DNA of 53,460 nucleotides from IMG/VR virus record IMGVR_UViG_3300018432_000008, positions 1-53,460 of that record. The stretch is one strand, 5' to 3'. Below the pieces are notes generated by a model. That model made no database searches. It saw only the letters and a list, made by a program, of their open reading frames with translations, and was not told where the DNA came from. How positions within the stretch are numbered: the stretch's first letter is position 1; every line of letters begins with the position of its first letter. A program made the translations under genes and the position numbers. Shown here piece after piece: positions 1 to 53,460 of this stretch. The stretch comes from a virus.

Positions 1-74
1 GCCTTGGTCACTCTCACCCGCTGTTCCAGTGCGTCCATTGCGGACATCCGGCGACGATGCGGGTGAAGGCATGA
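1..74 (+). CDS. 3' end of the CxxC small protein that begins at 53163
   Basis: This is the last 24 codons or so of the 82-residue protein described at 53163-53411, continued across the circular join. Its TGA at 72-74 overlaps the ATG of the next gene at 71 (ATGA overlap), so the two are probably translationally coupled. It carries the CVHC-type cysteine pair (C-x2-C) followed by GHPATMRVKA. Confidence 0.7.
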   Translation, partial: LGHSHPLFQCVHCGHPATMRVKA

Positions 75-123
75 GCCCCAACCGATGCAAGAATTGTGAG
101 CATTGGCGGGGCAACCACGGCGA
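1..123. repeat. Terminal direct repeat, left copy
   Basis: The first 123 bases are identical to the last 123 (53338-53460). Coding frames run cleanly across the join: the gene starting at 53163 ends at window position 74. This is best read as the overlap left when a circular molecule, or a circularly permuted phage genome, is assembled linearly. A true short terminal repeat is possible but less likely, because the repeat cuts through two coupled genes. Confidence 0.9.
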
Positions 124-295
124 AACCCCGTTAACGAACGGGTGGGGCCGATGCACCTACGCAGAGCATGTGCATTCGCTTATGCGGCCGACGATTCACA
201 TGCCGAACTTTCAGGAAACGCTGCCCGCAGAGGCTGGCATTCTGCTGACGCAGGCGTGGTTTGGCTGCGTTCATTTTTCCACAGGTCAGCCGTGA
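71..295 (+). CDS. Small cysteine-rich protein, paralogue of 19553-19798
   Basis: A 74-residue protein of unknown function. It opens with CKNCEHWRGNH and contains the blocks GWGRC, SLMRP and AWFGCVHF. The same order of blocks is found in the protein at 19553-19798, so the two are paralogues. Four cysteines in C-x2-C ... C ... C spacing suggest a small zinc- or metal-binding fold. The ATG at 71 overlaps the stop of the preceding gene, which favours it over an upstream in-frame start at 29. The gene is repeated incompletely at the right end of the window because of the terminal repeat. Confidence 0.75.
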   Translation: MSPNRCKNCEHWRGNHGETPLTNGWGRCTYAEHVHSLMRPTIHMPNFQETLPAEAGILLTQAWFGCVHFSTGQP

Positions 296-447
296 CTATC
301 GTCGCCATTGCCATCCTCGCGTTCATAGCAGGTGCTGTGGCCGGCGCGATGTTCGCCGTCAAGGTGATCGTCGCGCATCACATCAAGCGCCTTCGTGCAG
401 AGGGCGTTGCTGAAGACAAGATTTGGGCCGCACTGACAATCAGGTAA
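292..447 (+). CDS. Small single-pass membrane protein
   Basis: A 51-residue protein starting at a GTG whose GTGA overlaps the previous TGA. Residues about 2-25 (TIVAIAILAFIAGAVAGAMFAV) form one hydrophobic helix. A basic/amphipathic cytoplasmic-type tail follows (HHIKRLRAEGVAEDKIW). No family is recognised. Its place in a run of coupled small membrane proteins suggests lysis or envelope work (holin- or spanin-like), but this is inference from context only. Confidence 0.6.
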   Translation: MTIVAIAILAFIAGAVAGAMFAVKVIVAHHIKRLRAEGVAEDKIWAALTIR

Positions 448-453
448 AGAGCG

Positions 454-684
454 ATGGCAGAAGGCGACTACCTACGAAGTTACGGATACGGCAGCTACAC
501 CTTCGACCCGTCCAAATGGACGTACCCGATCCATCCCAGCGTTGAAGCGCGCGTTGCGGAGTTGGAGAAGCGGCTGAGCGAGCAGGGTGTCCCGGTCGCT
601 ATGTGGACGGAAGAGGACAGCGGCAAGCAGTACGTCCTATTGCGCCGTGATATCGTTGAAGCTGGTCAGAAAGCATCCCGCTAA
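454..684 (+). CDS. Hypothetical protein
   Basis: A 76-residue soluble protein of unknown function. The first 25 residues are rich in Tyr, Gly and Ser (SYGYGSYTF), and a short helix follows (VEARVAELEKRLSEQ). The ATG lies six bases after the previous stop and is preceded by an AAAGAG-like purine tract. It belongs to the same co-directional run as its neighbours. Confidence 0.6.
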   Translation: MAEGDYLRSYGYGSYTFDPSKWTYPIHPSVEARVAELEKRLSEQGVPVAMWTEEDSGKQYVLLRRDIVEAGQKASR

Positions 685-685
685 C

Positions 686-919
686 ATGACCTCCCTTACC
701 TCCCGTGCCCGCTTCGTCCCCGACCCCGTGGTGGAGCGAGACAGGGGCAGCATCGAGATCACGTTCAACAGCCGCTTCTGGGTAGTTGAGCGGAACTATG
801 GCCGCGAGACGTTGTGCGCTAAGCAGGGGTGGGTGAAGTACGACGACATGCAGCGCGGATTCCCAACGCGGCTGGCTGCCGTTGAAGCACTGTTGCAGTC
901 GGAATACTCGCTCCCATGA
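686..919 (+). CDS. Hypothetical protein
   Basis: A 77-residue protein of unknown function, rich in Arg and aromatic residues (FNSRFWVVERNYGRE). The ATG at 686 immediately follows the previous gene. The stop overlaps the start of the next gene as ATGA at 916-919, so it is coupled to the large membrane protein downstream. Longer in-frame starts would overlap the upstream gene and are not favoured. Confidence 0.55.
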   Translation: MTSLTSRARFVPDPVVERDRGSIEITFNSRFWVVERNYGRETLCAKQGWVKYDDMQRGFPTRLAAVEALLQSEYSLP

Positions 920-1698
920 CCCGCACCGACCAAATCTGGACCACGGCGGCCTTCAGCATCGTCGGCTCGATGATGGCCGTGTTCATCACGCAGATGCCCG
1001 GCTGCGCAAAGGACGGCTCGGTCATCCCGTACCTGGACGACCTGAAGGGCGCGAGCGGTCGCATCGACCTGCGCGCGGACCAGATCGTTGAAGACGCTGC
1101 GGCGGTCAAGAAGCGCACGGACACGGTAGGCAAGGTCCACACGACGCGCATCGAAGCGAACGCTGAGCACATCAAGGCCGACGTGGTTGTGCAGCAGAAG
1201 GCTGCGGACGCATCGGGCAAGGAATACGCCAAGGTCACGCAGGAACGGGACGCCGCGCGCCGCGAGCACGCTGCGTACGTGGCGCATCAATCCAGCCTGT
1301 GGTACGTCAAAATCGGGCGCATCGTTGACCGGGTTATCAAACTGGCGTGGTGGCTGTTCGCGTTGCTGATCGGTGGCGGGTTCCTGTTGCGGATCGGCGG
1401 CATGTTCGCCGGCGGTTGGATCGGCGCGACGATGGCGAAGGTCGGCAGCATCGGCTTGCACATCCTGCCCATCGTCGGCGGCGTCGTGAATCAGTTCTTC
1501 GATAACGCATTCTTCAGGCAGCGGCAGTTCGCATTGGACTCGCCCAAGCCCTTGCCACCCACGGCCATCGTCGTAGACGCTGCGGACGTACCGACCACGG
1601 TAGACGTAGCCAAGCCGCTGACGCCTTCGGTGGACGCGAGCTACACGTCTACGACGGTGCGGAGCGCGACGCCACGCAAGGCGGGGAAGCGGAAATGA
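916..1698 (+). CDS. Membrane-anchored coiled-coil protein
   Basis: A 260-residue protein. An N-terminal hydrophobic stretch ending in MPGC could be a signal or lipoprotein-like anchor. Residues about 45-125 are a charged helical, coiled-coil-prone region. Residues about 130-200 contain hydrophobic Gly-rich segments (WWLFALLIGGGFLLRIGGMFAGG) that look membrane-embedded. The C-terminus is Pro/Thr-rich and basic. No family is recognised. The coupled position among small membrane proteins suggests an envelope role in lysis or superinfection control. The lipobox reading is weak. Confidence 0.65.
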   Translation: MTRTDQIWTTAAFSIVGSMMAVFITQMPGCAKDGSVIPYLDDLKGASGRIDLRADQIVEDAAAVKKRTDTVGKVHTTRIEANAEHIKADVVVQQKAADASGKEYAKVTQERDAARREHAAYVAHQSSLWYVKIGRIVDRVIKLAWWLFALLIGGGFLLRIGGMFAGGWIGATMAKVGSIGLHILPIVGGVVNQFFDNAFFRQRQFALDSPKPLPPTAIVVDAADVPTTVDVAKPLTPSVDASYTSTTVRSATPRKAGKRK

Positions 1699-1799
1699 CG
1701 CTGGAAGTCCTACTAGCGATTTGGGCCGCGTTGATGGTGTTCATGCTGGGCATGATCGTCGGAATCAACCTTGCTCGCGAGCTAGCTAGGCATCAATGA
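1695..1799 (+). CDS. Very small membrane protein (34 aa)
   Basis: ATG at 1695 overlaps the previous TGA (ATGA), and its own TGA at 1797-1799 overlaps the next ATG at 1796. The product is essentially one hydrophobic helix (LLAIWAALMVFMLGMIVGI) with a short tail LARELARHQ. Overlaps on both sides argue that it is translated. Function unknown. Confidence 0.55.
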   Translation: MTLEVLLAIWAALMVFMLGMIVGINLARELARHQ

Positions 1800-1906
1800 C
1801 CCGCGACACGCGCAACCTGTTGCTGCTCGCCGCCGCGATCGGCGCTGCTACGGGCACGGCTGCCACGCTGGCTACGCTGTACGTGGTACTGATGGGGCTG
1901 AGATGA
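1796..1906 (+). CDS. Very small membrane protein (36 aa)
   Basis: ATG at 1796 overlaps the preceding stop. The product has a basic N-terminus (TRDTRN) and then a single hydrophobic helix (LLLLAAAIGAATGTAATLA). It is the last gene of this coupled chain before the convergent minus-strand gene at 1916. Function unknown; the small-holin class is possible but undemonstrated. Confidence 0.55.
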   Translation: MTRDTRNLLLLAAAIGAATGTAATLATLYVVLMGLR

Positions 1907-1915
1907 GACGGGGCG

Positions 1916-2182
1916 CTAAAAGTCGAGTTTGCCGAGAATTTGGCCGGGGTCGCAAATCTTCACCATGCCCGGCGGCAGAAGTTCATTCTCGACCACAGGG
2001 ATGCCGTTAATCCACAGATGCTTGCGGGGAACGAAACCGACGGCGCGCGGGTCATCGTCGCCGCAGGGTTGAAGGTGGCCGTTCTCGTCGCGGATGAAAT
2101 GAGTGCCTGCCGCGATGTGCAGGACTTCCGCCAGCGGCGGTTCGTCGATGTACCCGATGTAGCCGTGTCGCTTCTCGTTCAT
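1916..2182 (-). CDS. Hypothetical protein on a probably leaderless mRNA
   Basis: An 88-residue soluble protein beginning MNEKRHGYIGYIDEPPLAE. A longer in-frame start nine codons upstream would put coding sequence over the TATACT element at 2189-2194. That element lies exactly 6 nt before this ATG, so the shorter start is chosen. No Shine-Dalgarno is possible with that geometry. No family is recognised. It converges with the plus-strand chain ending at 1906. Confidence 0.55.
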   Translation of the reverse strand: MNEKRHGYIGYIDEPPLAEVLHIAAGTHFIRDENGHLQPCGDDDPRAVGFVPRKHLWINGIPVVENELLPPGMVKICDPGQILGKLDF

Positions 2183-2188
2183 CGCCGC

Positions 2189-2196
2189 AGTATAGC
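2189..2196 (-). promoter_or_regulatory. Extended -10 promoter (leaderless type) for 1916-2182
   Basis: On the minus strand the sequence reads TGC-TATACT-GCGGCG-ATG. The TATACT box has the TGn extension of an extended -10 promoter. The 6-nt gap places the expected transcription start at, or within a base of, the ATG. No good -35 is seen at 15-17 bases upstream. Confidence 0.55.
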
Positions 2197-2395
2197 ACAA
2201 GAAAACCAAAGCGCCGGACGAGTGGCCGCGTCAACGACCACCCGCCCGATTCCACACCCCCGCCATTACACGGGAGCAGGCCATGAAGCACACTATCGGT
2301 AAGATAGGCAATCGCCATGAGAATCCACCGAGAATCCTCTAAGCGGCATTCACCGTAGCGCGCCAGCCGTATCGGCGTCTGAGTACCCCACGCCG

Positions 2396-2785
2396 ATGAA
2401 TTGGGAACAACTAGAGCAGCTTGGCGAAAAGTTCGGGTGGGCGATCGTAGCGGTCGTCCTGCTGGGCATTGCGCTGCACAAGGAAATCTTCACCCTCGGC
2501 CGCGAGACGGGTGCCGTTCGCAAAGAGCTTGAGCGGCACCGTACGGAGATCGAAGCCGAGCGGACCCGCCACCGCTTGGAAATGGAAGCCGAGCGTCAAC
2601 GCCAGCGGGAGGAGATCGAACGCATTCAGGAGCGGCACGGCTTCGCCGTCAGCAAATGGGAAGCGATGGCGGATGCGAACAACGTTCTGCTGCGTGATGC
2701 GCAAGCACAATTGAGCCGGGCGACCGGAATTGCCGAGAACCTTGCGGATAAGTTGGCACAGCTTTTGACGCGGGACAAGGCATGA
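2396..2785 (+). CDS. Membrane protein with long coiled coil
   Basis: A 129-residue protein with one membrane helix at about residues 14-27 (GWAIVAVVLLGIAL). A long highly charged coiled coil at about 38-90 follows (ELERHRTEIEAERTRHRLEMEAERQR). Such short TM-plus-coil proteins are common in phage lysis and tail regions, and spanin-like use is conceivable. No Shine-Dalgarno is seen. About 190 bp upstream (2210-2395) contains no convincing gene. Confidence 0.6.
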   Translation: MNWEQLEQLGEKFGWAIVAVVLLGIALHKEIFTLGRETGAVRKELERHRTEIEAERTRHRLEMEAERQRQREEIERIQERHGFAVSKWEAMADANNVLLRDAQAQLSRATGIAENLADKLAQLLTRDKA

Positions 2786-3000
2786 GTCGTATCACCGAAC
2801 TAGAGCAGCGCGAGATGGGCGACGAGATGGCTTACGAGCGCTACGTTGAGCATCAGCGCAGCATTGTAGAAATCCGCGAACAACAGCGACGTACCAATGC
2901 CCGCCTTGATCGACTGGAATCCATCATTCTGCCTGGAGTTTCTGTCGGCGGCGGCAGCGCTGATCGGCGCGACGATCAGCGGACGGTTCACCTACAGTAG
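2782..3000 (+). CDS. Small coiled-coil protein overlapping the next frame
   Basis: A 72-residue protein whose ATG overlaps the previous stop (ATGA). The first 48 residues are a convincing charged helix (SRITELEQREMGDEMAYERY). The last 20 are Gly/Arg/Asp-rich and look like out-of-frame sequence. The following gene's frame (from 2897) already looks coding there. A shared overlap, or a +1 frameshift joining the two, is possible. Confidence 0.5.
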   Translation: MSRITELEQREMGDEMAYERYVEHQRSIVEIREQQRRTNARLDRLESIILPGVSVGGGSADRRDDQRTVHLQ

Positions 3001-3244
3001 CCATCGCACGCTGCGGAACATGCTGGCCGACAAGGTCGTGTTCGGCATCGTCTTTGCCAAGACGAAGCGTCGCACCAACGCGACACTGTTCTTCGTTCAG
3101 CTCACTTTGATCGTCGCGTGCGTCTACCGAATCCATCCTTTTCTGGGCTGGGCCGTTGTACCCGCTGCGATGCGGCTGGCGATGTCCCTTGCCGTTATCC
3201 GCTGCTGCTGGCTGAACGCGCGTGACCGGCGGGAACTGGCGTGA
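2897..3244 (+). CDS. Multi-pass small membrane protein
   Basis: A 115-residue protein with hydrophobic segments at about 13-29 (CLEFLSAAAALIGATISG), 65-76 (LFFVQLTLIVACVY) and 80-101. These are separated by basic loops (FAKTKRRTNAT). It resembles holin-like or superinfection-immunity membrane proteins in architecture only. No Shine-Dalgarno precedes the ATG at 2897, and the true start may be a later non-ATG codon. It overlaps the preceding gene by 104 bases and is coupled to the next by GTGA. Confidence 0.5.
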   Translation: MPALIDWNPSFCLEFLSAAAALIGATISGRFTYSSHRTLRNMLADKVVFGIVFAKTKRRTNATLFFVQLTLIVACVYRIHPFLGWAVVPAAMRLAMSLAVIRCCWLNARDRRELA

Positions 3245-3663
3245 CGCACATGTCCCAGCGGGTCTCACTCAAAGAGCACCTTGAGAAGCTACAGCACGAG
3301 CGCGACCGGTTCGCCTCCGAACGTGACCGCCGCTATTGCGAAGTGGCCTTGGAGCGCGAAAAGGCGCTGAAGATCAAGGACGTTGCCGACCGCGACGCGC
3401 TGCAACTGGCGAGAGAAATCCAGACGTACAAGGACACTCAGGCCAACGAGCTGCGGGAGCAGATTAACCGTGAGCGCGTCCTGTACACGACCAAGGCTGA
3501 CTTGACCGCCGCGGTGGAGAAGTTGGAAGCGACGATCAAGCCGCTCGTGACGTACACCACTTCGCAGCAGGGCAAGAGCACGGGTTTATCGGCGTGGTTT
3601 GGCTACATCTGTGGCGCGGTGGGCATCGTCGCAACCGTCGTCGCCATCGCTTGGAAAGGTTAA
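3241..3663 (+). CDS. Tail-anchored coiled-coil protein (phage lysis-module type)
   Basis: A 140-residue protein. Residues about 8-100 are a long charged helix of the type LREH..RDRRY..L..KDVADRDALQLA, familiar from phage proteins encoded beside holins. The C-terminus is a single membrane helix (GYICGAVGIVATVVAIAW). It would be anchored in the inner membrane by its tail, with the coil on one side. It starts at GTG 3241 (GTGA overlap) or at ATG 3250. XhlA-like membrane-associated lysis factors are the nearest functional comparison, with modest confidence. Confidence 0.6.
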   Translation: MTHMSQRVSLKEHLEKLQHERDRFASERDRRYCEVALEREKALKIKDVADRDALQLAREIQTYKDTQANELREQINRERVLYTTKADLTAAVEKLEATIKPLVTYTTSQQGKSTGLSAWFGYICGAVGIVATVVAIAWKG

Positions 3664-3666
3664 CCC

Positions 3667-3816
3667 ATGTCGCTGATCGTACTCATCCTAATTCTCATCG
3701 CCGCTGGCGCTGCCGTGACGTACATCCCGATGGACCGGCGCATCCGCACGGCCATCGTCGTGGTGTGTGTGGTGGTGGCTGTACTGTGGTTGCTGAGATT
3801 TGCTGGGCTGATTTAG
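3667..3816 (+). CDS. Small two-helix membrane protein, Thivi_2564 family
   Basis: A 49-residue protein with two hydrophobic helices joined by the loop TYIPMDRRIR (LIVLILILIAAGAAV and TAIVVVCVVVAVLWLL). The pattern helix-YIPMD-x-IR-helix-WLLxxFG is characteristic of the Thivi_2564 family found in phages and bacteria. Its exact role is unknown; a holin-like role is plausible here. Its end overlaps the end of the convergent gene at 3813 by four bases. Confidence 0.65.
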   Translation: MSLIVLILILIAAGAAVTYIPMDRRIRTAIVVVCVVVAVLWLLRFAGLI

Positions 3817-4121
3817 GCGTACTGAGGTGGTCTGACCCGTTCCCAGCCAAGGCGTTCAAGCAGCGGTTCCCACGCTTCAACGCGATGATTCTTATAGGGG
3901 TCAATCGTTGAGATGCTTTGTACGTCGCCGTCTCGCGCAATGATCTTCAGCCTGCCGTCGTCAGCGCCGGGTGTAAGTTCAAGTTCCCACTGGTCGCCTT
4001 GGCTGCGGACGACTTCGCATTTGAAGTGAATCAGATCACCGGACCACTCGTTGAAGGGTCCGATCTTGCCGAGTAGGTCAAGGTCTTCCTGACGCCATGT
4101 GCCGGTTCGTTTGAATCGCAT
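3813..4121 (-). CDS. Hypothetical protein on a probably leaderless mRNA
   Basis: A 102-residue soluble protein (MRFKRTGTWRQEDLDLLGKI...). The sequence suggests a small beta-rich fold with a conserved-looking WELELTPGADDGRLKII strand pair. The start at 4121 is chosen because a TATAGT box ends exactly 6 nt before it. The in-frame upstream extension would be promoter sequence. No family is recognised. Confidence 0.55.
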   Translation of the reverse strand: MRFKRTGTWRQEDLDLLGKIGPFNEWSGDLIHFKCEVVRSQGDQWELELTPGADDGRLKIIARDGDVQSISTIDPYKNHRVEAWEPLLERLGWERVRPPQYA

Positions 4122-4127
4122 CCCCAC

Positions 4128-4135
4128 ACTATACC
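4128..4135 (-). promoter_or_regulatory. Extended -10 promoter (leaderless type) for 3813-4121
   Basis: The minus strand reads TGG-TATAGT-GTGGGG-ATG, an extended -10 box with the same 6-nt gap to the start codon as at 2182, 19104, 19536, 36180 and 39037. There is no recognisable -35 and no room for a Shine-Dalgarno. Confidence 0.55.
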
Positions 4136-4150
4136 ACGCGAATCGAGCCA

Positions 4151-5563
4151 ATGGACCGCTCAACCGTCATCTCATCCGTCCAAGCCATCATCGACGCTGG
4201 CGACCTAGCCGCCGCTACGCTGGTGTTCTCACCCGCAGACGAGGTAGAGCTTGTCCCGACGCCAGCGCCGCCCCCGCCCGCACCTGTCGGCGTGACGGAC
4301 TTGAAGGGCCGCTACGATAAAGCAAGCAAGAAAGCGGTCCTGACGTACACCTACGACCGTACGAAAAACCCCTACGTCGTCCTGCGCGACGATGTCCTGA
4401 TCCAGAACTACGAGGACAACAACGGCGACGCGAACGTTCCGCATACAGGCACGCGCCGCTATCGAGTCCGCGACAAGGCGGGCGTGCTGTCCAACGAAGT
4501 GACGGTGAGCGTGACGGGCGTGGTGCCGGGCGAAGTGCCGCCGGTGACGCCGCCCATCCCGCAGCCCGAACCGACCCCCGGCGGTGTACTGCGCGTGGGC
4601 AGCGACGGCGACGTGAAGACGTTGGCTGAGATGAAGGCGAAGCTGAAGGACGGGCTGACCGTTCTGTTCCGCCAGGGCGAGACGTTCGCCACGGCCGGCA
4701 CTATCGAGATACGCCAGAAGAACGTCCGCTTCCTTACCTACGGCACGGATACGCAGCGCCCGGTGCTGCGGTATGACGGGGGCGGTCAGTACAACCCGCT
4801 GTTCATGCTGCGCAGCGCCAAGGCCGTTGAGTTCGTCGGCTTCACGCTGGAAACCACGGGCATCCACCCCGCGTTTGAGTTCACGGACGGCGCTGGTGGT
4901 CACTTCCACCACCTTCACTCGGAAAAGGGGAAGCTCGGCCACTTCATGCAGATCAAGAACGGTGCCGGCATCCTCGTGGAATACTGCGAGAACCTTGGGG
5001 TCCAGCGGTACGACATCTTCGTTGACAAGGTCCGCGGCCTGATCGTGCGCAAGAACGTGTTCCTGTCGTCTGTCCACGCGGACGAGAACGAGCACAAGGT
5101 GCGGATGTACAACGCTGAGGACGTGGAGATATCGGACAACCGGATGGAAGAGGGGCGCAAGTCCTGCGTCAACTTCCGCGACGGCGAGCGGGTGAAGATT
5201 CTCCGCAACGACTTCACCGGCCCGAGCGGCATGACCGTCGGCGCGCTGATGGACGACGACGGTTCGCCGACGGCAGACCTTGGCACCGACGACACGCTGA
5301 TCGAGTCCAACACGTTCCGCAATGGCGGCATCGACGTGGAGTTGGGCGCGAAGAACACGCGCATCCACAGCAACGTGTTCCACCCGAAGAAACCGGGGCA
5401 AGCGTTCATCAAGTTCGACTATCAGGAACGGTTCAAGGGACGTGGCCCGGCCAGCGGAGAAGTCATCGGCAACATCGTCCACGGCGGCGGCAAGCTGTAC
5501 TCGCTCACGAAGGGCGGCACAGTCAAAGACTTTACGATGGCGGATAACGAGTCGGTGGCGTGA
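4151..5563 (+). CDS. Right-handed beta-helix tail protein (tailspike or fibre)
   Basis: A 470-residue protein. Residues 1-35 are a short helical attachment region. About 47-125 is an immunoglobulin/FN3-like domain (VTDLKGRYDKASKKAVLTYTYDR...RRYRVRDKAG). A Pro-rich linker of about 20 residues precedes a parallel beta-helix from about 145 to 465. The helix shows short repeating strands such as VEFVGFTLETTG, LIVRKNVFL, VEISDNRM, VKILRNDF and TLIESNTF. Pectate-lyase-fold proteins of this kind bind or cleave surface polysaccharide on phage tails. The catalytic residues cannot be assigned by eye. It is coupled to the next gene by GTGA. Confidence 0.75.
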   Translation: MDRSTVISSVQAIIDAGDLAAATLVFSPADEVELVPTPAPPPPAPVGVTDLKGRYDKASKKAVLTYTYDRTKNPYVVLRDDVLIQNYEDNNGDANVPHTGTRRYRVRDKAGVLSNEVTVSVTGVVPGEVPPVTPPIPQPEPTPGGVLRVGSDGDVKTLAEMKAKLKDGLTVLFRQGETFATAGTIEIRQKNVRFLTYGTDTQRPVLRYDGGGQYNPLFMLRSAKAVEFVGFTLETTGIHPAFEFTDGAGGHFHHLHSEKGKLGHFMQIKNGAGILVEYCENLGVQRYDIFVDKVRGLIVRKNVFLSSVHADENEHKVRMYNAEDVEISDNRMEEGRKSCVNFRDGERVKILRNDFTGPSGMTVGALMDDDGSPTADLGTDDTLIESNTFRNGGIDVELGAKNTRIHSNVFHPKKPGQAFIKFDYQERFKGRGPASGEVIGNIVHGGGKLYSLTKGGTVKDFTMADNESVA

Positions 5564-6501
5564 GGCTCTACGCCCCCGCGAACTACACCCCCGTAGCCGA
5601 CGACAACGACCCCGGCGCCGTCCCGCGCTACACCCAGAACTGGCCCGTCAGCCAGTACCTGCTCGACCAGGGCGTCCGCCCCGTCATGCGGATCGCACGC
5701 CAAGACCTAAACCGCGCCTTCTGCTGGCACGGCCAAGAAATGCGATGGGTAGACGACGGTACGGGCAAGCGCAGGCCCGACCTCGACCTGAGCACGGCCA
5801 AGGACAACGTAGACACGCTCAACGCCAAGGCGTTCGCCGCCTGCGCAGAACTGGCCTGGCCCGAGAACATCAACCGCTACTGGCCCGACGCGAAGGTCAA
5901 GGGCGAGCCCTGGATACCAATCTACCTCGACATCGAGGACACGACCGGGGGACCGTTCCACGTCAACGTCAACGCTTCCGCCGCCGATCGTGACGCGCTG
6001 GGCAAGCGGATGCGCGACGCCGTGATGGCGCTGCGCAAGGCCAACCCGCACTCGCTGCTGTGGTGGTACGCCGGCCCGCCGATGCTGGAGCCGCAACAGT
6101 TGCTGACGATCACGGCGGTCAACAGGTATCGCGAGTGGCCGAAGCGGACGAGCGAGTTCACGTCTGCCGTCGATAGCGCGACGATCAGCGCGTACGAGCC
6201 CGAGAACGCCGACGCGCTGTGGGAAGCCGGATTCGCCAAGGCGATCCGGCGCTACCGCGAGCACTACAGCTACCTGCCGCTGACCGTGTTCTGGAAGCCG
6301 ACGTACGAAGGGACCGAGCGAGCGATCGAGCTTGAGAAGACGAAGCGGCGATTCGGTCGGTTCACGGCTGAGCGCGTGGACAACGTGGTCATCTTCGAAG
6401 CCGGGCCGCTGACCGAGGGCGTGAGAGTGAACGTCGATTACGCGGTTGGCGCGCAAGGGGTCGCCGGTGCGGCGGGTGTGACGAAGGAACTGAAGAACTG
6501 A
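5560..6501 (+). CDS. Tail-associated TIM-barrel-like protein, possible glycoside hydrolase
   Basis: A 313-residue protein starting at GTG 5560 (GTGA overlap). Alternating hydrophobic strands and helices fit a TIM barrel. Strand-end acidic motifs IPIYLDIED (about 119-127) and ISAYEPENAD (about 210-219), with aromatic-rich strands HSLLWWYAGPP and LTVFWKP, resemble glycoside-hydrolase barrels. Function is inferred: polysaccharide or peptidoglycan cleavage during adsorption. I cannot name the family. It is the nearest candidate for a cell-wall-degrading enzyme in the genome. Confidence 0.55.
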   Translation: MRLYAPANYTPVADDNDPGAVPRYTQNWPVSQYLLDQGVRPVMRIARQDLNRAFCWHGQEMRWVDDGTGKRRPDLDLSTAKDNVDTLNAKAFAACAELAWPENINRYWPDAKVKGEPWIPIYLDIEDTTGGPFHVNVNASAADRDALGKRMRDAVMALRKANPHSLLWWYAGPPMLEPQQLLTITAVNRYREWPKRTSEFTSAVDSATISAYEPENADALWEAGFAKAIRRYREHYSYLPLTVFWKPTYEGTERAIELEKTKRRFGRFTAERVDNVVIFEAGPLTEGVRVNVDYAVGAQGVAGAAGVTKELKN

Positions 6502-6511
6502 AACGATAACA

Positions 6512-8146
6512 ATGGCTTTCGGCACCGACACATTCACGAACACCGCTGGAACCGCAGTTTCTACCCACAACGCGCTGTGGGTCCAGCACCCGCTACGCGC
6601 GACGGGCGCGCTAGTCATTACCGACGCAAATCGAGCTAGGGGTAATGCGAACGCGCACCACCTGTTCTACTACGACACCGATCCGGGCGCGGATGATTAC
6701 CCGGTCACGGTCCGCGTGCGCGTTGCGTCAGTTCTCAACCCCGCTGGCGCGGCCGCTCGGCAGTCCACTTCGAGCAACGGGGCGTTGGGATTCGCCGCCT
6801 ACCACACTCGTCTAGAGGCAACGGGCGTTTTCCTGTATCGCATCAACGGCGATGGTGGGCAGATCACTCTTGCCTCCGTCCTATTTACCCCGACGGTCGG
6901 CGAAGACTACGACTTGACCGTCTACCCTCAAGGCGTTGGGGCAACGGTAACCGTCGACGGGAAAGTGAAGCGCGTCAGCGACAGCCAGTATCTAACGAGC
7001 GGTGCAACGTGGCAGGCGGGCGAGGTCAATTTTGCGAGCATTGCAGACTCAAGCGCCAGTCGAATCGTCGCCCGAAATCGCGCGGCAATTTACGAGTTTG
7101 GCATCTCGACGAACTCAACCGGGTTCCACATCGACAGCTTTTCGGCCGGCCTGGACACCGTGCTCGCAGTTGGCGTCGGGAGCATCACGGACCAGACGGA
7201 CACGACGATGTCCTACTCGTTCGTCGCCGCGACGGGCGGGACCGACCCGAAGACGTACGCGATCTACCGCCTTACCGATCCTAGCGCGAACGCGAACACG
7301 GGCACCCTGATCGACACGACCTTGACCGGCACGGCCACGGGGCTCACACCGGAAACGTTCTACTGCTTCAAGTGCATCGTCACCGATGCCGTAGCGGCCA
7401 CGGAAGAAACGGCGGATGCGGCCGTCACCGCCATCGGCTTCACGCTGCCCGCCGACAAGGACATCGACCCGACCTTCCACCAGATCGGAGACTCGATCAC
7501 GACCGGGGGCACGCCGACGACGGTAGCGAAGCTGGCGACAGTCCTTGCCACCCTGCTCGACGTGGGCTCAATCACGTCGGGGATCAACGGGGTGGGCGGC
7601 GGCGGGATGGGCTCGTTCGTCAACGAGGACTTGTCCGCGCACGCCAACCTCACCGGCGCGATCGCCGCTGCCGACACGGCCGGCGTGACGGACTTCAACA
7701 TCGCGCTTGGCATCAACGACCCCGAGAATTTCACAAAAGCACAGTGGAAGGCTCGCTACGTCGCCCTGATCGGACACATCCGCACCGGCGCATGGCCCGA
7801 GCTGGCGCGCATCTGGCTGCTGCCGAACACGGGACGGCTCGTGGGGGGCGGGAATGGCGGCAATCAGGTGAACCACGACCGCTACCGCGAGTACCAGGAA
7901 GCCATCCGCGAGATCGTCGCCGAAGACGACGGCGCAGACGGCATCACGCTCTACGCAGGCTCGCTGGCACGGTACGAGTACGTCCTGTCCCACCCCGAGC
8001 GACTGACGGACGGCACGCACCTTGACCAGACGGGTCTTGACCAGATCGGCACGCTCGATGCGCACCACTGGTACATGACGATGCTGCACGAAGCCTACCT
8101 GCGCCCCGCTGACGTGGCTGCTGCGGTCGCTGCTTACGGTGAATAG
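6512..8146 (+). CDS. Tail protein with SGNH hydrolase (esterase) domain
   Basis: A 544-residue modular protein. Residues about 1-210 form a beta-sandwich, LamG-like binding region, and about 215-305 an FN3-like domain (SYSFVAATGGTDPKTYAIYRL). About 315-540 is an SGNH/GDSL hydrolase. Block I is IGDSIT with Ser328 as the likely nucleophile. Block III is LGIND with Asn402. Block V is DGTHLD with Asp500 and His503. Phage SGNH domains of this kind typically remove O-acetyl groups from host surface glycans. The neighbouring beta-helix proteins support a role in receptor processing. Confidence 0.8.
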   Translation: MAFGTDTFTNTAGTAVSTHNALWVQHPLRATGALVITDANRARGNANAHHLFYYDTDPGADDYPVTVRVRVASVLNPAGAAARQSTSSNGALGFAAYHTRLEATGVFLYRINGDGGQITLASVLFTPTVGEDYDLTVYPQGVGATVTVDGKVKRVSDSQYLTSGATWQAGEVNFASIADSSASRIVARNRAAIYEFGISTNSTGFHIDSFSAGLDTVLAVGVGSITDQTDTTMSYSFVAATGGTDPKTYAIYRLTDPSANANTGTLIDTTLTGTATGLTPETFYCFKCIVTDAVAATEETADAAVTAIGFTLPADKDIDPTFHQIGDSITTGGTPTTVAKLATVLATLLDVGSITSGINGVGGGGMGSFVNEDLSAHANLTGAIAAADTAGVTDFNIALGINDPENFTKAQWKARYVALIGHIRTGAWPELARIWLLPNTGRLVGGGNGGNQVNHDRYREYQEAIREIVAEDDGADGITLYAGSLARYEYVLSHPERLTDGTHLDQTGLDQIGTLDAHHWYMTMLHEAYLRPADVAAAVAAYGE

Positions 8147-8149
8147 GCT

Positions 8150-8668
8150 ATGTACACGGTCGAAGACCATGCCGCTGCGATCATGGCCGACGTGCCTTAC
8201 CCGGCGCGGTCGAGCACGCCTGCTCCGACGAACTACGCCGAGATGCTGGCGATGGCGGTGTGGGGTGAGAACGAAGCGAAGCTGACCGCCGACGACACCG
8301 CCCCCACCCTCTCTACCTTAGCCGTCCCCTCTGCCGGCACCACCGTAACTGGCACCCTGAGCGAAGCCTGCACCCCTGCATCAGGAACCGGTGGATTCAC
8401 CCTGGGCGGTACGGACGCCACCGTCGCAAGCTGGGCTATCTCAGGCACCACGCTGACGCTGACGCTCACAGGCACGGTCTACGACGGCGAGACGGTGACG
8501 CTCTCGTACAGCCGTGCAGGGACGACGGACGACATCGAAGATGGTGCGGGGCTGTTCCTCCAAGACTTTGCGGACGCGCCTGTTGTCAATAACAGCCAAG
8601 AGGTGCAGCCATCGGGCGGCGGGACAGTTGTCTTGTTGGGTGCTTTTGGGTTCGGCGGGGGCTTTTGA
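8150..8668 (+). CDS. Ig-like tail protein
   Basis: A 172-residue protein. Residues 1-48 form a helical module, followed by one SwmB/Big-type Ig-like domain (about 48-130: DDTAPTLSTLAVPSAGTTV...VTLSYS). A Ser/Gly-rich tail ends in GAFGFGGGF. Ig-like domains of this type decorate phage tails and give weak glycan binding. It starts 3 bp after the SGNH gene and belongs to the same late unit. No enzymatic motif is seen. Confidence 0.6.
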   Translation: MYTVEDHAAAIMADVPYPARSSTPAPTNYAEMLAMAVWGENEAKLTADDTAPTLSTLAVPSAGTTVTGTLSEACTPASGTGGFTLGGTDATVASWAISGTTLTLTLTGTVYDGETVTLSYSRAGTTDDIEDGAGLFLQDFADAPVVNNSQEVQPSGGGTVVLLGAFGFGGGF

Positions 8669-8677
8669 GGAATCGAC

Positions 8678-9091
8678 ATGGCAGGAACCGTCACACACGA
8701 CATTGAATACGGCGCGACGGCTTCAATGGCCCGCCACGTCATCACGTGGGTCAGTAGTTCTGGTGGCGCTGTGGGTCCAACGTTTGATTCGGGTTCGCTT
8801 AAACGCATCAGCGGCGTGATATTGCGCGTTATCGAACAGCCCGATACGGGCGGAACAAAACCCAGCGATAGCTACGATGTTCTGTTTGAGGACGAATCTG
8901 GTACCGACTTACTCGGTGGGCAGGGCGCGAACGTAGACGCAGACGCGACCATCGACGTGTGCCCTGGCCTGCCATTCACGGACGGGGTCACCACAAGCCT
9001 TGTTCCCCCAGCATTGCATGACGTTCCGGTACTGCGAATTACGAACGCCGGCAATGCCAAGGGCGGAAAACTCATCCTGTACGTGCGATAA
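8678..9091 (+). CDS. Structural (tail) protein of unknown role
   Basis: A 137-residue beta-rich protein (GVILRVIEQPDTGGTKPSDSY, VPVLRITNAGNAKGG) with a Shine-Dalgarno-like GAGGAATCG before the ATG. It sits between two host-contact tail proteins in the late transcription unit. The fold looks like a small virion accessory protein. No specific family is recognised. Confidence 0.55.
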   Translation: MAGTVTHDIEYGATASMARHVITWVSSSGGAVGPTFDSGSLKRISGVILRVIEQPDTGGTKPSDSYDVLFEDESGTDLLGGQGANVDADATIDVCPGLPFTDGVTTSLVPPALHDVPVLRITNAGNAKGGKLILYVR

Positions 9092-9094
9092 CAC

Positions 9095-9958
9095 ATGGCC
9101 ACCCAGTTCAACGCCGAAGACCTGCAACTGCTCACCGGCTACGACGACGTTTTGTGTGTCGCAGCGGGCGGTGCGACCAAAGCGACCATCGAAGGTGCGG
9201 CGGACGGCACGCTCGTGCGGTTGCTTCCCGGTACGCACGACGTTGGCGACAACGGCATCGTCGTTCCTGCGGGCGTTGATGTTGCCGGCGCGGGGATGGA
9301 TCTGACGACGTTGACCGGCGACCGCACGGGACTGGCCGCTTCCTTCCTGAAGCCCGGCACACGCAGCACGATTCGGGATCTGCACGTGGATTTCTCGGCA
9401 TTGCGTGGTGCGGAGGATGGAACGAGCAATATACCGATCGGCAAGGTGGCTGGCGATGCCGCATTTCACCACGCGAAACTGCTGCGGGTGCGGATCACGT
9501 CCTATTCGGACTGCATTTACATCGTGAACCCCGACCCTTCTGACATGGGGCTCACGATCGAGGACTGTGAGTTTGAGACGAACATTGACGCCATCGTCGT
9601 GACCGGAACGAACACCAACGACTTTTTCATTCGCATCAAGGGCGGTCACGTCACCCTTAAAGAACTGAACCCCGAGGAGTCGGACCGAAATCTTGTCGTG
9701 GCACCGTGGTCGGATTGCTTTGACTTGGACATTCGCGATCTCGGCACCGAGCCCGGTATGGCGACGGTCCTTTATGAAGCGGCCAAGGGGCGATTGATTC
9801 GCTGTACCCTGTATTCAACTTCGGACGGCGCGGTGCACATCGAAGCAAATGAGGGATCGGTTGAGGTGGCGGACAGCATCTACGACCCGACGCGCACGAG
9901 TGGCACGATCGCGACGGTGGACACGCTCGGCAGGATTTACAAGGCGATTCAGGCGTAA
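9095..9958 (+). CDS. Pectate-lyase-like beta-helix tail protein
   Basis: A 287-residue protein. The opening resembles other phage and bacterial pectin-lyase-like proteins (a generated set of per-site values GTLVRLLPGTHDV, then GVDVAGAGMDLTTLTG). Successive beta-helix rungs follow, including STIRDLHVDFSAL, VRITSYSDCIYIV, LTIEDCEFE and GRLIRCTLYS. It is probably a second fibre or spike with polysaccharide-binding function. Catalytic residues are not identifiable by eye. Confidence 0.65.
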   Translation: MATQFNAEDLQLLTGYDDVLCVAAGGATKATIEGAADGTLVRLLPGTHDVGDNGIVVPAGVDVAGAGMDLTTLTGDRTGLAASFLKPGTRSTIRDLHVDFSALRGAEDGTSNIPIGKVAGDAAFHHAKLLRVRITSYSDCIYIVNPDPSDMGLTIEDCEFETNIDAIVVTGTNTNDFFIRIKGGHVTLKELNPEESDRNLVVAPWSDCFDLDIRDLGTEPGMATVLYEAAKGRLIRCTLYSTSDGAVHIEANEGSVEVADSIYDPTRTSGTIATVDTLGRIYKAIQA

Positions 9959-9961
9959 CTC

Positions 9962-10720
9962 ATGGCGACGCGCATGTTCTTCTATCCTGGCCCCGATGCC
10001 GGCCTGTACGCGATCTTTCGCAACAGCACCACGGGCACCGTATGGACCGGCACGGTGATGGCAGCTTGGTCGGATGCCGCAATCGGGACGTACGACGTAC
10101 CGCTCAGCTTTGTTGGCGGCGATGCTTACACACTGACCGTCCCGACGACTCTCCCGACCGGACAGAACTACACGGCAAGTGTCTACGTCCCCAGCACCCC
10201 CGGCACGCCAGCCATCACCGATACGAAGCTCCCCGACGAGTGGGAGTTCCGCTGGAACGGGAGCACGGCCGAGGAAGCACCCGAGCCCGGCGAGGCGGCT
10301 GGTGATTATGTCGATCAGGCGTACATGGAACTAGTCCGCGGAGAAAAGAACATCCGCGAGTGGTCCAACAAGGACAACTCCAGCGACACAACCGACACCG
10401 CCGCCGTTCAGGCCGCGATCGATCAGGCCGAAGCACTGATTAACGCAGAACTGAAGGGCAACTACGTGATGCCCATTGAGCTTGGTGAAGACGCCACGGG
10501 CACGCTCATCCTAAAGGGCTGGGCTGAAACGCTGGCGTCAACACAGCTTTACATGGCGCGTGGACTTCAGGATGACAACGCGGTCGGCGACAAGCTGCGG
10601 GCCGAACGTGACGCGGTGATGGAACAGATCGCCCGGTACGTTGGCGACTCTGCCGCATCATCGTTCGACTTCGAAGCGGTTGAGGTTCATGTTCCGTACG
10701 CGCCGCTGGTCGTGTACTAG
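9962..10720 (+). CDS. Head-completion protein (DUF1320 / Mu gp36-like) with N-terminal beta domain
   Basis: A 252-residue protein. About 1-100 is a beta-rich domain of unknown kind. About 115-240 matches the DUF1320/Mu gp36-like pattern: DYVDQAYMELVRGE at the front, then AAVQAAIDQAEALINAEL, Y-x-x-P and a helix LASTQLYMARG. Members are head-tail connector or completion proteins. The fusion to a fibre-like N-terminus and the position upstream of the terminase are unusual for this family, which usually lies just after the capsid gene. Confidence 0.65.
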   Translation: MATRMFFYPGPDAGLYAIFRNSTTGTVWTGTVMAAWSDAAIGTYDVPLSFVGGDAYTLTVPTTLPTGQNYTASVYVPSTPGTPAITDTKLPDEWEFRWNGSTAEEAPEPGEAAGDYVDQAYMELVRGEKNIREWSNKDNSSDTTDTAAVQAAIDQAEALINAELKGNYVMPIELGEDATGTLILKGWAETLASTQLYMARGLQDDNAVGDKLRAERDAVMEQIARYVGDSAASSFDFEAVEVHVPYAPLVVY

Positions 10721-11031
10721 AATACCGCTCGTAGAAGCGACGCGAAGATTGTCCGAAGTTCATCGTCGGTCGGGTTGGCGTCGTGTCGCAGGTGGTGGCT
10801 GATGCTGCACCCGCCGCCTATGTCGCGCTCGATGACGACCCACTCAAGGTTGTCTACCTGAAAGAACGGTTCGCACCAGCAATACCAACCGGATTCGTAG
10901 ACACGCAGCTCGGGTGGTGCTAGCGATTTCACGTGGTTGCACAGGGCTATGACGTTCCATCGCTGGTAGTCGCGATACTGTCCCTTGAACAGCAGGTGAA
11001 GCGGGTAAAGCAGGACGTTGAGAAGGATCAT
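10717..11031 (-). CDS. Hypothetical protein, third gene of minus-strand operon
   Basis: A 104-residue protein beginning MILLNVLLYPLHLLFKG, an amphipathic or membrane-associated N-terminus. A cysteine-containing region follows (GWYCWCEPFFQVDNL). The ATG at 11029-11031 overlaps the TGA of the upstream gene (ATGA) and has GGGAG about 7 nt before it. Its stop overlaps the end of the convergent gene at 10720. No family is recognised. Confidence 0.5.
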   Translation of the reverse strand: MILLNVLLYPLHLLFKGQYRDYQRWNVIALCNHVKSLAPPELRVYESGWYCWCEPFFQVDNLEWVVIERDIGGGCSISHHLRHDANPTDDELRTIFASLLRAVF

Positions 11032-11273
11032 AATTGCTCCCGGACGCGAGTGTAGCACCACACACTCAAGTGGATGCGTTCCTCGCCGCCAAAGTTGTTC
11101 GGGTTCACGCGGCGCACTGCGGACTTTGGCACCCAAGACTTTGGCCCATCTCCCCACTTGTCGCGCGTGACCTGCAACGCCTTGTCGGTTTCACGCAGGA
11201 CGTGCAGGGTCAGGACGACGTGACCGTGGGCTGGTTGGCCGGGCGCGAGTTCGGGTAAGGGTTCCAGCTTCAT
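11028..11273 (-). CDS. Hypothetical protein, second gene of minus-strand operon
   Basis: An 81-residue soluble protein (MKLEPLPELAPGQPAHGHVVLTLHVLRETDK...) with a beta-rich core and a conserved-looking WVPKSAVRR motif. It overlaps both neighbours by ATGA junctions, so three genes are translated as one coupled unit. The WVPKS segment resembles small phage proteins adjacent to replication genes, but I cannot name a family. Confidence 0.5.
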   Translation of the reverse strand: MKLEPLPELAPGQPAHGHVVLTLHVLRETDKALQVTRDKWGDGPKSWVPKSAVRRVNPNNFGGEERIHLSVWCYTRVREQL

Positions 11274-11602
11274 GCTGCCCCCAGCGCCCGTGCGGCGTTC
11301 TCGTATGCCTGCTGCTCGGCTCGCGCGATGTCGTACTCCGCAACAAGCGTAATGTAGCGCTCGTATGCCACCTTGAATTCGGCGGCGATGTCTTCCAACT
11401 CGCGTTCCGCTGCGCGTGCCTTGGACTCGGCGTACATGCGGTCAATGTCTTCGTCCGTCGGCTGATCGTCGGCGTAAAAGTATTCCAGTGCGGCGCGCTG
11501 GGCGTCGTCCAACTCAGCCTCGGGCGAACCGTCCAAGGCGGTCGCGCCGTTGCGGCTGAAGGAATCTTGAATAGACGGGGTGCTGTCTGATACGGTGTGC
11601 AT
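11270..11602 (-). CDS. Hypothetical helical protein, first gene of minus-strand operon
   Basis: A 110-residue acidic protein. Residues 1-30 are Ser/Thr-rich, about 35-65 acidic, and about 65-108 a long Ala/Glu helix (ESKARAAERELEDIAAEFKVAYERYITLVAEYDIARAE is the region, positions about 59-95). The start at 11602 has AGGGAG ten bases upstream and is preferred over an earlier in-frame ATG. Opposite orientation to the late genes suggests separate control, possibly expression from the prophage. Confidence 0.5.
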   Translation of the reverse strand: MHTVSDSTPSIQDSFSRNGATALDGSPEAELDDAQRAALEYFYADDQPTDEDIDRMYAESKARAAERELEDIAAEFKVAYERYITLVAEYDIARAEQQAYENAARALGAA

Positions 11603-11745
11603 GTCAGGACTCCCTAAAAGTCTTGGCCACGCCGGTCGGGGTGCTGATAACATCCGCGACCGGCAACTTGTTTGACCCGCTAAGTATCGTTCCGATTCAC
11701 CTCGTTATCCACTAGAAAACGACCCCGCTGTTTATAGCGAGCGCC

Positions 11746-11952
11746 ATGGCCCCGCAATACACCATCGAACGCTGGCAGTCGCGTAACTGGCTCATGCAGC
11801 TTCGCTACCACTGGCACATCAAGCACAAGAACGGCCAGATCGTGCTGCACAGCGGCCAAGGCCACTCACGCAGGGTAGACCGGGACGATGCGGCACTGAA
11901 CTTCTACAACGCCTGCGTGCCGGGCGTGGTGGCGTTTCCAGAGGATGTGTGA
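11746..11952 (+). CDS. YegP/DUF1508-like small protein
   Basis: A 68-residue protein whose core YHWHIKHKNGQIVLHSGQGH followed by a helix (RDDAALNFYNA) matches the beta-strand-turn pattern of the DUF1508/YegP repeat (WhWrLkaaNGqiiasGegY). Function of the family is unknown. It is the first gene of the rightward packaging operon and is coupled by GTGA to the next. Confidence 0.5.
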   Translation: MAPQYTIERWQSRNWLMQLRYHWHIKHKNGQIVLHSGQGHSRRVDRDDAALNFYNACVPGVVAFPEDV

Positions 11953-12137
11953 GCCGACGCAAGCATCAGTTCGGGCGCTTCCGCATTCCCAAGGGTCACC
12001 GGGTCATCGGGTTCCACAAGGACACGATCTTCGACGACATCTACGCGCCGCGCGGCGACAGTGAAACCGCTGCGAGCCTGAGACCACGTAATGGCAAAGC
12101 GAAAGCGAACAACCACAAAGCTCGTCCAGGCAAATGA
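11949..12137 (+). CDS. Small basic protein ahead of terminase
   Basis: A 62-residue, strongly basic protein starting at GTG 11949 (GTGA overlap). It contains FGRFRIPKGHRVIGFHKDTIFDDIY and a lysine/asparagine-rich tail. It overlaps the terminase small subunit start by 47 bases. The tail sequence there may be incidental. Basic charge suggests nucleic-acid contact, but no family is recognised. Confidence 0.45.
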   Translation: MSRRKHQFGRFRIPKGHRVIGFHKDTIFDDIYAPRGDSETAASLRPRNGKAKANNHKARPGK

Positions 12138-12816
12138 GGACAAGCCCTTCACGCTGCCCAAGGTAGACGTTAAGCCCGACGTGGATACGGATGGGTTCGC
12201 CGACGATGGCCTGACCGTGCGGCAACGCCTGTTCGTGGACGCACTTATCGGCCCGGCAGGCGGCAACGCTACCAAGGCCGCTGAGATGGCGGGCTACGCC
12301 AGCGAGAACAACCTTGCTCTGCGGGTGACAGCCAGCCGCCTACTAACAAATGCTAACGTTCAGGAAGCGATTGCGCATGCCCACGCCCGGCTCAAGGACA
12401 CCCCCGAGTGGGCTCGTGCTTCGCTCGTTGAGATCGCCGGGGCCAGCATGGCGAACTTTCTTACGGTGAGCGAAGACGGCACGCCATCCATCGACTGGTC
12501 CCGCGCCGCAGAGATGGGTGCCATCGGCCAGATTCGTGAGTACCGCGAGGAAGTATCTGAGATCAACGGCAAGCCGATCGTCGTGAACAAGCGGTCGTTC
12601 AAGCTCCATGATGCACTGAAGGCCCGCGAGATCCTGCTGAAGCTTCACGGCAAGCTCGCAGAGAACGTGCATCTCACCGGAACGGTTCAGCACACCCACG
12701 AGATTCGCCCGCTGATGCAGAAGGTGTTGAGCGACCCCAAGGCGTTCGCCGCAGCTCGCCAGCTCGTCGCGCGGATGAACGGTATAGAAGATGACGCAGG
12801 CGTTGAGCGGAATTGA
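12091..12816 (+). CDS. terS: Terminase small subunit
   Basis: A 241-residue protein that recognises the packaging site and presents DNA to the large subunit. Residues about 40-100 carry the Terminase_2-type helix-turn-helix region: LTVRQRLFVDALIGPAGGNATKAAEMAGYA, then LRVTASRLLTNANVQEAI. A helical oligomerisation part and a C-terminal tail follow. It lies immediately before, and overlaps by 26 bases, the large subunit gene, as expected. The basic leader (MAKRKRTTTK) fits DNA binding. Confidence 0.85.
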   Translation: MAKRKRTTTKLVQANEDKPFTLPKVDVKPDVDTDGFADDGLTVRQRLFVDALIGPAGGNATKAAEMAGYASENNLALRVTASRLLTNANVQEAIAHAHARLKDTPEWARASLVEIAGASMANFLTVSEDGTPSIDWSRAAEMGAIGQIREYREEVSEINGKPIVVNKRSFKLHDALKAREILLKLHGKLAENVHLTGTVQHTHEIRPLMQKVLSDPKAFAAARQLVARMNGIEDDAGVERN

Positions 12817-14260
12817 AGGGTTGGTCGAACAGCCGTGGCGTCTTGAGCCGCACACCTTCGCGGCGCACGTCAGTGGCGGACGTTGGCGGGCCTGGAACTA
12901 TCTCACCTATATCGGTGAGCGACTTGCCGAGGCGGTGGTAAACGGTGGTGGTCGGCTGATCATCAACATGCCGCCTGGTCACGGTAAGAGCGAGTTCCTG
13001 AGCCACTGGGTTCCGACGTGGTTTCTTGACAACCTGCCACAGCAGAAGGTCATCACCGCGAGCCACGGTGCTGAGTTGGCTGAGACGTTCGGGCGCGTCG
13101 TCCGCAACGAGTTTGAGCAGAACCCGTTCCTGACGACGAAGCTCAGTGAGGACTCAACTGCGGCGGGGCGGTGGAACACTCCCGAAGGCGGGGGAATGTC
13201 CACGTTCGGCGTTGGCAGCGGTATGACGGGTTTTCGCGGCAATTTGCTGCTGCTGGATGATCCTCACCCCACATGGGAAGCGGCGTACAGCCACACGCAT
13301 CGCCAGCGAGCCATCGAGTGGTTCGAAGGTACGTTCTACGACCGGCTGGAACCCAACGGTACGATCGTGGTGCTGGCGCACCGTTGGCATGACGGGGATC
13401 TGGCCGGCCACCTGATCAGCCACCATGCCGACCCCTGGCAGGTCATTCGCTTGCCCGCCTTGGCTGAACTGGGCGATCCGCTCGGCCGCGAAGTGGGCGA
13501 GGCGCTGTGCCCCGAGCGGTATGACGTTGCAGCGCTTGAGCAGGCCCGGCGCGCGAGCCCGTTGGTGTTCGCCGCGAAGTACCAGCAGAACCCGCTGGGG
13601 CTGGGTTCCGATCGCGTCTACGACCGGTTCGTCCCTGCGGACCACGAAGACAAGACGCTCGTGCTCGCCGATCGGTTGCCGCTTCAAGCGTCGTTCGACT
13701 TCAACCGCAACCCCGGCATGCACGTTGAGCTTGGGCAGTACGACCCGGCGCGCGACCTGTTCACCGCCGTCCACGAAATACACGGCCCGTTCATGAAGCT
13801 CACCGTTGCCTTGGACGAGTTGCAGAAGCTCGTGAAGGCTGCGGGCGGGTTCCGCTGGTCCGAGCTTCAGGTGTACGCCGACGCCACGGGCTCACAGGAG
13901 CGTGCCGAGACGACGGAAACCGCGCTGGACATGATCAGCAACCGGTTGAAGAAACTGGGCTGGCCGTTCCGCATGCGCGTCCCGCGTGGCAATCCCCCGA
14001 TCAAGACGCGCATCGACACGTTCAACGATGCCCTGCGCGATGGTGATGGTGAGATCCACTACAAGGTTCACCCGCGCTGCGAACGGCTTATCGCTGACTT
14101 GAAGGAACTGAAGACGGACGAGCAGGGGCTGATCGACAAACGTGAAAGCAAGCTGAGTCACGCGAGCGATGCCGAAGGCTACCGCGTGCATTACCTGCGC
14201 CCGATCCGCCGTGCTGCACAGGCACCGAGGGAACGCCCGGCCGTATTGATATCCCGCTGA
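12791..14260 (+). CDS. terL: Terminase large subunit (packaging ATPase/nuclease)
   Basis: A 489-residue protein that powers DNA translocation into the prohead and cuts the concatemer. Walker A is MPPGHGKS at about 60-67. Walker B is LLLLDD at about 152-157. The coupling motif lies in VLAHRWHDGDL at about 194-204. The RNase-H-like nuclease domain begins near SFDFNRNP (Asp303) and includes VYADATGS (Asp364). Length and order are normal for the family. The start is at ATG 12791, inside the terS end. Confidence 0.95.
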   Translation: MTQALSGIEGLVEQPWRLEPHTFAAHVSGGRWRAWNYLTYIGERLAEAVVNGGGRLIINMPPGHGKSEFLSHWVPTWFLDNLPQQKVITASHGAELAETFGRVVRNEFEQNPFLTTKLSEDSTAAGRWNTPEGGGMSTFGVGSGMTGFRGNLLLLDDPHPTWEAAYSHTHRQRAIEWFEGTFYDRLEPNGTIVVLAHRWHDGDLAGHLISHHADPWQVIRLPALAELGDPLGREVGEALCPERYDVAALEQARRASPLVFAAKYQQNPLGLGSDRVYDRFVPADHEDKTLVLADRLPLQASFDFNRNPGMHVELGQYDPARDLFTAVHEIHGPFMKLTVALDELQKLVKAAGGFRWSELQVYADATGSQERAETTETALDMISNRLKKLGWPFRMRVPRGNPPIKTRIDTFNDALRDGDGEIHYKVHPRCERLIADLKELKTDEQGLIDKRESKLSHASDAEGYRVHYLRPIRRAAQAPRERPAVLISR

Positions 14261-14264
14261 ACCC

Positions 14265-15800
14265 ATGAGCAGAGTCGCATCACTATTCCACGGCCTACGG
14301 CTGGCGTTCTCGCCGCGCCCCGACGCGCCCGCGCAGCGCCCCGAGTTGGGCGAAGCGACGGCAGATCAGTCGCGCCGTGGGGGCAACGGTTCCCTGCCCG
14401 GCATCGCAACAGGCATGGGCATTACCGGCGTTGGCACGTTCGACCTGAACCCGCCGGCGCAGACGAACCCGCTGAACGGCACCTGTCCAACGGCGTTCTC
14501 GCAGACGCAGTTGATCGGCTACCGCGAGCCTCTGCCCGGCGACTACGCGACGTACCGGCTGATGAGCAGCCACCCAACGCTCGCATTGGCTAAGGCCGTC
14601 GTGGTTGGTCCGATCCTGGCATCCGCGTGGTCGTTCGAAGCGGACGAGGGCGTACCGGACGAGCGCGTGCAGTTCATCCGCGAGCAGCTTGAGCCGATGC
14701 GTCCGTTGATCCTGAACGAAGCGATGCGAGCATTGGAAACAGGCTGGCGTCCATTCGAGAAGGTGTACGAAGCCGACGGCGGGCAACTGTGCCTACGCAA
14801 GCTCAAACCGCTGCTGCCCGACCTGACGAAGGTGCTGGTGGACAAGGCGACAGGCCGGTTCGCCGGGCTCGTGCAGGGCAGCGGTGACAAGAAGGTGGAA
14901 CTGCCGCCGGAAAAGTGCTTCGTCTACACGTACGACGGCGAAGCGGGTGATTTCTACGGCCGCAGCCGGCATGAGAATGCACGCAAGGTGTGGTCACAGT
15001 GGGAGCAGGCGAACTACACAAGCGGGAAGCTCGGCAACAAGGTCAGCAGCATCGTCCCGATCGTGAAGTTCCCGCGTGGATCGTCGCGCACTAACGACCA
15101 GGACGAGATTGCCGCTCAGACCATCGACAACCGCAGGGCTGCACAATCGCTCATCGACGGCCTGTCCACCGCCAAGGGGGTGGCGTTTGAAACCGAGCAC
15201 GTTGATGCCGACGACCTGCGCGCCAACCCCGACCTGGCCAAGCTCGCCCGCTGGGCTATCGAAACGGTCGACGTAGGTTCCTCTGCCGCAGCGATGAGCG
15301 GCCTTGTCGGTGAACGCGAATACTTCGACAAGCTCTTGTTCCGTGCCTGGCTCCTAGCCGAGCGCACGGCCCTTGAAGGCCACCACGGCACGCTCGCAGA
15401 GGCTGAGGCACACGCTGATATCGGTATCACGGGCAGCGACCTGTTGCACGCCGACTTCGTGCGCTGCCTGAACTGGTACGTCGTGGATGATTTGCTCGCC
15501 CTCAACTTCGGCGAGGACGCGCGGGGCAGCGTATGGATCACCCCGGCCCCGATCGTGGACAAGCGCCTCGCGACCATCCGGCAAATCTTCACTGCGATGC
15601 TGGGCAACCCCGGAACGCTTGAGATGGTGCTGAGCGAGACGGACCGCGACGCGGTGTACGACATCCTCGGTGTCCCCAAGGGCAACATGATCGCAGGTGG
15701 CATGGGCGAGCCCGAAGGGAACGGGAAGGTGCCGCCGAACGTGGCGGATCGCATCTCGCAGGCGTTTGAGAAGGTCAACGGGGAAAGGGATGAAGCGTGA
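14265..15800 (+). CDS. Portal protein (DUF935 / Mu gp29-like)
   Basis: A 511-residue protein forming the dodecameric ring at the capsid vertex, through which DNA passes. Features typical of the DUF935 portal group are a mid region GDYATYRLMSSHPTLALAKAVVVGPI, helices around ALETGWRPFEKVYE, and KKVELPPEKCFVYTYD. It follows terL by 4 bp. The C-terminus ends in a charged helix (ADRISQAFEKVNGERDEA). The Mu-type portal agrees with the MuF and I-type neighbours. Confidence 0.85.
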   Translation: MSRVASLFHGLRLAFSPRPDAPAQRPELGEATADQSRRGGNGSLPGIATGMGITGVGTFDLNPPAQTNPLNGTCPTAFSQTQLIGYREPLPGDYATYRLMSSHPTLALAKAVVVGPILASAWSFEADEGVPDERVQFIREQLEPMRPLILNEAMRALETGWRPFEKVYEADGGQLCLRKLKPLLPDLTKVLVDKATGRFAGLVQGSGDKKVELPPEKCFVYTYDGEAGDFYGRSRHENARKVWSQWEQANYTSGKLGNKVSSIVPIVKFPRGSSRTNDQDEIAAQTIDNRRAAQSLIDGLSTAKGVAFETEHVDADDLRANPDLAKLARWAIETVDVGSSAAAMSGLVGEREYFDKLLFRAWLLAERTALEGHHGTLAEAEAHADIGITGSDLLHADFVRCLNWYVVDDLLALNFGEDARGSVWITPAPIVDKRLATIRQIFTAMLGNPGTLEMVLSETDRDAVYDILGVPKGNMIAGGMGEPEGNGKVPPNVADRISQAFEKVNGERDEA

Positions 15801-16012
15801 TTCGTTGGTTCCGCTATCGCTGCGCGTTGAAGCGGTTCGATCGTCGCAAGGACGATTGGCGATGGTGGTACAGGCTGATGAACCAACGTGGCCGCACGTG
15901 GGGTCAGACGGACAATTCGCCACGCTACAAACCTAGGCCGGTTCGCGCTGTCCCGACACCCGCTGTGTACCTACGCGCGGGCGAGCGGGTGATGATGGAA
16001 TCTTCAAGGTAA
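15797..16012 (+). CDS. Small basic aromatic protein
   Basis: A 71-residue protein starting at GTG 15797 (GTGA overlap with portal). It is very rich in Arg, Trp and Tyr (RCALKRFDRRKDDWRWWYRL), suggesting a nucleic-acid or capsid-interior contact. No family is recognised. It is followed by about 100 non-coding bases containing a hairpin. Confidence 0.5.
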   Translation: MIRWFRYRCALKRFDRRKDDWRWWYRLMNQRGRTWGQTDNSPRYKPRPVRAVPTPAVYLRAGERVMMESSR

Positions 16013-16041
16013 AGGGACGGCTGGGTAGCTCCTAGCCTCAT

Positions 16042-16091
16042 GGTTCGCGCAGCGGCGGGCTCGCCTGTCCGGCTGCTGTCGCGCGCGAACC
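16042..16091 (+). other. RNA hairpin upstream of the zinc-finger gene
   Basis: GGTTCGCGC at 16042-16050 is complementary to GCGCGAACC at 16083-16091, with further pairing of AGC and GCT inside. The loop contains ggcgggctcgcctgtcc, which can itself fold. There is no U-tract, so a terminator is not indicated. It may be a structured leader for the gene at 16119 or an edge of an inserted element. Confidence 0.45.
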
Positions 16092-16118
16092 TCCCGCACA
16101 CAAAAGGACAGGTGCAAG

Positions 16119-17192
16119 ATGGGTTGTCAGATTGACGGATGCGGTCGTCCTGTGAAATGTCGCGGAATGTGCAACGCGCATTACGTGCGGCACATGAACG
16201 AGGTGCATTCGACGCGATTCTCTGCGGTGTGCCCGACGTGTAACCAGACGTTCTTTTCTCGACGGCCCAAGAAGTTTTGCGGGCTTCGATGTTACGTGAA
16301 CAGTTCTCAGTTCAAAGAACACAGTGTCGGCAATTTTGAGCGTATCAATCGCTCCAGAGTCGCGAGAGGCGCACCTGACGAGCCATTACCGTGCGTTCAT
16401 TGCGGAAAGCCGCTGCCTAATCGCAAGGTGTCGCGGAAGTACTGCAACCAGCGATGTTATCGCGCATTCATGGCGGGCCGATTTGATCGGTGGATTGCCA
16501 ACCCACAAACGCTCGCACTACCGCAAGCCTATGACGAGTTTCTGTCTCAGTCAGAGCTTCCGTGCTTGGTTGAAGGGTGTGATTGGGTAGGCAAACAGCT
16601 CTCCAACCATATGAATTCTGCCCACGGGGTTCGGGCTCGTGATTTCAAGATGTTGGCTGGGTTCAATCTGACAACGGGCGTCGTGTCTGCCGAAACCGCA
16701 GAGGCATTGGCAAGCCGATCGCACATTCACGATGCGCCGGGTGTCCGGCAACCCAACACCAAAGGCAAGCAGGGAACGTACAAGAGTTTGGAAGGCAGAG
16801 AGCACTCGCTGAAGTCGCGATCCATCGCAGATTTTAGTGAAGCCAACATTCGTAACTCTCAGCGTCTGAGTACGCCTGAAGCGAAGCAGGCGATGCGGGA
16901 ACTAATCGCACGCACTAGGGCAAACCAGCCTGAGCGACGATCAACGTGTTTACAGTGTGAAAAGACGTTCACGTATCGAAACATGAAGGCCCCAAAGTAC
17001 TGTGGGGAAAGCTGCCAGCATCTTGCGCGGCTGCATAGGAACAGGACTGAGCCGTGGCACCCTTTGCCGTGTGCACAGTGCGGCCAATCGTTCATGGCGA
17101 CGCGAAACGTGGTTCGTATGCGACGGTGGGCCAACAACGAAGTGTTCTGTTCAGAGGATTGCCGTCTCGCTCGTAAGTTGGTGGTTGCATGA
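16119..17192 (+). CDS. Multi-zinc-finger protein, putative mobile (homing-type) gene
   Basis: A 357-residue protein built of cysteine/histidine modules. Residues 1-25 carry IDGCGRPVKCRGMCNAHYVRH, the finger often found at the front of phage HNH homing proteins. CPTCNQTF...FCGLRC lies at about 38-60, CVHCGKP...YCNQRC at about 90-112, CLVEGCDWVG...HMNSAHG at about 148-170 (a MucR/Ros-like finger), and CLQCEKTF...YCGESC plus CAQCGQSF...FCSEDC in the C-terminal third. No HNH or other catalytic motif is obvious. It interrupts the conserved portal-MuF order and looks less GC-rich than its neighbours, so it is probably acquired. A Shine-Dalgarno-like AAAGGACAGGTG precedes it. Confidence 0.6.
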   Translation: MGCQIDGCGRPVKCRGMCNAHYVRHMNEVHSTRFSAVCPTCNQTFFSRRPKKFCGLRCYVNSSQFKEHSVGNFERINRSRVARGAPDEPLPCVHCGKPLPNRKVSRKYCNQRCYRAFMAGRFDRWIANPQTLALPQAYDEFLSQSELPCLVEGCDWVGKQLSNHMNSAHGVRARDFKMLAGFNLTTGVVSAETAEALASRSHIHDAPGVRQPNTKGKQGTYKSLEGREHSLKSRSIADFSEANIRNSQRLSTPEAKQAMRELIARTRANQPERRSTCLQCEKTFTYRNMKAPKYCGESCQHLARLHRNRTEPWHPLPCAQCGQSFMATRNVVRMRRWANNEVFCSEDCRLARKLVVA

Positions 17193-17449
17193 ACCGACGC
17201 TCATTCTTCTCGTCCATCGGCGGATTCCTTGCCGCCGCGATATGCGCCAAGTTCCTCTCTGCTCGCCCCGAGCCTGAGTGGCCGTGGGAGGTGGAGAAGA
17301 TCGAGTATGGATTCGCTGATTTGCGTGATGGTGTGGCGGATGTCACGGTGACGTACACGCTCAAGACCCCGCGCACCAATGAGAGTGCGGTTGAACTGCT
17401 CGCGCGAATCGCGAACAACACCGTTGACAGCCCGCACGTGCAACTTTGA
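17189..17449 (+). CDS. Small exported protein with Tat-like signal
   Basis: An 86-residue protein. MNRRSFFSSIGGFLAAAICA reads as a twin-arginine-type signal (RRSFF followed by a hydrophobic stretch). The remaining 60 residues are a small beta-rich domain (DVTVTYTLKTPR). It is ATGA-coupled to the zinc-finger gene, and its TGA overlaps the TTG start of MuF. Export of a phage protein encoded inside the head module is unexpected. The signal may simply be a membrane anchor. Confidence 0.5.
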   Translation: MNRRSFFSSIGGFLAAAICAKFLSARPEPEWPWEVEKIEYGFADLRDGVADVTVTYTLKTPRTNESAVELLARIANNTVDSPHVQL

Positions 17450-19341
17450 CCCCGCGCACCCGACAACTCGCCCTGACCATCGACCGTGACCGCCGCCGCC
17501 TGGAACTGATCGGCGTGCGTGCGGCCCACCGCATCGGCACGCAAGCGCGAACACTCGCCTACGCTGCTTGGCGAACCACACGTGACGTACACGCGGTACG
17601 CAACGCGGTAACGAACGTCCTGCGCGGCAACGCTCGGCTCGGGTTGACCGGTATTACTCCGCTGATCCGTGACGGGATGGTCACGGCGCACCTTGAGGGG
17701 CGCAGGCGGACGGCCATTCTTGCCGCACCGGAGTTACGCAAGGGGCTGAAGCTGTCCGTGTCGGCGTTTGACGAGGCGCTGCGGTTCCTCATTCGCCGGC
17801 TCATGCTCACTCCCGCGCAGCTTGAAGCGTTGCGGGCCGGTTTCCAGGCTGAGGCGTTGCGCGTGACCGACGTGCTGACGGGGCAGATCGAGAAGGCTGT
17901 TGAGTCGGTGCTCATTGAGCAAATCAGCGAAGGCGCGAGCGTACCGGAAGGGGTAACGGCGCTGCGGCGGACGTTCGAATCCGAGGGGTTCGTACCCGCT
18001 GCGGACCACACGCTTGAAGCGGTGTTTCGCACGCAGACGCAGACGGCTTACAGCGCGGGACGGTGGAACGCGCTACAGGACCCTGCGATTCAGGACATCC
18101 TTTGGGGCTTCGAATACGCGGCCATCACAGACGACCGCGTGACCGAGGACATCTGCTTGCCGCTGAACGGCATGGTGCGGACGAAGGATGATCCGGTGTG
18201 GCAGCGATTGACACCACCGAACCACTGGAACGCTTTGGCGTCTGGAACACTGATTCGCACGCAGGCTGGCGAAGTTCCGATTGAGTGGGTTCAGCCCGGC
18301 GATCAGGTGTTCACGCATCGTGGTCGGTTCCGGCGCGTGTATGCCGCGATGGAGAAGCGGGCCAAGCCGATTATCCGCGAGCTACACCTTTCGACCGGAC
18401 GGCGTTTGCGAATCACGGATGAGCACCCGGTACTTACGTCTTGCGGGTGGCAACCCGCTGGGAATCTCAATGCTGGGGACGTGCTGTTTGAGCACATCGA
18501 GAAAGTGGCCGGGAGCGGTCACGTTCTCCTGTCTCACCCTGAGAATTTTCCATCCCTTATCGATGAGCCATTGATCCCGTGGGACGTCGTGCGACTGACG
18601 GGGGCGACTACCGTGCCCCTTGCCGTCGATCTCTACGATGGTCATGAAACGGGGAAAGGCGAAGTCGATAACGAACGACCCGATGGCGTATTGGAAGGCG
18701 AACTCTGCGCCACAGCGAATCAGCAAGTCGCGAAACAGTGCTTCGTAGGCGGTGGGCTTCTGACGCCAAGCGTTAGCCTTGCCGATCGCCGCAGTCTCAC
18801 GAACTCGTGCGTTACGCATCGGGTTCGACCGCTTCATTCGTTCCGAAGAATCCGGCCGGGACTTTCCGTAGCACCAGTGGCGAACCCCTTGATGCTTCGC
18901 CAAAACTTCGGGGAGTCGGCCAGTGATTTTCATTTGATCGGTCTTGCTGCGAACGGCAATGCCGAACCGCTTGCACGCCGCAGACAGGGCGGTCTTTCCA
19001 AGCCCGAGCGAGCGTTCGATGGAGCGGAGCGATTCTCCCCTAGTCAAATGACGGTCGGCGATGAGGTCGGCCAAGACTTGCTTGTCAGTGAAATGTGGCG
19101 TCATGCGACAATCATACGAATTGTCGAAGTACCGTCAACAACGAAGGTTCACAACCTCGCGGTTGAAGACGACGAAACGTATTTGGCTGAAGGCGTGATC
19201 GTCCACAATTGCCGCAGCACGATCCTCGAACTGTACGACGAACGACCGATTACGCCTGTCCCGAACGTGACGCCGCAGCGCGGGTTCGGGTTCAACCCCG
19301 GCAACGTGTTCCGCGACACGATCAGGCCCGCAGCAGCATGA
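17446..19341 (+). CDS. MuF-like minor head protein interrupted by an intein
   Basis: A 631-codon open frame starting at TTG 17446 (overlapping the previous TGA). Residues 1-262 and 589-631 together make a 305-residue MuF-family minor head protein, which sits on the portal and acts in head assembly. The helical core VFRTQTQTAYSAGRWNALQDP (in two parts, about 195-215) and the conserved PPNHWN followed by CRSTILEL are diagnostic. The join lies at that conserved Asn-Cys. Residues 263-588 are an intein, described separately. No sense-strand stop interrupts the frame, so the precursor can be translated fully and spliced. Confidence 0.85.
   Translation: MTPRTRQLALTIDRDRRRLELIGVRAAHRIGTQARTLAYAAWRTTRDVHAVRNAVTNVLRGNARLGLTGITPLIRDGMVTAHLEGRRRTAILAAPELRKGLKLSVSAFDEALRFLIRRLMLTPAQLEALRAGFQAEALRVTDVLTGQIEKAVESVLIEQISEGASVPEGVTALRRTFESEGFVPAADHTLEAVFRTQTQTAYSAGRWNALQDPAIQDILWGFEYAAITDDRVTEDICLPLNGMVRTKDDPVWQRLTPPNHWNALASGTLIRTQAGEVPIEWVQPGDQVFTHRGRFRRVYAAMEKRAKPIIRELHLSTGRRLRITDEHPVLTSCGWQPAGNLNAGDVLFEHIEKVAGSGHVLLSHPENFPSLIDEPLIPWDVVRLTGATTVPLAVDLYDGHETGKGEVDNERPDGVLEGELCATANQQVAKQCFVGGGLLTPSVSLADRRSLTNSCVTHRVRPLHSFRRIRPGLSVAPVANPLMLRQNFGESASDFHLIGLAANGNAEPLARRRQGGLSKPERAFDGAERFSPSQMTVGDEVGQDLLVSEMWRHATIIRIVEVPSTTKVHNLAVEDDETYLAEGVIVHNCRSTILELYDERPITPVPNVTPQRGFGFNPGNVFRDTIRPAAA
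18382..19104 (-). CDS. Antisense DUF559/Vsr-like (EDxHD-type) endonuclease nested in the intein
   Basis: A 240-residue protein on the strand opposite the intein. Residues about 22-52 form a helix-turn-helix-like DNA-binding segment (SLRSIERSLGLGKTALSAAC). Residues about 117-195 are a PD-(D/E)XK-superfamily nuclease of the DUF559/Vsr type. It contains PTAYEALFRDLLIR with Glu121, SFVIDFAFP with Asp147, IVEIDGKGH with Glu158, Asp160 and His164, then PRDQWLIDKGWKILRV with Asp177. The E-D-x-H-D order is that of the EDxHD homing family. Its codons are exactly in register with the sense codons (sense residues 313-553), so it must avoid TTA, CTA and TCA to keep the intein open. Its 18 leucines obey this. 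A consensus promoter precedes the ATG. The role as the intein's homing nuclease is inferred. Confidence 0.75.
   Translation of the reverse strand: MTPHFTDKQVLADLIADRHLTRGESLRSIERSLGLGKTALSAACKRFGIAVRSKTDQMKITGRLPEVLAKHQGVRHWCYGKSRPDSSERMKRSNPMRNARVRETAAIGKANAWRQKPTAYEALFRDLLIRCGAEFAFQYAIGSFVIDFAFPRFMTIVEIDGKGHGSRPRQSHDVPRDQWLIDKGWKILRVRQENVTAPGHFLDVLKQHVPSIEIPSGLPPARRKYRVLIRDSQTPSGRKV
19111..19138 (-). promoter_or_regulatory. Sigma70-type promoter of the antisense endonuclease
   Basis: On the minus strand TTGACG (19138-19133) is followed after 16 bases by TATGAT (19116-19111), then TGTCGC and ATG. The -35 and 16-base spacer match this phage's own early promoters at 33612 and 36244. The 6-nt gap to ATG matches five other minus-strand starts. 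It lies inside the intein's C-terminal coding half. Confidence 0.7.
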
Positions 19342-19344
19342 GCG

Positions 19345-19536
19345 TTAGACCTGAGCGGAGCTAGCTTTGGCGCGATGCTTTTTCTCTTGGTCGGTTCGCA
19401 CGGCAAGCTTTAGCAGTTGACGAAGAATCCTCGTCTCCCGAACTGCCTCGCCTAAACGCTTACGCACATCTGCTTCGCTTGGGATGTTGGATAGCAGGGC
19501 GGGCATTTCGCGAGGCTTAGATAGGTCGGCGTTCAT
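19345..19536 (-). CDS. Small helical protein, probably leaderless
   Basis: A 63-residue protein (MNADLSKPREMPALLSNIPS...) with a charged C-terminal helix (VRKRLGEAVRETRILRQLLKLAVRTDQEKK, positions about 24-53). It sits just downstream of MuF on the opposite strand and diverges from the gene at 19553. The start is fixed by a TAGAAT box 6 nt before the ATG. No family is recognised. Its helix resembles small DNA-contact or antitoxin-like proteins only loosely. Confidence 0.5.
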   Translation of the reverse strand: MNADLSKPREMPALLSNIPSEADVRKRLGEAVRETRILRQLLKLAVRTDQEKKHRAKASSAQV

Positions 19537-19542
19537 CGCCTG

Positions 19543-19550
19543 ATTCTACC
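19543..19550 (-). promoter_or_regulatory. Extended -10 promoter (leaderless type) for 19345-19536
   Basis: The minus strand reads TGG-TAGAAT-CAGGCG-ATG: an extended -10 box with the recurring 6-nt gap to the start codon. It lies between the two divergent starts at 19536 and 19553, leaving only 16 bp for control of both. Confidence 0.55.
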
Positions 19551-19552
19551 AC

Positions 19553-19798
19553 ATGAACTGCAAAGAGTGCCGTCACTGGCAAGGCCATCACAAGGACAAC
19601 GCCAGAATTGAGTGGGGTCGGTGTTCCTACGCCGAGAACGTTCAATCCCTCATGCGGCCCACTGCGCATCAGGCGACGTTTACGCCGGACATTTCTGGCA
19701 AGCATGCAGGAATCTTGACTACGCATGCGTGGTTTGGGTGCGTGCATTTCGACCGTGATAAGTCGCCGCGAACGATTCAGCTTCTAGAACTCGACTGA
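19553..19798 (+). CDS. Small cysteine-rich protein, paralogue of 71-295
   Basis: An 81-residue protein with CKECRHWQGHH, EWGRCSYAENVQSLMRP and AWFGCVHF in the same order and spacing as the protein at 71-295. The four cysteines suggest metal binding. The copy lies between MuF and the head protease gene, where phages normally encode no such protein. It and its minus-strand neighbour therefore look like a small inserted cassette. No Shine-Dalgarno is visible. Confidence 0.7.
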   Translation: MNCKECRHWQGHHKDNARIEWGRCSYAENVQSLMRPTAHQATFTPDISGKHAGILTTHAWFGCVHFDRDKSPRTIQLLELD

Positions 19799-19808
19799 CC
19801 CAAAAAAC

Positions 19809-20939
19809 ATGAACGAACCGATTCGACTATTCGCCGCCGGCGGTACGGTGAGCCTCGCGCTCACGCTCGGGCAAGGTCTGCCCACCGAAATCGCCGGCAA
19901 GCCCTGCGTCTACCACTGGCGTCAATCCCTGCGCCTCGGTGACTACACCCACCCCGGCACCGGGCGGAAGTTCACCATCACGCCCGAGCGCATCGAGCGA
20001 CTGATGGGCAACTTCCACCGCATGCAGCAGGCGGGGCGCAAGGTGTACGTCCCCGTCAACCACTCCGAAAAGACGGAGGACAACCGCGGCTATGTCGTAG
20101 ACGTTCGGCGTAACGGGGAATGGCTCGAAGAACTGCATCAGTACATCGGCGAAGACGCTGCGCTCGACGCGGCCCGCTCGCAGGTGTCCCTCAACATCGT
20201 TCCGAATCTGAAGGACGGGAACGGCAACGTGTACGACGAGGCCATCGAGCACTCGTCACTCGTCGTCAATCCCGTCGTGACCGGTCAATGTCTACCCGCG
20301 ATCGCCGCAAGCGAAGGCCAGCCGGCCGCGGGGGAAACCTACGTGCTGGCTGAAAAAGGAGTCAACGAAATGACCTTCACTCTACCCGACGCGCAGGTTG
20401 CGCGTCTGAAGGAACTCCTCGGCGGCGATGAACTCACCCCCGAGAACCTGACGGATCGCGTGAGCGGCAAGATTGCCGCGACCGCGACGGACACGACCAC
20501 GGCGCTCAGCGCCACGCACCAAACGGCCCTTGGCCAAAAGGATCAGGAGATCCAGACCTTGCGGCTGAGCGCGGCACCGACGTTGGACGGCTTCGCGCTG
20601 TCCGCGATGGTCACCGCGTCCGAACGTGCGAAGAACCACGCGATCGCGGCCGGTGCCATCTCGCCAGCCGTGGCCGACAAGCTCTACAAGCGGCTGGTCA
20701 AGCCCGCAGAGGACAAGCTGAACAAGCTGGCCCTGTCAGCATCCGGTGACAACGGCAACGTGCCGATGGCGCTGGGCGTGTTCGAAGACCTAGCCGAGAA
20801 CAAGCCGCTGAAGCTCGGTGAAACCACGCCGGTTCAGGTGCTGGAACGCAAGATCCCCGGCGACCAGCCGAGCCAGCAGCAGGAACTGGACCAGCTCGCG
20901 CAGGAAGTCCGCGGGCATCTCGGCGTGAAGGCGAAGTAA
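19809..20939 (+). CDS. Head maturation protease/scaffold (Mu gpI-like)
   Basis: A 376-residue protein. Residues about 1-170 fit the phage I-like protease domain (peptidase U35 group): GKPCVYHWRQSLRLGDYTHP, a VPVNHSEK segment with a likely catalytic His, and an EHSSLVVNPVVTGQ motif with candidate Ser. Residues about 190-376 are the Ala/Lys-rich helical scaffold part (DKLYKRLVKPAEDKLNKLAL). In Mu-like phages the protease cleaves scaffold and itself in the prohead. A strong internal start produces a separate scaffold. Confidence 0.75.
   Translation: MNEPIRLFAAGGTVSLALTLGQGLPTEIAGKPCVYHWRQSLRLGDYTHPGTGRKFTITPERIERLMGNFHRMQQAGRKVYVPVNHSEKTEDNRGYVVDVRRNGEWLEELHQYIGEDAALDAARSQVSLNIVPNLKDGNGNVYDEAIEHSSLVVNPVVTGQCLPAIAASEGQPAAGETYVLAEKGVNEMTFTLPDAQVARLKELLGGDELTPENLTDRVSGKIAATATDTTTALSATHQTALGQKDQEIQTLRLSAAPTLDGFALSAMVTASERAKNHAIAAGAISPAVADKLYKRLVKPAEDKLNKLALSASGDNGNVPMALGVFEDLAENKPLKLGETTPVQVLERKIPGDQPSQQQELDQLAQEVRGHLGVKAK
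20370..20939 (+). CDS. Nested in-frame scaffold protein
   Basis: Inside the protease gene an ATG at 20370 is preceded by AAAAAGGAG at an 8-base spacing, a far better ribosome site than most genes here have. It would yield the 189-residue C-terminal scaffold alone (MTFTLPDAQVARLKELLGG...), as Mu does with gpI and gpZ and lambda with C and Nu3. Same frame and same stop as the full-length gene. Confidence 0.65.
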   Translation: MTFTLPDAQVARLKELLGGDELTPENLTDRVSGKIAATATDTTTALSATHQTALGQKDQEIQTLRLSAAPTLDGFALSAMVTASERAKNHAIAAGAISPAVADKLYKRLVKPAEDKLNKLALSASGDNGNVPMALGVFEDLAENKPLKLGETTPVQVLERKIPGDQPSQQQELDQLAQEVRGHLGVKAK

Positions 20940-20978
20940 GCCAACTACCACTACCAAGCAAGAAATGGAGCAATGACC

Positions 20979-21749
20979 ATGAGCACTTACGGACAGCAGA
21001 CGATCGGCACCACGGGGTCGCCGATCCAGGTGAACGCAGACGGCCGCACGGACGGCTTCAAGCACTGCGGCGTCACGATCGACTGGAGCCTGATCACCGC
21101 CGTCAGCGCCGACACGACGCTGTTGGATGGCACGATCGTGAAGAACGGCGACAAGTACATCCGCTACGGCACGGTCCTCGACCTGATCGGCACGGCCGAG
21201 GTGCAGACCATCGACCTGTCGGCGGGCGATGACCCGACGGCGGGTTCCTTCACCCTTACCTACGGCGGGCAGACGACTGCGGCCATTGCCTGGAACGCTT
21301 CCGCTGCGGCGGTGCAGACGGCGTTCGAAGCGCTGAACAATGTCGAACAGGGCGACGCCGTCGTGACGAAAAGCGGTTTCGTCTACACGTTCACGTTCGC
21401 CAGCCACATCGGCAACGCCGGGGCGATCACGGTGGGCTCGGGTTCGCTCACCGGTGCCACGTCCGTCACGGTCACCGAGACGACGGCCGGCACGGGCAAC
21501 GGCAAGTACGGCCCGGTCAAGACGAACGCCAGTGACGGGCGTCAGGCGATGGCGCGCGGCGAGAGCTACATCCTCAACCGCACCGTCGTCTACAGCAACC
21601 TGGGCAGCGACCACCCGCCCGTCCTCGAAGCGGGCACGGTGTGGCAGGCTCGGCTCGTCACGAACGAGGCGTTGCCGGGCGACAACAACCCGACGCTGGC
21701 CAACATCCTCACGGCGTTCCCCGGCCTTCGTCTGGCCAAGGATTTCTAA
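20979..21749 (+). CDS. Capsid decoration protein with Ig-like insert
   Basis: A 256-residue protein (two codons longer if ATG 20973 is used; the GGAG at 20967-20970 spaces better to 20979). Residues about 1-70 and 170-256 form a head-decoration fold as in lambda gpD-like or Mu head stabilisation proteins. Residues about 75-165 are an inserted Ig-like domain (TIDLSAGDDPTAGSFTLTYG...TTAAIAWNASAAAVQTAFEAL). Such domains decorate capsid surfaces. It lies directly upstream of the major capsid gene. Confidence 0.65.
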   Translation: MSTYGQQTIGTTGSPIQVNADGRTDGFKHCGVTIDWSLITAVSADTTLLDGTIVKNGDKYIRYGTVLDLIGTAEVQTIDLSAGDDPTAGSFTLTYGGQTTAAIAWNASAAAVQTAFEALNNVEQGDAVVTKSGFVYTFTFASHIGNAGAITVGSGSLTGATSVTVTETTAGTGNGKYGPVKTNASDGRQAMARGESYILNRTVVYSNLGSDHPPVLEAGTVWQARLVTNEALPGDNNPTLANILTAFPGLRLAKDF

Positions 21750-21803
21750 ACCACGACGCGCTAAACACGCATTCTTTCACACGCAAAACAGGAGCAAACC
21801 AAC

Positions 21804-22925
21804 ATGCCTTACGATCTTCTCGCAACCCAGCGCGTCAACACGATCATGCGGGAGGTGCGCGACGCTCGCGAACTCCCGCAGAACCTGCTGTTGCTGAACC
21901 GTACGCCGATCACCGACGCCACCGACGGCGAAATGACGGCTTACTGGGACGGCAACACGTCCCCGGCGGACATCATCGCCGACGGCCAGCGTGCCCTCGT
22001 CTATTCGACGGGTGCATTCAGCCTGAAGTCCGACAAGATCCCCAACATCAAAGCGGGTGAAGGGATCGACGCCGAGATGCTTCAGCTCATGGAGCGCATC
22101 CAGGCCGGTGGAGGCTTCCGTGATGACACGGGTGTCATCAACGCCTACATGACCCGCGTGATGGAGCGGCGGCTGCGCGCCGTCCGCATGACGATGGAGA
22201 TCATGCGCATCGGGGCGTTCCTCGACTCGCTCACGTGGAACCGCGGCGGTGTTCAGTTCTCGATCAGCTTCAACAAGCCGTCGGACCTGAAGGTGACCGT
22301 CTCGAATTACTGGACGGACGCGACGAACGGAACGCCGATCGCGGATATCCAGACGCACATGGCGCATCGGCGCGAGCAGTACGGGGAGAACACGACTCGT
22401 CTGACGATGACGAGCGCGGACTTCCGGTACATGATCGCGACCACGGAGTTCCGGAACAAGGCGACGCTCTACGCGCAGATGGTGCTGCCGAGCGCTGCCA
22501 GCTTCCCGATTCAGGACATTGGCACGATGCAGAACCTCGCCGGCCGAATCCTCGGTCTGACGATCGAGCTGCACGACGCGAAGTATGCGTTCCAGAACGC
22601 GGACGGTTCCACGGGCGCCTTCGGCAACTACTGGCCGGCTGGCTACGTCGGGTTCAGCGACGCCGCGTCGGACAACGATCCGAACGCCACCGACTTCGGT
22701 AACACGACCGTCACGGAATCGATCGTCGCCGGGCTTACCGGGACGAACTTCGCGGGCGCCGGCGGTACGGGTGGTTTCGGCGGTCCCGTCAAGGGCCCGG
22801 TCGGATACGTCACGCTCAGCAGCTTCGACCTGAACGCGCCGGGCGTCACCGCATGGGGTGTTGCGCGCACGATGCCGCGCGTGTTCCGCCGCACGGCCGA
22901 AAGCTACCTGAAGGTTCAGGCGTAA
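21804..22925 (+). CDS. Major capsid protein (phage capsid E family)
   Basis: A 373-residue HK97-fold capsid subunit. It opens with MPYDLLATQRVNTIMREV and carries an early PITDATDGEMTAYWD strand. A helix region with IPNIKAGEGIDAEMLQLMERI and MERRLRAVRMTMEIMRIGAFL is typical of the E-type major capsid family. The Gly-rich loop GGTGGFGGP near 318 is probably surface-exposed. A good Shine-Dalgarno (AGGAGC) precedes the ATG. Order protease, decoration, capsid is normal. Confidence 0.85.
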   Translation: MPYDLLATQRVNTIMREVRDARELPQNLLLLNRTPITDATDGEMTAYWDGNTSPADIIADGQRALVYSTGAFSLKSDKIPNIKAGEGIDAEMLQLMERIQAGGGFRDDTGVINAYMTRVMERRLRAVRMTMEIMRIGAFLDSLTWNRGGVQFSISFNKPSDLKVTVSNYWTDATNGTPIADIQTHMAHRREQYGENTTRLTMTSADFRYMIATTEFRNKATLYAQMVLPSAASFPIQDIGTMQNLAGRILGLTIELHDAKYAFQNADGSTGAFGNYWPAGYVGFSDAASDNDPNATDFGNTTVTESIVAGLTGTNFAGAGGTGGFGGPVKGPVGYVTLSSFDLNAPGVTAWGVARTMPRVFRRTAESYLKVQA

Positions 22926-22965
22926 ATTCTACGCCGATTCCATCAACACTTAACGAGGTTTGACC

Positions 22966-23280
22966 ATGTCCAAGAAAGATGCCGCTGCGCCTGATGTGCA
23001 GCCCGAACCGGACCGAGTCCGCAATCACAAGCTCACCCGTCACGGGATGGAGTACGAGCTGAGCAAGGGACGCTCCATCCTCTACAAGGGCAACACGCTC
23101 ACGAGTATTCATCAGTTGCCCAGCGAAGCTGAACTTGCCGAGGGGGACGAGCAGGCGTCGGCGGACGCGCTGAAGACGCTCGATGCTCAGCAGAAGATCA
23201 TCGACGGCCAGCGTGCCAAGCTGCTGGCCAGCCACAAGCCCGCTGAACCAGCCAAGGACGCCAAGCCCGACAAGAAGTAG
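22966..23280 (+). CDS. Head-associated hypothetical protein
   Basis: A 104-residue protein starting at ATG 22966, with a CGAGG motif about 8 nt upstream. A short beta region (NHKLTRHGMEYELSKGRSILYKG) is followed by a Lys/Ala-rich helical tail. It sits between the capsid and neck genes. Position suggests a head accessory or connector, but no family is recognised. Confidence 0.55.
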   Translation: MSKKDAAAPDVQPEPDRVRNHKLTRHGMEYELSKGRSILYKGNTLTSIHQLPSEAELAEGDEQASADALKTLDAQQKIIDGQRAKLLASHKPAEPAKDAKPDKK

Positions 23281-23318
23281 CGTTGATGCGGGGCATGGGT
23301 AGACTAGGAGCCCTGCCC

Positions 23319-23522
23319 ATGCCCGAGCATCCTGAACGAGCGGTGATCTTCATCGAGGTGTCTCAGGGTCCAACCCTGCGCACGGCGATGGATGCACTGG
23401 ACCTGCTCGTTACGACCATCCCGCTGATTCCCGAGTGGCACCGTGCGGAGCGCGAAGAACTTGAATCGCGCATGAGTGCGTTGGCCGACGTGATCGAGCA
23501 GCAGTTGAAGCAACCCCAGTAA
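23319..23522 (+). CDS. Hypothetical protein in neck region
   Basis: A 67-residue protein (MPEHPERAVIFIEVSQGPTL...) with a beta strand then two helices (WHRAEREELESRMSALADVIEQQL). Start chosen because AGGAG lies 8 nt before this ATG; an upstream in-frame TTG is less supported. Function unknown. Confidence 0.5.
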   Translation: MPEHPERAVIFIEVSQGPTLRTAMDALDLLVTTIPLIPEWHRAEREELESRMSALADVIEQQLKQPQ

Positions 23523-23526
23523 TCCT

Positions 23527-24015
23527 GTGCGACTAAACATATCCGTTGACTTGGCAGGATTGCCCCTGTCTGGGGTGAGGTCCGCGTTCTCGGCTCCCAA
23601 CGGGCCGATGCGCGACGGGTTCGTTCAGGCGGGGGCGATCTATCTCGGGTGGACGCGCGAACGCTACGTAAGGGCTGCTCGTGGTGACGGCACGTGGAAG
23701 CCGCTGGCCGCGAGCACGATCAGGGGGCGTCGGAAAGGCAGAGGGAAGGGCAAGCCGGAGATCCTTCGGGATACCGGCGTGCTGCTCAACTCTCTGTCGC
23801 TCGGTGCTCCCGGCAGCATCAGGCGCGAGATTCCCGACGGCATCGAGGTGGGGACGGTCGTGAAATACGCGACCCACCACCAGAACCCGAAGGTGCCGGG
23901 TCGCCCTCCGCAACGAAAGATTCTGGAATACCCACCGCCCGCCGTGCTTGAGCGGATGCGGGATGTCGTGCGTCGTGCAGCCATCAAGACGGTGCAACAA
24001 CTCAAGGGCAAGTAG
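23527..24015 (+). CDS. Virion morphogenesis/tail completion protein (Mu gpG-like)
   Basis: A 162-residue basic protein starting at GTG 23527. It has the pattern of phage virion-morphogenesis proteins: W-x-P-L-A-A-S-T-I-R-G-R-R, RDTGVLLNSLS, VGTVVKYATHHQ and P-GRPPQRKIL, then a C-terminal helix. These proteins sit at the neck and connect head and tail. Its place between capsid and tail tube genes agrees. Confidence 0.75.
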   Translation: MRLNISVDLAGLPLSGVRSAFSAPNGPMRDGFVQAGAIYLGWTRERYVRAARGDGTWKPLAASTIRGRRKGRGKGKPEILRDTGVLLNSLSLGAPGSIRREIPDGIEVGTVVKYATHHQNPKVPGRPPQRKILEYPPPAVLERMRDVVRRAAIKTVQQLKGK

Positions 24016-24579
24016 ATGGCCGCGACCGACTTCATCACGACGCTGATCAACCGCTACTGGACGTTGCTCGAAGCGCATGCACCGATCGTCACTGAAGGCT
24101 CAGCGGGATACATCGCACCCCGTAACCGGATCAAGCTGACCGGCACGCTGAAAGATCCGTTCAAGAACGGGTGGAACGATGGGGACTTCCCCGAACTGAC
24201 CATCGGCGTTCCGGCGTTCTCTGATTCGTTGTTCACTCGTGAGCAGCACTACAACCACCGACCGGCTTATAACCCGACCACCGAGCCGTGGACCGAAGAT
24301 GTGCAGTTGGATGTATCGATCGAGATCATCCACCCCGACATGCAGTACGCCGCCGCAAGCGCTCGAACGCTTGAAGTGCTGACGGCCATTCGCAAGGGCG
24401 GTCCGGCACTAGGTATCACGGCGTTTCGTGTTCAGCAGACAGGCCCGATCATCGGCCGCAATGCCGTGGTGTCGGGTCGCGCTGGTGAGTACGCCAACGC
24501 CGGCGGCACGCGCCGCTTGTCCACGATCATCACCAACCCCGTCCTGCTGCGGTTCAAGGGATCGCAGCTCATCACGTAG
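24016..24579 (+). CDS. Neck/tail terminator-type protein
   Basis: A 187-residue protein beginning 1 bp after the morphogenesis gene. The mix of strands and helices (LDVSIEIIHPDMQYAAASARTLEVLTAIR) and the length suit a tail terminator or completion protein, which normally occupies this position. Sequence alone does not let me name the family. Confidence 0.55.
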   Translation: MAATDFITTLINRYWTLLEAHAPIVTEGSAGYIAPRNRIKLTGTLKDPFKNGWNDGDFPELTIGVPAFSDSLFTREQHYNHRPAYNPTTEPWTEDVQLDVSIEIIHPDMQYAAASARTLEVLTAIRKGGPALGITAFRVQQTGPIIGRNAVVSGRAGEYANAGGTRRLSTIITNPVLLRFKGSQLIT

Positions 24580-24601
24580 TCACAAACACAGGAGCTTCAT
24601 C

Positions 24602-24961
24602 ATGCCCGAAGGACTTACGACCGCCCCCGCGCCGACGCCGCCCCCGTACTACTCGGGTAACAACAACGTCTGGCGCGTGAAGTTGCAGGGCAAGGGTGAG
24701 CCCCAGCCCCAGACGATCGAACTGCGCGGCCCGGTAGATATCCGGGTCGTCAAGCAGCACGCGCAGATGATGGCCAACGCGCAGAGCCGCCGCGCCGTCT
24801 CGCGGGGCTTTCCCGACCCGGAAGTGAAGATCGTCGGCGAGCCCGAGCCGATCGGCACGAACAACGACCCGGTTGGCATGTACTCGCCCGCCGGCGCTCA
24901 GCAAATCGACCTGAACCGATACGCCAACGACGCGCCGACGACCGGCAAAGCGGCCAAGTAA
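24602..24961 (+). CDS. Hypothetical tail-region protein
   Basis: A 119-residue protein with a Pro-rich start (MPEGLTTAPAPTPPPYY) and a small beta domain (VWRVKLQGKGEPQPQTIELRG). A good Shine-Dalgarno (AGGAGC, about 9 nt) fixes ATG 24602 as the start. It lies just before the tail tube gene. Function unknown. Confidence 0.55.
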   Translation: MPEGLTTAPAPTPPPYYSGNNNVWRVKLQGKGEPQPQTIELRGPVDIRVVKQHAQMMANAQSRRAVSRGFPDPEVKIVGEPEPIGTNNDPVGMYSPAGAQQIDLNRYANDAPTTGKAAK

Positions 24962-24990
24962 TCAACAAACCATCTTGAGGAGTAACGAAA

Positions 24991-25386
24991 ATGGCAGAAC
25001 TTGATATCAGCGGTTTCGACGGTGACGTGGCACTGACCGGCCACGGCGGCGAAGCCTACGCCTGGACCCTTGCATCCACCCTGCGCAAGAAGGACGTGAG
25101 CCGCTACGGCGGGACGCGCTTTGCCAAGCAGCGCGGCGGCGTCATTGACATGAGCGGCGTCATCAGCGTGTTCCTGCGCAAGGGGGCTACGGGCAATGCG
25201 CCGAACGCAACGGCGTCCGCGGTGGACGGTGCAGCGCTCGTGCTCACGGCTATGACCGGTTGCACGTACACGGGCACCGCGATTGTTGACTTCACGATGA
25301 ACCACAACTTCGGCGACCCGGCCATCGAGGGCACGTACCCGTTTGTCTTCACGGGGGACGTGACCGAGGCGTGGGTGGTTGCGTAA
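24991..25386 (+). CDS. Major tail tube protein (probable)
   Basis: A 131-residue all-beta protein (MAELDISGFDGDVAL...GVIDMSGVISVFLRKG...YPFVFTGDVTEAWVVA). Length, beta content and position directly before the frameshifted chaperone genes and the tape measure fit a siphophage tail tube subunit. A strong GAGGAG ribosome site suits high expression. No sheath gene is seen next to it, so the tail is probably non-contractile. Confidence 0.65.
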   Translation: MAELDISGFDGDVALTGHGGEAYAWTLASTLRKKDVSRYGGTRFAKQRGGVIDMSGVISVFLRKGATGNAPNATASAVDGAALVLTAMTGCTYTGTAIVDFTMNHNFGDPAIEGTYPFVFTGDVTEAWVVA

Positions 25387-25405
25387 ACGGAAAGGATCGA
25401 CCCCT

Positions 25406-25897
25406 GTGGCAGAACACGACCCCGAAACCGGGGCTCAGTACGTCGTGGTCAAGAAACAATCGGACGGTAGCGAGATTCGACTTACCCGGCTCGCGCCGTC
25501 CGATTTCGTTGCGCTGGCCAACCGGATGTTTCGGCAGCGCAAGGATCTGTTCAAAGAGAACCTGCAAGTCGCCGGCATCGTCGGTGATGAAGCGTTCGCA
25601 AAGCTCAACGAGTTCGACAGCCGCCGGCCGAACCGGTCGGACGTGCTGAAGTATTCGCTGGAGGAAGATGGTCAGCAGCAGATCATCCTCATGGCCCTGC
25701 GTCGTCAGAAGCCTGACGCAACAGAGGCGGACGTTGACGGGTTGGAGCTGAGTCCAACGTCGATGATGGTCCTTTCGGGTGACCTGATCTACCTGAACAT
25801 GAGCCCGAACGGGCAGCCTGAGGCGGTGGGTGGGGGTGAGAACCCTTTACCCGATTCGGCGGGGGCGGGCTCGTCGAAGGATTCCAGCGTGACGTAG
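25406..25897 (+). CDS. Tail assembly chaperone, short form (G-like)
   Basis: A 163-residue protein starting at GTG 25406, with GGAAAGGA nine bases upstream (an earlier in-frame TTG at 25379 is less likely). Content: a beta start (TGAQYVVVKKQSDGSEIRLTR), then helices, then a Pro/Gly-rich acidic tail. Tail chaperones of this type bind the tape measure protein during tail assembly. The slippery site near its end generates the longer form. Confidence 0.75.
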   Translation: MAEHDPETGAQYVVVKKQSDGSEIRLTRLAPSDFVALANRMFRQRKDLFKENLQVAGIVGDEAFAKLNEFDSRRPNRSDVLKYSLEEDGQQQIILMALRRQKPDATEADVDGLELSPTSMMVLSGDLIYLNMSPNGQPEAVGGGENPLPDSAGAGSSKDSSVT

Positions 25898-26115
25898 CGC
25901 GCATCATGGCCGCGCTCGCGCCCCGCGATAACCCGATGCACTGGCCGATCGACCTGTTCCGTGCGCGTGCCGACTACGCACGGGCACGTGAAGCCGTGTT
26001 GTTGCAGTTGGACGAGAAAGCCGACTTCAAGCACAGCGTTCAGGAAGCGGGCAAGGCTCGAATCGAGCAGACCCGGCTGAAGAAACTCGGCATCCCACCC
26101 CTGTTCATTTCCTAA
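25406..26115 (+). CDS. Tail assembly chaperone, -1 frameshift form (GT-like)
   Basis: A -1 shift at 25843-25849 would fuse the first 148 codons of the G-like gene to 88 codons of the -1 frame. That frame is open from 25840 to its stop at 26113-26115. The extension reads TRFGGGGLVEGFQRDVARIM and continues into helices rich in Arg/Ala (LFRARADYARAREAVLLQL). An internal ATG at 25906 exists but lacks a ribosome site. Production of G and GT in fixed ratio is a conserved device of long-tailed phages. Confidence 0.75.
25843..25849 (+). promoter_or_regulatory. Programmed -1 ribosomal frameshift site CCCTTTA
   Basis: The heptamer C-CCT-TTA is an X-XXY-YYZ slippery sequence in the correct zero frame (codons CCT Pro, TTA Leu). 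It sits near the end of the G-like gene, and the -1 frame is open in both directions as needed. GC-rich sequence follows and could form a stimulatory stem. TTA is a rare codon in this genome, which would favour pausing. Confidence 0.7.
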
Positions 26116-26127
26116 CCGGAGTACTCC

Positions 26128-28344
26128 TTGGTCGCCCCCATTGGTGATGGTGTAACGTTTGGCATCCGCGCCGATTATTCGGGGCTGGAGCCGGACCTTC
26201 GCGCCGCCGAAGCCAAGATCAAGGCGATGGTGGCGAAGACCGCCAACGACCTGAACACCGTCAAGGCCAGCGTCGGGCAGCAGGCCGCAGCGGTGGAACG
26301 TTCGGTCAACACGGTCGCGTTCAAGCTGCCGCCCATCGACAATTCCGCGTTCAAGCGGTCCGTGGATGAGGCGAAGGGTCAGCTTGCAGTGCTTCAGCAG
26401 CGCATCAACGAAGTCCGCGGGGTGCGACCGGCCACATACGGTGTAGCTGGAGACACGTACGCGGTTCGCCCGCAGCGACTGATGGCGGGGACGGATGGGA
26501 GTGGGCGAACTGACCTGATGCCGCGCCCGCAGTTCAGTGCTGACGAGCAGCAGACGCGCAACGTCATGGCCGCGGCGATTCGGTCCATGCGTGCGCAGGC
26601 ACGTGAAGCGAACATTGCAGCCGACGTGCGCATGCGGCTGTTCGGTGCGGATGAGGTCAAACGCGGCATCAAGGACATCGGGGACGAGGCCGACGCCGCC
26701 ACGAAGAAAGCGGTGATGCTCGGCAAGGCGATCTCCACCGCAATGATCGCGGCGAAGGCGCTGGAGGTTGCGGCGGACATTGGGGATGTCGCTGCCGCCC
26801 GTGCCAGCGGTGATGCGAAGCGGCTGGAACTGGCGAAAGAGCAGGTCCGCGATTCCATTCGCCAGCTACCCGTCGTCGGTCGTCTCGGCGATTCAATCGG
26901 CCGCTTGGCCGATCAGCGCGGTGGCACGAGTTTAGGCCCGGCAGGCGTTGCGCTGAAGGGGTTGCGTACGGGTGTCGCGCGTCTTGCGGGCACGCAGACA
27001 TCGGAGGAAATCCGCGAGTTCGACAAGCAGCAGGCCGAGCTTGAAAAACGGCTCGATGCTCAGCGGCGCAATATCGAGCGCATGCAGGAACATCGCGAGG
27101 ACGCCAAGCAGATCGCCCGCGAGGCGCAGCGCGAGATGGCGTCAGAAGGTCTTTCCCCGACTCAGCGGGCGCTGCGATCCGCTATCGACCGGCAGGCCGA
27201 CTTTGACGAGGCTTTGTCGAACCGCATCAGGGGGCGGAACCAAGGCGCAACATCGGAAGAGGGCGACGTTCAGCGGGTGAACGCCGAAGCGGTGCGCCGT
27301 GCACGTGAAGCCAACGCGGCTGCGCAGTTTGATGCTGGCGTGGTAGGGGCACGAGCATCACGAGAGGCGGCTGACCAGAACCGCACCAACCTAGCGCAGA
27401 TCAACGAATTGCAACTGCGGAACATGGGGCAGATTGCGCAGGCCGAGCGCACCGCGTTCATGGAGACGCTTGCCCAACGCGAGGACGGCGTACGGCACCT
27501 GGGGAAAATGGAGCTGGACCGGGTCCGTGCGGTCAACAGTGAGGAACTGAAAGGCTTTGACGAGCGCCAGCGGCGTGAGCGTGAACTGAAGGACCGTGAC
27601 GTTGCCTTCGGTACCGCACAATCGCAGTTGCGGGAGCAGCGCCGGTTCTTCGAAGCCGATCAGGCTGGAATCGCGAAGGGATTTGACGAGCAGATGCGGG
27701 TTGAGAAAGACCCCGTCCGGCGCGAGGCGCTGAACCAACAGAAGCTCGCCGCGCTACACGAGAACGAAGCGGTCGAACGCCGGCGCATCGCAGAAGCGAC
27801 GGCTGACACGGAAGCGAATATCCGTGAGGGGGCGCTGCGCGCGGCAGGGCAGCACTATCGCGCCGACGTTGAATCGTACAAAGCAGCGATGGAGGCGCGG
27901 GTTCGCGCAGCTACCACCGCTGAGGAAGCCATTCTCGCCCAGCGCGAGAAAGCCGCTGGCGAACAGGCGATGGCCACCCAGCGTGAGCGTGAGCGTGGCG
28001 ACGTTAACTTCGAAACGCGGCAGCTACAGCTTCGCCGCTTGGGGCAAAACGAACTGGCGAACGCTCGTGACATCTCGATGCGAGCACGTCGCGAGATCGA
28101 GGCTGCGGCGGGTGACCCCGCCATGCAGCAGGCCATCCTTGCGCGTACGAAAGAGGAATTACTCGAGGCGCAGAACCGCCGCGCAGCGCCGGAAGTCCTG
28201 TCGGCGTCCGAAGCGTTCAGCACGGACCTGCGCGGGCCGTCCCCGAAGGACCGGGAACTGAACGAGCTGAACAAACAGCAACTCGAATGGCTGAAGACGA
28301 TCGCCAAGAACACGGCGAACGCGACGGGCGCGCTTACGACCTGA
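26128..28344 (+). CDS. Tape measure protein
   Basis: A 738-residue protein starting at TTG 26128 with CCGGAG eight bases upstream. It is almost wholly helical and charged, with long coiled-coil runs (for example EEIREFDKQQAELEKRLDAQ and many RE/ER/AE repeats). Short hydrophobic stretches at about 200-215 may insert in the membrane. Tape measures set tail length; at about 0.15 nm per residue this suggests a tail near 110 nm. Its place after the chaperones is diagnostic. Confidence 0.8.
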   Translation: MVAPIGDGVTFGIRADYSGLEPDLRAAEAKIKAMVAKTANDLNTVKASVGQQAAAVERSVNTVAFKLPPIDNSAFKRSVDEAKGQLAVLQQRINEVRGVRPATYGVAGDTYAVRPQRLMAGTDGSGRTDLMPRPQFSADEQQTRNVMAAAIRSMRAQAREANIAADVRMRLFGADEVKRGIKDIGDEADAATKKAVMLGKAISTAMIAAKALEVAADIGDVAAARASGDAKRLELAKEQVRDSIRQLPVVGRLGDSIGRLADQRGGTSLGPAGVALKGLRTGVARLAGTQTSEEIREFDKQQAELEKRLDAQRRNIERMQEHREDAKQIAREAQREMASEGLSPTQRALRSAIDRQADFDEALSNRIRGRNQGATSEEGDVQRVNAEAVRRAREANAAAQFDAGVVGARASREAADQNRTNLAQINELQLRNMGQIAQAERTAFMETLAQREDGVRHLGKMELDRVRAVNSEELKGFDERQRRERELKDRDVAFGTAQSQLREQRRFFEADQAGIAKGFDEQMRVEKDPVRREALNQQKLAALHENEAVERRRIAEATADTEANIREGALRAAGQHYRADVESYKAAMEARVRAATTAEEAILAQREKAAGEQAMATQRERERGDVNFETRQLQLRRLGQNELANARDISMRARREIEAAAGDPAMQQAILARTKEELLEAQNRRAAPEVLSASEAFSTDLRGPSPKDRELNELNKQQLEWLKTIAKNTANATGALTT

Positions 28345-28347
28345 CAC

Positions 28348-29214
28348 ATGGCAGAATTGATCCAACCACACCTAGACGAAGACCTGGCGGACGGGTTCTC
28401 GATCAGCCGCAAGAACGGGCGGTTGGTGATGACGCGCACGTTCTTCGCCATCAACCTGACGGGTGCTACGCCCCCTGAAAGGCTGGCGCAGGCACTGTTA
28501 CTTCACGCCGGCACGGGAGCGGCAGAGCACACGGGCGCGAACCTGCCCGACGATGGGGATGAAGTTGAGATTAATGACAAGACGCTGTCCGCGAACGACT
28601 TCGCTGTATCGCCGTGGGGCGCTGCGGACGCCGAAATCCGCGTCACGTACACCGAGGACTTACGTGACCAGGACTTCGCGGGGTACGGTCCGACGATCAA
28701 AGAGGTTGGGGCGACGGTAGAAGAGGAAGAGACAGACTTTGACTATGCCAATTTGCAGCTCCCGCTAGATCAGCGAACACGAATCAAGGTCCGTTACGAC
28801 CCCGACGCATCACCGCCTAGCGGATCGTCTACCGAGAAAAAAGCTCAGGATGCGCGTGTCCGCCGATGGCGTGGTCGTCCCGTAATTATATTCACCAGAG
28901 AACAAAGCCACGACCCTGAAGATTTGGCAGCCGACTACGTGAGCATGATCAACTCTGCCGTGTGGCGCGGATACGCCGCCGGCACCGTGCTGTGTATCTC
29001 GATACTCGGGCGCAACGCTGGAGACGGGAAATGGGTCACCACCTATCAGTTCGCTGTGGATAAGCATGGGTTCAAGCAATACGCGCGGTGGATTGATCCG
29101 GAAACGGGTCTGCCGCCGAGCCTGCTCACGTTCATGATCGGCCACCAGAACGGCATCACAGAAGTCACCGTCCAAGGTGAGGCGAACTTCGCCGGCCTGA
29201 ACCTTCCCGCCTAA
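28348..29214 (+). CDS. Distal tail / baseplate-type protein
   Basis: A 288-residue beta-rich protein (ISRKNGRLVMTRTFFAINLTG at the start, FDYANLQLPLDQRTRIKVRYDP in the middle) beginning 3 bp after the tape measure gene. That position usually encodes distal tail or hub proteins. The family is not recognised by eye. It has an Asp/Glu-rich central segment at about 75-130. Confidence 0.55.
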   Translation: MAELIQPHLDEDLADGFSISRKNGRLVMTRTFFAINLTGATPPERLAQALLLHAGTGAAEHTGANLPDDGDEVEINDKTLSANDFAVSPWGAADAEIRVTYTEDLRDQDFAGYGPTIKEVGATVEEEETDFDYANLQLPLDQRTRIKVRYDPDASPPSGSSTEKKAQDARVRRWRGRPVIIFTREQSHDPEDLAADYVSMINSAVWRGYAAGTVLCISILGRNAGDGKWVTTYQFAVDKHGFKQYARWIDPETGLPPSLLTFMIGHQNGITEVTVQGEANFAGLNLPA

Positions 29215-29229
29215 CCAATCGAGGAACCA

Positions 29230-29730
29230 ATGGCAGAAACAAGCCGCATCACCGGCAACATCGAGTACACGGGCAACGTGCAGTATCTCGGGCAGGTGAC
29301 GATGCCCACAGGCGCAGTCGGCGACGACGAAATCGAAGCCGCCGCAGGCATCGCCGCATCGAAGGTCGATCATCGTTTCCACGTCATGCACAAGCAGCCG
29401 AACACCACGGCGACGACGGAAACGGTGGGGCTGTACCTGGCGAAAGCTGCGGGCACGGTCATCGGCTTCCGCGCAGGCAGCATCGGCATCGCCGTGGGCG
29501 CCGCGACCGTCACGTTCGACCTGAAGAAGAACAACGTGACCGTGCTGACCGGCGTGCTGACGCTGAACAGCTCGAACACGGTGCGTGTGGCGGTCGCCGG
29601 CACACTCGTAGCCACGCCGACGTACGTGGCGAACGACTTCTTTGAGCTGGTCATTACAGCGACGGCCGGTGGTGGCACGTTGCAGACGGGTATCTTCGCT
29701 GAAGCGTGGTTTGAAGAGGACGCGGCGTAA
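29230..29730 (+). CDS. Small tail fibre-like protein
   Basis: A 166-residue protein. The N-terminus ITGNIEYTGNVQYLGQVTMP and a GDDEIEAAAGIAASKV module are typical of phage fibre repeats. A beta-sandwich domain follows (GTVIGFRAGSIGIAVGAATVTFDLKKNNVTVL, positions about 72-103). Good ribosome site GAGGAACC. Its stop overlaps the next start (TAATG). It is probably a minor tip protein. Confidence 0.6.
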   Translation: MAETSRITGNIEYTGNVQYLGQVTMPTGAVGDDEIEAAAGIAASKVDHRFHVMHKQPNTTATTETVGLYLAKAAGTVIGFRAGSIGIAVGAATVTFDLKKNNVTVLTGVLTLNSSNTVRVAVAGTLVATPTYVANDFFELVITATAGGGTLQTGIFAEAWFEEDAA

Positions 29731-29993
29731 TGGCGACAGATGAACCAGCAACGCGGTTCACGGTCACGCTGATGTACGACCGGCCGCACGCGAACGAAAA
29801 GCCGACGCGAGCCGAGTTCGCCACGCTCGCGATGACGATTGCGCAGGCGGTGCTGATTCGAGCGGCTGGCGCAGGTATGCCGCTGCCCGATGGGGTAACG
29901 GTTCAGGATCTCATCTGGATGTCGTCCATCTTTCCTGGCTGTGATAGCCAAATGTTTGAGCACACGGAAGAGGGGGTCGTCATCCATGTCTGA
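29730..29993 (+). CDS. Hypothetical tail-region protein
   Basis: An 87-residue protein (MATDEPATRFTVTLMYDRPH...) with a helix AEFATLAMTIAQAVLIRAAG. It is coupled at its start and overlaps the next gene by 8 bases. Function unknown; it lies within the tail-tip gene group. Confidence 0.5.
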   Translation: MATDEPATRFTVTLMYDRPHANEKPTRAEFATLAMTIAQAVLIRAAGAGMPLPDGVTVQDLIWMSSIFPGCDSQMFEHTEEGVVIHV

Positions 29994-30666
29994 ACAACCC
30001 TATAAGCGTTGGGGTGCTGGCGAGCCGCTGGACCACCGGCGGCTGAACCACCTGTACGACCGCGCCATCTTCGACGTGCACGTGACGCCGCCGCTGACGA
30101 TGACGCGGCATGGGAACAGCGTGTCGATCGGGCTGGGGACGCTGGACCCGGTGGCGAGAAGGGGGCCGATTTGGCTTCAGCTTACCGGTGAGAGTCCGAC
30201 GCTTGACGGCCACTACTCGTGGAAACAGATGCGCGTCGTCAACGGGCTGATCGTTGATCTGGCGACCATCGTCCTCGTGGAAGATTTCACCGCTCGTGCG
30301 AGCAATTCGGGAACGGGTTGCTGTTTGCCGATTGGAACAAATGTTCAAGCTTCTCTCGTAGATCCCGACGGTGCTGGCAAGACCAGCTACGTCTTCCAGG
30401 CTCCCGGCCTCATGCGTTTCGGCGAAGTTACCGACGACTGGGAGGCGGGCAACACCACTAACATCACGCCCTGCGATGCCAATGGAGCGCCCACGGGTGC
30501 AGCCGCGCGCGACATCAACATATTCCTCCCCACTTCCATCAATCCGCAGGCCGTGCTGCTGTTGACAGGGAACGTAGTCGGGTGGTGGCCGTACCTCGAC
30601 AACACGACCCCCTCTGGCGTTCTCAACGCGCCCCCGCCGGCTGAAGGCTCGTGCCAAGTCCCATAA
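29986..30666 (+). CDS. Tail-tip protein of unknown family
   Basis: A 226-residue protein starting at ATG 29986. It begins MSEQPYKRWGAGEPLDHRRLN, a phrase seen at the front of phage minor tail proteins encoded near fibres. A beta region follows (ISIGLG-type strand, IVDLATIVLVEDF), with a C-terminal half rich in short strands. The stop is shared with the next start (TAATG). Confidence 0.55.
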   Translation: MSEQPYKRWGAGEPLDHRRLNHLYDRAIFDVHVTPPLTMTRHGNSVSIGLGTLDPVARRGPIWLQLTGESPTLDGHYSWKQMRVVNGLIVDLATIVLVEDFTARASNSGTGCCLPIGTNVQASLVDPDGAGKTSYVFQAPGLMRFGEVTDDWEAGNTTNITPCDANGAPTGAAARDINIFLPTSINPQAVLLLTGNVVGWWPYLDNTTPSGVLNAPPPAEGSCQVP

Positions 30667-32201
30667 TGGCTGTCTACCTCATCCATCCAGACGGTCATCG
30701 CATCGTGCGCAACGGCATGTATCTGGTCGGGCAAGAAGACGACCCGTGCTGCTGCGAAGCCGGGCTCGGCATCTGCCGCGCCTGTCCCGCCCAAGGGATC
30801 GTCGGAACATACTCTAACTCCACATCCGCCGCCGCGCCCGGAGGCACCCCAACGTACACCGGACCCACGGTGTTCACGCGCACGGAAGAGACGATCGACT
30901 TCGAGTGGGACGACACGCCGGGCGGCGGGGTGAACGATGCTTTCCAAGTTGAGTGGACAGGGACCATCTATGCGCCCTACACGGGCACGATCACGCTCTA
31001 CGTTGAGGTGTCCAACGCGGCGTTCTATCTGCAAGCCGGCGATTTTTCCGGCGCTGGTATCGCAGAGATTAACGAATGGGGCGCAGTCACAAACGGCGAG
31101 TTCAGTGACACGTTTACGCCGACGCATGGGACATATTACCAGTTCAATCTGCTGTTCCGCAGCCCCGTTGGCACGTCAAGCGTCAAGCTGAAGTGGTCCT
31201 ATACCGGGCAGGCAAAACAGGTCATCCCGGCGAACATGCTGACGGTGCAGCAGGTACCGTTTGCCGCCCCGACTGCGGCCTTGATCACGACGTACTACAA
31301 CGACATCGACCTCACCGAGCCGCCGGCCCACGAAACAACATCCTCGATCATCGACTACTCTCACGCGGGCGAGCCTGTCGCTGGCGTCGTGAACGATGAC
31401 AATTTTTCGATTCGCTTCGAAGGCGTCATCCAAATCCCGACATCGACCACGATCCCCAGCGCGAGCATCGTATTCTCGACGCAGACGACAGATGGTGTGC
31501 GGCTGTGGATCGACGGTTCCAAAATCATCGACGACTGGAATGACCACGGCTCACTGACGACGAACACCGCGAGCGCAATCGTCATGCGGCGCGGCTTCTA
31601 CTCCGTGAAGATGGAGACGTACCACAAGACGGGTACGGCTACCGGCAAGTTGCGGGTGAGCATCGACGGCGGGGCGGCATCGACCGGCAGCACTTATTTT
31701 TCCACCGGGATTGGCGAACCGCTGGCAAGTCAGAAGACGATCACCTTCAGCGGCGTTACGGTCAGCAGCGCCTGTACCGGCTCCGGCCCCAGCGCGATTG
31801 TCGTCTCTGGCGGATTGAGCGGCGTCACCCTTTGCCTTCGGCAAGTTTCCCCGTGCGTATGGGAATACGACAGCCGCTATGATGGCGCTGCGCCAGTCGT
31901 CATTCACGAAAGCGCACTCGCCGCCTGTGCTGGCGCGTCTCTGCAAGCCAACGCCCACTTCGTCGTGCAGATCAATTACTTCACGAGCACGCCAGTTCCG
32001 GGCCTTATCAGCATCATTGCACTGTGGACCAATTCCGAAGGGGTGTCCAGCGGCGGATATTCTTTTTTCGGGAACTCTGCTTTTCGGCGACCTGATGGGC
32101 TATGCAGCAGCGAGATGACTATCCCGAGCACGATCACCAACCCGCTCGCTTGGCCCGCGTACGGTGGCACCGCCGTAATCACTGACGGATGTGATTCGTG
32201 A
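30666..32201 (+). CDS. Tail protein with two PA14-like domains
   Basis: A 511-residue protein. An N-terminal CCCEAGLGICRACPAQG cysteine cluster (about 30-46) precedes PA14-like domain 1 (about 47-195: GTYSN...FQVEWTGTIYAPYTGTITLYVE). PA14-like domain 2 spans about 205-345 (TTYYNDIDL...FSIRFEGVIQIP...TDGVRLWIDGSKIIDDWNDH). A C-terminal beta domain also carries cysteines. PA14 modules bind carbohydrate, so this is a likely receptor-binding or adhesion protein at the tail tip. The cysteine cluster is unusual for a tail protein. Confidence 0.75.
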   Translation: MAVYLIHPDGHRIVRNGMYLVGQEDDPCCCEAGLGICRACPAQGIVGTYSNSTSAAAPGGTPTYTGPTVFTRTEETIDFEWDDTPGGGVNDAFQVEWTGTIYAPYTGTITLYVEVSNAAFYLQAGDFSGAGIAEINEWGAVTNGEFSDTFTPTHGTYYQFNLLFRSPVGTSSVKLKWSYTGQAKQVIPANMLTVQQVPFAAPTAALITTYYNDIDLTEPPAHETTSSIIDYSHAGEPVAGVVNDDNFSIRFEGVIQIPTSTTIPSASIVFSTQTTDGVRLWIDGSKIIDDWNDHGSLTTNTASAIVMRRGFYSVKMETYHKTGTATGKLRVSIDGGAASTGSTYFSTGIGEPLASQKTITFSGVTVSSACTGSGPSAIVVSGGLSGVTLCLRQVSPCVWEYDSRYDGAAPVVIHESALAACAGASLQANAHFVVQINYFTSTPVPGLISIIALWTNSEGVSSGGYSFFGNSAFRRPDGLCSSEMTIPSTITNPLAWPAYGGTAVITDGCDS

Positions 32202-32476
32202 GCGCCGGCATCTGCCACCGATGCAAGAAGCACAAGGTTGTCCCGCTCGCGATGCTGTGCGGCATCAGCGGCAAGAACATCGTGCTCCACGCCGCGGCCG
32301 ACTACTGCCCGCTGAAGCTGTACGGGACTGACGTTGCCGCGCCGGGTTGGGATGAGATGAAGCCGGTCATCGCGCAGCGACCGCCGACGCCGATCCCCGA
32401 GGACTTTGACGTGGAAGCGGAGAAGCGCCGGATGCAGCAGGGCGGATGCTGCGGCTCGCCGGCTACTCTCCCCTGA
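32198..32476 (+). CDS. Small cysteine-rich protein at the end of the tail operon
   Basis: A 92-residue protein starting at GTG 32198 (GTGA overlap). CHRCKKHK, a later HAAADYCPL and a terminal GGCCGSP give two cysteine pairs. It may accompany the cysteine-bearing PA14 protein upstream, perhaps as a partner or chaperone; this is inference. It converges with the minus-strand prepilin gene, overlapping its end by 14 bases. Confidence 0.55.
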   Translation: MSAGICHRCKKHKVVPLAMLCGISGKNIVLHAAADYCPLKLYGTDVAAPGWDEMKPVIAQRPPTPIPEDFDVEAEKRRMQQGGCCGSPATLP

Positions 32477-33278
32477 TGAGCGTTCCGTTGTAGCGGTTGA
32501 TGAGCAACGGAACCGAGTTCTGGTCGATCCACGCTTCCTCGCCGCGCTCCTGTGTCGCGTACGTTCCGCCAGCCACTTCAACGTCGGCGTTTGCAGCGTC
32601 TTCGTCGCCCGCGCCAGCGCCGCCGACGAAGGCTTCGCGATCGAACAGCGCGACGCCATATCCGCTCGTGAGCAACGGGGTAGCCGTCGTCGGGAAGTGC
32701 GTTGCGCCGGCGGGGGCTTGGAACAAGTTCGCGATTCGCGAGCGTGCGCCGTTCACGAGGAAGTCAATGCCCCAGGTCGGGTTGTAGAGCTTTCCGCTGG
32801 CGTCGAACATGATGACGCCGCCGTAGCGGAAGTCGGCGGGGTTCGTCCCGTCCGCGTAGATGTTGTAGCCGATGAATCCATCGTCGGCTCGCGTCGTTCC
32901 GGCGACGGCGGCGTTATCGACGACCTGCGCCGACACGCCTTTCGGCAGCGCCATGAAGTCACGGTCGCCCACGAGTTCAAGATAAACTTGACGATCGCCG
33001 GGGCTTGGGTTCTCGCCGGTGTCATACACCTCCGCGATCATCACCCCGCGGCTCGCATCGTCGATGAAGAACATGATCCCCGTCGGCACCTGAAGCGCGA
33101 TAGCATCGTTACGCGCGCGACCAAGCATGGCGGAAAGGTTATTCTCCGCGCCGTCGATGCTGCGGCTCCCGCTGATCCAGCTCAGCGCCGGGACCGCGAT
33201 CCCGATCAGCAGGACGATGATCCCGATCACTACGAGCACTTCCATCAGCGTGAAGCCGGACTTCGAAACCTTGACCAC
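32463..33278 (-). CDS. Type IV prepilin-like / pseudopilin protein
   Basis: A 271-residue protein. Residues 1-28 are a textbook class III signal: a short basic leader MVKVSKSG, the cleavage site G-FTLMEV with the conserved Glu at +5, and a hydrophobic helix VLVVIGIIVLLIGIAVPALS. A pseudopilin-like helix follows (AENNLSAMLGRARNDAIAL), then a large beta-rich domain of about 200 residues, as in GspH-type minor pseudopilins and planctomycete prepilin-like proteins. Starts at GTG 33278 with AGGAG. A host prepilin peptidase would be needed. It would act in the cell envelope, not the virion, so it is probably lysogenic-conversion cargo. C-terminus WIDQNSVPLLINRYNG is well formed. Confidence 0.8.
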   Translation of the reverse strand: MVKVSKSGFTLMEVLVVIGIIVLLIGIAVPALSWISGSRSIDGAENNLSAMLGRARNDAIALQVPTGIMFFIDDASRGVMIAEVYDTGENPSPGDRQVYLELVGDRDFMALPKGVSAQVVDNAAVAGTTRADDGFIGYNIYADGTNPADFRYGGVIMFDASGKLYNPTWGIDFLVNGARSRIANLFQAPAGATHFPTTATPLLTSGYGVALFDREAFVGGAGAGDEDAANADVEVAGGTYATQERGEEAWIDQNSVPLLINRYNGTLIRGE

Positions 33279-33483
33279 GTTCCTGCTCCTGGCGTAAGTG
33301 ACGCCATTCGAACAAAAGACAGAGGACCATCAGGGGCACACAGCCGGCGGCGAGCACGAACAGGTGATACGTGCTGAGCACCCTGTAATCCCACAGGACG
33401 CGCCCGCCGACGACCACGGCCAGCAAGCCGCAGTAGGCGGTCACGAGCATGGCGCGTCGGCTCATATGATTCGCAAGGTCCAC
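33139..33483 (-). CDS. Small membrane protein encoded upstream of the prepilin
   Basis: A 114-codon frame starting at GTG 33483. The first 68 residues look genuine: a basic start (MSRRAM) and two hydrophobic helices (LVTAYCGLLAVVVGG and YHLFVLAAGCVPLMVLCLLF). The last 45 overlap the prepilin gene by 140 bases out of frame and are Arg/Asp-rich. This two-gene minus-strand unit is probably expressed from the prophage. Membrane location suits a partner or an exclusion protein. Confidence 0.5.
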   Translation of the reverse strand: MDLANHMSRRAMLVTAYCGLLAVVVGGRVLWDYRVLSTYHLFVLAAGCVPLMVLCLLFEWRHLRQEQERGQGFEVRLHADGSARSDRDHRPADRDRGPGAELDQREPQHRRRGE

Positions 33484-33611
33484 GTCCGCATCCTACCCAC
33501 CCGCGCGTCGCACCGGCGTTCGAATCGCTCCCGAATCTCATACCCACCCACGAGCCCCGTCAGACACTTGGCGGGCTGTACCGCAATAGAGCGTACCACG
33601 TCCGAAAAGCC

Positions 33612-33666
33612 TTGACGACCCACCGCCACGGGTTAAACTAGCAGCATTAGTGACACACGTTGTCAC
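33612..33666 (+). promoter_or_regulatory. Early promoter with palindromic operator
   Basis: TTGACG at 33612-33617, 16 bases, then TAAACT at 33634-33639, followed just past the expected start by GTGACA-N5-TGTCAC at 33650-33666. The same hexamer recurs inverted at 36222-36227 and 36282-36287 around the second early promoter. A shared repressor is implied. This would drive the ParB-methyltransferase operon. Confidence 0.65.
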
Positions 33667-33694
33667 ATCTCTGAACCATATCCGAGGCTTGCCT

Positions 33695-35038
33695 ATGACG
33701 GTCGCTGCTGCCCCCACCGTTCGGATTGACCCTGAGTTCCAAGCACTGATCCCGCCGCTGTCTGACGACGAACGGCGGCAGCTTGAAGAAAACATCAAGG
33801 CGGACGGGTGCCGCGATCCGCTGGTGACGTGGAAGGGCGTGCTGCTCGATGGGCATAACCGGCACGAAATCTGTGAACGGCTCGGCATCCCGTATGAAAC
33901 GGCTGAACTTGAATTTACCGACCATGCGTCAGCAAAGGTCTGGATCATCCGCAATCAGTTCGGACGACGGAACTTGGCCCCGTTCCAGCGGGCAGAGTTA
34001 GCGATGGCCCTTGAGCCACTCATCGCGCCCAAGGCCAAGGCAAACCAACGAGAAAGTCGCGGTCGTCACGAAAAGAAATCCATATGCCAGAACTGCAAAA
34101 CCGCGCACTGGCCAGACGAGGGGTGTTCTAAAGGTCCGCAGAAGTCTGCGAACCTTAAGCGAGTTGACACGCGCGCCGAAATCGCTGCCGTGGCTGGCGT
34201 ATCTCACGACACCATCCACAAAGCCAAGGTCATTGCCGCCAAAGCACCTGAGCCCGTGAAGGCCAAGCTGCGCACGGGCGAGATCAGCATCAACGCGGCG
34301 TACAAAGACGTGCGCAAGGCTGAGCGCCGCGAGACGAATGCCACCAAGCAAAAGGATGCCGCCGCCGCGCAACCCGCCCACAAGCTTTGGACGGTCACGA
34401 AAGACGTAGCGGTCGTCAAGTGCGACGCGCTCGTCACCGATCCGCCCTACGGCATCTTAGACGAACCGTGGGAACCCGCTGAGCTTGAAAAGTTTACGCG
34501 CGAGTGGGCGGGGCGGTGGAACGGCTGCGGCGCGGACATCGCACTGATATTTTTCAGCCAGCGTCACCTGTTCGATGGGCGGCGATGGTTCGATGAATCT
34601 CTCGCGTCCTACCAGTTCCAGCAGTTACTCGTCTGGCACTACCCCAACAACAAGAGCCCGCAGAGTCGCCAAGGGTTCAAGCAGACGTGGGAGCCGATCT
34701 ACCTGTACCGACGGCGGGACAGCACAAAGCAAATCCTCGTGGACGGCAGTGAGTGGGGCGATGGTCTGAACGACTTTGACTGTCACGTCGCCGCCGTACC
34801 TCAGTCAAATTTCAACGACGCCGAGGAAAAGCAGCACCCTGCACAAAAGCCGGTCGCCGTGATGCGCTGGCTCGTTGCCGCAGCTACCCGCCCGAACGAT
34901 CTCGTCTGCGATCCATTCTCTGGCAGCGGCACCACGGGCATTGCCGCCACAAAGCTCGGCCGTCGATACCACGGCATCGAAACCAATCCTGAATACCTCC
35001 GCATGTCCGAAGGTCGCCTCGCGCTGTATGGCCGTTGA
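33695..35038 (+). CDS. ParB-like domain fused to DNA methyltransferase
   Basis: A 447-residue protein. Residues about 10-95 are a ParB/sulfiredoxin-type domain (IPPLSDDERRQLEENIKADG, VLLDGHNRHEICERLGI, FGRRNLAPFQRAE). About 145-215 includes an HTH (EIAAVAGVSHDTIHKAKVI). About 240-445 is a beta-class DNA methyltransferase: DPPYG at 249-253 first, and the AdoMet motif DPFSGSGTTG at 406-415 last. It probably methylates adenine-N6 or cytosine-N4 to protect phage DNA. Start ATG 33695 is used because the earlier GTG lies within the operator. First gene of the early operon. Confidence 0.85.
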   Translation: MTVAAAPTVRIDPEFQALIPPLSDDERRQLEENIKADGCRDPLVTWKGVLLDGHNRHEICERLGIPYETAELEFTDHASAKVWIIRNQFGRRNLAPFQRAELAMALEPLIAPKAKANQRESRGRHEKKSICQNCKTAHWPDEGCSKGPQKSANLKRVDTRAEIAAVAGVSHDTIHKAKVIAAKAPEPVKAKLRTGEISINAAYKDVRKAERRETNATKQKDAAAAQPAHKLWTVTKDVAVVKCDALVTDPPYGILDEPWEPAELEKFTREWAGRWNGCGADIALIFFSQRHLFDGRRWFDESLASYQFQQLLVWHYPNNKSPQSRQGFKQTWEPIYLYRRRDSTKQILVDGSEWGDGLNDFDCHVAAVPQSNFNDAEEKQHPAQKPVAVMRWLVAAATRPNDLVCDPFSGSGTTGIAATKLGRRYHGIETNPEYLRMSEGRLALYGR

Positions 35039-35588
35039 ATTCGCCCAACTCTCAACCGTCAAGTTTCAAGAGAAAATGAAACCGGCGGCGCTGAAGGTCT
35101 ACCAGCGGTTGTTCCCTGGTTGCCGGATAGAAGACCTGCGCGCCGAGGGCGTCAAGGTTCATGTCCTAGATAAAGAGTTCGGCATCGACTCACTGCTCAT
35201 CATGCGTTCGCAGCAATGGCTTAGCGTTCAAGAAAAGTACCGGCGAGTGAGCGCGTGGAAATACCGGGAGTTCACGCAGGAGTACATGAACGCGGCGGGG
35301 ACGGCACACGAGTCGCCCGGCGAATGGTTCAAGCTCGGCGCGCAGGTGTATTTCTACGGCTGGGCCGATGAGGAAGAAGAATCGTTCTCGAAGTGGATTC
35401 TGTTAGATATCGCCCGCTACAAAGCGTTGGTTGAAACGCTTGGCGGGTTGGACGTGATCGGCACCTTGCAGCGGAATCAGCGGCACGGACGCTCGACGTT
35501 CTACGCGATCCCCATTGCGAAACTGTCTCGCGCGATGCTCGCAACCAACATCCCCGACATCGGCGGTCGCTATGTCGCTTTTCCGTAA
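35028..35588 (+). CDS. PD-(D/E)XK-like phage protein
   Basis: A 186-residue protein overlapping the methyltransferase end by 11 bases. The motif LDKEFGIDSLL followed by WLSVQEKYRR (D...QxK) and the helices FTQEYMN, GEWFKLGAQVYFYGW, KWILLDIARYKAL match a widespread phage family whose core resembles a restriction-endonuclease fold. Candidate active residues are the Asp of GID, Gln and Lys of VQEK. Its linkage to a methyltransferase is suggestive, but a true restriction pair is not shown. Confidence 0.6.
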   Translation: MAVEFAQLSTVKFQEKMKPAALKVYQRLFPGCRIEDLRAEGVKVHVLDKEFGIDSLLIMRSQQWLSVQEKYRRVSAWKYREFTQEYMNAAGTAHESPGEWFKLGAQVYFYGWADEEEESFSKWILLDIARYKALVETLGGLDVIGTLQRNQRHGRSTFYAIPIAKLSRAMLATNIPDIGGRYVAFP

Positions 35589-35641
35589 ATCACTTGCCCG
35601 CTGATACGGCGTTTGTTAAGGTACAAACGGGAGTCGTCGTT

Positions 35642-35875
35642 ATGCCAAAATCGTACTACGACGTTGAGAAGTACCAGACAATTCTTGAGCGTGACGAACA
35701 GGGAAACCTGATCGAACGCGACTACCAAATCAACCACGAAGCAAAGGTCGTTCGGATGCGGGCGGACCTGACGGATGAGCAGGTGTTCGCCGTCGGCGCT
35801 GAGTTCGGACGCCAGGAACGTGAGCAGCGCAACACGTTCATGGGGTTGCCGCTGGAAGAGATAGACGACGGCTAG
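35642..35875 (+). CDS. Small early protein
   Basis: A 77-residue protein (MPKSYYDVEKYQTILERDEQG...) with GGGAG nine bases before ATG 35642; an earlier TTG in frame has no site. Beta hairpins then a helix (TDEQVFAVGAEFGRQEREQ). No family is recognised. It converges with the regulator gene at 35872, overlapping by four bases. Confidence 0.5.
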   Translation: MPKSYYDVEKYQTILERDEQGNLIERDYQINHEAKVVRMRADLTDEQVFAVGAEFGRQEREQRNTFMGLPLEEIDDG

Positions 35876-36180
35876 TGCTCGACGTGCCGGACCTTGCCAT
35901 CTTTCTCGATGATCGTCCCCCGCAGCGGCGTGCGTTTCTTGCCGCGTGAGTCATCCGCTATTCGCTTCAGCACAATCTCGGCTACCTGCCCACTGTCGCT
36001 GCTTTCAATCTGCCCCACGATCAGGCTTTGCAACAGCCCATCCTGATCTAAGAACCACGTCAACAGGCTGTTGATCGTGTCCTGCTTGCTGATCTTTTTG
36101 CGGTCCGAGAAATCGGACAGCGATTTGTTCAGCGGACCTTCGACACGGATTCTGAGATTTTCGATTTCTGCCACAAACAT
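35872..36180 (-). CDS. Ribbon-helix-helix-like regulator, probable prophage repressor
   Basis: A 102-residue protein. The N-terminal 50 residues have the strand-helix-helix pattern of Arc/MetJ-type repressors: ENLRIRVEGPLNKSLSDFSD, then KISKQDTINSLLTWFLDQDG. A variable C-terminal part follows. It is divergent from a second small regulator at 36292. A palindrome overlaps its own promoter, which fits autoregulation. It is probably the lysogeny-side regulator, on the evidence of orientation. The start follows a TATGGT box after 6 nt, so the mRNA is probably leaderless. Confidence 0.55.
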   Translation of the reverse strand: MFVAEIENLRIRVEGPLNKSLSDFSDRKKISKQDTINSLLTWFLDQDGLLQSLIVGQIESSDSGQVAEIVLKRIADDSRGKKRTPLRGTIIEKDGKVRHVEH

Positions 36181-36291
36181 AGACTAACCATACCCTTAAG
36201 GGTCACTCTACATCCAATGTGTGTCACTCGTGCTACTTTTTTCTTGACGACGCACATTCCCGATGTACGATACTTCCACAGGTGACACATT
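36181..36291. promoter_or_regulatory. Divergent early control region
   Basis: Leftward: TATGGT (36192-36187 on the minus strand) lies 6 nt before the ATG at 36180. A perfect 12-bp palindrome ACCCTTAAGGGT (36192-36203) abuts it. Rightward: TTGACG at 36244-36249, 16 bases, TACGAT at 36266-36271, serving the gene at 36292. Inverted copies AATGTG..TGTCAC (36216-36227) and GTGACACATT (36282-36291) flank the rightward promoter and match the operator at 33650. Confidence 0.6.
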
Positions 36292-36489
36292 ATGCCACAG
36301 AATGAACCGAAGACGAAGTTTGAGACGATCCGCGTGCGGAAGCCCACCCGCGCCAAGCTGCGGGTGTTTAAGAGCGAGAAGAAGTGGTCGTGCGCGGACA
36401 CGGTCGAGATGGCGCTGGGACTGCTGGCCGAGCGTGAGAACGTGGACTTGTCCACCGTCACCCGTCGCCGTCGTGTTGTGCCCGCTTAA
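36292..36489 (+). CDS. Small ribbon-helix-helix-like regulator (Cro-like position)
   Basis: A 65-residue basic protein. A beta strand FETIRVRKPTRAKL is followed by helices RVFKSEKKWSCADTVEMALGLLAE, a plausible Arc-type fold. It is divergent from the 102-residue regulator and would be the first product of the rightward early promoter, as Cro is in lambda-like phages. The assignment is from size, charge and position. Confidence 0.5.
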   Translation: MPQNEPKTKFETIRVRKPTRAKLRVFKSEKKWSCADTVEMALGLLAERENVDLSTVTRRRRVVPA

Positions 36490-36573
36490 GACCACGGGAC
36501 GCAGCATGGTGCATGACATGGCGTGACCGCTATGGGAATCCGCCGCCAACTTTATACCCGCATGGAGACGAAC

Positions 36574-36975
36574 GTGAGCGAGCAAGTGAAGCATACGCCG
36601 GGGCGGTGGCTGATTCAGTACGCCGAGACGAGCGTGCGCTGGCCGGTAATCGTCGTGAAGGACGACACGTACGAAGGTGGCGAGCACGAGATCGCCGAGG
36701 TTTGCGATCATGTCGCCACAAACCACGGCACGTCGATTAAGCCGCGATGGGTAGGGCACCCCGACCGGGAAGAAGGCGAAGCCAACGCCCGCCTGATCGC
36801 AGCCGCACCGGACCTGCTCGCTGCGTGCCGCGCCGTTGACAAGCTAGTTGGCGAATTGATGGCGGGTAGCGCGAAAACGAACCACGGCGCGGCACGGAAC
36901 GCCACGGCATTGATGTTCAGGGAACTGGTCGCCGCCGCCATCGCCAAGGCTGAGCAACCCCCGGTGCTCGTGTGA
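36574..36975 (+). CDS. Widespread phage early protein with AAPDLLAAC motif
   Basis: A 133-residue protein starting at GTG 36574 (GGAG six bases upstream), reading MSEQVKHTPGRWLIQYA. The pattern HTPGRW ... NARLIAAAPDLLAAC is a signature of a very common family of short phage early proteins of unknown function. A C-terminal helix follows. It is coupled by GTGA to the next gene. Confidence 0.65.
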   Translation: MSEQVKHTPGRWLIQYAETSVRWPVIVVKDDTYEGGEHEIAEVCDHVATNHGTSIKPRWVGHPDREEGEANARLIAAAPDLLAACRAVDKLVGELMAGSAKTNHGAARNATALMFRELVAAAIAKAEQPPVLV

Positions 36976-37178
36976 CGCGCCCCGGCGACATCGCATGGAA
37001 CGAGTCCGTGCTACGTCGCGCCGACGAGGTAGGCATCGAAGCTGCTCTTCGTGAGCGTTGCCGGGTGAGCCGGTGGGCGAACGGGAGATGGACAACCGAG
37101 AAGGGAAATGACCATGAACGAGACGACGACGCAGCCCGAGACGACCGACATCGAACCGCCAGCGCCGGACAAATATAG
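36972..37178 (+). CDS. Hypothetical early protein
   Basis: A 68-codon frame starting at GTG 36972 (GTGA overlap). The first 45 residues (GDIAWNESVLRRADEVGIEAALRERC) look coding. The last 22 overlap the next gene out of frame and are Asp/Arg-rich. Function unknown. Confidence 0.4.
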   Translation: MTRPGDIAWNESVLRRADEVGIEAALRERCRVSRWANGRWTTEKGNDHERDDDAARDDRHRTASAGQI

Positions 37179-37346
37179 TCGCGCCGTTGAGTACCTGACG
37201 GCGCACCCGGAAGAGATTCCGCAGGCTTGGTCGCGGCAGGATGTGCATCCCTATGGGTGCTTGTTCTCCTTCGCTGCCCCCGATGACAACGCTGTTGACA
37301 TCACTGGCACCGTGTCATCGCAGGGGCAAACGTGTGGATGCCTGAC

Positions 37347-37354
37347 GATGATTC
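37347..37354. repeat. 8-bp target site duplication, left
   Basis: GATGATTC directly outside the left inverted repeat. The identical octamer lies at 39086-39093 outside the right one. Perfect identity means the insertion is recent, and 8 bp is the duplication size of the IS1595 family. Confidence 0.9.
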
Positions 37355-37388
37355 GGTACTGATATACTTGACTCACCAAAGGAGACAC

Positions 37389-37964
37389 ATGAACGCTGAG
37401 AACTACCAGAACCGACCGACCTATACCGCCACCGCATCGCCCGGCGATGCGCGATTGCCGTTGCACCTGATTCGCGCTTTCGACACCGCGTGGAGCGAGC
37501 GTGTGCAGCGTGGCGCTACGGCTTTTGACCCCATTCTCGTCCGTCACATTCGCGGCCTTTACCAGTGGTGGGTGTGGACCTACTCAGACGTGCTGGATGC
37601 AGGCGACGCGGACCTCCTGTTCGTGGAGGCGATCGTCCGTACGCCGGTGGAAGACCTGATTGCCGCGATGCGCGAGGCCCGTGGACCCTGTGAGATGGCA
37701 GCGGCAGCGTCGGCTGAGTGCGCGGAGATTCCCGGCGCGGATCGTGCCCCGGTCGAAATGGAAATCAGTGAACCGAAGCCGCTACCCGATCAATCCGAAC
37801 GCGATGCCATCGAGGCGAGGGAGCGCGCACGCCAGCCTCTCGCCGGGTTCGGCCCACACATCCTTGGCCTGAGCGATAACGGGGTGTGCATCTTCTGTGG
37901 CGAGCACGCGGAGCGCATTCGATCACACCCAGACATGAAGTGCGTCGTGCGGAGCGGGCGATAA
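37389..37964 (+). CDS. Passenger protein inside the IS1595 element
   Basis: A 191-residue protein with AAAGGAG just upstream of the ATG and an extended -10 (TGATATACT) inside the inverted repeat pointing at it. Residues about 15-100 are helical (LPLHLIRAFDTAWSERV, GLYQWWVWTYSDVLDAGDADLLFVEAIV). The C-terminal 35 carry CIFCGEHAERIRSHPDMKC, a possible small zinc ribbon (C-x2-C-x2-H...C). I do not recognise the family. Its base composition resembles phage genes, so the element may have picked it up from a phage. Confidence 0.6.
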   Translation: MNAENYQNRPTYTATASPGDARLPLHLIRAFDTAWSERVQRGATAFDPILVRHIRGLYQWWVWTYSDVLDAGDADLLFVEAIVRTPVEDLIAAMREARGPCEMAAAASAECAEIPGADRAPVEMEISEPKPLPDQSERDAIEARERARQPLAGFGPHILGLSDNGVCIFCGEHAERIRSHPDMKCVVRSGR

Positions 37965-37968
37965 TGAA

Positions 37969-38085
37969 CTACTTCCTCTTTAGTTTCCTCGCAGGCTTAG
38001 GCTTGTCTGGCATCTCCGACTTCGGAACCTGGACCAGCATCTTCGCGAGTTTGTCGAACGCCCTGAATCCCTTCGGCTTCTTCAC
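37969..38085 (-). CDS. Small basic companion of the transposase (38 aa)
   Basis: Starts at GTG 38085 with a perfect AGGAGG at the right distance, 10 bases after the transposase stop. MKKPKGFRAFDKLAKMLVQV followed by PKSEM and a Lys/Arg-rich tail. Short proteins of the form F..L...LV.VPK.E are often found beside IS transposases. Function unknown, perhaps regulatory or toxin/antitoxin-like. Confidence 0.6.
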   Translation of the reverse strand: MKKPKGFRAFDKLAKMLVQVPKSEMPDKPKPARKLKRK

Positions 38086-38095
38086 GGCTTGCCTC

Positions 38096-39037
38096 CTATT
38101 GCAGCCCCATGAACCCGCACCCGTCGATTTCGCAAAGCTGGCGGTAGGTAACGCGACGCCCCGCAGTTGTCGCCATGACCGTATCGAACCGATCGGCATC
38201 GTCGGTCTTGCGGTGATTGAACCGGAACGCCTGTTCGTCAACGTACCTCTGCAAGTGGAAGGGGGCAATCGCGACATACGTACCCTTCACCGTCCGCTTG
38301 AACAGCGACCAGAAGTTCTCCATGCCGTTGGTGTGGACGCTGCCGCGCACGTACTCATCAACGTGGCTGACTGCCTCGTGGATGTAGTGAGCCGCCAGAG
38401 CCTCGTAGGACAGCGCGGCGTCGGTGTAGAGGTTGGACCCCTTTTCGACGTTCGCAAGCACCACGGGGTTAATCACGCTCGCCTCAGTGGTCGGGATGAC
38501 CGTGGCCCGAACTTCCCCGCCGCGCTGGAGCAGCCCGTGAACGCACCGCTTGCCGTACCCGGCGCGGCCACGGCGGCGCTTCTCCCGGACGCTCTTGTGC
38601 ATGTTCTTCGCGTCACCGCCGACGAACGTCTCATCCGATTCGATCGTCCCGCTCAGCTTGCGAAAGGTGCCGGAGCGCATCGCCTCCCGGATGCGATGCA
38701 GCATGAACCACGCGGTTTTCTGAGTGACGCCAAGGGCGCGGGCAAGCTCGTGGCTGCTGATGCCGTTCTTGCAGTTGGCGATGGCCCAGACCGCCACCAG
38801 CCACTTATCCAGCCCCAGCGGCGAGTCCTCGAAGATCGTCCCGACCTTGTAGCTGAACTGCTTCTTGCAGTCCCGGCACTTGAGCAGCGGGCGTGTCGAA
38901 AGCTTGTAGACCTCCACCGATCCGCAGTGGTGGCAGACGATGCCGTGCGGCCACTTGATCCGCTTCATGTAGGCGTTGCAAACCTTGAGATCGGAGAAGT
39001 ACCGAACCGCTTCCAAGAGGCTGGTGGGATTGGACAT
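38096..39037 (-). CDS. IS1595 (ISXO2-like) DDE transposase
   Basis: A 313-residue transposase of normal length. An N-terminal zinc ribbon (CHHCGS at 35-40, CRDCKK at 54-59) is followed by an HTH-like helix ISSHELARALGVTQKTAWFML. The catalytic region has ESDETFVGG (Asp135), YTDAALSY (Asp206) and HTNGMENFWSLFK (Asn237, Glu240), as in the ISXO2/IS1595 group. It appears intact, so the element may be active. The ATG at 39037 follows a TATATT box after 6 nt. Confidence 0.9.
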   Translation of the reverse strand: MSNPTSLLEAVRYFSDLKVCNAYMKRIKWPHGIVCHHCGSVEVYKLSTRPLLKCRDCKKQFSYKVGTIFEDSPLGLDKWLVAVWAIANCKNGISSHELARALGVTQKTAWFMLHRIREAMRSGTFRKLSGTIESDETFVGGDAKNMHKSVREKRRRGRAGYGKRCVHGLLQRGGEVRATVIPTTEASVINPVVLANVEKGSNLYTDAALSYEALAAHYIHEAVSHVDEYVRGSVHTNGMENFWSLFKRTVKGTYVAIAPFHLQRYVDEQAFRFNHRKTDDADRFDTVMATTAGRRVTYRQLCEIDGCGFMGLQ

Positions 39038-39043
39038 GCGTGA

Positions 39044-39072
39044 AATATACCCCAAGGAATCTGGTGAGTCAA
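39044..39072 (-). promoter_or_regulatory. Transposase promoter partly inside the inverted repeat
   Basis: Minus strand: TTGACT (39072-39067) lies within the right inverted repeat, then 17 bases, then TATATT (39049-39044), 6 nt and ATG. Near-consensus sigma70-type promoter with a leaderless start. The left repeat carries the same TTGACT but lacks the matching -10. Confidence 0.7.
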
Positions 39073-39085
39073 GTATATCAGTACC

Positions 39086-39093
39086 GATGATTC
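39086..39093. repeat. 8-bp target site duplication, right
   Basis: GATGATTC, identical to 37347-37354, directly outside the right inverted repeat of the IS1595 element. Confidence 0.9.
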
Positions 39094-39288
39094 GTGGTGG
39101 TGAATACTGCGCATGGACAGCGGAACTTACCGCGCTCATTCGTGCTGACAATCGACTGCCGGGCTGCGGCGACTTCTCTGAGATCACCGTTGACCACCTT
39201 CCCATCTTCGCAGGCTGGCAACGGCGAATCGATCTCGCCCTGAACCGCACCTAACCGAACCAACATCGCCCCGAAAGGACCACGACCA

Positions 39289-39519
39289 ATGAGCCGAGAA
39301 CAAGCAACGAGACGCGCCATCGACATTCACGATCGCGAGACGCTACGTGACTGCATCGTAGCCGACATGCTGGTTGACGTGCTCGCGCCGGGCGAGACGC
39401 AGCCCGGCGTTGCCGAAACCAACGGCGAGAGCCGTAACCGCACGGCAACGATGAGCGACGCGGACTGGGCGGATTACCTCGATTACACGGCCAAGCCCGA
39501 TCGGTTCGAGCCCGGCTGA
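39289..39519 (+). CDS. Hypothetical early protein
   Basis: A 76-residue acidic protein (MSREQATRRAIDIHDRETLRD...) with GAAAGGA upstream of ATG. A helical N-terminal half is followed by SDADWADYLDYTAKPDRFEPG. No family is recognised. Confidence 0.55.
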   Translation: MSREQATRRAIDIHDRETLRDCIVADMLVDVLAPGETQPGVAETNGESRNRTATMSDADWADYLDYTAKPDRFEPG

Positions 39520-39603
39520 ACGACCTGCTACCCACTCCCCGGCTGCGCTGGTCGCCCTTCCCGCCAGCGCAGCCATGTGGGGGACGCAAACGGAGACGAC
39601 GCG

Positions 39604-40164
39604 ATGTGCCTGCAACTGAGCCGAACAGCAACCGATGACCTACGCAGCGCCATCGTTGCGGCGGGCGGGACGCTGAAGCTCTTCAAGTGCTACCGCATTG
39701 ACTCTGAGAAGAACATCGTCTCACCCGTCACGGTTATGCCGGTTGAAATCGCAGAGGACGGCACCATCGCATCGAACCGACCGGCGCGGGACTTCACGAC
39801 GAGCGAGCTTGAAGTTGACACCGTCACGCTAGGGATTCACGGCACAACCACGGCTGAACACGCATCGGAATTCTATGCGGGCAACCGGAAGATAATCGTT
39901 GAAGCCACAGCAACCGCAGAGGACTTCGTCGGCACCAACGCGGACAAGACGCATCTCGTGTTCATGAAGATCACCGTCAACCGCGAAGCTGTTCAAGCAG
40001 CGGTTGATGCGTTTCCCATCGGGCACGATGAGTACTTCGACGACGATGACGACGACGATTTTGATGATGACGATGATGACGATGATGACGATTGGGACGA
40101 CGACTGGGACGATGACGATGACCTCGATGATGAAGACGAGGACGACGACGCAGAGGACGACTGA
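39604..40164 (+). CDS. Protein with extreme poly-aspartate C-terminus
   Basis: A 186-residue protein starting at ATG 39604 (GGAG ten bases upstream). Residues 1-140 are a mixed alpha/beta domain (SRTATDDLRSAIVAAGGTLKLFKCYRID...) of unknown family. The last 45 residues contain 38 Asp or Glu, with runs of seven and ten Asp, encoded by GAC/GAT repeats. Such tails can mimic DNA and block DNA-binding host proteins, or serve as SSB-like tails. Neither role is established here. Confidence 0.6.
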   Translation: MCLQLSRTATDDLRSAIVAAGGTLKLFKCYRIDSEKNIVSPVTVMPVEIAEDGTIASNRPARDFTTSELEVDTVTLGIHGTTTAEHASEFYAGNRKIIVEATATAEDFVGTNADKTHLVFMKITVNREAVQAAVDAFPIGHDEYFDDDDDDDFDDDDDDDDDDWDDDWDDDDDLDDEDEDDDAEDD

Positions 40165-40240
40165 CCCTGCTCCTGTCTTACCTATCCGCCACGGCGCTGC
40201 TGTGGTGGCCTTGAAGCCGACGCCACGGCGGGAAGGAACG

Positions 40241-40468
40241 ATGAACCGCATCACGATCGACATCCCGAACGCGCCCTACCAAGCGGCCGGCCAGATCATC
40301 GTTGACGCGCTGAGGGAATCAGGGATGAACCCGAACAATCCCGAGGTGCAATCAAACCCGATGGTCGGTGAGTGCCTTGGGGTGTGGGGGCGCGGTGAGT
40401 GGACGCGGGAGGAGTTCGTGAAGGCGATGCGAAACCTAACGATTCTGAACCCAGGATTGACGCGATGA
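40241..40468 (+). CDS. Hypothetical early protein
   Basis: A 75-residue protein (MNRITIDIPNAPYQAAGQII...) with GGAAGGAA before the ATG. A helix and a WGRGEWTREEFVKAMRNL segment follow. Coupled by ATGA to the next gene. Function unknown. The preceding 76 bases hold no gene. Confidence 0.55.
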   Translation: MNRITIDIPNAPYQAAGQIIVDALRESGMNPNNPEVQSNPMVGECLGVWGRGEWTREEFVKAMRNLTILNPGLTR

Positions 40469-40623
40469 CCACCCCCGCCGACACCACCCTAACTGAGCGG
40501 GTCGCCGCGCTGGAGGCAGAGGTCGAGCGTCTTCGCGAGCGCGAGGCTGAACTGCTCGCGGAACGGGACGAGGCGAAGGAACGGGTGATGGAACTGGAAT
40601 GGGAAAGGGCGTGGCGGCGATGA
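40465..40623 (+). CDS. Small coiled-coil protein (52 aa)
   Basis: ATGA-coupled on both sides. A single charged coiled coil (RVAALEAEVERLREREAELL then AERDEAKERVMELEWE). It could be an oligomerisation partner. No specific function can be named. Confidence 0.55.
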   Translation: MTTPADTTLTERVAALEAEVERLREREAELLAERDEAKERVMELEWERAWRR

Positions 40624-41069
40624 GCACAGAAATCGAACTGACGGCAGCTATCGAACGGATCGAGCTGAGCGCGCCCATCGAGGTTGTCGCGGATGTTCAG
40701 GGCCGGGTCGAGAACTTCCTTCGCGTGGCGAAACAACTCAAGGCTGCGTGCGAGGTTCGCATCATCGAATACGTAAAAGCGAACGGACCCTACACCGTAG
40801 GCGACAACGTCACCAAGACCGTGAAGGCTGAGAAGAAAGAGAAGCCGAAAGACCTGCGCGCCACCGTCGAAGCCTGCATGATCGCGGCGAACGGCGACCT
40901 GGACCTGTTCACGGGGCTCATCGCTTCAGACGGCATCAAGCCAGGGGCGGCTAAGCGGCTGCTCGGCGAAGCGTTTGACGAGCACTTCGAGACGACGTGG
41001 CGGGACGTGCTCGTGGACGGCAAGCCGGGGTTGAAGTTGGTCACGCAGAACACGCAATTCATCAAGTAA
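40620..41069 (+). CDS. Hypothetical protein of the recombination/SSB region
   Basis: A 149-residue protein starting at ATG 40620 (ATGA overlap). The first half is helical (VVADVQGRVENFLRVAKQLKAACEVRIIEYV); the second is Lys-rich and then ends FETTWRDVLVDGKPGLKLV. Its position directly before the SSB-like gene suggests a role with single-stranded DNA or recombination. The family is not recognised. Confidence 0.5.
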   Translation: MSTEIELTAAIERIELSAPIEVVADVQGRVENFLRVAKQLKAACEVRIIEYVKANGPYTVGDNVTKTVKAEKKEKPKDLRATVEACMIAANGDLDLFTGLIASDGIKPGAAKRLLGEAFDEHFETTWRDVLVDGKPGLKLVTQNTQFIK

Positions 41070-41105
41070 CACGCGCCCCACAGGGGCAGAAAGAGACAGG
41101 GGACC

Positions 41106-41666
41106 ATGAAACGAGGCGAAGCCTTTCCATCCACGTTCGTCAGCAAGGACGACGTACAGACACCCAAGGTCGTCACGATCTCCGGTGTCGAGAACCAGAT
41201 GATCAAGGGGGAGCACGGCGAAGAGCGCAAGCCGGTCATGTCGTTCAGCGACTTCGACAAGGCCATGATCCTGAACGGGATCAACTGGCAGACGTGCGAG
41301 GACGCATACGGCGACGACTCAGACGGCTGGGCCGGCAAGAAGATCGAACTGTATCACGACCCGAACGTGATGTTCGGTGCCAAGCGCGTCGGTGGTGTCC
41401 GGATGCGGTTGCCGGTTCGTGGTGCTGCAACCGGCGGTGCCGGGAACAACGGTCACTGGCCCTGGGCTGAGGCCGTACGCAAGGCTGGCGAAGTCGGCAT
41501 GACCGAGACGGATCTGAAGGCGTACCTGAAAGAGCAGGGGCTGACTGGTTACACCGCGGCACGCGACACGGCGACGGTGCGCAACATGATCGTTGAACGG
41601 CAGAAAGAGTCGGCGTTCAGCGGCGAAGCATCGTTCGAAGATGACCCGAGTTCGATTCCATTTTGA
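41106..41666 (+). CDS. Putative single-stranded DNA-binding-type phage protein
   Basis: A 186-residue protein of a common phage early family: FVSKDDVQTPKVVTISGVEN, then VMSFSDFDKAMILNGINWQ and DGWAGKKIELYHDPNV, an OB-like beta core. The acidic C-terminus ...EDDPSSIPF resembles the DDDIPF tip by which SSB proteins recruit partners. Ribosome site GGGGACC. It would coat single strands during replication or recombination. This is inference from fold pattern and tail. Confidence 0.55.
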   Translation: MKRGEAFPSTFVSKDDVQTPKVVTISGVENQMIKGEHGEERKPVMSFSDFDKAMILNGINWQTCEDAYGDDSDGWAGKKIELYHDPNVMFGAKRVGGVRMRLPVRGAATGGAGNNGHWPWAEAVRKAGEVGMTETDLKAYLKEQGLTGYTAARDTATVRNMIVERQKESAFSGEASFEDDPSSIPF

Positions 41667-41678
41667 AGCGTGTGACCG

Positions 41679-42104
41679 ATGGCGGACGACCTTCCAATCC
41701 TGAACCTCAGCAACCCGTTGCACAAGCGGTTGTTGGTCAACCACGTCAAGGGGTTGGAAGGCGTCCACCGGGTCAACATCTCTAAAGTTCGTGCGCAGCG
41801 CACGTTGTCACAGAACGCTTACCTCCACGGCGTAGTTTTTACGCTGGCAGCCAAGGGGTTCTGCGAAGCGTGGGGCGGCGATTGGAATATGGACCGCGCC
41901 AAGACGGTGCTGAAGGATGAGTTCCTTCGCTTCCCGGTGGTGAACCAGAATACCGGTGAGGTCCACGCTTGGGAGACGCGCAGTACTGCGGACCTGAACA
42001 TCGAAGAGTGCTCGCGGTTTATTGAGCAGTGCATCGAGTATTGCCAAGACAAGCTCGGCGTGCCCGTGCCGCCAGCTAACGAGTACGAGCAGCAGGTTGC
42101 TTGA
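41679..42104 (+). CDS. NinB-like recombination protein
   Basis: A 141-residue protein. The segment VRAQRTLSQNAYLHGVVFTLAA, then WNMDRAKTVLKDEFL and a late helical LNIEECSRFIEQCIEYCQDKLG, follows the NinB/Orf-type layout (basic R..QN motif, K..LK..FL, C-terminal helix). NinB binds ssDNA and helps recombination. It lies directly after the SSB-like gene, which supports the reading. Confidence 0.6.
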   Translation: MADDLPILNLSNPLHKRLLVNHVKGLEGVHRVNISKVRAQRTLSQNAYLHGVVFTLAAKGFCEAWGGDWNMDRAKTVLKDEFLRFPVVNQNTGEVHAWETRSTADLNIEECSRFIEQCIEYCQDKLGVPVPPANEYEQQVA

Positions 42105-42151
42105 CCGCCCGGACGTTCCTGGCGACACGGACACACTTTACGGACCCGCCG

Positions 42152-42445
42152 ATGACCCACAGTGAGCCCGTGAGAACGGACACCCTTATCAGGCTGCGTG
42201 ATGACTTGCTGAAGAGGCTGAGCGCGGCACAGACGCGCCGATCAGCCACGCACGGCGACGGCTGGATTCTGCATGAGCGCGAAACGATGTGCGATGCCGT
42301 GAACCTTCACCGACAACGCCTTGGCAAGCAGCCCATTGCGATCGACGCCGTTGAGCGTGTCGAGAATCAGGCGGTTGGACATTCAGACTACTCGTCTAAG
42401 TTTGCGCTGTACTGCGCGGAACTCGTACTTGAGGAACGCCGATGA
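42152..42445 (+). CDS. Hypothetical early protein
   Basis: A 97-residue mostly helical protein (TLIRLRDDLLKRLSAAQTRRS...). Start is uncertain between ATG 42152 and a TTG at 42101 that overlaps the previous stop. It is ATGA-coupled to the next gene. Function unknown. Confidence 0.5.
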   Translation: MTHSEPVRTDTLIRLRDDLLKRLSAAQTRRSATHGDGWILHERETMCDAVNLHRQRLGKQPIAIDAVERVENQAVGHSDYSSKFALYCAELVLEERR

Positions 42446-42654
42446 CCCAACCCACCCCCGCCGACGCGCAACCGCAGACCCCGGAGAGCGTGGCGATCGC
42501 AATGAAGATATGTGCGTGCCTGCTTGAGGATGACTCGTCGCGGCACATGAACTGTCCGGTGTGCTGGGAAGATAACTCCGCACACGCTGCCGACTGCTTG
42601 CTCGCTCAGTTGCGTGCCGCCCTATCCGCCGCCCCCAAGGAGACCCAGCCATGA
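42442..42654 (+). CDS. Small cysteine-containing protein, module 1
   Basis: A 70-residue protein with CPVCWEDNSAHAADC, a probable zinc-binding turn, then LLAQLRAALSAAPKE. The 3' end doubles as the next gene's ribosome site (AAGGAG). The ending LRAAL..AxKE recurs in the next two genes. Confidence 0.5.
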   Translation: MTQPTPADAQPQTPESVAIAMKICACLLEDDSSRHMNCPVCWEDNSAHAADCLLAQLRAALSAAPKETQP

Positions 42655-43073
42655 CCGACCCCGCACCCGCCGCAGACGCCCGCGAGACGCTAGGGGACGA
42701 GCCTGTGCCCGAAACGTTGGTGTTGAGCGAGCATCAACTGAACGAGCTTGCTGCCGGTCGGTGTCCGGGTTGCGGCGGTCGTCTTCAGTCGTCCGGCTTC
42801 TTTGGCGAGACGGTGATGTGCGCGAGGCGTGGCGAGTCGGAGCTTTCGGTCTGCAAGATGTACCTGCCCTCGCTCGCCCATCTTTCGCTAGCACGGCTTG
42901 TCAAAGCGTGTGGCGCGGCACGGCAACACGTCCACGAACTGGAAGATGCTTGGCAACGCGGGGCGATCCAAGACCTCGACGGCAAGGGCGGCGAACGGTC
43001 AAACCGCAACATCGAAGTACGAAACCTGTTGCGTGCCGCCCTCGCAGCAAAGGAGCCCCATCATGGAACGTGA
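42651..43073 (+). CDS. Small zinc-finger-like protein, module 2
   Basis: A 140-residue protein. CPGCGGRLQSSGFFGETVMC and a later C give a zinc-ribbon-like pair. A helical C-terminus ends IEVRNLLRAALAAKEP, where the codons also form the ribosome site AAAGGAG for the next gene. ATGA-coupled at its start. Function unknown. Confidence 0.5.
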   Translation: MTDPAPAADARETLGDEPVPETLVLSEHQLNELAAGRCPGCGGRLQSSGFFGETVMCARRGESELSVCKMYLPSLAHLSLARLVKACGAARQHVHELEDAWQRGAIQDLDGKGGERSNRNIEVRNLLRAALAAKEPHHGT

Positions 43074-43326
43074 ACGCGAGACGCAAGGGGCTACCAACAG
43101 CGACCGTCTCCAGTCGCTCGCGTGGGCGATCCGCGCCGGGAACCTGATGGGCAAGGCGTCGCAGAATGACGCGGCTGCAATCGAGCACGTATTGGCCGCG
43201 TTGAACCAAATCGCGTCGTGGGATGATGGCGCAATGGCGCGTGCATCGACCCTGCACTACGACATGCGCGGGACCGCCCGCGCCGCTCTCGCAGAAAAGG
43301 AGCAGCCCCATGAGCAAGCCAAGTGA
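43063..43326 (+). CDS. Hypothetical protein, module 3
   Basis: An 87-residue helical protein starting at ATG 43063 (AAAGGAG upstream) and ending MRGTARAALAEKEQPHEQAK. The RAALA-KE ending and embedded ribosome site repeat those of the two preceding genes. Overlaps the next start. Function unknown. Confidence 0.45.
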   Translation: MERERETQGATNSDRLQSLAWAIRAGNLMGKASQNDAAAIEHVLAALNQIASWDDGAMARASTLHYDMRGTARAALAEKEQPHEQAK

Positions 43327-43720
43327 TGTTGCCGGCAAGCAGGCGAGCCCGGACGGCGAGGGCGTCTACATCGCCTCGCGCACGAAGCACGCGCCGAAGT
43401 GGCGGGCGTTACGTGACGCTGGCGTGCCGATCATCTCGACTTGGATTGACGAGGCCGAGCAGGGTCAGACCGCAGACTTTACCGACCTCGCGGAACGGTG
43501 TGTCAGCGAGGCGCGTGATGCGTCCGCCACGATCGTCTACCGCGAGGCTGGCGAGAACTTGAAAGGTGCGTTGATCGAAGTCGGCGCGGCGTTATCGGCT
43601 GGGCGAAAGGTCGTGTCGTGCGGCGAGTGGGAAGATTGGTCGTGCGCTTTGGAGCACCATCCGAAGTGGTGCTGCGTTCCGACCGTTGAGGACGCGATCA
43701 ACTATCTGCGCAAGAAGTAG
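43310..43720 (+). CDS. Nucleoside 2-deoxyribosyltransferase-like protein
   Basis: A 136-residue protein. GVYIASRTKHAPKWRALRDAG, then PIISTWIDEAEQG, LAERCVSEARDASATIVYRE and GALIEVGAALSAGRKVV follow the layout of the small nucleoside 2-deoxyribosyltransferase fold. It has a nucleotide-binding first strand, an acidic turn, and a Glu in the ExGaAL helix as likely nucleophile. Such enzymes exchange bases on deoxynucleosides or trim modified nucleotides. It may adjust nucleotide pools or phage DNA bases. Moderate confidence. Confidence 0.6.
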   Translation: MSKPSDVAGKQASPDGEGVYIASRTKHAPKWRALRDAGVPIISTWIDEAEQGQTADFTDLAERCVSEARDASATIVYREAGENLKGALIEVGAALSAGRKVVSCGEWEDWSCALEHHPKWCCVPTVEDAINYLRKK

Positions 43721-43736
43721 CCCCGCCCGCTGCCTA

Positions 43737-43756
43737 CCGGCGGCTGGCACAGAGGA
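43737..43756 (+). repeat. Repeated ribosome-site leader, copy 1
   Basis: A 20-bp sequence beginning CCGGCGGCTGG and ending GAGGA lies just before the ATG at 43762. It recurs exactly at 44394-44413 before the ATG at 44419. Both copies follow an AGTAGCCCCG at the end of the upstream gene. It carries the Shine-Dalgarno. Confidence 0.75.
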
Positions 43757-43761
43757 AAAAG

Positions 43762-44019
43762 ATGAAGCGACTCATCGACATGACCGAAGCCGAGATGCGG
43801 GTCTACTTCGGTGGCATCGGCGAGATGCTTGAAAGCGTCATGCCCGCTGAATCAGTTCCGGGCAAAGGTCGCAACGGGCGGGCGCTGTTCATGCTGGTCG
43901 TGTTCGATGACCCCGGCCTTGCGCAGTACGTCAGCAATTGCAGCCGTGAAAACATGATCAAGGCGATGCGCGAAACGGCGGACCGCTTTGAACGGCAGGA
44001 AACACTGGACCGAACCTGA
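43762..44019 (+). CDS. Hypothetical early protein
   Basis: An 85-residue protein (MKRLIDMTEAEMRVYFGGIG...) with GAGGAAAAAG before its ATG. It has a beta strand ALFMLVVFDDPG and helices (ENMIKAMRETADRFERQE). It resembles small phage early proteins seen near nucleotide metabolism genes, but no family is recognised. Confidence 0.5.
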   Translation: MKRLIDMTEAEMRVYFGGIGEMLESVMPAESVPGKGRNGRALFMLVVFDDPGLAQYVSNCSRENMIKAMRETADRFERQETLDRT

Positions 44020-44030
44020 AAGGAATTGTG

Positions 44031-44387
44031 ATGGACAACAGAGGCCACTGGCACGAATCGGAACAAGCGGCGATGGACGCGAACCGGAAATTCCGGGATC
44101 AGTTCAGCAACTCGCCGTCGCAGATGCCCGAGCGACCCGCCATTTCAATCGAGTACGGCGAGATGGTGCAGGTCGTGAAAGCCGACGGCGAGACACTTCA
44201 CGCGACGTTCGACGCGGTGGAAAAGAACAAGGTGACGTTGACGCCGCAGGACAAGCCCGGCGTTCCGCTGCCGTACTTCGAGCTGGCGGAAAGCGTTCAA
44301 CTCGCTCGCGCCAGCGGCGAGAGCGTCAAGGCGCAGGTGTGGGACAACCGCAAGGGCAAGCTGATCCTGCGAACGTTGCCAGTCTGA
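44031..44387 (+). CDS. Hypothetical early protein
   Basis: A 118-residue protein starting at ATG 44031 (GAAAGGA six bases away). The C-terminal half is a string of beta strands (YGEMVQVVKADGETLHATFD, NKVTLTPQ, SVKAQVWDNRKGKLILRTL). Function unknown. Confidence 0.5.
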   Translation: MDNRGHWHESEQAAMDANRKFRDQFSNSPSQMPERPAISIEYGEMVQVVKADGETLHATFDAVEKNKVTLTPQDKPGVPLPYFELAESVQLARASGESVKAQVWDNRKGKLILRTLPV

Positions 44388-44393
44388 GTAGCC

Positions 44394-44413
44394 CCGGCGG
44401 CTGGCACAGAGGA
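44394..44413 (+). repeat. Repeated ribosome-site leader, copy 2
   Basis: Exact 20-bp copy of 43737-43756, again directly before a start codon (44419) and carrying GAGGA. Suggests duplication of a gene-start cassette, or gene insertion between copies. Confidence 0.75.
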
Positions 44414-44418
44414 GTCAC

Positions 44419-44712
44419 ATGAGCAGCGACAACGCGACGAGCGACGGGACGACGAAGCGAGTAGCGCCGGACAACGGCGGACCTGCGTTCCCCGTGACCA
44501 TGAGCGGCGAACCACAGTTCGATTGCGCGACTTCCTTGCGCGACTACTTCGCGGCGAAGGTGATTTCGCGGCTGCTGCCGATGGGAGTTACCCCGCTGCG
44601 TCAATATCGAGAGGGCGCGCCGGAAACCGTGGGCGAAGTGGCGGCTATGCAGGCGTACCACGTAGCCGACGCAATGCTCGCGGAACGAAGGAAGACGACG
44701 CTCGCGCGGTGA
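44419..44712 (+). CDS. Common phage early protein (LRDYFAAK family)
   Basis: A 97-residue protein. The pattern NGGPAFP ... TSLRDYFAAKVISRLL ... AYHVADAMLAERRK is a well-known signature of small phage early proteins with unknown function. Length is typical. Ribosome site AGAGGAG. It precedes the excisionase-like gene. Confidence 0.65.
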   Translation: MSSDNATSDGTTKRVAPDNGGPAFPVTMSGEPQFDCATSLRDYFAAKVISRLLPMGVTPLRQYREGAPETVGEVAAMQAYHVADAMLAERRKTTLAR

Positions 44713-44757
44713 CGCGGGAAGGCACAGGGCATCCGGCGGGCGAACGAGGACGCGACG

Positions 44758-45015
44758 ATGAGCGAGAGCAACGAACGCGACTGGCTGACTGCTGACGAGC
44801 TTGCGGGGCGGTGGGGCGTGGACACGTCCACCGTTTACCGATGGCGGCGTGAGGGTGACATCCCCACGATGCGCGTCGGCGGCATCGTACGTATCCATCG
44901 CAGCGTCGTGGAGGCCGCAGAGGACAACGCGAAGCACAAGGCGTCTGTCGCGGCCATCAAGCGGCTGCGGAAACGGTTCCAGGGCGTACCGGACAGGATC
45001 GGCAGCATCGACTAG
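44758..45015 (+). CDS. Excisionase-like HTH protein
   Basis: An 85-residue protein with a MerR/excisionase-type winged HTH: WLTADELAGRWGVDTSTVYRWRREG, then IPTMRVGGIVRIHRS as the wing and a basic C-terminal helix. It is convergent with the integrase gene and overlaps its end by four bases. It probably steers recombination towards excision. It could instead be a simple transcription regulator. Confidence 0.7.
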   Translation: MSESNERDWLTADELAGRWGVDTSTVYRWRREGDIPTMRVGGIVRIHRSVVEAAEDNAKHKASVAAIKRLRKRFQGVPDRIGSID

Positions 45016-46109
45016 GCGAGCACGCGAGAGCGAACGTAATGAACCACAGCACGCAACCGATCATCGAACAGGGTTTGGACGTAGGTATCGTCCAGGCCTT
45101 CCAGCTTCCACCCGACGATCCGGCGGATGGCGTCCTTGTCGCCTGTCTCGTTGGCGTACGTGAGGAACGCCCGTCGCAGGTCGTACGGCGTGAAGCCTCG
45201 GATGATTTTCGCAAATTCGTGGTCGATGTCCGTAGTGTCCCACGGGTTGCCCCGCACGGTGCGGAACACGAGGTCGCTGCCCGGTTTGATTACAGCGTTA
45301 AGACCATCGACCACTTCCCGAGTGAGTGGGGTATCGCGACGAATGCCCGTCTTGCTGCGGCGGGAACGGATGAAGCCTTCGCGCCAGTGGATTTCATCCA
45401 CGCGCAGGTTACAGCAGTCACCGGGGCCGAACCCGCCGAGCACGCCAAGCATCCACATACACCACAACTGCGGCGACGATGCGAGCAGCAGGCTCTTGAC
45501 GTGAATCGGCGTGAGCAGCTTGTGGATGCGCTGCCCGCGCAGCTTCGACTCGCTGACCTTGGCGAACCCCTTGCCGGTGCGGACGGGACGGTCCAGCCAG
45601 TCACTCGCGGCGGCGTGGTTGAAGCACGCCATGACATTCGCTCGCTCGCGGTTGAAGGCGCGATCCCCAACGCGGTTGCCCATGTGACGCGCGAACGCGG
45701 CGAAGTCTTCGGGGCGAAGCTCGGCAACGGCCCGCTTGCCCAGGGCAACGCTCCCGACCCGCAGCGTGCAGAAGTTCTTGAGCGCCGATTCGATGTCGTC
45801 GTAATGCCCGTCGCTGATCTTCCCGGCGTCCAGATCGGCGGCACGCTCGACGAGGTAGCGGTTGCACAAGTCTTTGACGCTCATCCCGCCGACGCCTTCG
45901 GTTCCACGCATCCACGCGCGGGGCGGGCGACCGGCGTAGAGGTCGTCCTTCACCAAGTCGTACTCAGCCTTGGCGCTGGTGCGATCCCCGTCGCCGGACC
46001 CGAAGTAGTAGAGGTGGCCGTGGATGCGCTTCTGGAATCGCCCGTCGCGGCGGGGCTTGACCGGGAACCGCTCGATCGGTTCGGTTCGGTGTTTGACTCG
46101 CTTCCCCAT
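45012..46109 (-). CDS. int: Tyrosine recombinase (phage integrase)
   Basis: A 365-residue integrase. Residues 1-70 form an arm-binding beta region (GRFQKRIHGHLYYFGSG), about 75-175 a core-binding domain, and about 195-365 the catalytic domain. Catalytic candidates are Lys253 (SKTGIRR), Arg312 in YDLRRAFLTYA, Trp334 in IVGW and Tyr343 in DDTYVQTL as nucleophile. Box I, normally G-x-R-x-x-E, reads GGFGPGDCCNL and lacks the arginine, a feature I associate with planctomycete integrases. The ATG follows a TAGATT box by nine bases. Adjacent attP-like sequence supports function. Confidence 0.85.
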   Translation of the reverse strand: MGKRVKHRTEPIERFPVKPRRDGRFQKRIHGHLYYFGSGDGDRTSAKAEYDLVKDDLYAGRPPRAWMRGTEGVGGMSVKDLCNRYLVERAADLDAGKISDGHYDDIESALKNFCTLRVGSVALGKRAVAELRPEDFAAFARHMGNRVGDRAFNRERANVMACFNHAAASDWLDRPVRTGKGFAKVSESKLRGQRIHKLLTPIHVKSLLLASSPQLWCMWMLGVLGGFGPGDCCNLRVDEIHWREGFIRSRRSKTGIRRDTPLTREVVDGLNAVIKPGSDLVFRTVRGNPWDTTDIDHEFAKIIRGFTPYDLRRAFLTYANETGDKDAIRRIVGWKLEGLDDTYVQTLFDDRLRAVVHYVRSRVLA

Positions 46110-46154
46110 GCGCCGCAGAATCTACCCGTTGCAGCGCGCATCGGTAGTCGTCGC

Positions 46155-46360
46155 AGTAGTCAGATTTGGCCGACGCGATCCGAGCGAATCGTAAGTCGTT
46201 GTCAGATAAAGGTCGGGCCTGTAGCTCAACGGTTAGAGCAGGGGACTCATAAGCCACTTCCCTATCGTGCGACCAGCCTTCCTGTCAGCGAAAACCGCCA
46301 TCCACCGCTGGCAATCCCCGTACTTCCGCTGAACAACCGCGACGCGAGTAGTCAGTTGAA
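46155..46360. other. Candidate attP with 5' tRNA half and direct-repeat arm sites
   Basis: 46215-46252 is the 5' half of a tRNA: acceptor strand GGGCCTG, D-arm GCTC-AACGGTTA-GAGC, anticodon stem GGGGA, loop CTCATAA (anticodon CAT). Identity stops after the loop because the 3' stem strand is absent. Three direct repeats of GT(A/T)GTCAG at 46157, 46198 and 46349 flank it like integrase arm sites. It lies 106 bp upstream of int. Integration into a host tRNA-Met or tRNA-Ile(CAT) gene is inferred. The rest of 46110-46465 holds no gene. Confidence 0.65.
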
Positions 46361-46465
46361 TACTGCGCGAAAAGCGCTGCAATCCCCCCGCGTCTACGTA
46401 AGCCGTGGCTTGGTGAAGGTGCGCCGTCCCCGCCCCCTGCCCCCGCAGCACGCTGGAGGCACCCG

Positions 46466-46831
46466 ATGAAGCGTTCAGCGCTTACCCGTCGCACGCCCTT
46501 GCGTAGCGGCAGCGCATTGCCCCGGACGCGGTTGAAGCCCGTCAGCGCCCGCCAGCGCGTGAAGCAGCGGGAGTGGGCGAGCGTGTGCGCTAAGCGGCTG
46601 AAGGCGTGCGGTGGACGGTGTGAGCGGTGTGATGCGCTGGCGCACCTTCAGGGCCATCACAAGTTGCCGAGGTCGCAGGGCGGGCTGAACGTGGATGGTA
46701 ACTGCGCGATGCTGTGCGCGGATTGCCACTGTGAAGTCCACGAGTTCCCGGCGTTCGCTTACGCATGGGGCTGGCTGCTGCACCCGTGGGACGCGCCGAT
46801 TGCGATCGGCGGAGCGAAGGAGGACGAATGA
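46466..46831 (+). CDS. HNH endonuclease
   Basis: A 121-residue protein with a basic N-terminus rich in RTPLRSGS/RTRLKPVS. The HNH core has CERCDALAHLQGHHKLPRSQ, then GGLNVDGNCAMLCADCHCEVH. The paired cysteines and the HH, N and H residues are all in place. Such NinG-like or HNH proteins may cut branched DNA or help packaging. It is the first gene right of attP and is ATGA-coupled to the next. Confidence 0.75.
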   Translation: MKRSALTRRTPLRSGSALPRTRLKPVSARQRVKQREWASVCAKRLKACGGRCERCDALAHLQGHHKLPRSQGGLNVDGNCAMLCADCHCEVHEFPAFAYAWGWLLHPWDAPIAIGGAKEDE

Positions 46832-47061
46832 GCACCATTCACATCAACCGCGGCGCCGTGAAGGAACTCAGCCGCACGGACGCCGGGGTGCGCTGGTGCT
46901 TCGGCTGCCGCAAGCATCTTCAGTACGAGCACATCGTCTACGGCCACGACTGCGACCCGATGGACGATTGGTACGGGCCGTGGCCGGCGCTGGAATGCAC
47001 GCGCTGCCACGATGACCGTGCGCTGTTCCCCGGCTTTGAACGCGAACCGGAGGACGCATGA
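46828..47061 (+). CDS. Zinc-ribbon phage protein
   Basis: A 77-residue protein starting at ATG 46828. WCFGCRKHLQYEHIVYGHDC, then YGPWPALECTRCHDD and FPG is a recurrent small zinc-ribbon layout in phage early regions. Function unknown; DNA or protein binding is likely. Confidence 0.6.
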   Translation: MSTIHINRGAVKELSRTDAGVRWCFGCRKHLQYEHIVYGHDCDPMDDWYGPWPALECTRCHDDRALFPGFEREPEDA

Positions 47062-47116
47062 CCGCTCACCCCCGGCGTCCGCTCGCCCGCGTCGCGGGAG
47101 GGGGCAGCGCAGCGCA

Positions 47117-47239
47117 CTACTTCGCCAGCTTGCGCAGCTCTATCACCAGCCGCTCTGCTACCCATTCGCCAGCGACTACTTCGATGGGGCGGCGCAGCTT
47201 GATGAGGCACAGTTCACGTAGCTGGTAGCGAAGCAGCAA
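47117..47239 (-). CDS. Possible small minus-strand gene
   Basis: A 40-codon frame from TTG 47239, reading LLLRYQLRELCLIKLRRPIE and continuing VVAGEWVAERLVIELRKLAK, looks like real protein (amphipathic helices, sensible residue mix). The plus-strand alternative from ATG 47058 to 47228 (56 codons, Ser/Arg-rich) looks like non-coding sequence, though its start overlaps the previous stop. No clear promoter or ribosome site is seen for either, so this is tentative. Confidence 0.3.
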   Translation of the reverse strand: MLLRYQLRELCLIKLRRPIEVVAGEWVAERLVIELRKLAK

Positions 47240-47265
47240 TCGCGCTCGGCTGCACCTGTCCGGTA

Positions 47266-47511
47266 ATGGACAACCACCACGGCGAAGGCGTGCCGACAAG
47301 GAACGGTCGAAAGTTCTGGATGAACGGCGATTGCAAGGTTCACGAGACGAAAGCGGCAGCCGCAAGCCTCGGTCAACGTGGTGGTCTAAAGGGTGGACCC
47401 GCTCGCGCGGCCAAGTTGAGCGCAGATGAACGGTCGCGGATTGCGCGCCTAGCTGCCAAAGCAAGGTGGGCTGTGTCTGCCGGGCAGGACGGCGAAAGGA
47501 GCGGGGCGTGA
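47266..47511 (+). CDS. Small KGG-motif protein
   Basis: An 81-residue basic protein. The core SLGQRGGLKGGPARAAKLSA followed by DERSRIARLAAKARW is a familiar small motif (RGGLKGGKARAxxLSxxxRxxIAxxAAxARW) of unknown function in phages and bacteria. It lies before the replisome genes. Confidence 0.55.
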   Translation: MDNHHGEGVPTRNGRKFWMNGDCKVHETKAAAASLGQRGGLKGGPARAAKLSADERSRIARLAAKARWAVSAGQDGERSGA

Positions 47512-47563
47512 GCACGACATTCCCGCTGATCTCGATGATGTTCCGGACGATCGGAGATGTTCA

Positions 47564-48331
47564 ATGCCCTGTCTGAACGTCGATCTTGACTACTTCGAGC
47601 ACCGCAAGACGAAACGACTCGTCGGCCGGCTCGGCAAGGGCGCGGAAGTGCTGCCCCTCAAGCTGTGGACCTACTGCGGTAAGTTCCACCCGGAGGATGG
47701 CAGGCTGTCCGGCTACTCTGAGCAGGAGATAGCGTCGATCGTGGGTTGGTGGCGAGATCCCAGCGAGTTCGCGCAAGCTATGCTCGACATAGGGTTCCTC
47801 GGTCAAGATGACGAAGGTTACTTCGTTCACGAATGGCTTGAGCATGAGGGCCACTTGGATGCCTTCAAGAAACGAGCCAAGGAGGCCGCTGATAAGCGAT
47901 GGGAGGCTGTACGTCGCGCTAAAGTGATTGGATGCTCTACGGATGCTACAAGCATTGCCCAAGACGAAGATGAGCAATCCCCCAACCGTACTAACCAACC
48001 AACCAAACCAAAAACGCCGTCTCGTTCTGCCAAGGATGAAATTCCAGACCCGCCCGAATCGCTGAACACCCCCGAATTCCATGCCGCGTGGACGCTTTGG
48101 AAGAAGCACCGTGCGGAGATCAAGCACCCGTTGAAGCCCACGATGGCTGCTCGACAGCTCGCGGACTTTGAGCAAATGGGGGTAACGCGGGCCGTGCGGA
48201 TGATTCAGCACACGGTCAGCAAGGGGTGGCAGGGGTTGCGCGAACCCGACAGTCACGAGGGCGGAACTAACGGCGCGTCTCCCGTCTCACAACTCGCGAA
48301 CCGTCCCGCAGTTCGGGTGGTTGGATCGTAG
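47564..48331 (+). CDS. Replisome organizer / helicase loader-like protein (DnaD type)
   Basis: A 255-residue protein. Residues about 1-110 form a winged-helix domain typical of phage replication initiators (VDLDYFEHRKTKRLVGRLGK, LSGYSEQEIASIVGWWRD, GYFVHEWLEH). A Ser/Pro-rich linker follows. About 165-230 is a DnaD-like helical domain (EFHAAWTLWKKHRAEI, MAARQLADFEQMGVTRAVRM). It lies directly before the replicative helicase, as helicase-loading partners do. It would recognise the phage origin and load DnaB. Confidence 0.7.
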   Translation: MPCLNVDLDYFEHRKTKRLVGRLGKGAEVLPLKLWTYCGKFHPEDGRLSGYSEQEIASIVGWWRDPSEFAQAMLDIGFLGQDDEGYFVHEWLEHEGHLDAFKKRAKEAADKRWEAVRRAKVIGCSTDATSIAQDEDEQSPNRTNQPTKPKTPSRSAKDEIPDPPESLNTPEFHAAWTLWKKHRAEIKHPLKPTMAARQLADFEQMGVTRAVRMIQHTVSKGWQGLREPDSHEGGTNGASPVSQLANRPAVRVVGS

Positions 48332-48341
48332 GAGTTTTCAC

Positions 48342-49727
48342 ATGGTCGCAGAACGATTCGAGCAACTTCCACCGCATGACTTCGAGGCCGAGAAGTGCGC
48401 CATCGCCAGCATGATGCTGAGCGGTGACGACCGACTGGCGTTCGCGAAGATCCGCCGGCTTGTTTGGGGGGATGCGTTCTACTCCGCAGACCACCAAATC
48501 ATCTACCGGGTGGCTTGCGACTTGGCGGACGCTGGATCACCCATCGACGCCACGCTCATCCGCGCCGAACTGTCCAAGCGCGGCCTGCTCAGCGAGTGTG
48601 GCGGGACGGCGTACCTCGCGAACATCCTCAACGCGGTGCCGTCGGCGGTTCATGGTCCGCAGTACGCGACGGTGGTAGCAGACCGCGCCCGCGAGCGCGA
48701 GGGTATCCGGGTAGCGAACAAGCTGGCGCAACGGCTCATGCAGCCCATCGGTGACGGTGGGGCGCAGGAGATCATCCAGCGTGCCATCACCGCCCTGTGG
48801 AAGATCAGCACTTCGGGAAAGCAACTGTCCATCCGCAAGCTCGAAGACGTTCTGCACGACTTCATCGAAGCCCGCGAGGGCGGGAACGCGATCACGATGC
48901 CGACGGGCTACCCGTCCCTGGACGACAACTTCGCCGGCATACTCACGCGGGGCGGTTATACGGCCGTCTGCGCGCGACCGAGCATGGGGAAGTCTACCTT
49001 CGTCCGCGACCTGCTGGGGCGGCGAGCGGCGACGGGTGAGAAGGTGGGGCTCATTGCCGTTGAAGAGAACGAGAACAAGATCGCCGGCAACTACGTGTCC
49101 GCGCAGTCCGGCATCGAGAACAGCAAGATCGCCTACGGCAACTGGGGCGAGAACGAGTGGCGCGAAGTCACTGGCGCTGTCTCGCGCATGGCTGCGTGGC
49201 CGCTGTTCCTCACCGACTCAGCATTCTCCCTCGTGGACATCCAGACCGCGATGGAACTGCTCGTTACGCAGCACGGATGCACGACGATCGCCATCGACCA
49301 CATCCACCTCATCAGCAATCCGAGCGACGGTAACGACAGCGCCGAGCGGAAGCTGAATGAGATCAGTCAGTGCATCAAGGAAACCATTAAGCGGCTGAAG
49401 GTTTGCGGCATCGTCGCCGCACAGCTCAGCCGTCCACCAAAGACGGTGAAGTACCCCGACCCCCCGCGAATGGACGACGTCCGGCAGAGCGGCGGCATTG
49501 AAGAGCACGCAGACGCGATGTTGATGCTGCACCGTGAGGACTACTACCGGCGACACGACCCGAGCTGGAACGCGAACGGTTTGTGCCAGGTCGTCATTGC
49601 CAAGAACCGCAACGGCCCCGTGGGGGATGCCGTGCTCAAGGCTGAGCTTCAGTACCAGCGATTCGCGGAGCTTCCACCATCAAGCCAGTCGTACCGCGAT
49701 CCGTTCCCGATGGAGAACACATTATGA
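48342..49727 (+). CDS. dnaB: Replicative DNA helicase
   Basis: A 461-residue DnaB-family helicase. The N-terminal domain is about 1-110 (PHDFEAEKCAIASMMLSG, SECGGTAYLANILNAVPS). The RecA-like domain is about 175-450, with Walker A ARPSMGKST at 211-219, Walker B in TTIAIDHIHLI, and later motifs VAAQLSR and DVRQSGGIEEHADAMLMLHR. It unwinds DNA at the phage fork. Start ATG 48342 has TAGGAG upstream. Length is normal. Confidence 0.95.
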   Translation: MVAERFEQLPPHDFEAEKCAIASMMLSGDDRLAFAKIRRLVWGDAFYSADHQIIYRVACDLADAGSPIDATLIRAELSKRGLLSECGGTAYLANILNAVPSAVHGPQYATVVADRAREREGIRVANKLAQRLMQPIGDGGAQEIIQRAITALWKISTSGKQLSIRKLEDVLHDFIEAREGGNAITMPTGYPSLDDNFAGILTRGGYTAVCARPSMGKSTFVRDLLGRRAATGEKVGLIAVEENENKIAGNYVSAQSGIENSKIAYGNWGENEWREVTGAVSRMAAWPLFLTDSAFSLVDIQTAMELLVTQHGCTTIAIDHIHLISNPSDGNDSAERKLNEISQCIKETIKRLKVCGIVAAQLSRPPKTVKYPDPPRMDDVRQSGGIEEHADAMLMLHREDYYRRHDPSWNANGLCQVVIAKNRNGPVGDAVLKAELQYQRFAELPPSSQSYRDPFPMENTL

Positions 49728-50350
49728 CTTACGAGAGCCCTATCGAAGAACGGATGGGCGTGGCAATGGCGAAAGCCTTCCACCCCGGCGTCACCATTGA
49801 AACGCAGCGGAAGGTAGCGGCGCACGGCGAGAAGTTCCGGCTGGACTTTCATGTTGAGTATCAGGGAACACGCCTAGCCGTGGAGTGCGACGGCAAAGAC
49901 TACCACGAGTACCACCGTGACCGGCGACGCGACCTACTCACCATCGACTCAGGGGCCGTGACGGACGTGTTCCGGCTGCGCGGGACGGACATCGTCTACG
50001 ACGCTGAGGCGTGCGTCACCTACATGCGGTCGTTCTTCCCGTCGCTGTTTGAGGCAGACGCGACGCGCGTGGCGATTGGAGACCTGCTCGACTGGTCATG
50101 CCTGATGTACCACGGCTGTATCAAACCCATTGCTCGTATGACGTTCTCAGCCGATGAGATCCGTGACAACTCCCGCCTGATTAACAGCGGGGCGTGCTGC
50201 GCAACAGATGGTCTTCTCTTGCGTGACGGGTCGTTCGGAATTGTCACATTCAAGACGCCGGACTGGGACTGGAAGGGTCACAAGGAAAACATGCTGATCA
50301 AGACGTTCGCTGATGTGCTTGACCCGGCACCGTGCCAGGTGCGGTCATGA
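49724..50350 (+). CDS. PD-(D/E)XK (DUF559-like) nuclease
   Basis: A 208-residue protein ATGA-coupled to dnaB. SPIEERMGVAMAKAF with an early Glu, FRLDFHVEYQGTRLAVECDG with Asp and E-x-D, then KDYHEYHRDRRRDLLTID and VFRLRGTDIVYD make a DUF559/Vsr-type nuclease core at about 5-105. This is the same superfamily as the antisense intein nuclease. The C-terminal 100 residues are unassigned. A replication-linked repair or host-DNA nuclease is plausible. Confidence 0.7.
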   Translation: MTYESPIEERMGVAMAKAFHPGVTIETQRKVAAHGEKFRLDFHVEYQGTRLAVECDGKDYHEYHRDRRRDLLTIDSGAVTDVFRLRGTDIVYDAEACVTYMRSFFPSLFEADATRVAIGDLLDWSCLMYHGCIKPIARMTFSADEIRDNSRLINSGACCATDGLLLRDGSFGIVTFKTPDWDWKGHKENMLIKTFADVLDPAPCQVRS

Positions 50351-50430
50351 CGCGCGCCGAGTTGCCTGCCGTCCCTGTCTCATCTCGCGTCCCTGCGGCG
50401 GTAGCGATCGCAGTAGCGGGGGTGGCATGA
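50347..50430 (+). CDS. Possible 27-residue coupling peptide
   Basis: ATG 50347 overlaps the nuclease stop and its TGA (50428-50430) overlaps the methyltransferase ATG at 50427. The Ala/Val-rich product (VPAAVAIAVAGVA) may be a leader that merely couples translation. No other evidence that it is a functional protein. Confidence 0.3.
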   Translation: MTRAELPAVPVSSRVPAAVAIAVAGVA

Positions 50431-51485
50431 GCGCTCTACTCGGCCAAGCCGACGCAACGAGATTGCCGCTGGCAACGGGCAGCGTGGACATGGTGTTTAC
50501 GAGCCCGCCCTACGCAGACGCGCGCACCTACGGCATCGGCGCGCAGCGGAAGTGCGACGAGTGGGTCCAGTGGATGCTGAAGGTCGTGACGGAACTCACG
50601 CGCGTCTGTTCAGGGCTCGTGCTCGTGAACTGCGCAGGCGTGACCCGTGACCGCTGCTACTGGCCCGCGTGCGAAGGGCTGATGTGGGAGTGGTGGAAGC
50701 AGGGCGGCAACCTTTGGCGTCCCGCTTATTGGCATCGCGTGGGCATCCCCGGCAGCGGCGGCAAGCAATGGTTGCGTGCTGACATCGAATACGTCCTGTG
50801 CTTCAAGCGCGATGCTGAGTGGTTGCCGTGGTCGGACAACACGGCGAACGGACACCCGCCGAAATGGGCACCGGGCGGGGAGATGGCGCACAGGCTGACG
50901 AATGGGCAGCGTGTTAACCAGTGGGGTCCGGTTGGTGGTCCGCGCGGCGGTGGTGGTCGGAACGCGGATGGGACTTCCAAGCCGAGCAGGATGCAAGCGG
51001 CAGCCGAGAACGGCTATCCGTCTCACATCATTACGCAGATCCGCCCCGTGGGTGCCGTGGTCAGGAAAGCGATTAGCAGGCAGCACACCAAGTCTCGCGC
51101 AGACGGGACCGATGAGATTCAGGACTACACGCCGCCCGTTCTCGCTAACCCCGGCTGTCTCGTGAAGGGCATCAAGGTTGGTGGCGGGTTGCTCGGTAGC
51201 AAGCTCGCCCACGAGAACGAAGCGCCCTTTCCAGAAGCCCTAGCCGAGTGGTTCATCAAGGGATGGGCAAAGCCGGGCGGCATCGTGCTTGACCCCTTCA
51301 GCGGCAGCGGCACCACAGTCAGCGTCGCGCGTCGCCTCGGTCGCAAGGGCATCGGCTTCGACCTGAGAATGAACCAATGCGAACTCGGCACGCGCCGACT
51401 CGCTGAACCGCTGCGGATCAACGGCAAGCGCCCCCGCCCCATCGTCACCACGTCTGAACCTTCCCTCTTCGCGGAGACAGCATGA
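50427..51485 (+). CDS. DNA methyltransferase (N4-cytosine/N6-adenine type)
   Basis: A 352-residue enzyme. The catalytic motif TSPPY is at 25-29 and the AdoMet motif DPFSGSGTT at 289-297, so it is a beta-class MTase. TSPPY favours cytosine-N4. A long variable insert of about 150 residues (Gly/Arg-rich, GGPRGGGGRNADGTSKPS) is probably the target-recognition region. Together with the ParB-fused MTase it gives this phage two DNA methylases. No matching restriction enzyme is obvious. Confidence 0.85.
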   Translation: MSALLGQADATRLPLATGSVDMVFTSPPYADARTYGIGAQRKCDEWVQWMLKVVTELTRVCSGLVLVNCAGVTRDRCYWPACEGLMWEWWKQGGNLWRPAYWHRVGIPGSGGKQWLRADIEYVLCFKRDAEWLPWSDNTANGHPPKWAPGGEMAHRLTNGQRVNQWGPVGGPRGGGGRNADGTSKPSRMQAAAENGYPSHIITQIRPVGAVVRKAISRQHTKSRADGTDEIQDYTPPVLANPGCLVKGIKVGGGLLGSKLAHENEAPFPEALAEWFIKGWAKPGGIVLDPFSGSGTTVSVARRLGRKGIGFDLRMNQCELGTRRLAEPLRINGKRPRPIVTTSEPSLFAETA

Positions 51486-51715
51486 GACGCACCATCGAAG
51501 AACTACAGACTCTGTACGCCGATAAAGCGCCACGCGGTCACAACCCCGGCAGCCGCAGAAACGACGTAACTGACGCAATGGTGTCAGCGGCGCTGAAGAG
51601 CCACGCGGGCAGCGTTATGGCGGCGGCAAAGCAGCTCGGCCTGTCTCACGTCACGGTCTACAACCGGCTGAAGGCGATGCGAGCACTTGCCAAGCAGGGG
51701 GTGCCCCGTGGGTAA
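51482..51715 (+). CDS. Fis-like HTH protein
   Basis: A 77-residue protein ATGA-coupled to the methyltransferase. SAALKSHAGSVMAAAKQLGL followed by SHVTVYNRLKAM is a Fis/NtrC-type helix-turn-helix. An ELQTLYADKAPRG start precedes it. It probably regulates transcription or binds replication DNA. Confidence 0.65.
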   Translation: MRRTIEELQTLYADKAPRGHNPGSRRNDVTDAMVSAALKSHAGSVMAAAKQLGLSHVTVYNRLKAMRALAKQGVPRG

Positions 51716-51754
51716 GCGTTACGCCCCGTGCCAGGCGCGGAAGGTGGTGGTGAA

Positions 51755-52240
51755 GTGAGCCTTCTATTCGACGTAGTGCTGAACATCGACCCCCCGAAGG
51801 TGACGCACCACCAGAAGACGCTGGGCCTGCGCAACGGCAAGGGCGGGAAGCTCATACCAACGATGCGCGACAAGCCCGAGCTTGAACAGGCGCAGGCGAT
51901 GATCGCGATGGGCTTGCACCGTAGCACCGTCCGCGCCGGGTCCAAGCCGCGGCGTCCGATCCAGGCGAAAGTCATCATGGACGTGTCGTTCTGTTTCAGG
52001 TCGGACATCATCGAATACTGGGGTAACACGCCCGACCGCGACAACCTAGCCAAGACGCTCCAAGACGTGATGACGCGAAACGGCTGGTTCGATGACGACC
52101 GGCTGATCGTCGGTGGAATCGTTGAGAAGGGGTGCGGACCTGAGCCGTTCATCCGGGTCGTGTGTGAGTTGGCGGATGATGAAGCGTGGCGTGAGATTTA
52201 CGAGACGGTTCGCCCGACGATAGCCCAAGCGGTTGTGTAA
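51755..52240 (+). CDS. rusA: RusA-type Holliday-junction resolvase
   Basis: A 161-residue protein starting at GTG 51755 with GGAAGG upstream. The RusA signature is clear: TPDRDNLAKTLQDVMTRNGW followed by FDDDRLIVGG, with the conserved Asp residues (PDxDN, WFDDD) for metal binding and the Lys between. It resolves branched replication intermediates before packaging. Confidence 0.85.
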   Translation: MSLLFDVVLNIDPPKVTHHQKTLGLRNGKGGKLIPTMRDKPELEQAQAMIAMGLHRSTVRAGSKPRRPIQAKVIMDVSFCFRSDIIEYWGNTPDRDNLAKTLQDVMTRNGWFDDDRLIVGGIVEKGCGPEPFIRVVCELADDEAWREIYETVRPTIAQAVV

Positions 52241-52270
52241 CGCGCAAATGATTTGCCCATAAGGAGTATT

Positions 52271-52957
52271 ATGGTCTTGCATAACGGAACGGACTCTGCC
52301 AAGATGACCCCGCCCGCAGCCCTTCCCTTTCAGGATTCGCCGCCTTGGCGCAGTCCTGTCGCGGCGTTCCCCGAATTAGACGCAGACGGCAATCCACCGC
52401 TCACAGACGGGCGGCTGGTCGCTGATACGCCGGGCGTGTGGCACGTCGCACGGTGCCGCAGTAAGCACGTTAAGGCGTACGCGCGTGACCTGCTGACTCT
52501 ATCCAAGCTCACGGATGGGGCGGTGAACTTCCTGCTGCCGATGCGGCATGGTCCAACGGTAGGCTCGGCTGGCACGAAGCGCCGCCCGTACAAGTCACCG
52601 CTCTATCCCGGCATTCTCTTCGTCTGCGTCGCGGACGACTCACTTGAAATTGACCCGAATCACAGGACGTTCCCGTCGCAAGCCATTACGGTCCCCGGCC
52701 GCGCACAGGACACGTTCCGCGCTGACCTTGCCCGCGTGGAACTGATGGCGATCAACGACCCTGATACGTTGGACGTGTGGCCCGGTATATGTGCCGGCCA
52801 ACTCGTTGAGATTCAGGACGGGCATTATCGTGGCCTGCGCGCTCGCGTTGAAGAAGTGAACCCCGGCGGCAAGCGGATGCTGGTGGTGCACTTCGAGGAC
52901 GTGCAGTTCTCTGCGACCGTCGAGCTTGGCGAGCACGTCCGCGTTGAACCGATCTGA
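52271..52957 (+). CDS. NusG/RfaH-like transcription elongation protein
   Basis: A 228-residue protein with a strong AAGGAG site. An N-terminal extension of about 55 residues precedes an NGN-like domain (about 56-155: GVWHVARCRSKHVKAYARDL, a hydrophobic strand VNFLLPM, then KSPLYPGILFVCV). A C-terminal KOW domain (about 174-226) has AGQLVEIQDGHYRGLRARVE and VELGEHVRVEPI. NusG-family proteins bind RNA polymerase and reduce pausing or termination. RfaH-like paralogues do so on selected operons. A phage copy is probably a late antiterminator. RNA hairpins follow it directly. Confidence 0.75.
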   Translation: MVLHNGTDSAKMTPPAALPFQDSPPWRSPVAAFPELDADGNPPLTDGRLVADTPGVWHVARCRSKHVKAYARDLLTLSKLTDGAVNFLLPMRHGPTVGSAGTKRRPYKSPLYPGILFVCVADDSLEIDPNHRTFPSQAITVPGRAQDTFRADLARVELMAINDPDTLDVWPGICAGQLVEIQDGHYRGLRARVEEVNPGGKRMLVVHFEDVQFSATVELGEHVRVEPI

Positions 52958-52989
52958 ACGCCCGTCGTCTCCCCACGTCGGGCATGTAA

Positions 52990-53040
52990 CCGTGCGGCTG
53001 CCGGTCCTTTCACACAAAGCCCGCCGCGCAGCCCGCACGG
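52990..53040 (+). other. RNA stem-loop after the NusG-like gene
   Basis: CCGTGCGG at 52990-52997 pairs with CCGCACGG at 53033-53040, extended by CTGC with GCAG across a bulged C. A second small hairpin, CCC-TTCG-GGG type, lies at about 53059-53069. No U-tract follows the first. They may be recognition sites for the NusG-like protein, or protect the mRNA end. Confidence 0.5.
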
Positions 53041-53112
53041 CTTGAACCGAGTCGTCGTCCCCTTCGGGGCTGTCCGTCGTTAACCGCAGCGGGCAGCCCT
53101 TAGCTACGTAGC

Positions 53113-53154
53113 GGCCGCGCACGGATGGAACGCTCCCGTGCGCGGCCAACCTTT
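53113..53154 (+). terminator. Intrinsic-type terminator
   Basis: GGCCGCGCACGG (53113-53124) and CCGTGCGCGGCC (53136-53147) form a perfect 12-bp stem with an 11-base loop. AACC-TTTT follows. The T-run is short, so termination may be partial. This suits read-through control by the NusG-like protein just upstream. It separates the replication operon from the gene at 53163. Confidence 0.65.
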
Positions 53155-53162
53155 TAACGGCC

Positions 53163-53411
53163 ATGATGAAGCAAATCGACCGGGATGTGTGGACGTATCG
53201 GCTTCCGATGAAAGATTCGGGGCTAAAACTTTCACCGACCCGCAGCAATGCAAGCCAACTTTCATCGTTTGCCGGTGCCATGCGTTGTGGTGTGACTCGA
53301 AAGCTTCAGCGGTTGTGGGCGCGGTTTACTTGTGTGCGCCTTGGTCACTCTCACCCGCTGTTCCAGTGCGTCCATTGCGGACATCCGGCGACGATGCGGG
53401 TGAAGGCATGA
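53163..53411 (+). CDS. Small CxxC protein spanning the circular join
   Basis: An 82-residue basic protein (ATG 53163 or 53166). The middle is Arg-rich (CGVTRKLQRLWARFTCVRLG). The end carries the pair FQCVHCGHPAT, a minimal zinc-knuckle. It is the first gene beyond the terminator and is ATGA-coupled to the cysteine-rich gene at 53408 (window position 71). Its 3' end also appears at 1-74. Function unknown. Confidence 0.6.
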   Translation: MMKQIDRDVWTYRLPMKDSGLKLSPTRSNASQLSSFAGAMRCGVTRKLQRLWARFTCVRLGHSHPLFQCVHCGHPATMRVKA

Positions 53412-53460
53412 GCCCCAACCGATGCAAGAATTGTGAGCATTGGCGGGGCAACCACGGCGA
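53338..53460. repeat. Terminal direct repeat, right copy
   Basis: Identical to 1-123; see the left copy. It contains the end of the 53163 gene and the first 53 bases of the cysteine-rich gene annotated at 71-295. Confidence 0.9.

Follow-up and report, generated by a model that had tools for sequence, protein, structure and literature searches.

A homing-type nuclease gene encoded antisense, in exact codon register, within contiguous MuF inteins of bacteriophages

Results

A contiguous MuF intein with a nuclease gene on its opposite strand

The window, i.e. the whole stretch of 53,460 nucleotides analysed here, contains an uninterrupted open reading frame (ORF) of 631 aa (17446-19341, plus strand), which encodes a MuF capsid protein and matches the Pfam families Phage_Mu_F (3.7e-10), Intein_splicing (1.2e-8) and Hint_2 (4.7e-7) as well as phrog_220 (8e-20). 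Its first part, the MuF N-extein (17446-18231), starts with TTG, ends with ...PPNHWN and accounts for the Phage_Mu_F and phrog_220 matches. It is followed by an intein of 326 aa (18232-19209; Ala1...Asn326), which carries the Intein_splicing and Hint_2 matches, and by the C-extein (19210-19341; CRSTILEL...), the Cys of which is residue +1. All characteristic splicing elements of an intein can be found: block A (ALASGTLIRTQAG, with ALASGT; 18232-18270), block B (TDEHPVLTSC, with the TxxH motif; 18415-18444), block F (VHNLAVEDDETYLAEG, with VHNLAV; 19147-19194), block G with the C-terminal splice junction (AEGVIVHN^C; 19186-19212), the terminal Asn and the +1 nucleophile. Judging from the known intein classes, the combination of Ala1, terminal Asn and Cys+1 points to a class-2-like intein. 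The ORF is contiguous, i.e. the gene is not fractured into split-intein halves, and a Pfam search in the sense frame yielded no nuclease domain.

A nuclease gene is located on the other strand. A 240-codon ORF with an ATG start codon (18382-19104, minus strand; stop codon 18382-18384) lies entirely within the intein, and its product matches DUF559 (3.3e-12) and, weakly, REase_MTES_1575. Sense and antisense codons are exactly complementary (register 0), and TTA, CTA and TCA, which would create stop codons in the sense frame, are absent from the nuclease gene. The first-pass annotation had described this gene, its codon register and the avoidance of the three codons, all of which our analysis corroborates. 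As block B is part of the overlap, the C-terminal tail of the nuclease, KYRVLIRDSQ, is the complement of TDEHPVLTSC, and this stretch thus encodes a conserved motif on both strands.

The N-terminal region of the nuclease is helical (predicted helices: residues 8-21, 26-33 and 39-47), and residues 121-195 constitute the nuclease core with E121, D147, E158, D160, H164 and D173. D147, E158, D160, H164 and D173 are invariant in the wider family (24 sequences), whereas the strict conservation of E121 is confined to those relatives that are embedded in inteins. The EDxHD core proposed at first thus holds for D147, E158, D160 and H164, but the final Asp is D173 rather than D177. An AlphaFold2 model based on 24 sequences (pLDDT 87, pTM 0.62) has the homing endonuclease I-Bth0305I as top PDB match in Foldseek (3r3p; E 5e-4, TMt 0.69), and Vsr (1cw0; TMt 0.47) is among the leading nuclease matches, so that the comparison with Vsr, DUF559 and I-Bth0305I suggested by the first-pass annotation came out in favour of a homing-type nuclease.

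The expression signals in the window are less clear. The promoter-like element noted earlier, TTGACG (19138-19133) and TATGAT (19116-19111) separated by 16 nt and ending 6 nt upstream of the ATG (19111-19138, minus strand), is present, but with a 10/12 match it is not significant when compared to synonymous-codon shuffles (p=0.36) and is best regarded as weak and putative. A Shine-Dalgarno (SD) sequence is absent upstream of the nuclease ATG, and block F does not serve as ribosome-binding site here, unlike in family 2 (see below).

The antisense arrangement is a conserved class

Homologues of the window nuclease are termed window-type and homologues of the antisense nuclease of Jerseyvirus LSPA1 family 2 in the following. 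In tblastn searches three cultured, AT-rich Vibrio phages (MG592630, MG592631 and MG592457) match the window nuclease with 97-99% coverage and 31-32% identity, opposite coding sequences annotated as hint or coil protein. Their translations agree with the window in both MuF-intein layout and register, and the two that were tested also match DUF559. Scans of IMG/VR yielded four further window-type loci (L021-L024), likewise antisense in MuF-type inteins.

The MuF intein of Jerseyvirus LSPA1 harbours an antisense ORF coding for a helix-turn-helix (HTH) region plus a nuclease, and its homologues are found in 106 phage records (Salmonella, Gordonia, Klebsiella, Vibrio, Acinetobacter, Edwardsiella, Aaphi23 and others). 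In a scan of bacterial genomes with the nuclease profile the sole match was the Aaphi23 prophage. Homology between window-type and family-2 nucleases extends along the entire protein (hhalign probability 99.3, E 2.9e-20), and the family-2 AlphaFold2 model (58 sequences; pLDDT 87, pTM 0.69) also has I-Bth0305I as top match (TMt 0.67-0.71). The family-2 exteins, tested for 10 loci, belong to MuF, VG15 or Phage_min_cap2. All family-2 loci inspected are antisense in register 0, except for that of Acinetobacter phage P1068 (L013), where a free-standing nuclease gene (2306-3196) lies just 3' of an intein-less MuF gene in convergent orientation; L074 and L169 are free-standing as well. Among the IMG/VR family-2 loci, 121 of 123 are embedded in contiguous inteins. 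Mycobacterium phage Sejanus (L184) carries a family-2 EDxHD nuclease (3031-3930, minus strand) antisense in an intein that is inserted elsewhere in the MuF gene (VC...HN^CTIDGKTRPSHW). Hence, the search for further MuF inteins of this kind that had been recommended was successful, and the antisense nuclease in the MuF intein is a conserved class, not a single oddity.

Both frames are under selection

An open antisense frame alone says little, as register-0 antisense ORFs are common in the genome of the window, and for the window nuclease taken alone the probability of containing none of the three forbidden codons is ~0.09. The relatives, on which the two-strand constraint was analysed as the first-pass annotation had advised, are more informative. 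In six Jersey-type phages the differences in the overlap are distributed over sense codon positions 1/2/3 at 57/12/31%, as compared to 24/16/61 and 16/9/75% in the exteins, and in the non-overlapped C-terminal part of the intein 93% of the differences fall on sense position 3. As the differences in the overlap concentrate on sense position 1, i.e. the third position of the antisense codon, the substitutions follow the antisense codons. Consistently, 539 differing codon pairs in the overlap are synonymous in the antisense frame only vs. 163 in the sense frame only. Between the window and L021 the distribution is 44/27/30% in the overlap and 29/24/47% upstream, with an identity of 32% for the sense linker and 51% for the nuclease, and 7 of 9 differences between the Vibrio loci L003 and L004 are located at sense position 1.

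The sense frame leaves its mark in the avoidance of TTA, CTA and TCA. In 14 embedded nucleases these codons are never used, although ~107 would be expected from the codon usage of each phage, and 93 distinct family-2 loci lack them, too (~417 expected). The free-standing nuclease of P1068, in contrast, contains 12, with 12.5 being expected. As the loci are phylogenetically related, the summed probabilities of codon avoidance are not independent and thus overstated, but the contrast to the free-standing copy is direct. Sense and antisense frames are both under selection.

Splicing motifs double as expression signals in the relatives

In family 2 block F reads HVYNL[EQ], encoded e.g. by CAT GTT TAT AAC CTC GAA, and the opposite strand, TTC GAG GTT ATA AAC ATG, constitutes an SD sequence followed by ATG; block F thus doubles as start signal of the nuclease (L054-L172). 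The residue preceding the Val of block F is His in 81 of 95 family-2 loci, with CAT as codon in 71, and only 38% of the His codons elsewhere in the family-2 exteins are CAT. Accordingly, an antisense start codon (ATG, GTG or TTG) is found at block F in 84/95 loci and is ATG in 71/95, with an SD-like sequence in 62 of these 71. Perfect sigma-70 promoter elements (TTGACA-N16-18-TATAAT) are located upstream on the antisense strand in 8 of 93 family-2 loci, and seven more have an 11/12 match; matches of at least 11/12 occur neither on the sense strand of the segments scanned nor in 627 extein control segments.

Other nucleases and other frames

Gordonia phage Lennon (L182; 3097-3684, minus strand) and its relatives, nine records altogether, have an antisense register-0 gene in an intein at the same MuF site. 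The encoded nuclease is unrelated and LAGLIDADG-like (motif AAFIDGEG; phrog_5046 'HNH endonuclease', 2e-15; weak I-MsoI match, 0.0012). Lennon and Barsten differ at sense positions 1/2/3 by 43/4/9 in the nuclease core and by 6/4/30 in the N-extein. To judge from these sequence features, a LAGLIDADG-like nuclease has converged on the antisense position in the MuF intein.

DUF559 nucleases of the window type also occur in a second kind of nesting, in which they share the strand of a contiguous intein but use a different frame. The inteins concerned belong to DnaX-like clamp loaders, to SNF2 and DEAD/ResIII helicases and, as judged by eye, to a terminase-like protein; in L025, for instance, the nuclease (3653-4495) is situated inside the ORF 3031-5139. 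Over 18 distinct loci of this type the sense frame has 0 stops vs. 322 expected, and 373 are found in the remaining plus frame. Most of the loci L025-L051 are nested in this way and are therefore no free-standing controls. The helicase intein of Vibrio phage 1.194.O (L183) has no nuclease in its antisense frames, but carries one on the same strand (3254-4042; HMM 1e-44). Nuclease matches also fall within the helicase coding sequences of CP-T1, MR14 and phi673, as far as the position of the match is concerned, regardless of its frame, while a mini-intein in the terminase of an archaeal virus (L185) contains no antisense nuclease at E<=10.

In the clamp-loader intein L049, which contains a same-strand nuclease, one in-frame stop, located inside the nuclease overlap, divides the sense frame into two ORFs (2974-3933 and 3937-5115). 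L049 may possibly be a newborn split intein, with a sequencing error as alternative.

Movement and decay of the intein

Empty MuF sites, PPAHPN^CRS, are present in the relatives K1ind3, ER18, Ent1 and SETP7; an intein-less allele of the window's own MuF gene was not found. The inteins of LSPA1 and jersey UPWr_S1 are 96.6% identical, but their N-exteins share only ~66-68% identity for the greater part of their length, and the distal half of the LSPA1 N-extein is ~92% identical to that of an intein-less Kagunavirus. Near-identical inteins in divergent MuF alleles indicate that the intein has passed from one MuF lineage to another.

In four homologues (L086, L100, L105 and L125) the nuclease frame is broken and the sense frame is intact, a combination that the first-pass annotation had listed as speaking against its reading. 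As 117 of the 121 matched stretches are intact, however, decay in the course of the homing cycle is a better explanation for the four broken nucleases than a refutation, and we regard these copies as likely products of such a cycle.

Discussion

Based on these findings it is very probable that the window harbours a mobile MuF intein whose homing nuclease has a gene of its own, encoded codon on codon on the strand opposite the intein linker. This rests directly on the architecture, the conservation of and selection on two frames, the homology of the nuclease to homing nucleases and its fold, the expression signals in the relatives and the horizontal movement; the proposal that the intein is contiguous and its homing-type nuclease a separate antisense gene has thus gained strong support. 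According to this model the ribosome would read through the sense frame, with the complement of the nuclease gene serving as a linker of ~200 residues, and splicing would remove the linker together with the Hint domain, leaving MuF intact. The nuclease would be produced independently from an antisense transcript. During co-infection it may then cut intein-less MuF alleles at PPxHxN^C, and the intein would be copied in. From the genetic code, register 0 is expected to be favoured, since it is the sole antisense register in which the sense frame can be kept open through synonymous choices.

Several other explanations have to be weighed. A GC-rich coding strand may leave the register-0 frame open, nuclease-like residues being coincidental, and both the many register-0 antisense ORFs in the window and the probability obtained for the window alone would be compatible with this. 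Yet the match to DUF559, equally placed homologues in AT-rich Vibrio phages, substitutions that track the antisense codons, and promoters and SD sequences in the relatives leave virtually no room for a chance ORF; homology and the codon-position test already refute it, and together with the fact that further phages have conserved this layout they exclude chance. Conversely, the nuclease may be real and the sense frame dead, i.e. the intein would not splice and MuF would be broken or made from another copy. The poor conservation of the sense linker as compared to the nuclease fits this idea, but stop-making codons are absent where hundreds are expected, in contrast to the free-standing homologue, the catalytic blocks A, B, F and G are conserved, and the MuF gene, of which a second copy was not noticed, lies between the genes for portal and capsid. 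We therefore consider a dead sense frame very improbable.

The function of the nuclease might also lie elsewhere. Homing nucleases can take part in competition between phages, and the antisense transcript would overlap the MuF mRNA, so that anti-phage competition, superinfection exclusion or damping of MuF could be the actual purpose, mobility being incidental. The homing-nuclease fold, the one conserved insertion site (HPN^C), the inteins shared by divergent alleles and the decay of some copies, as expected of homing elements, render this rather unlikely. Finally, as the first-pass annotation had suggested, the arrangement may be a step on the way to fractured genes, in which the intein is split and the EDxHD gene stands alone. 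The nuclease fold is reportedly that associated with fractured genes, and L049 suggests how one stop within the nuclease overlap may split an intein, but L049 belongs to the same-strand type, and no split form was found in the antisense class. As antisense nesting is frequent, broadly distributed and stable (121/123 loci contiguous), it appears to be an architecture in its own right, and a transitional stage is unlikely, if the least implausible of these alternatives.

The mobile intein with its antisense nuclease gene shares features with several known systems. As in canonical inteins with in-frame LAGLIDADG or HNH nucleases, a Hint domain is interrupted by a homing nuclease, and the element would be mobile into empty alleles; here, however, the nuclease is out of the intein frame, outside the precursor and presumably expressed independently. 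EDxHD homing endonucleases such as I-Bth0305I, which occur in group I introns, resemble the window nuclease in catalytic fold and motif, N-terminal helices of the DNA-binding type, C-terminal nuclease and phage hosts. Dassa and colleagues are said to have described EDxHD nucleases with fractured split-intein genes in 2009. Whereas introns or the space between the halves of split-intein genes are the location in those cases, the gene described here lies antisense, codon on codon, in a contiguous intein. The closest parallel in orientation is the nuclear group I intron L2066 of Didymium, which contains an antisense homing nuclease gene that is separately expressed and whose product cuts the empty site (PMC9548176). 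In both cases the gene is on the opposite strand within a self-splicing element, but the Didymium nuclease belongs to the His-Cys family, and its intron is spliced as RNA, so that nothing requires the strand opposite the nuclease to be readable. In the MuF intein this strand must remain an open protein frame.

We found no report of an antisense or out-of-frame nuclease in an intein in the open-access text searched, which does not prove its absence from the literature. The 'intein-containing capsid morphogenesis protein' of Jerseyvirus/Kagunavirus has the same MuF intein: a study of UPWr_S (gp15; PMC8425127) mentions the intein and not the antisense gene, and in the record of phage Snoke (MK931441) the MuF intein is annotated and the antisense nuclease is unannotated. 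The arrangement probably represents a third architecture of intein mobility, beside in-frame and free-standing nucleases, hidden in well-known phages in which the overlapping gene lacks an annotation. It recurs in well over a hundred phages and offers a rich natural collection of extended gene overlaps with strong support, in which the register of the MuF-intein overlaps has a clear reason and splicing motifs are re-used as expression signals of the other strand. Taken together, it is likely that homing nucleases of contiguous inteins commonly use alternative frames (antisense register 0 in MuF-type inteins, same-strand and out-of-frame in clamp-loader, helicase and terminase inteins), that EDxHD and LAGLIDADG-like nucleases converged on this solution, that splicing motifs also provide the nuclease with its promoter, its ribosome-binding site and its start codon, and that single stops in the linker give rise to natural split inteins. 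Two questions thereby become testable, namely how nucleases escape control by the splicing element in which they reside, and what gives rise to split inteins and fractured genes.

Between portal and MuF the window contains a gene for a 357-aa protein (16119-17192, plus strand) that matches phrog_1271, HNH endonuclease (1.2e-17), and therefore is a second homing-type nuclease gene, probably free-standing, directly beside the MuF intein. Two other genes of the window match phrog_67, DNA methyltransferase (33650-35038, plus strand, 8.8e-45; 50313-51485, plus strand, 1.6e-31).
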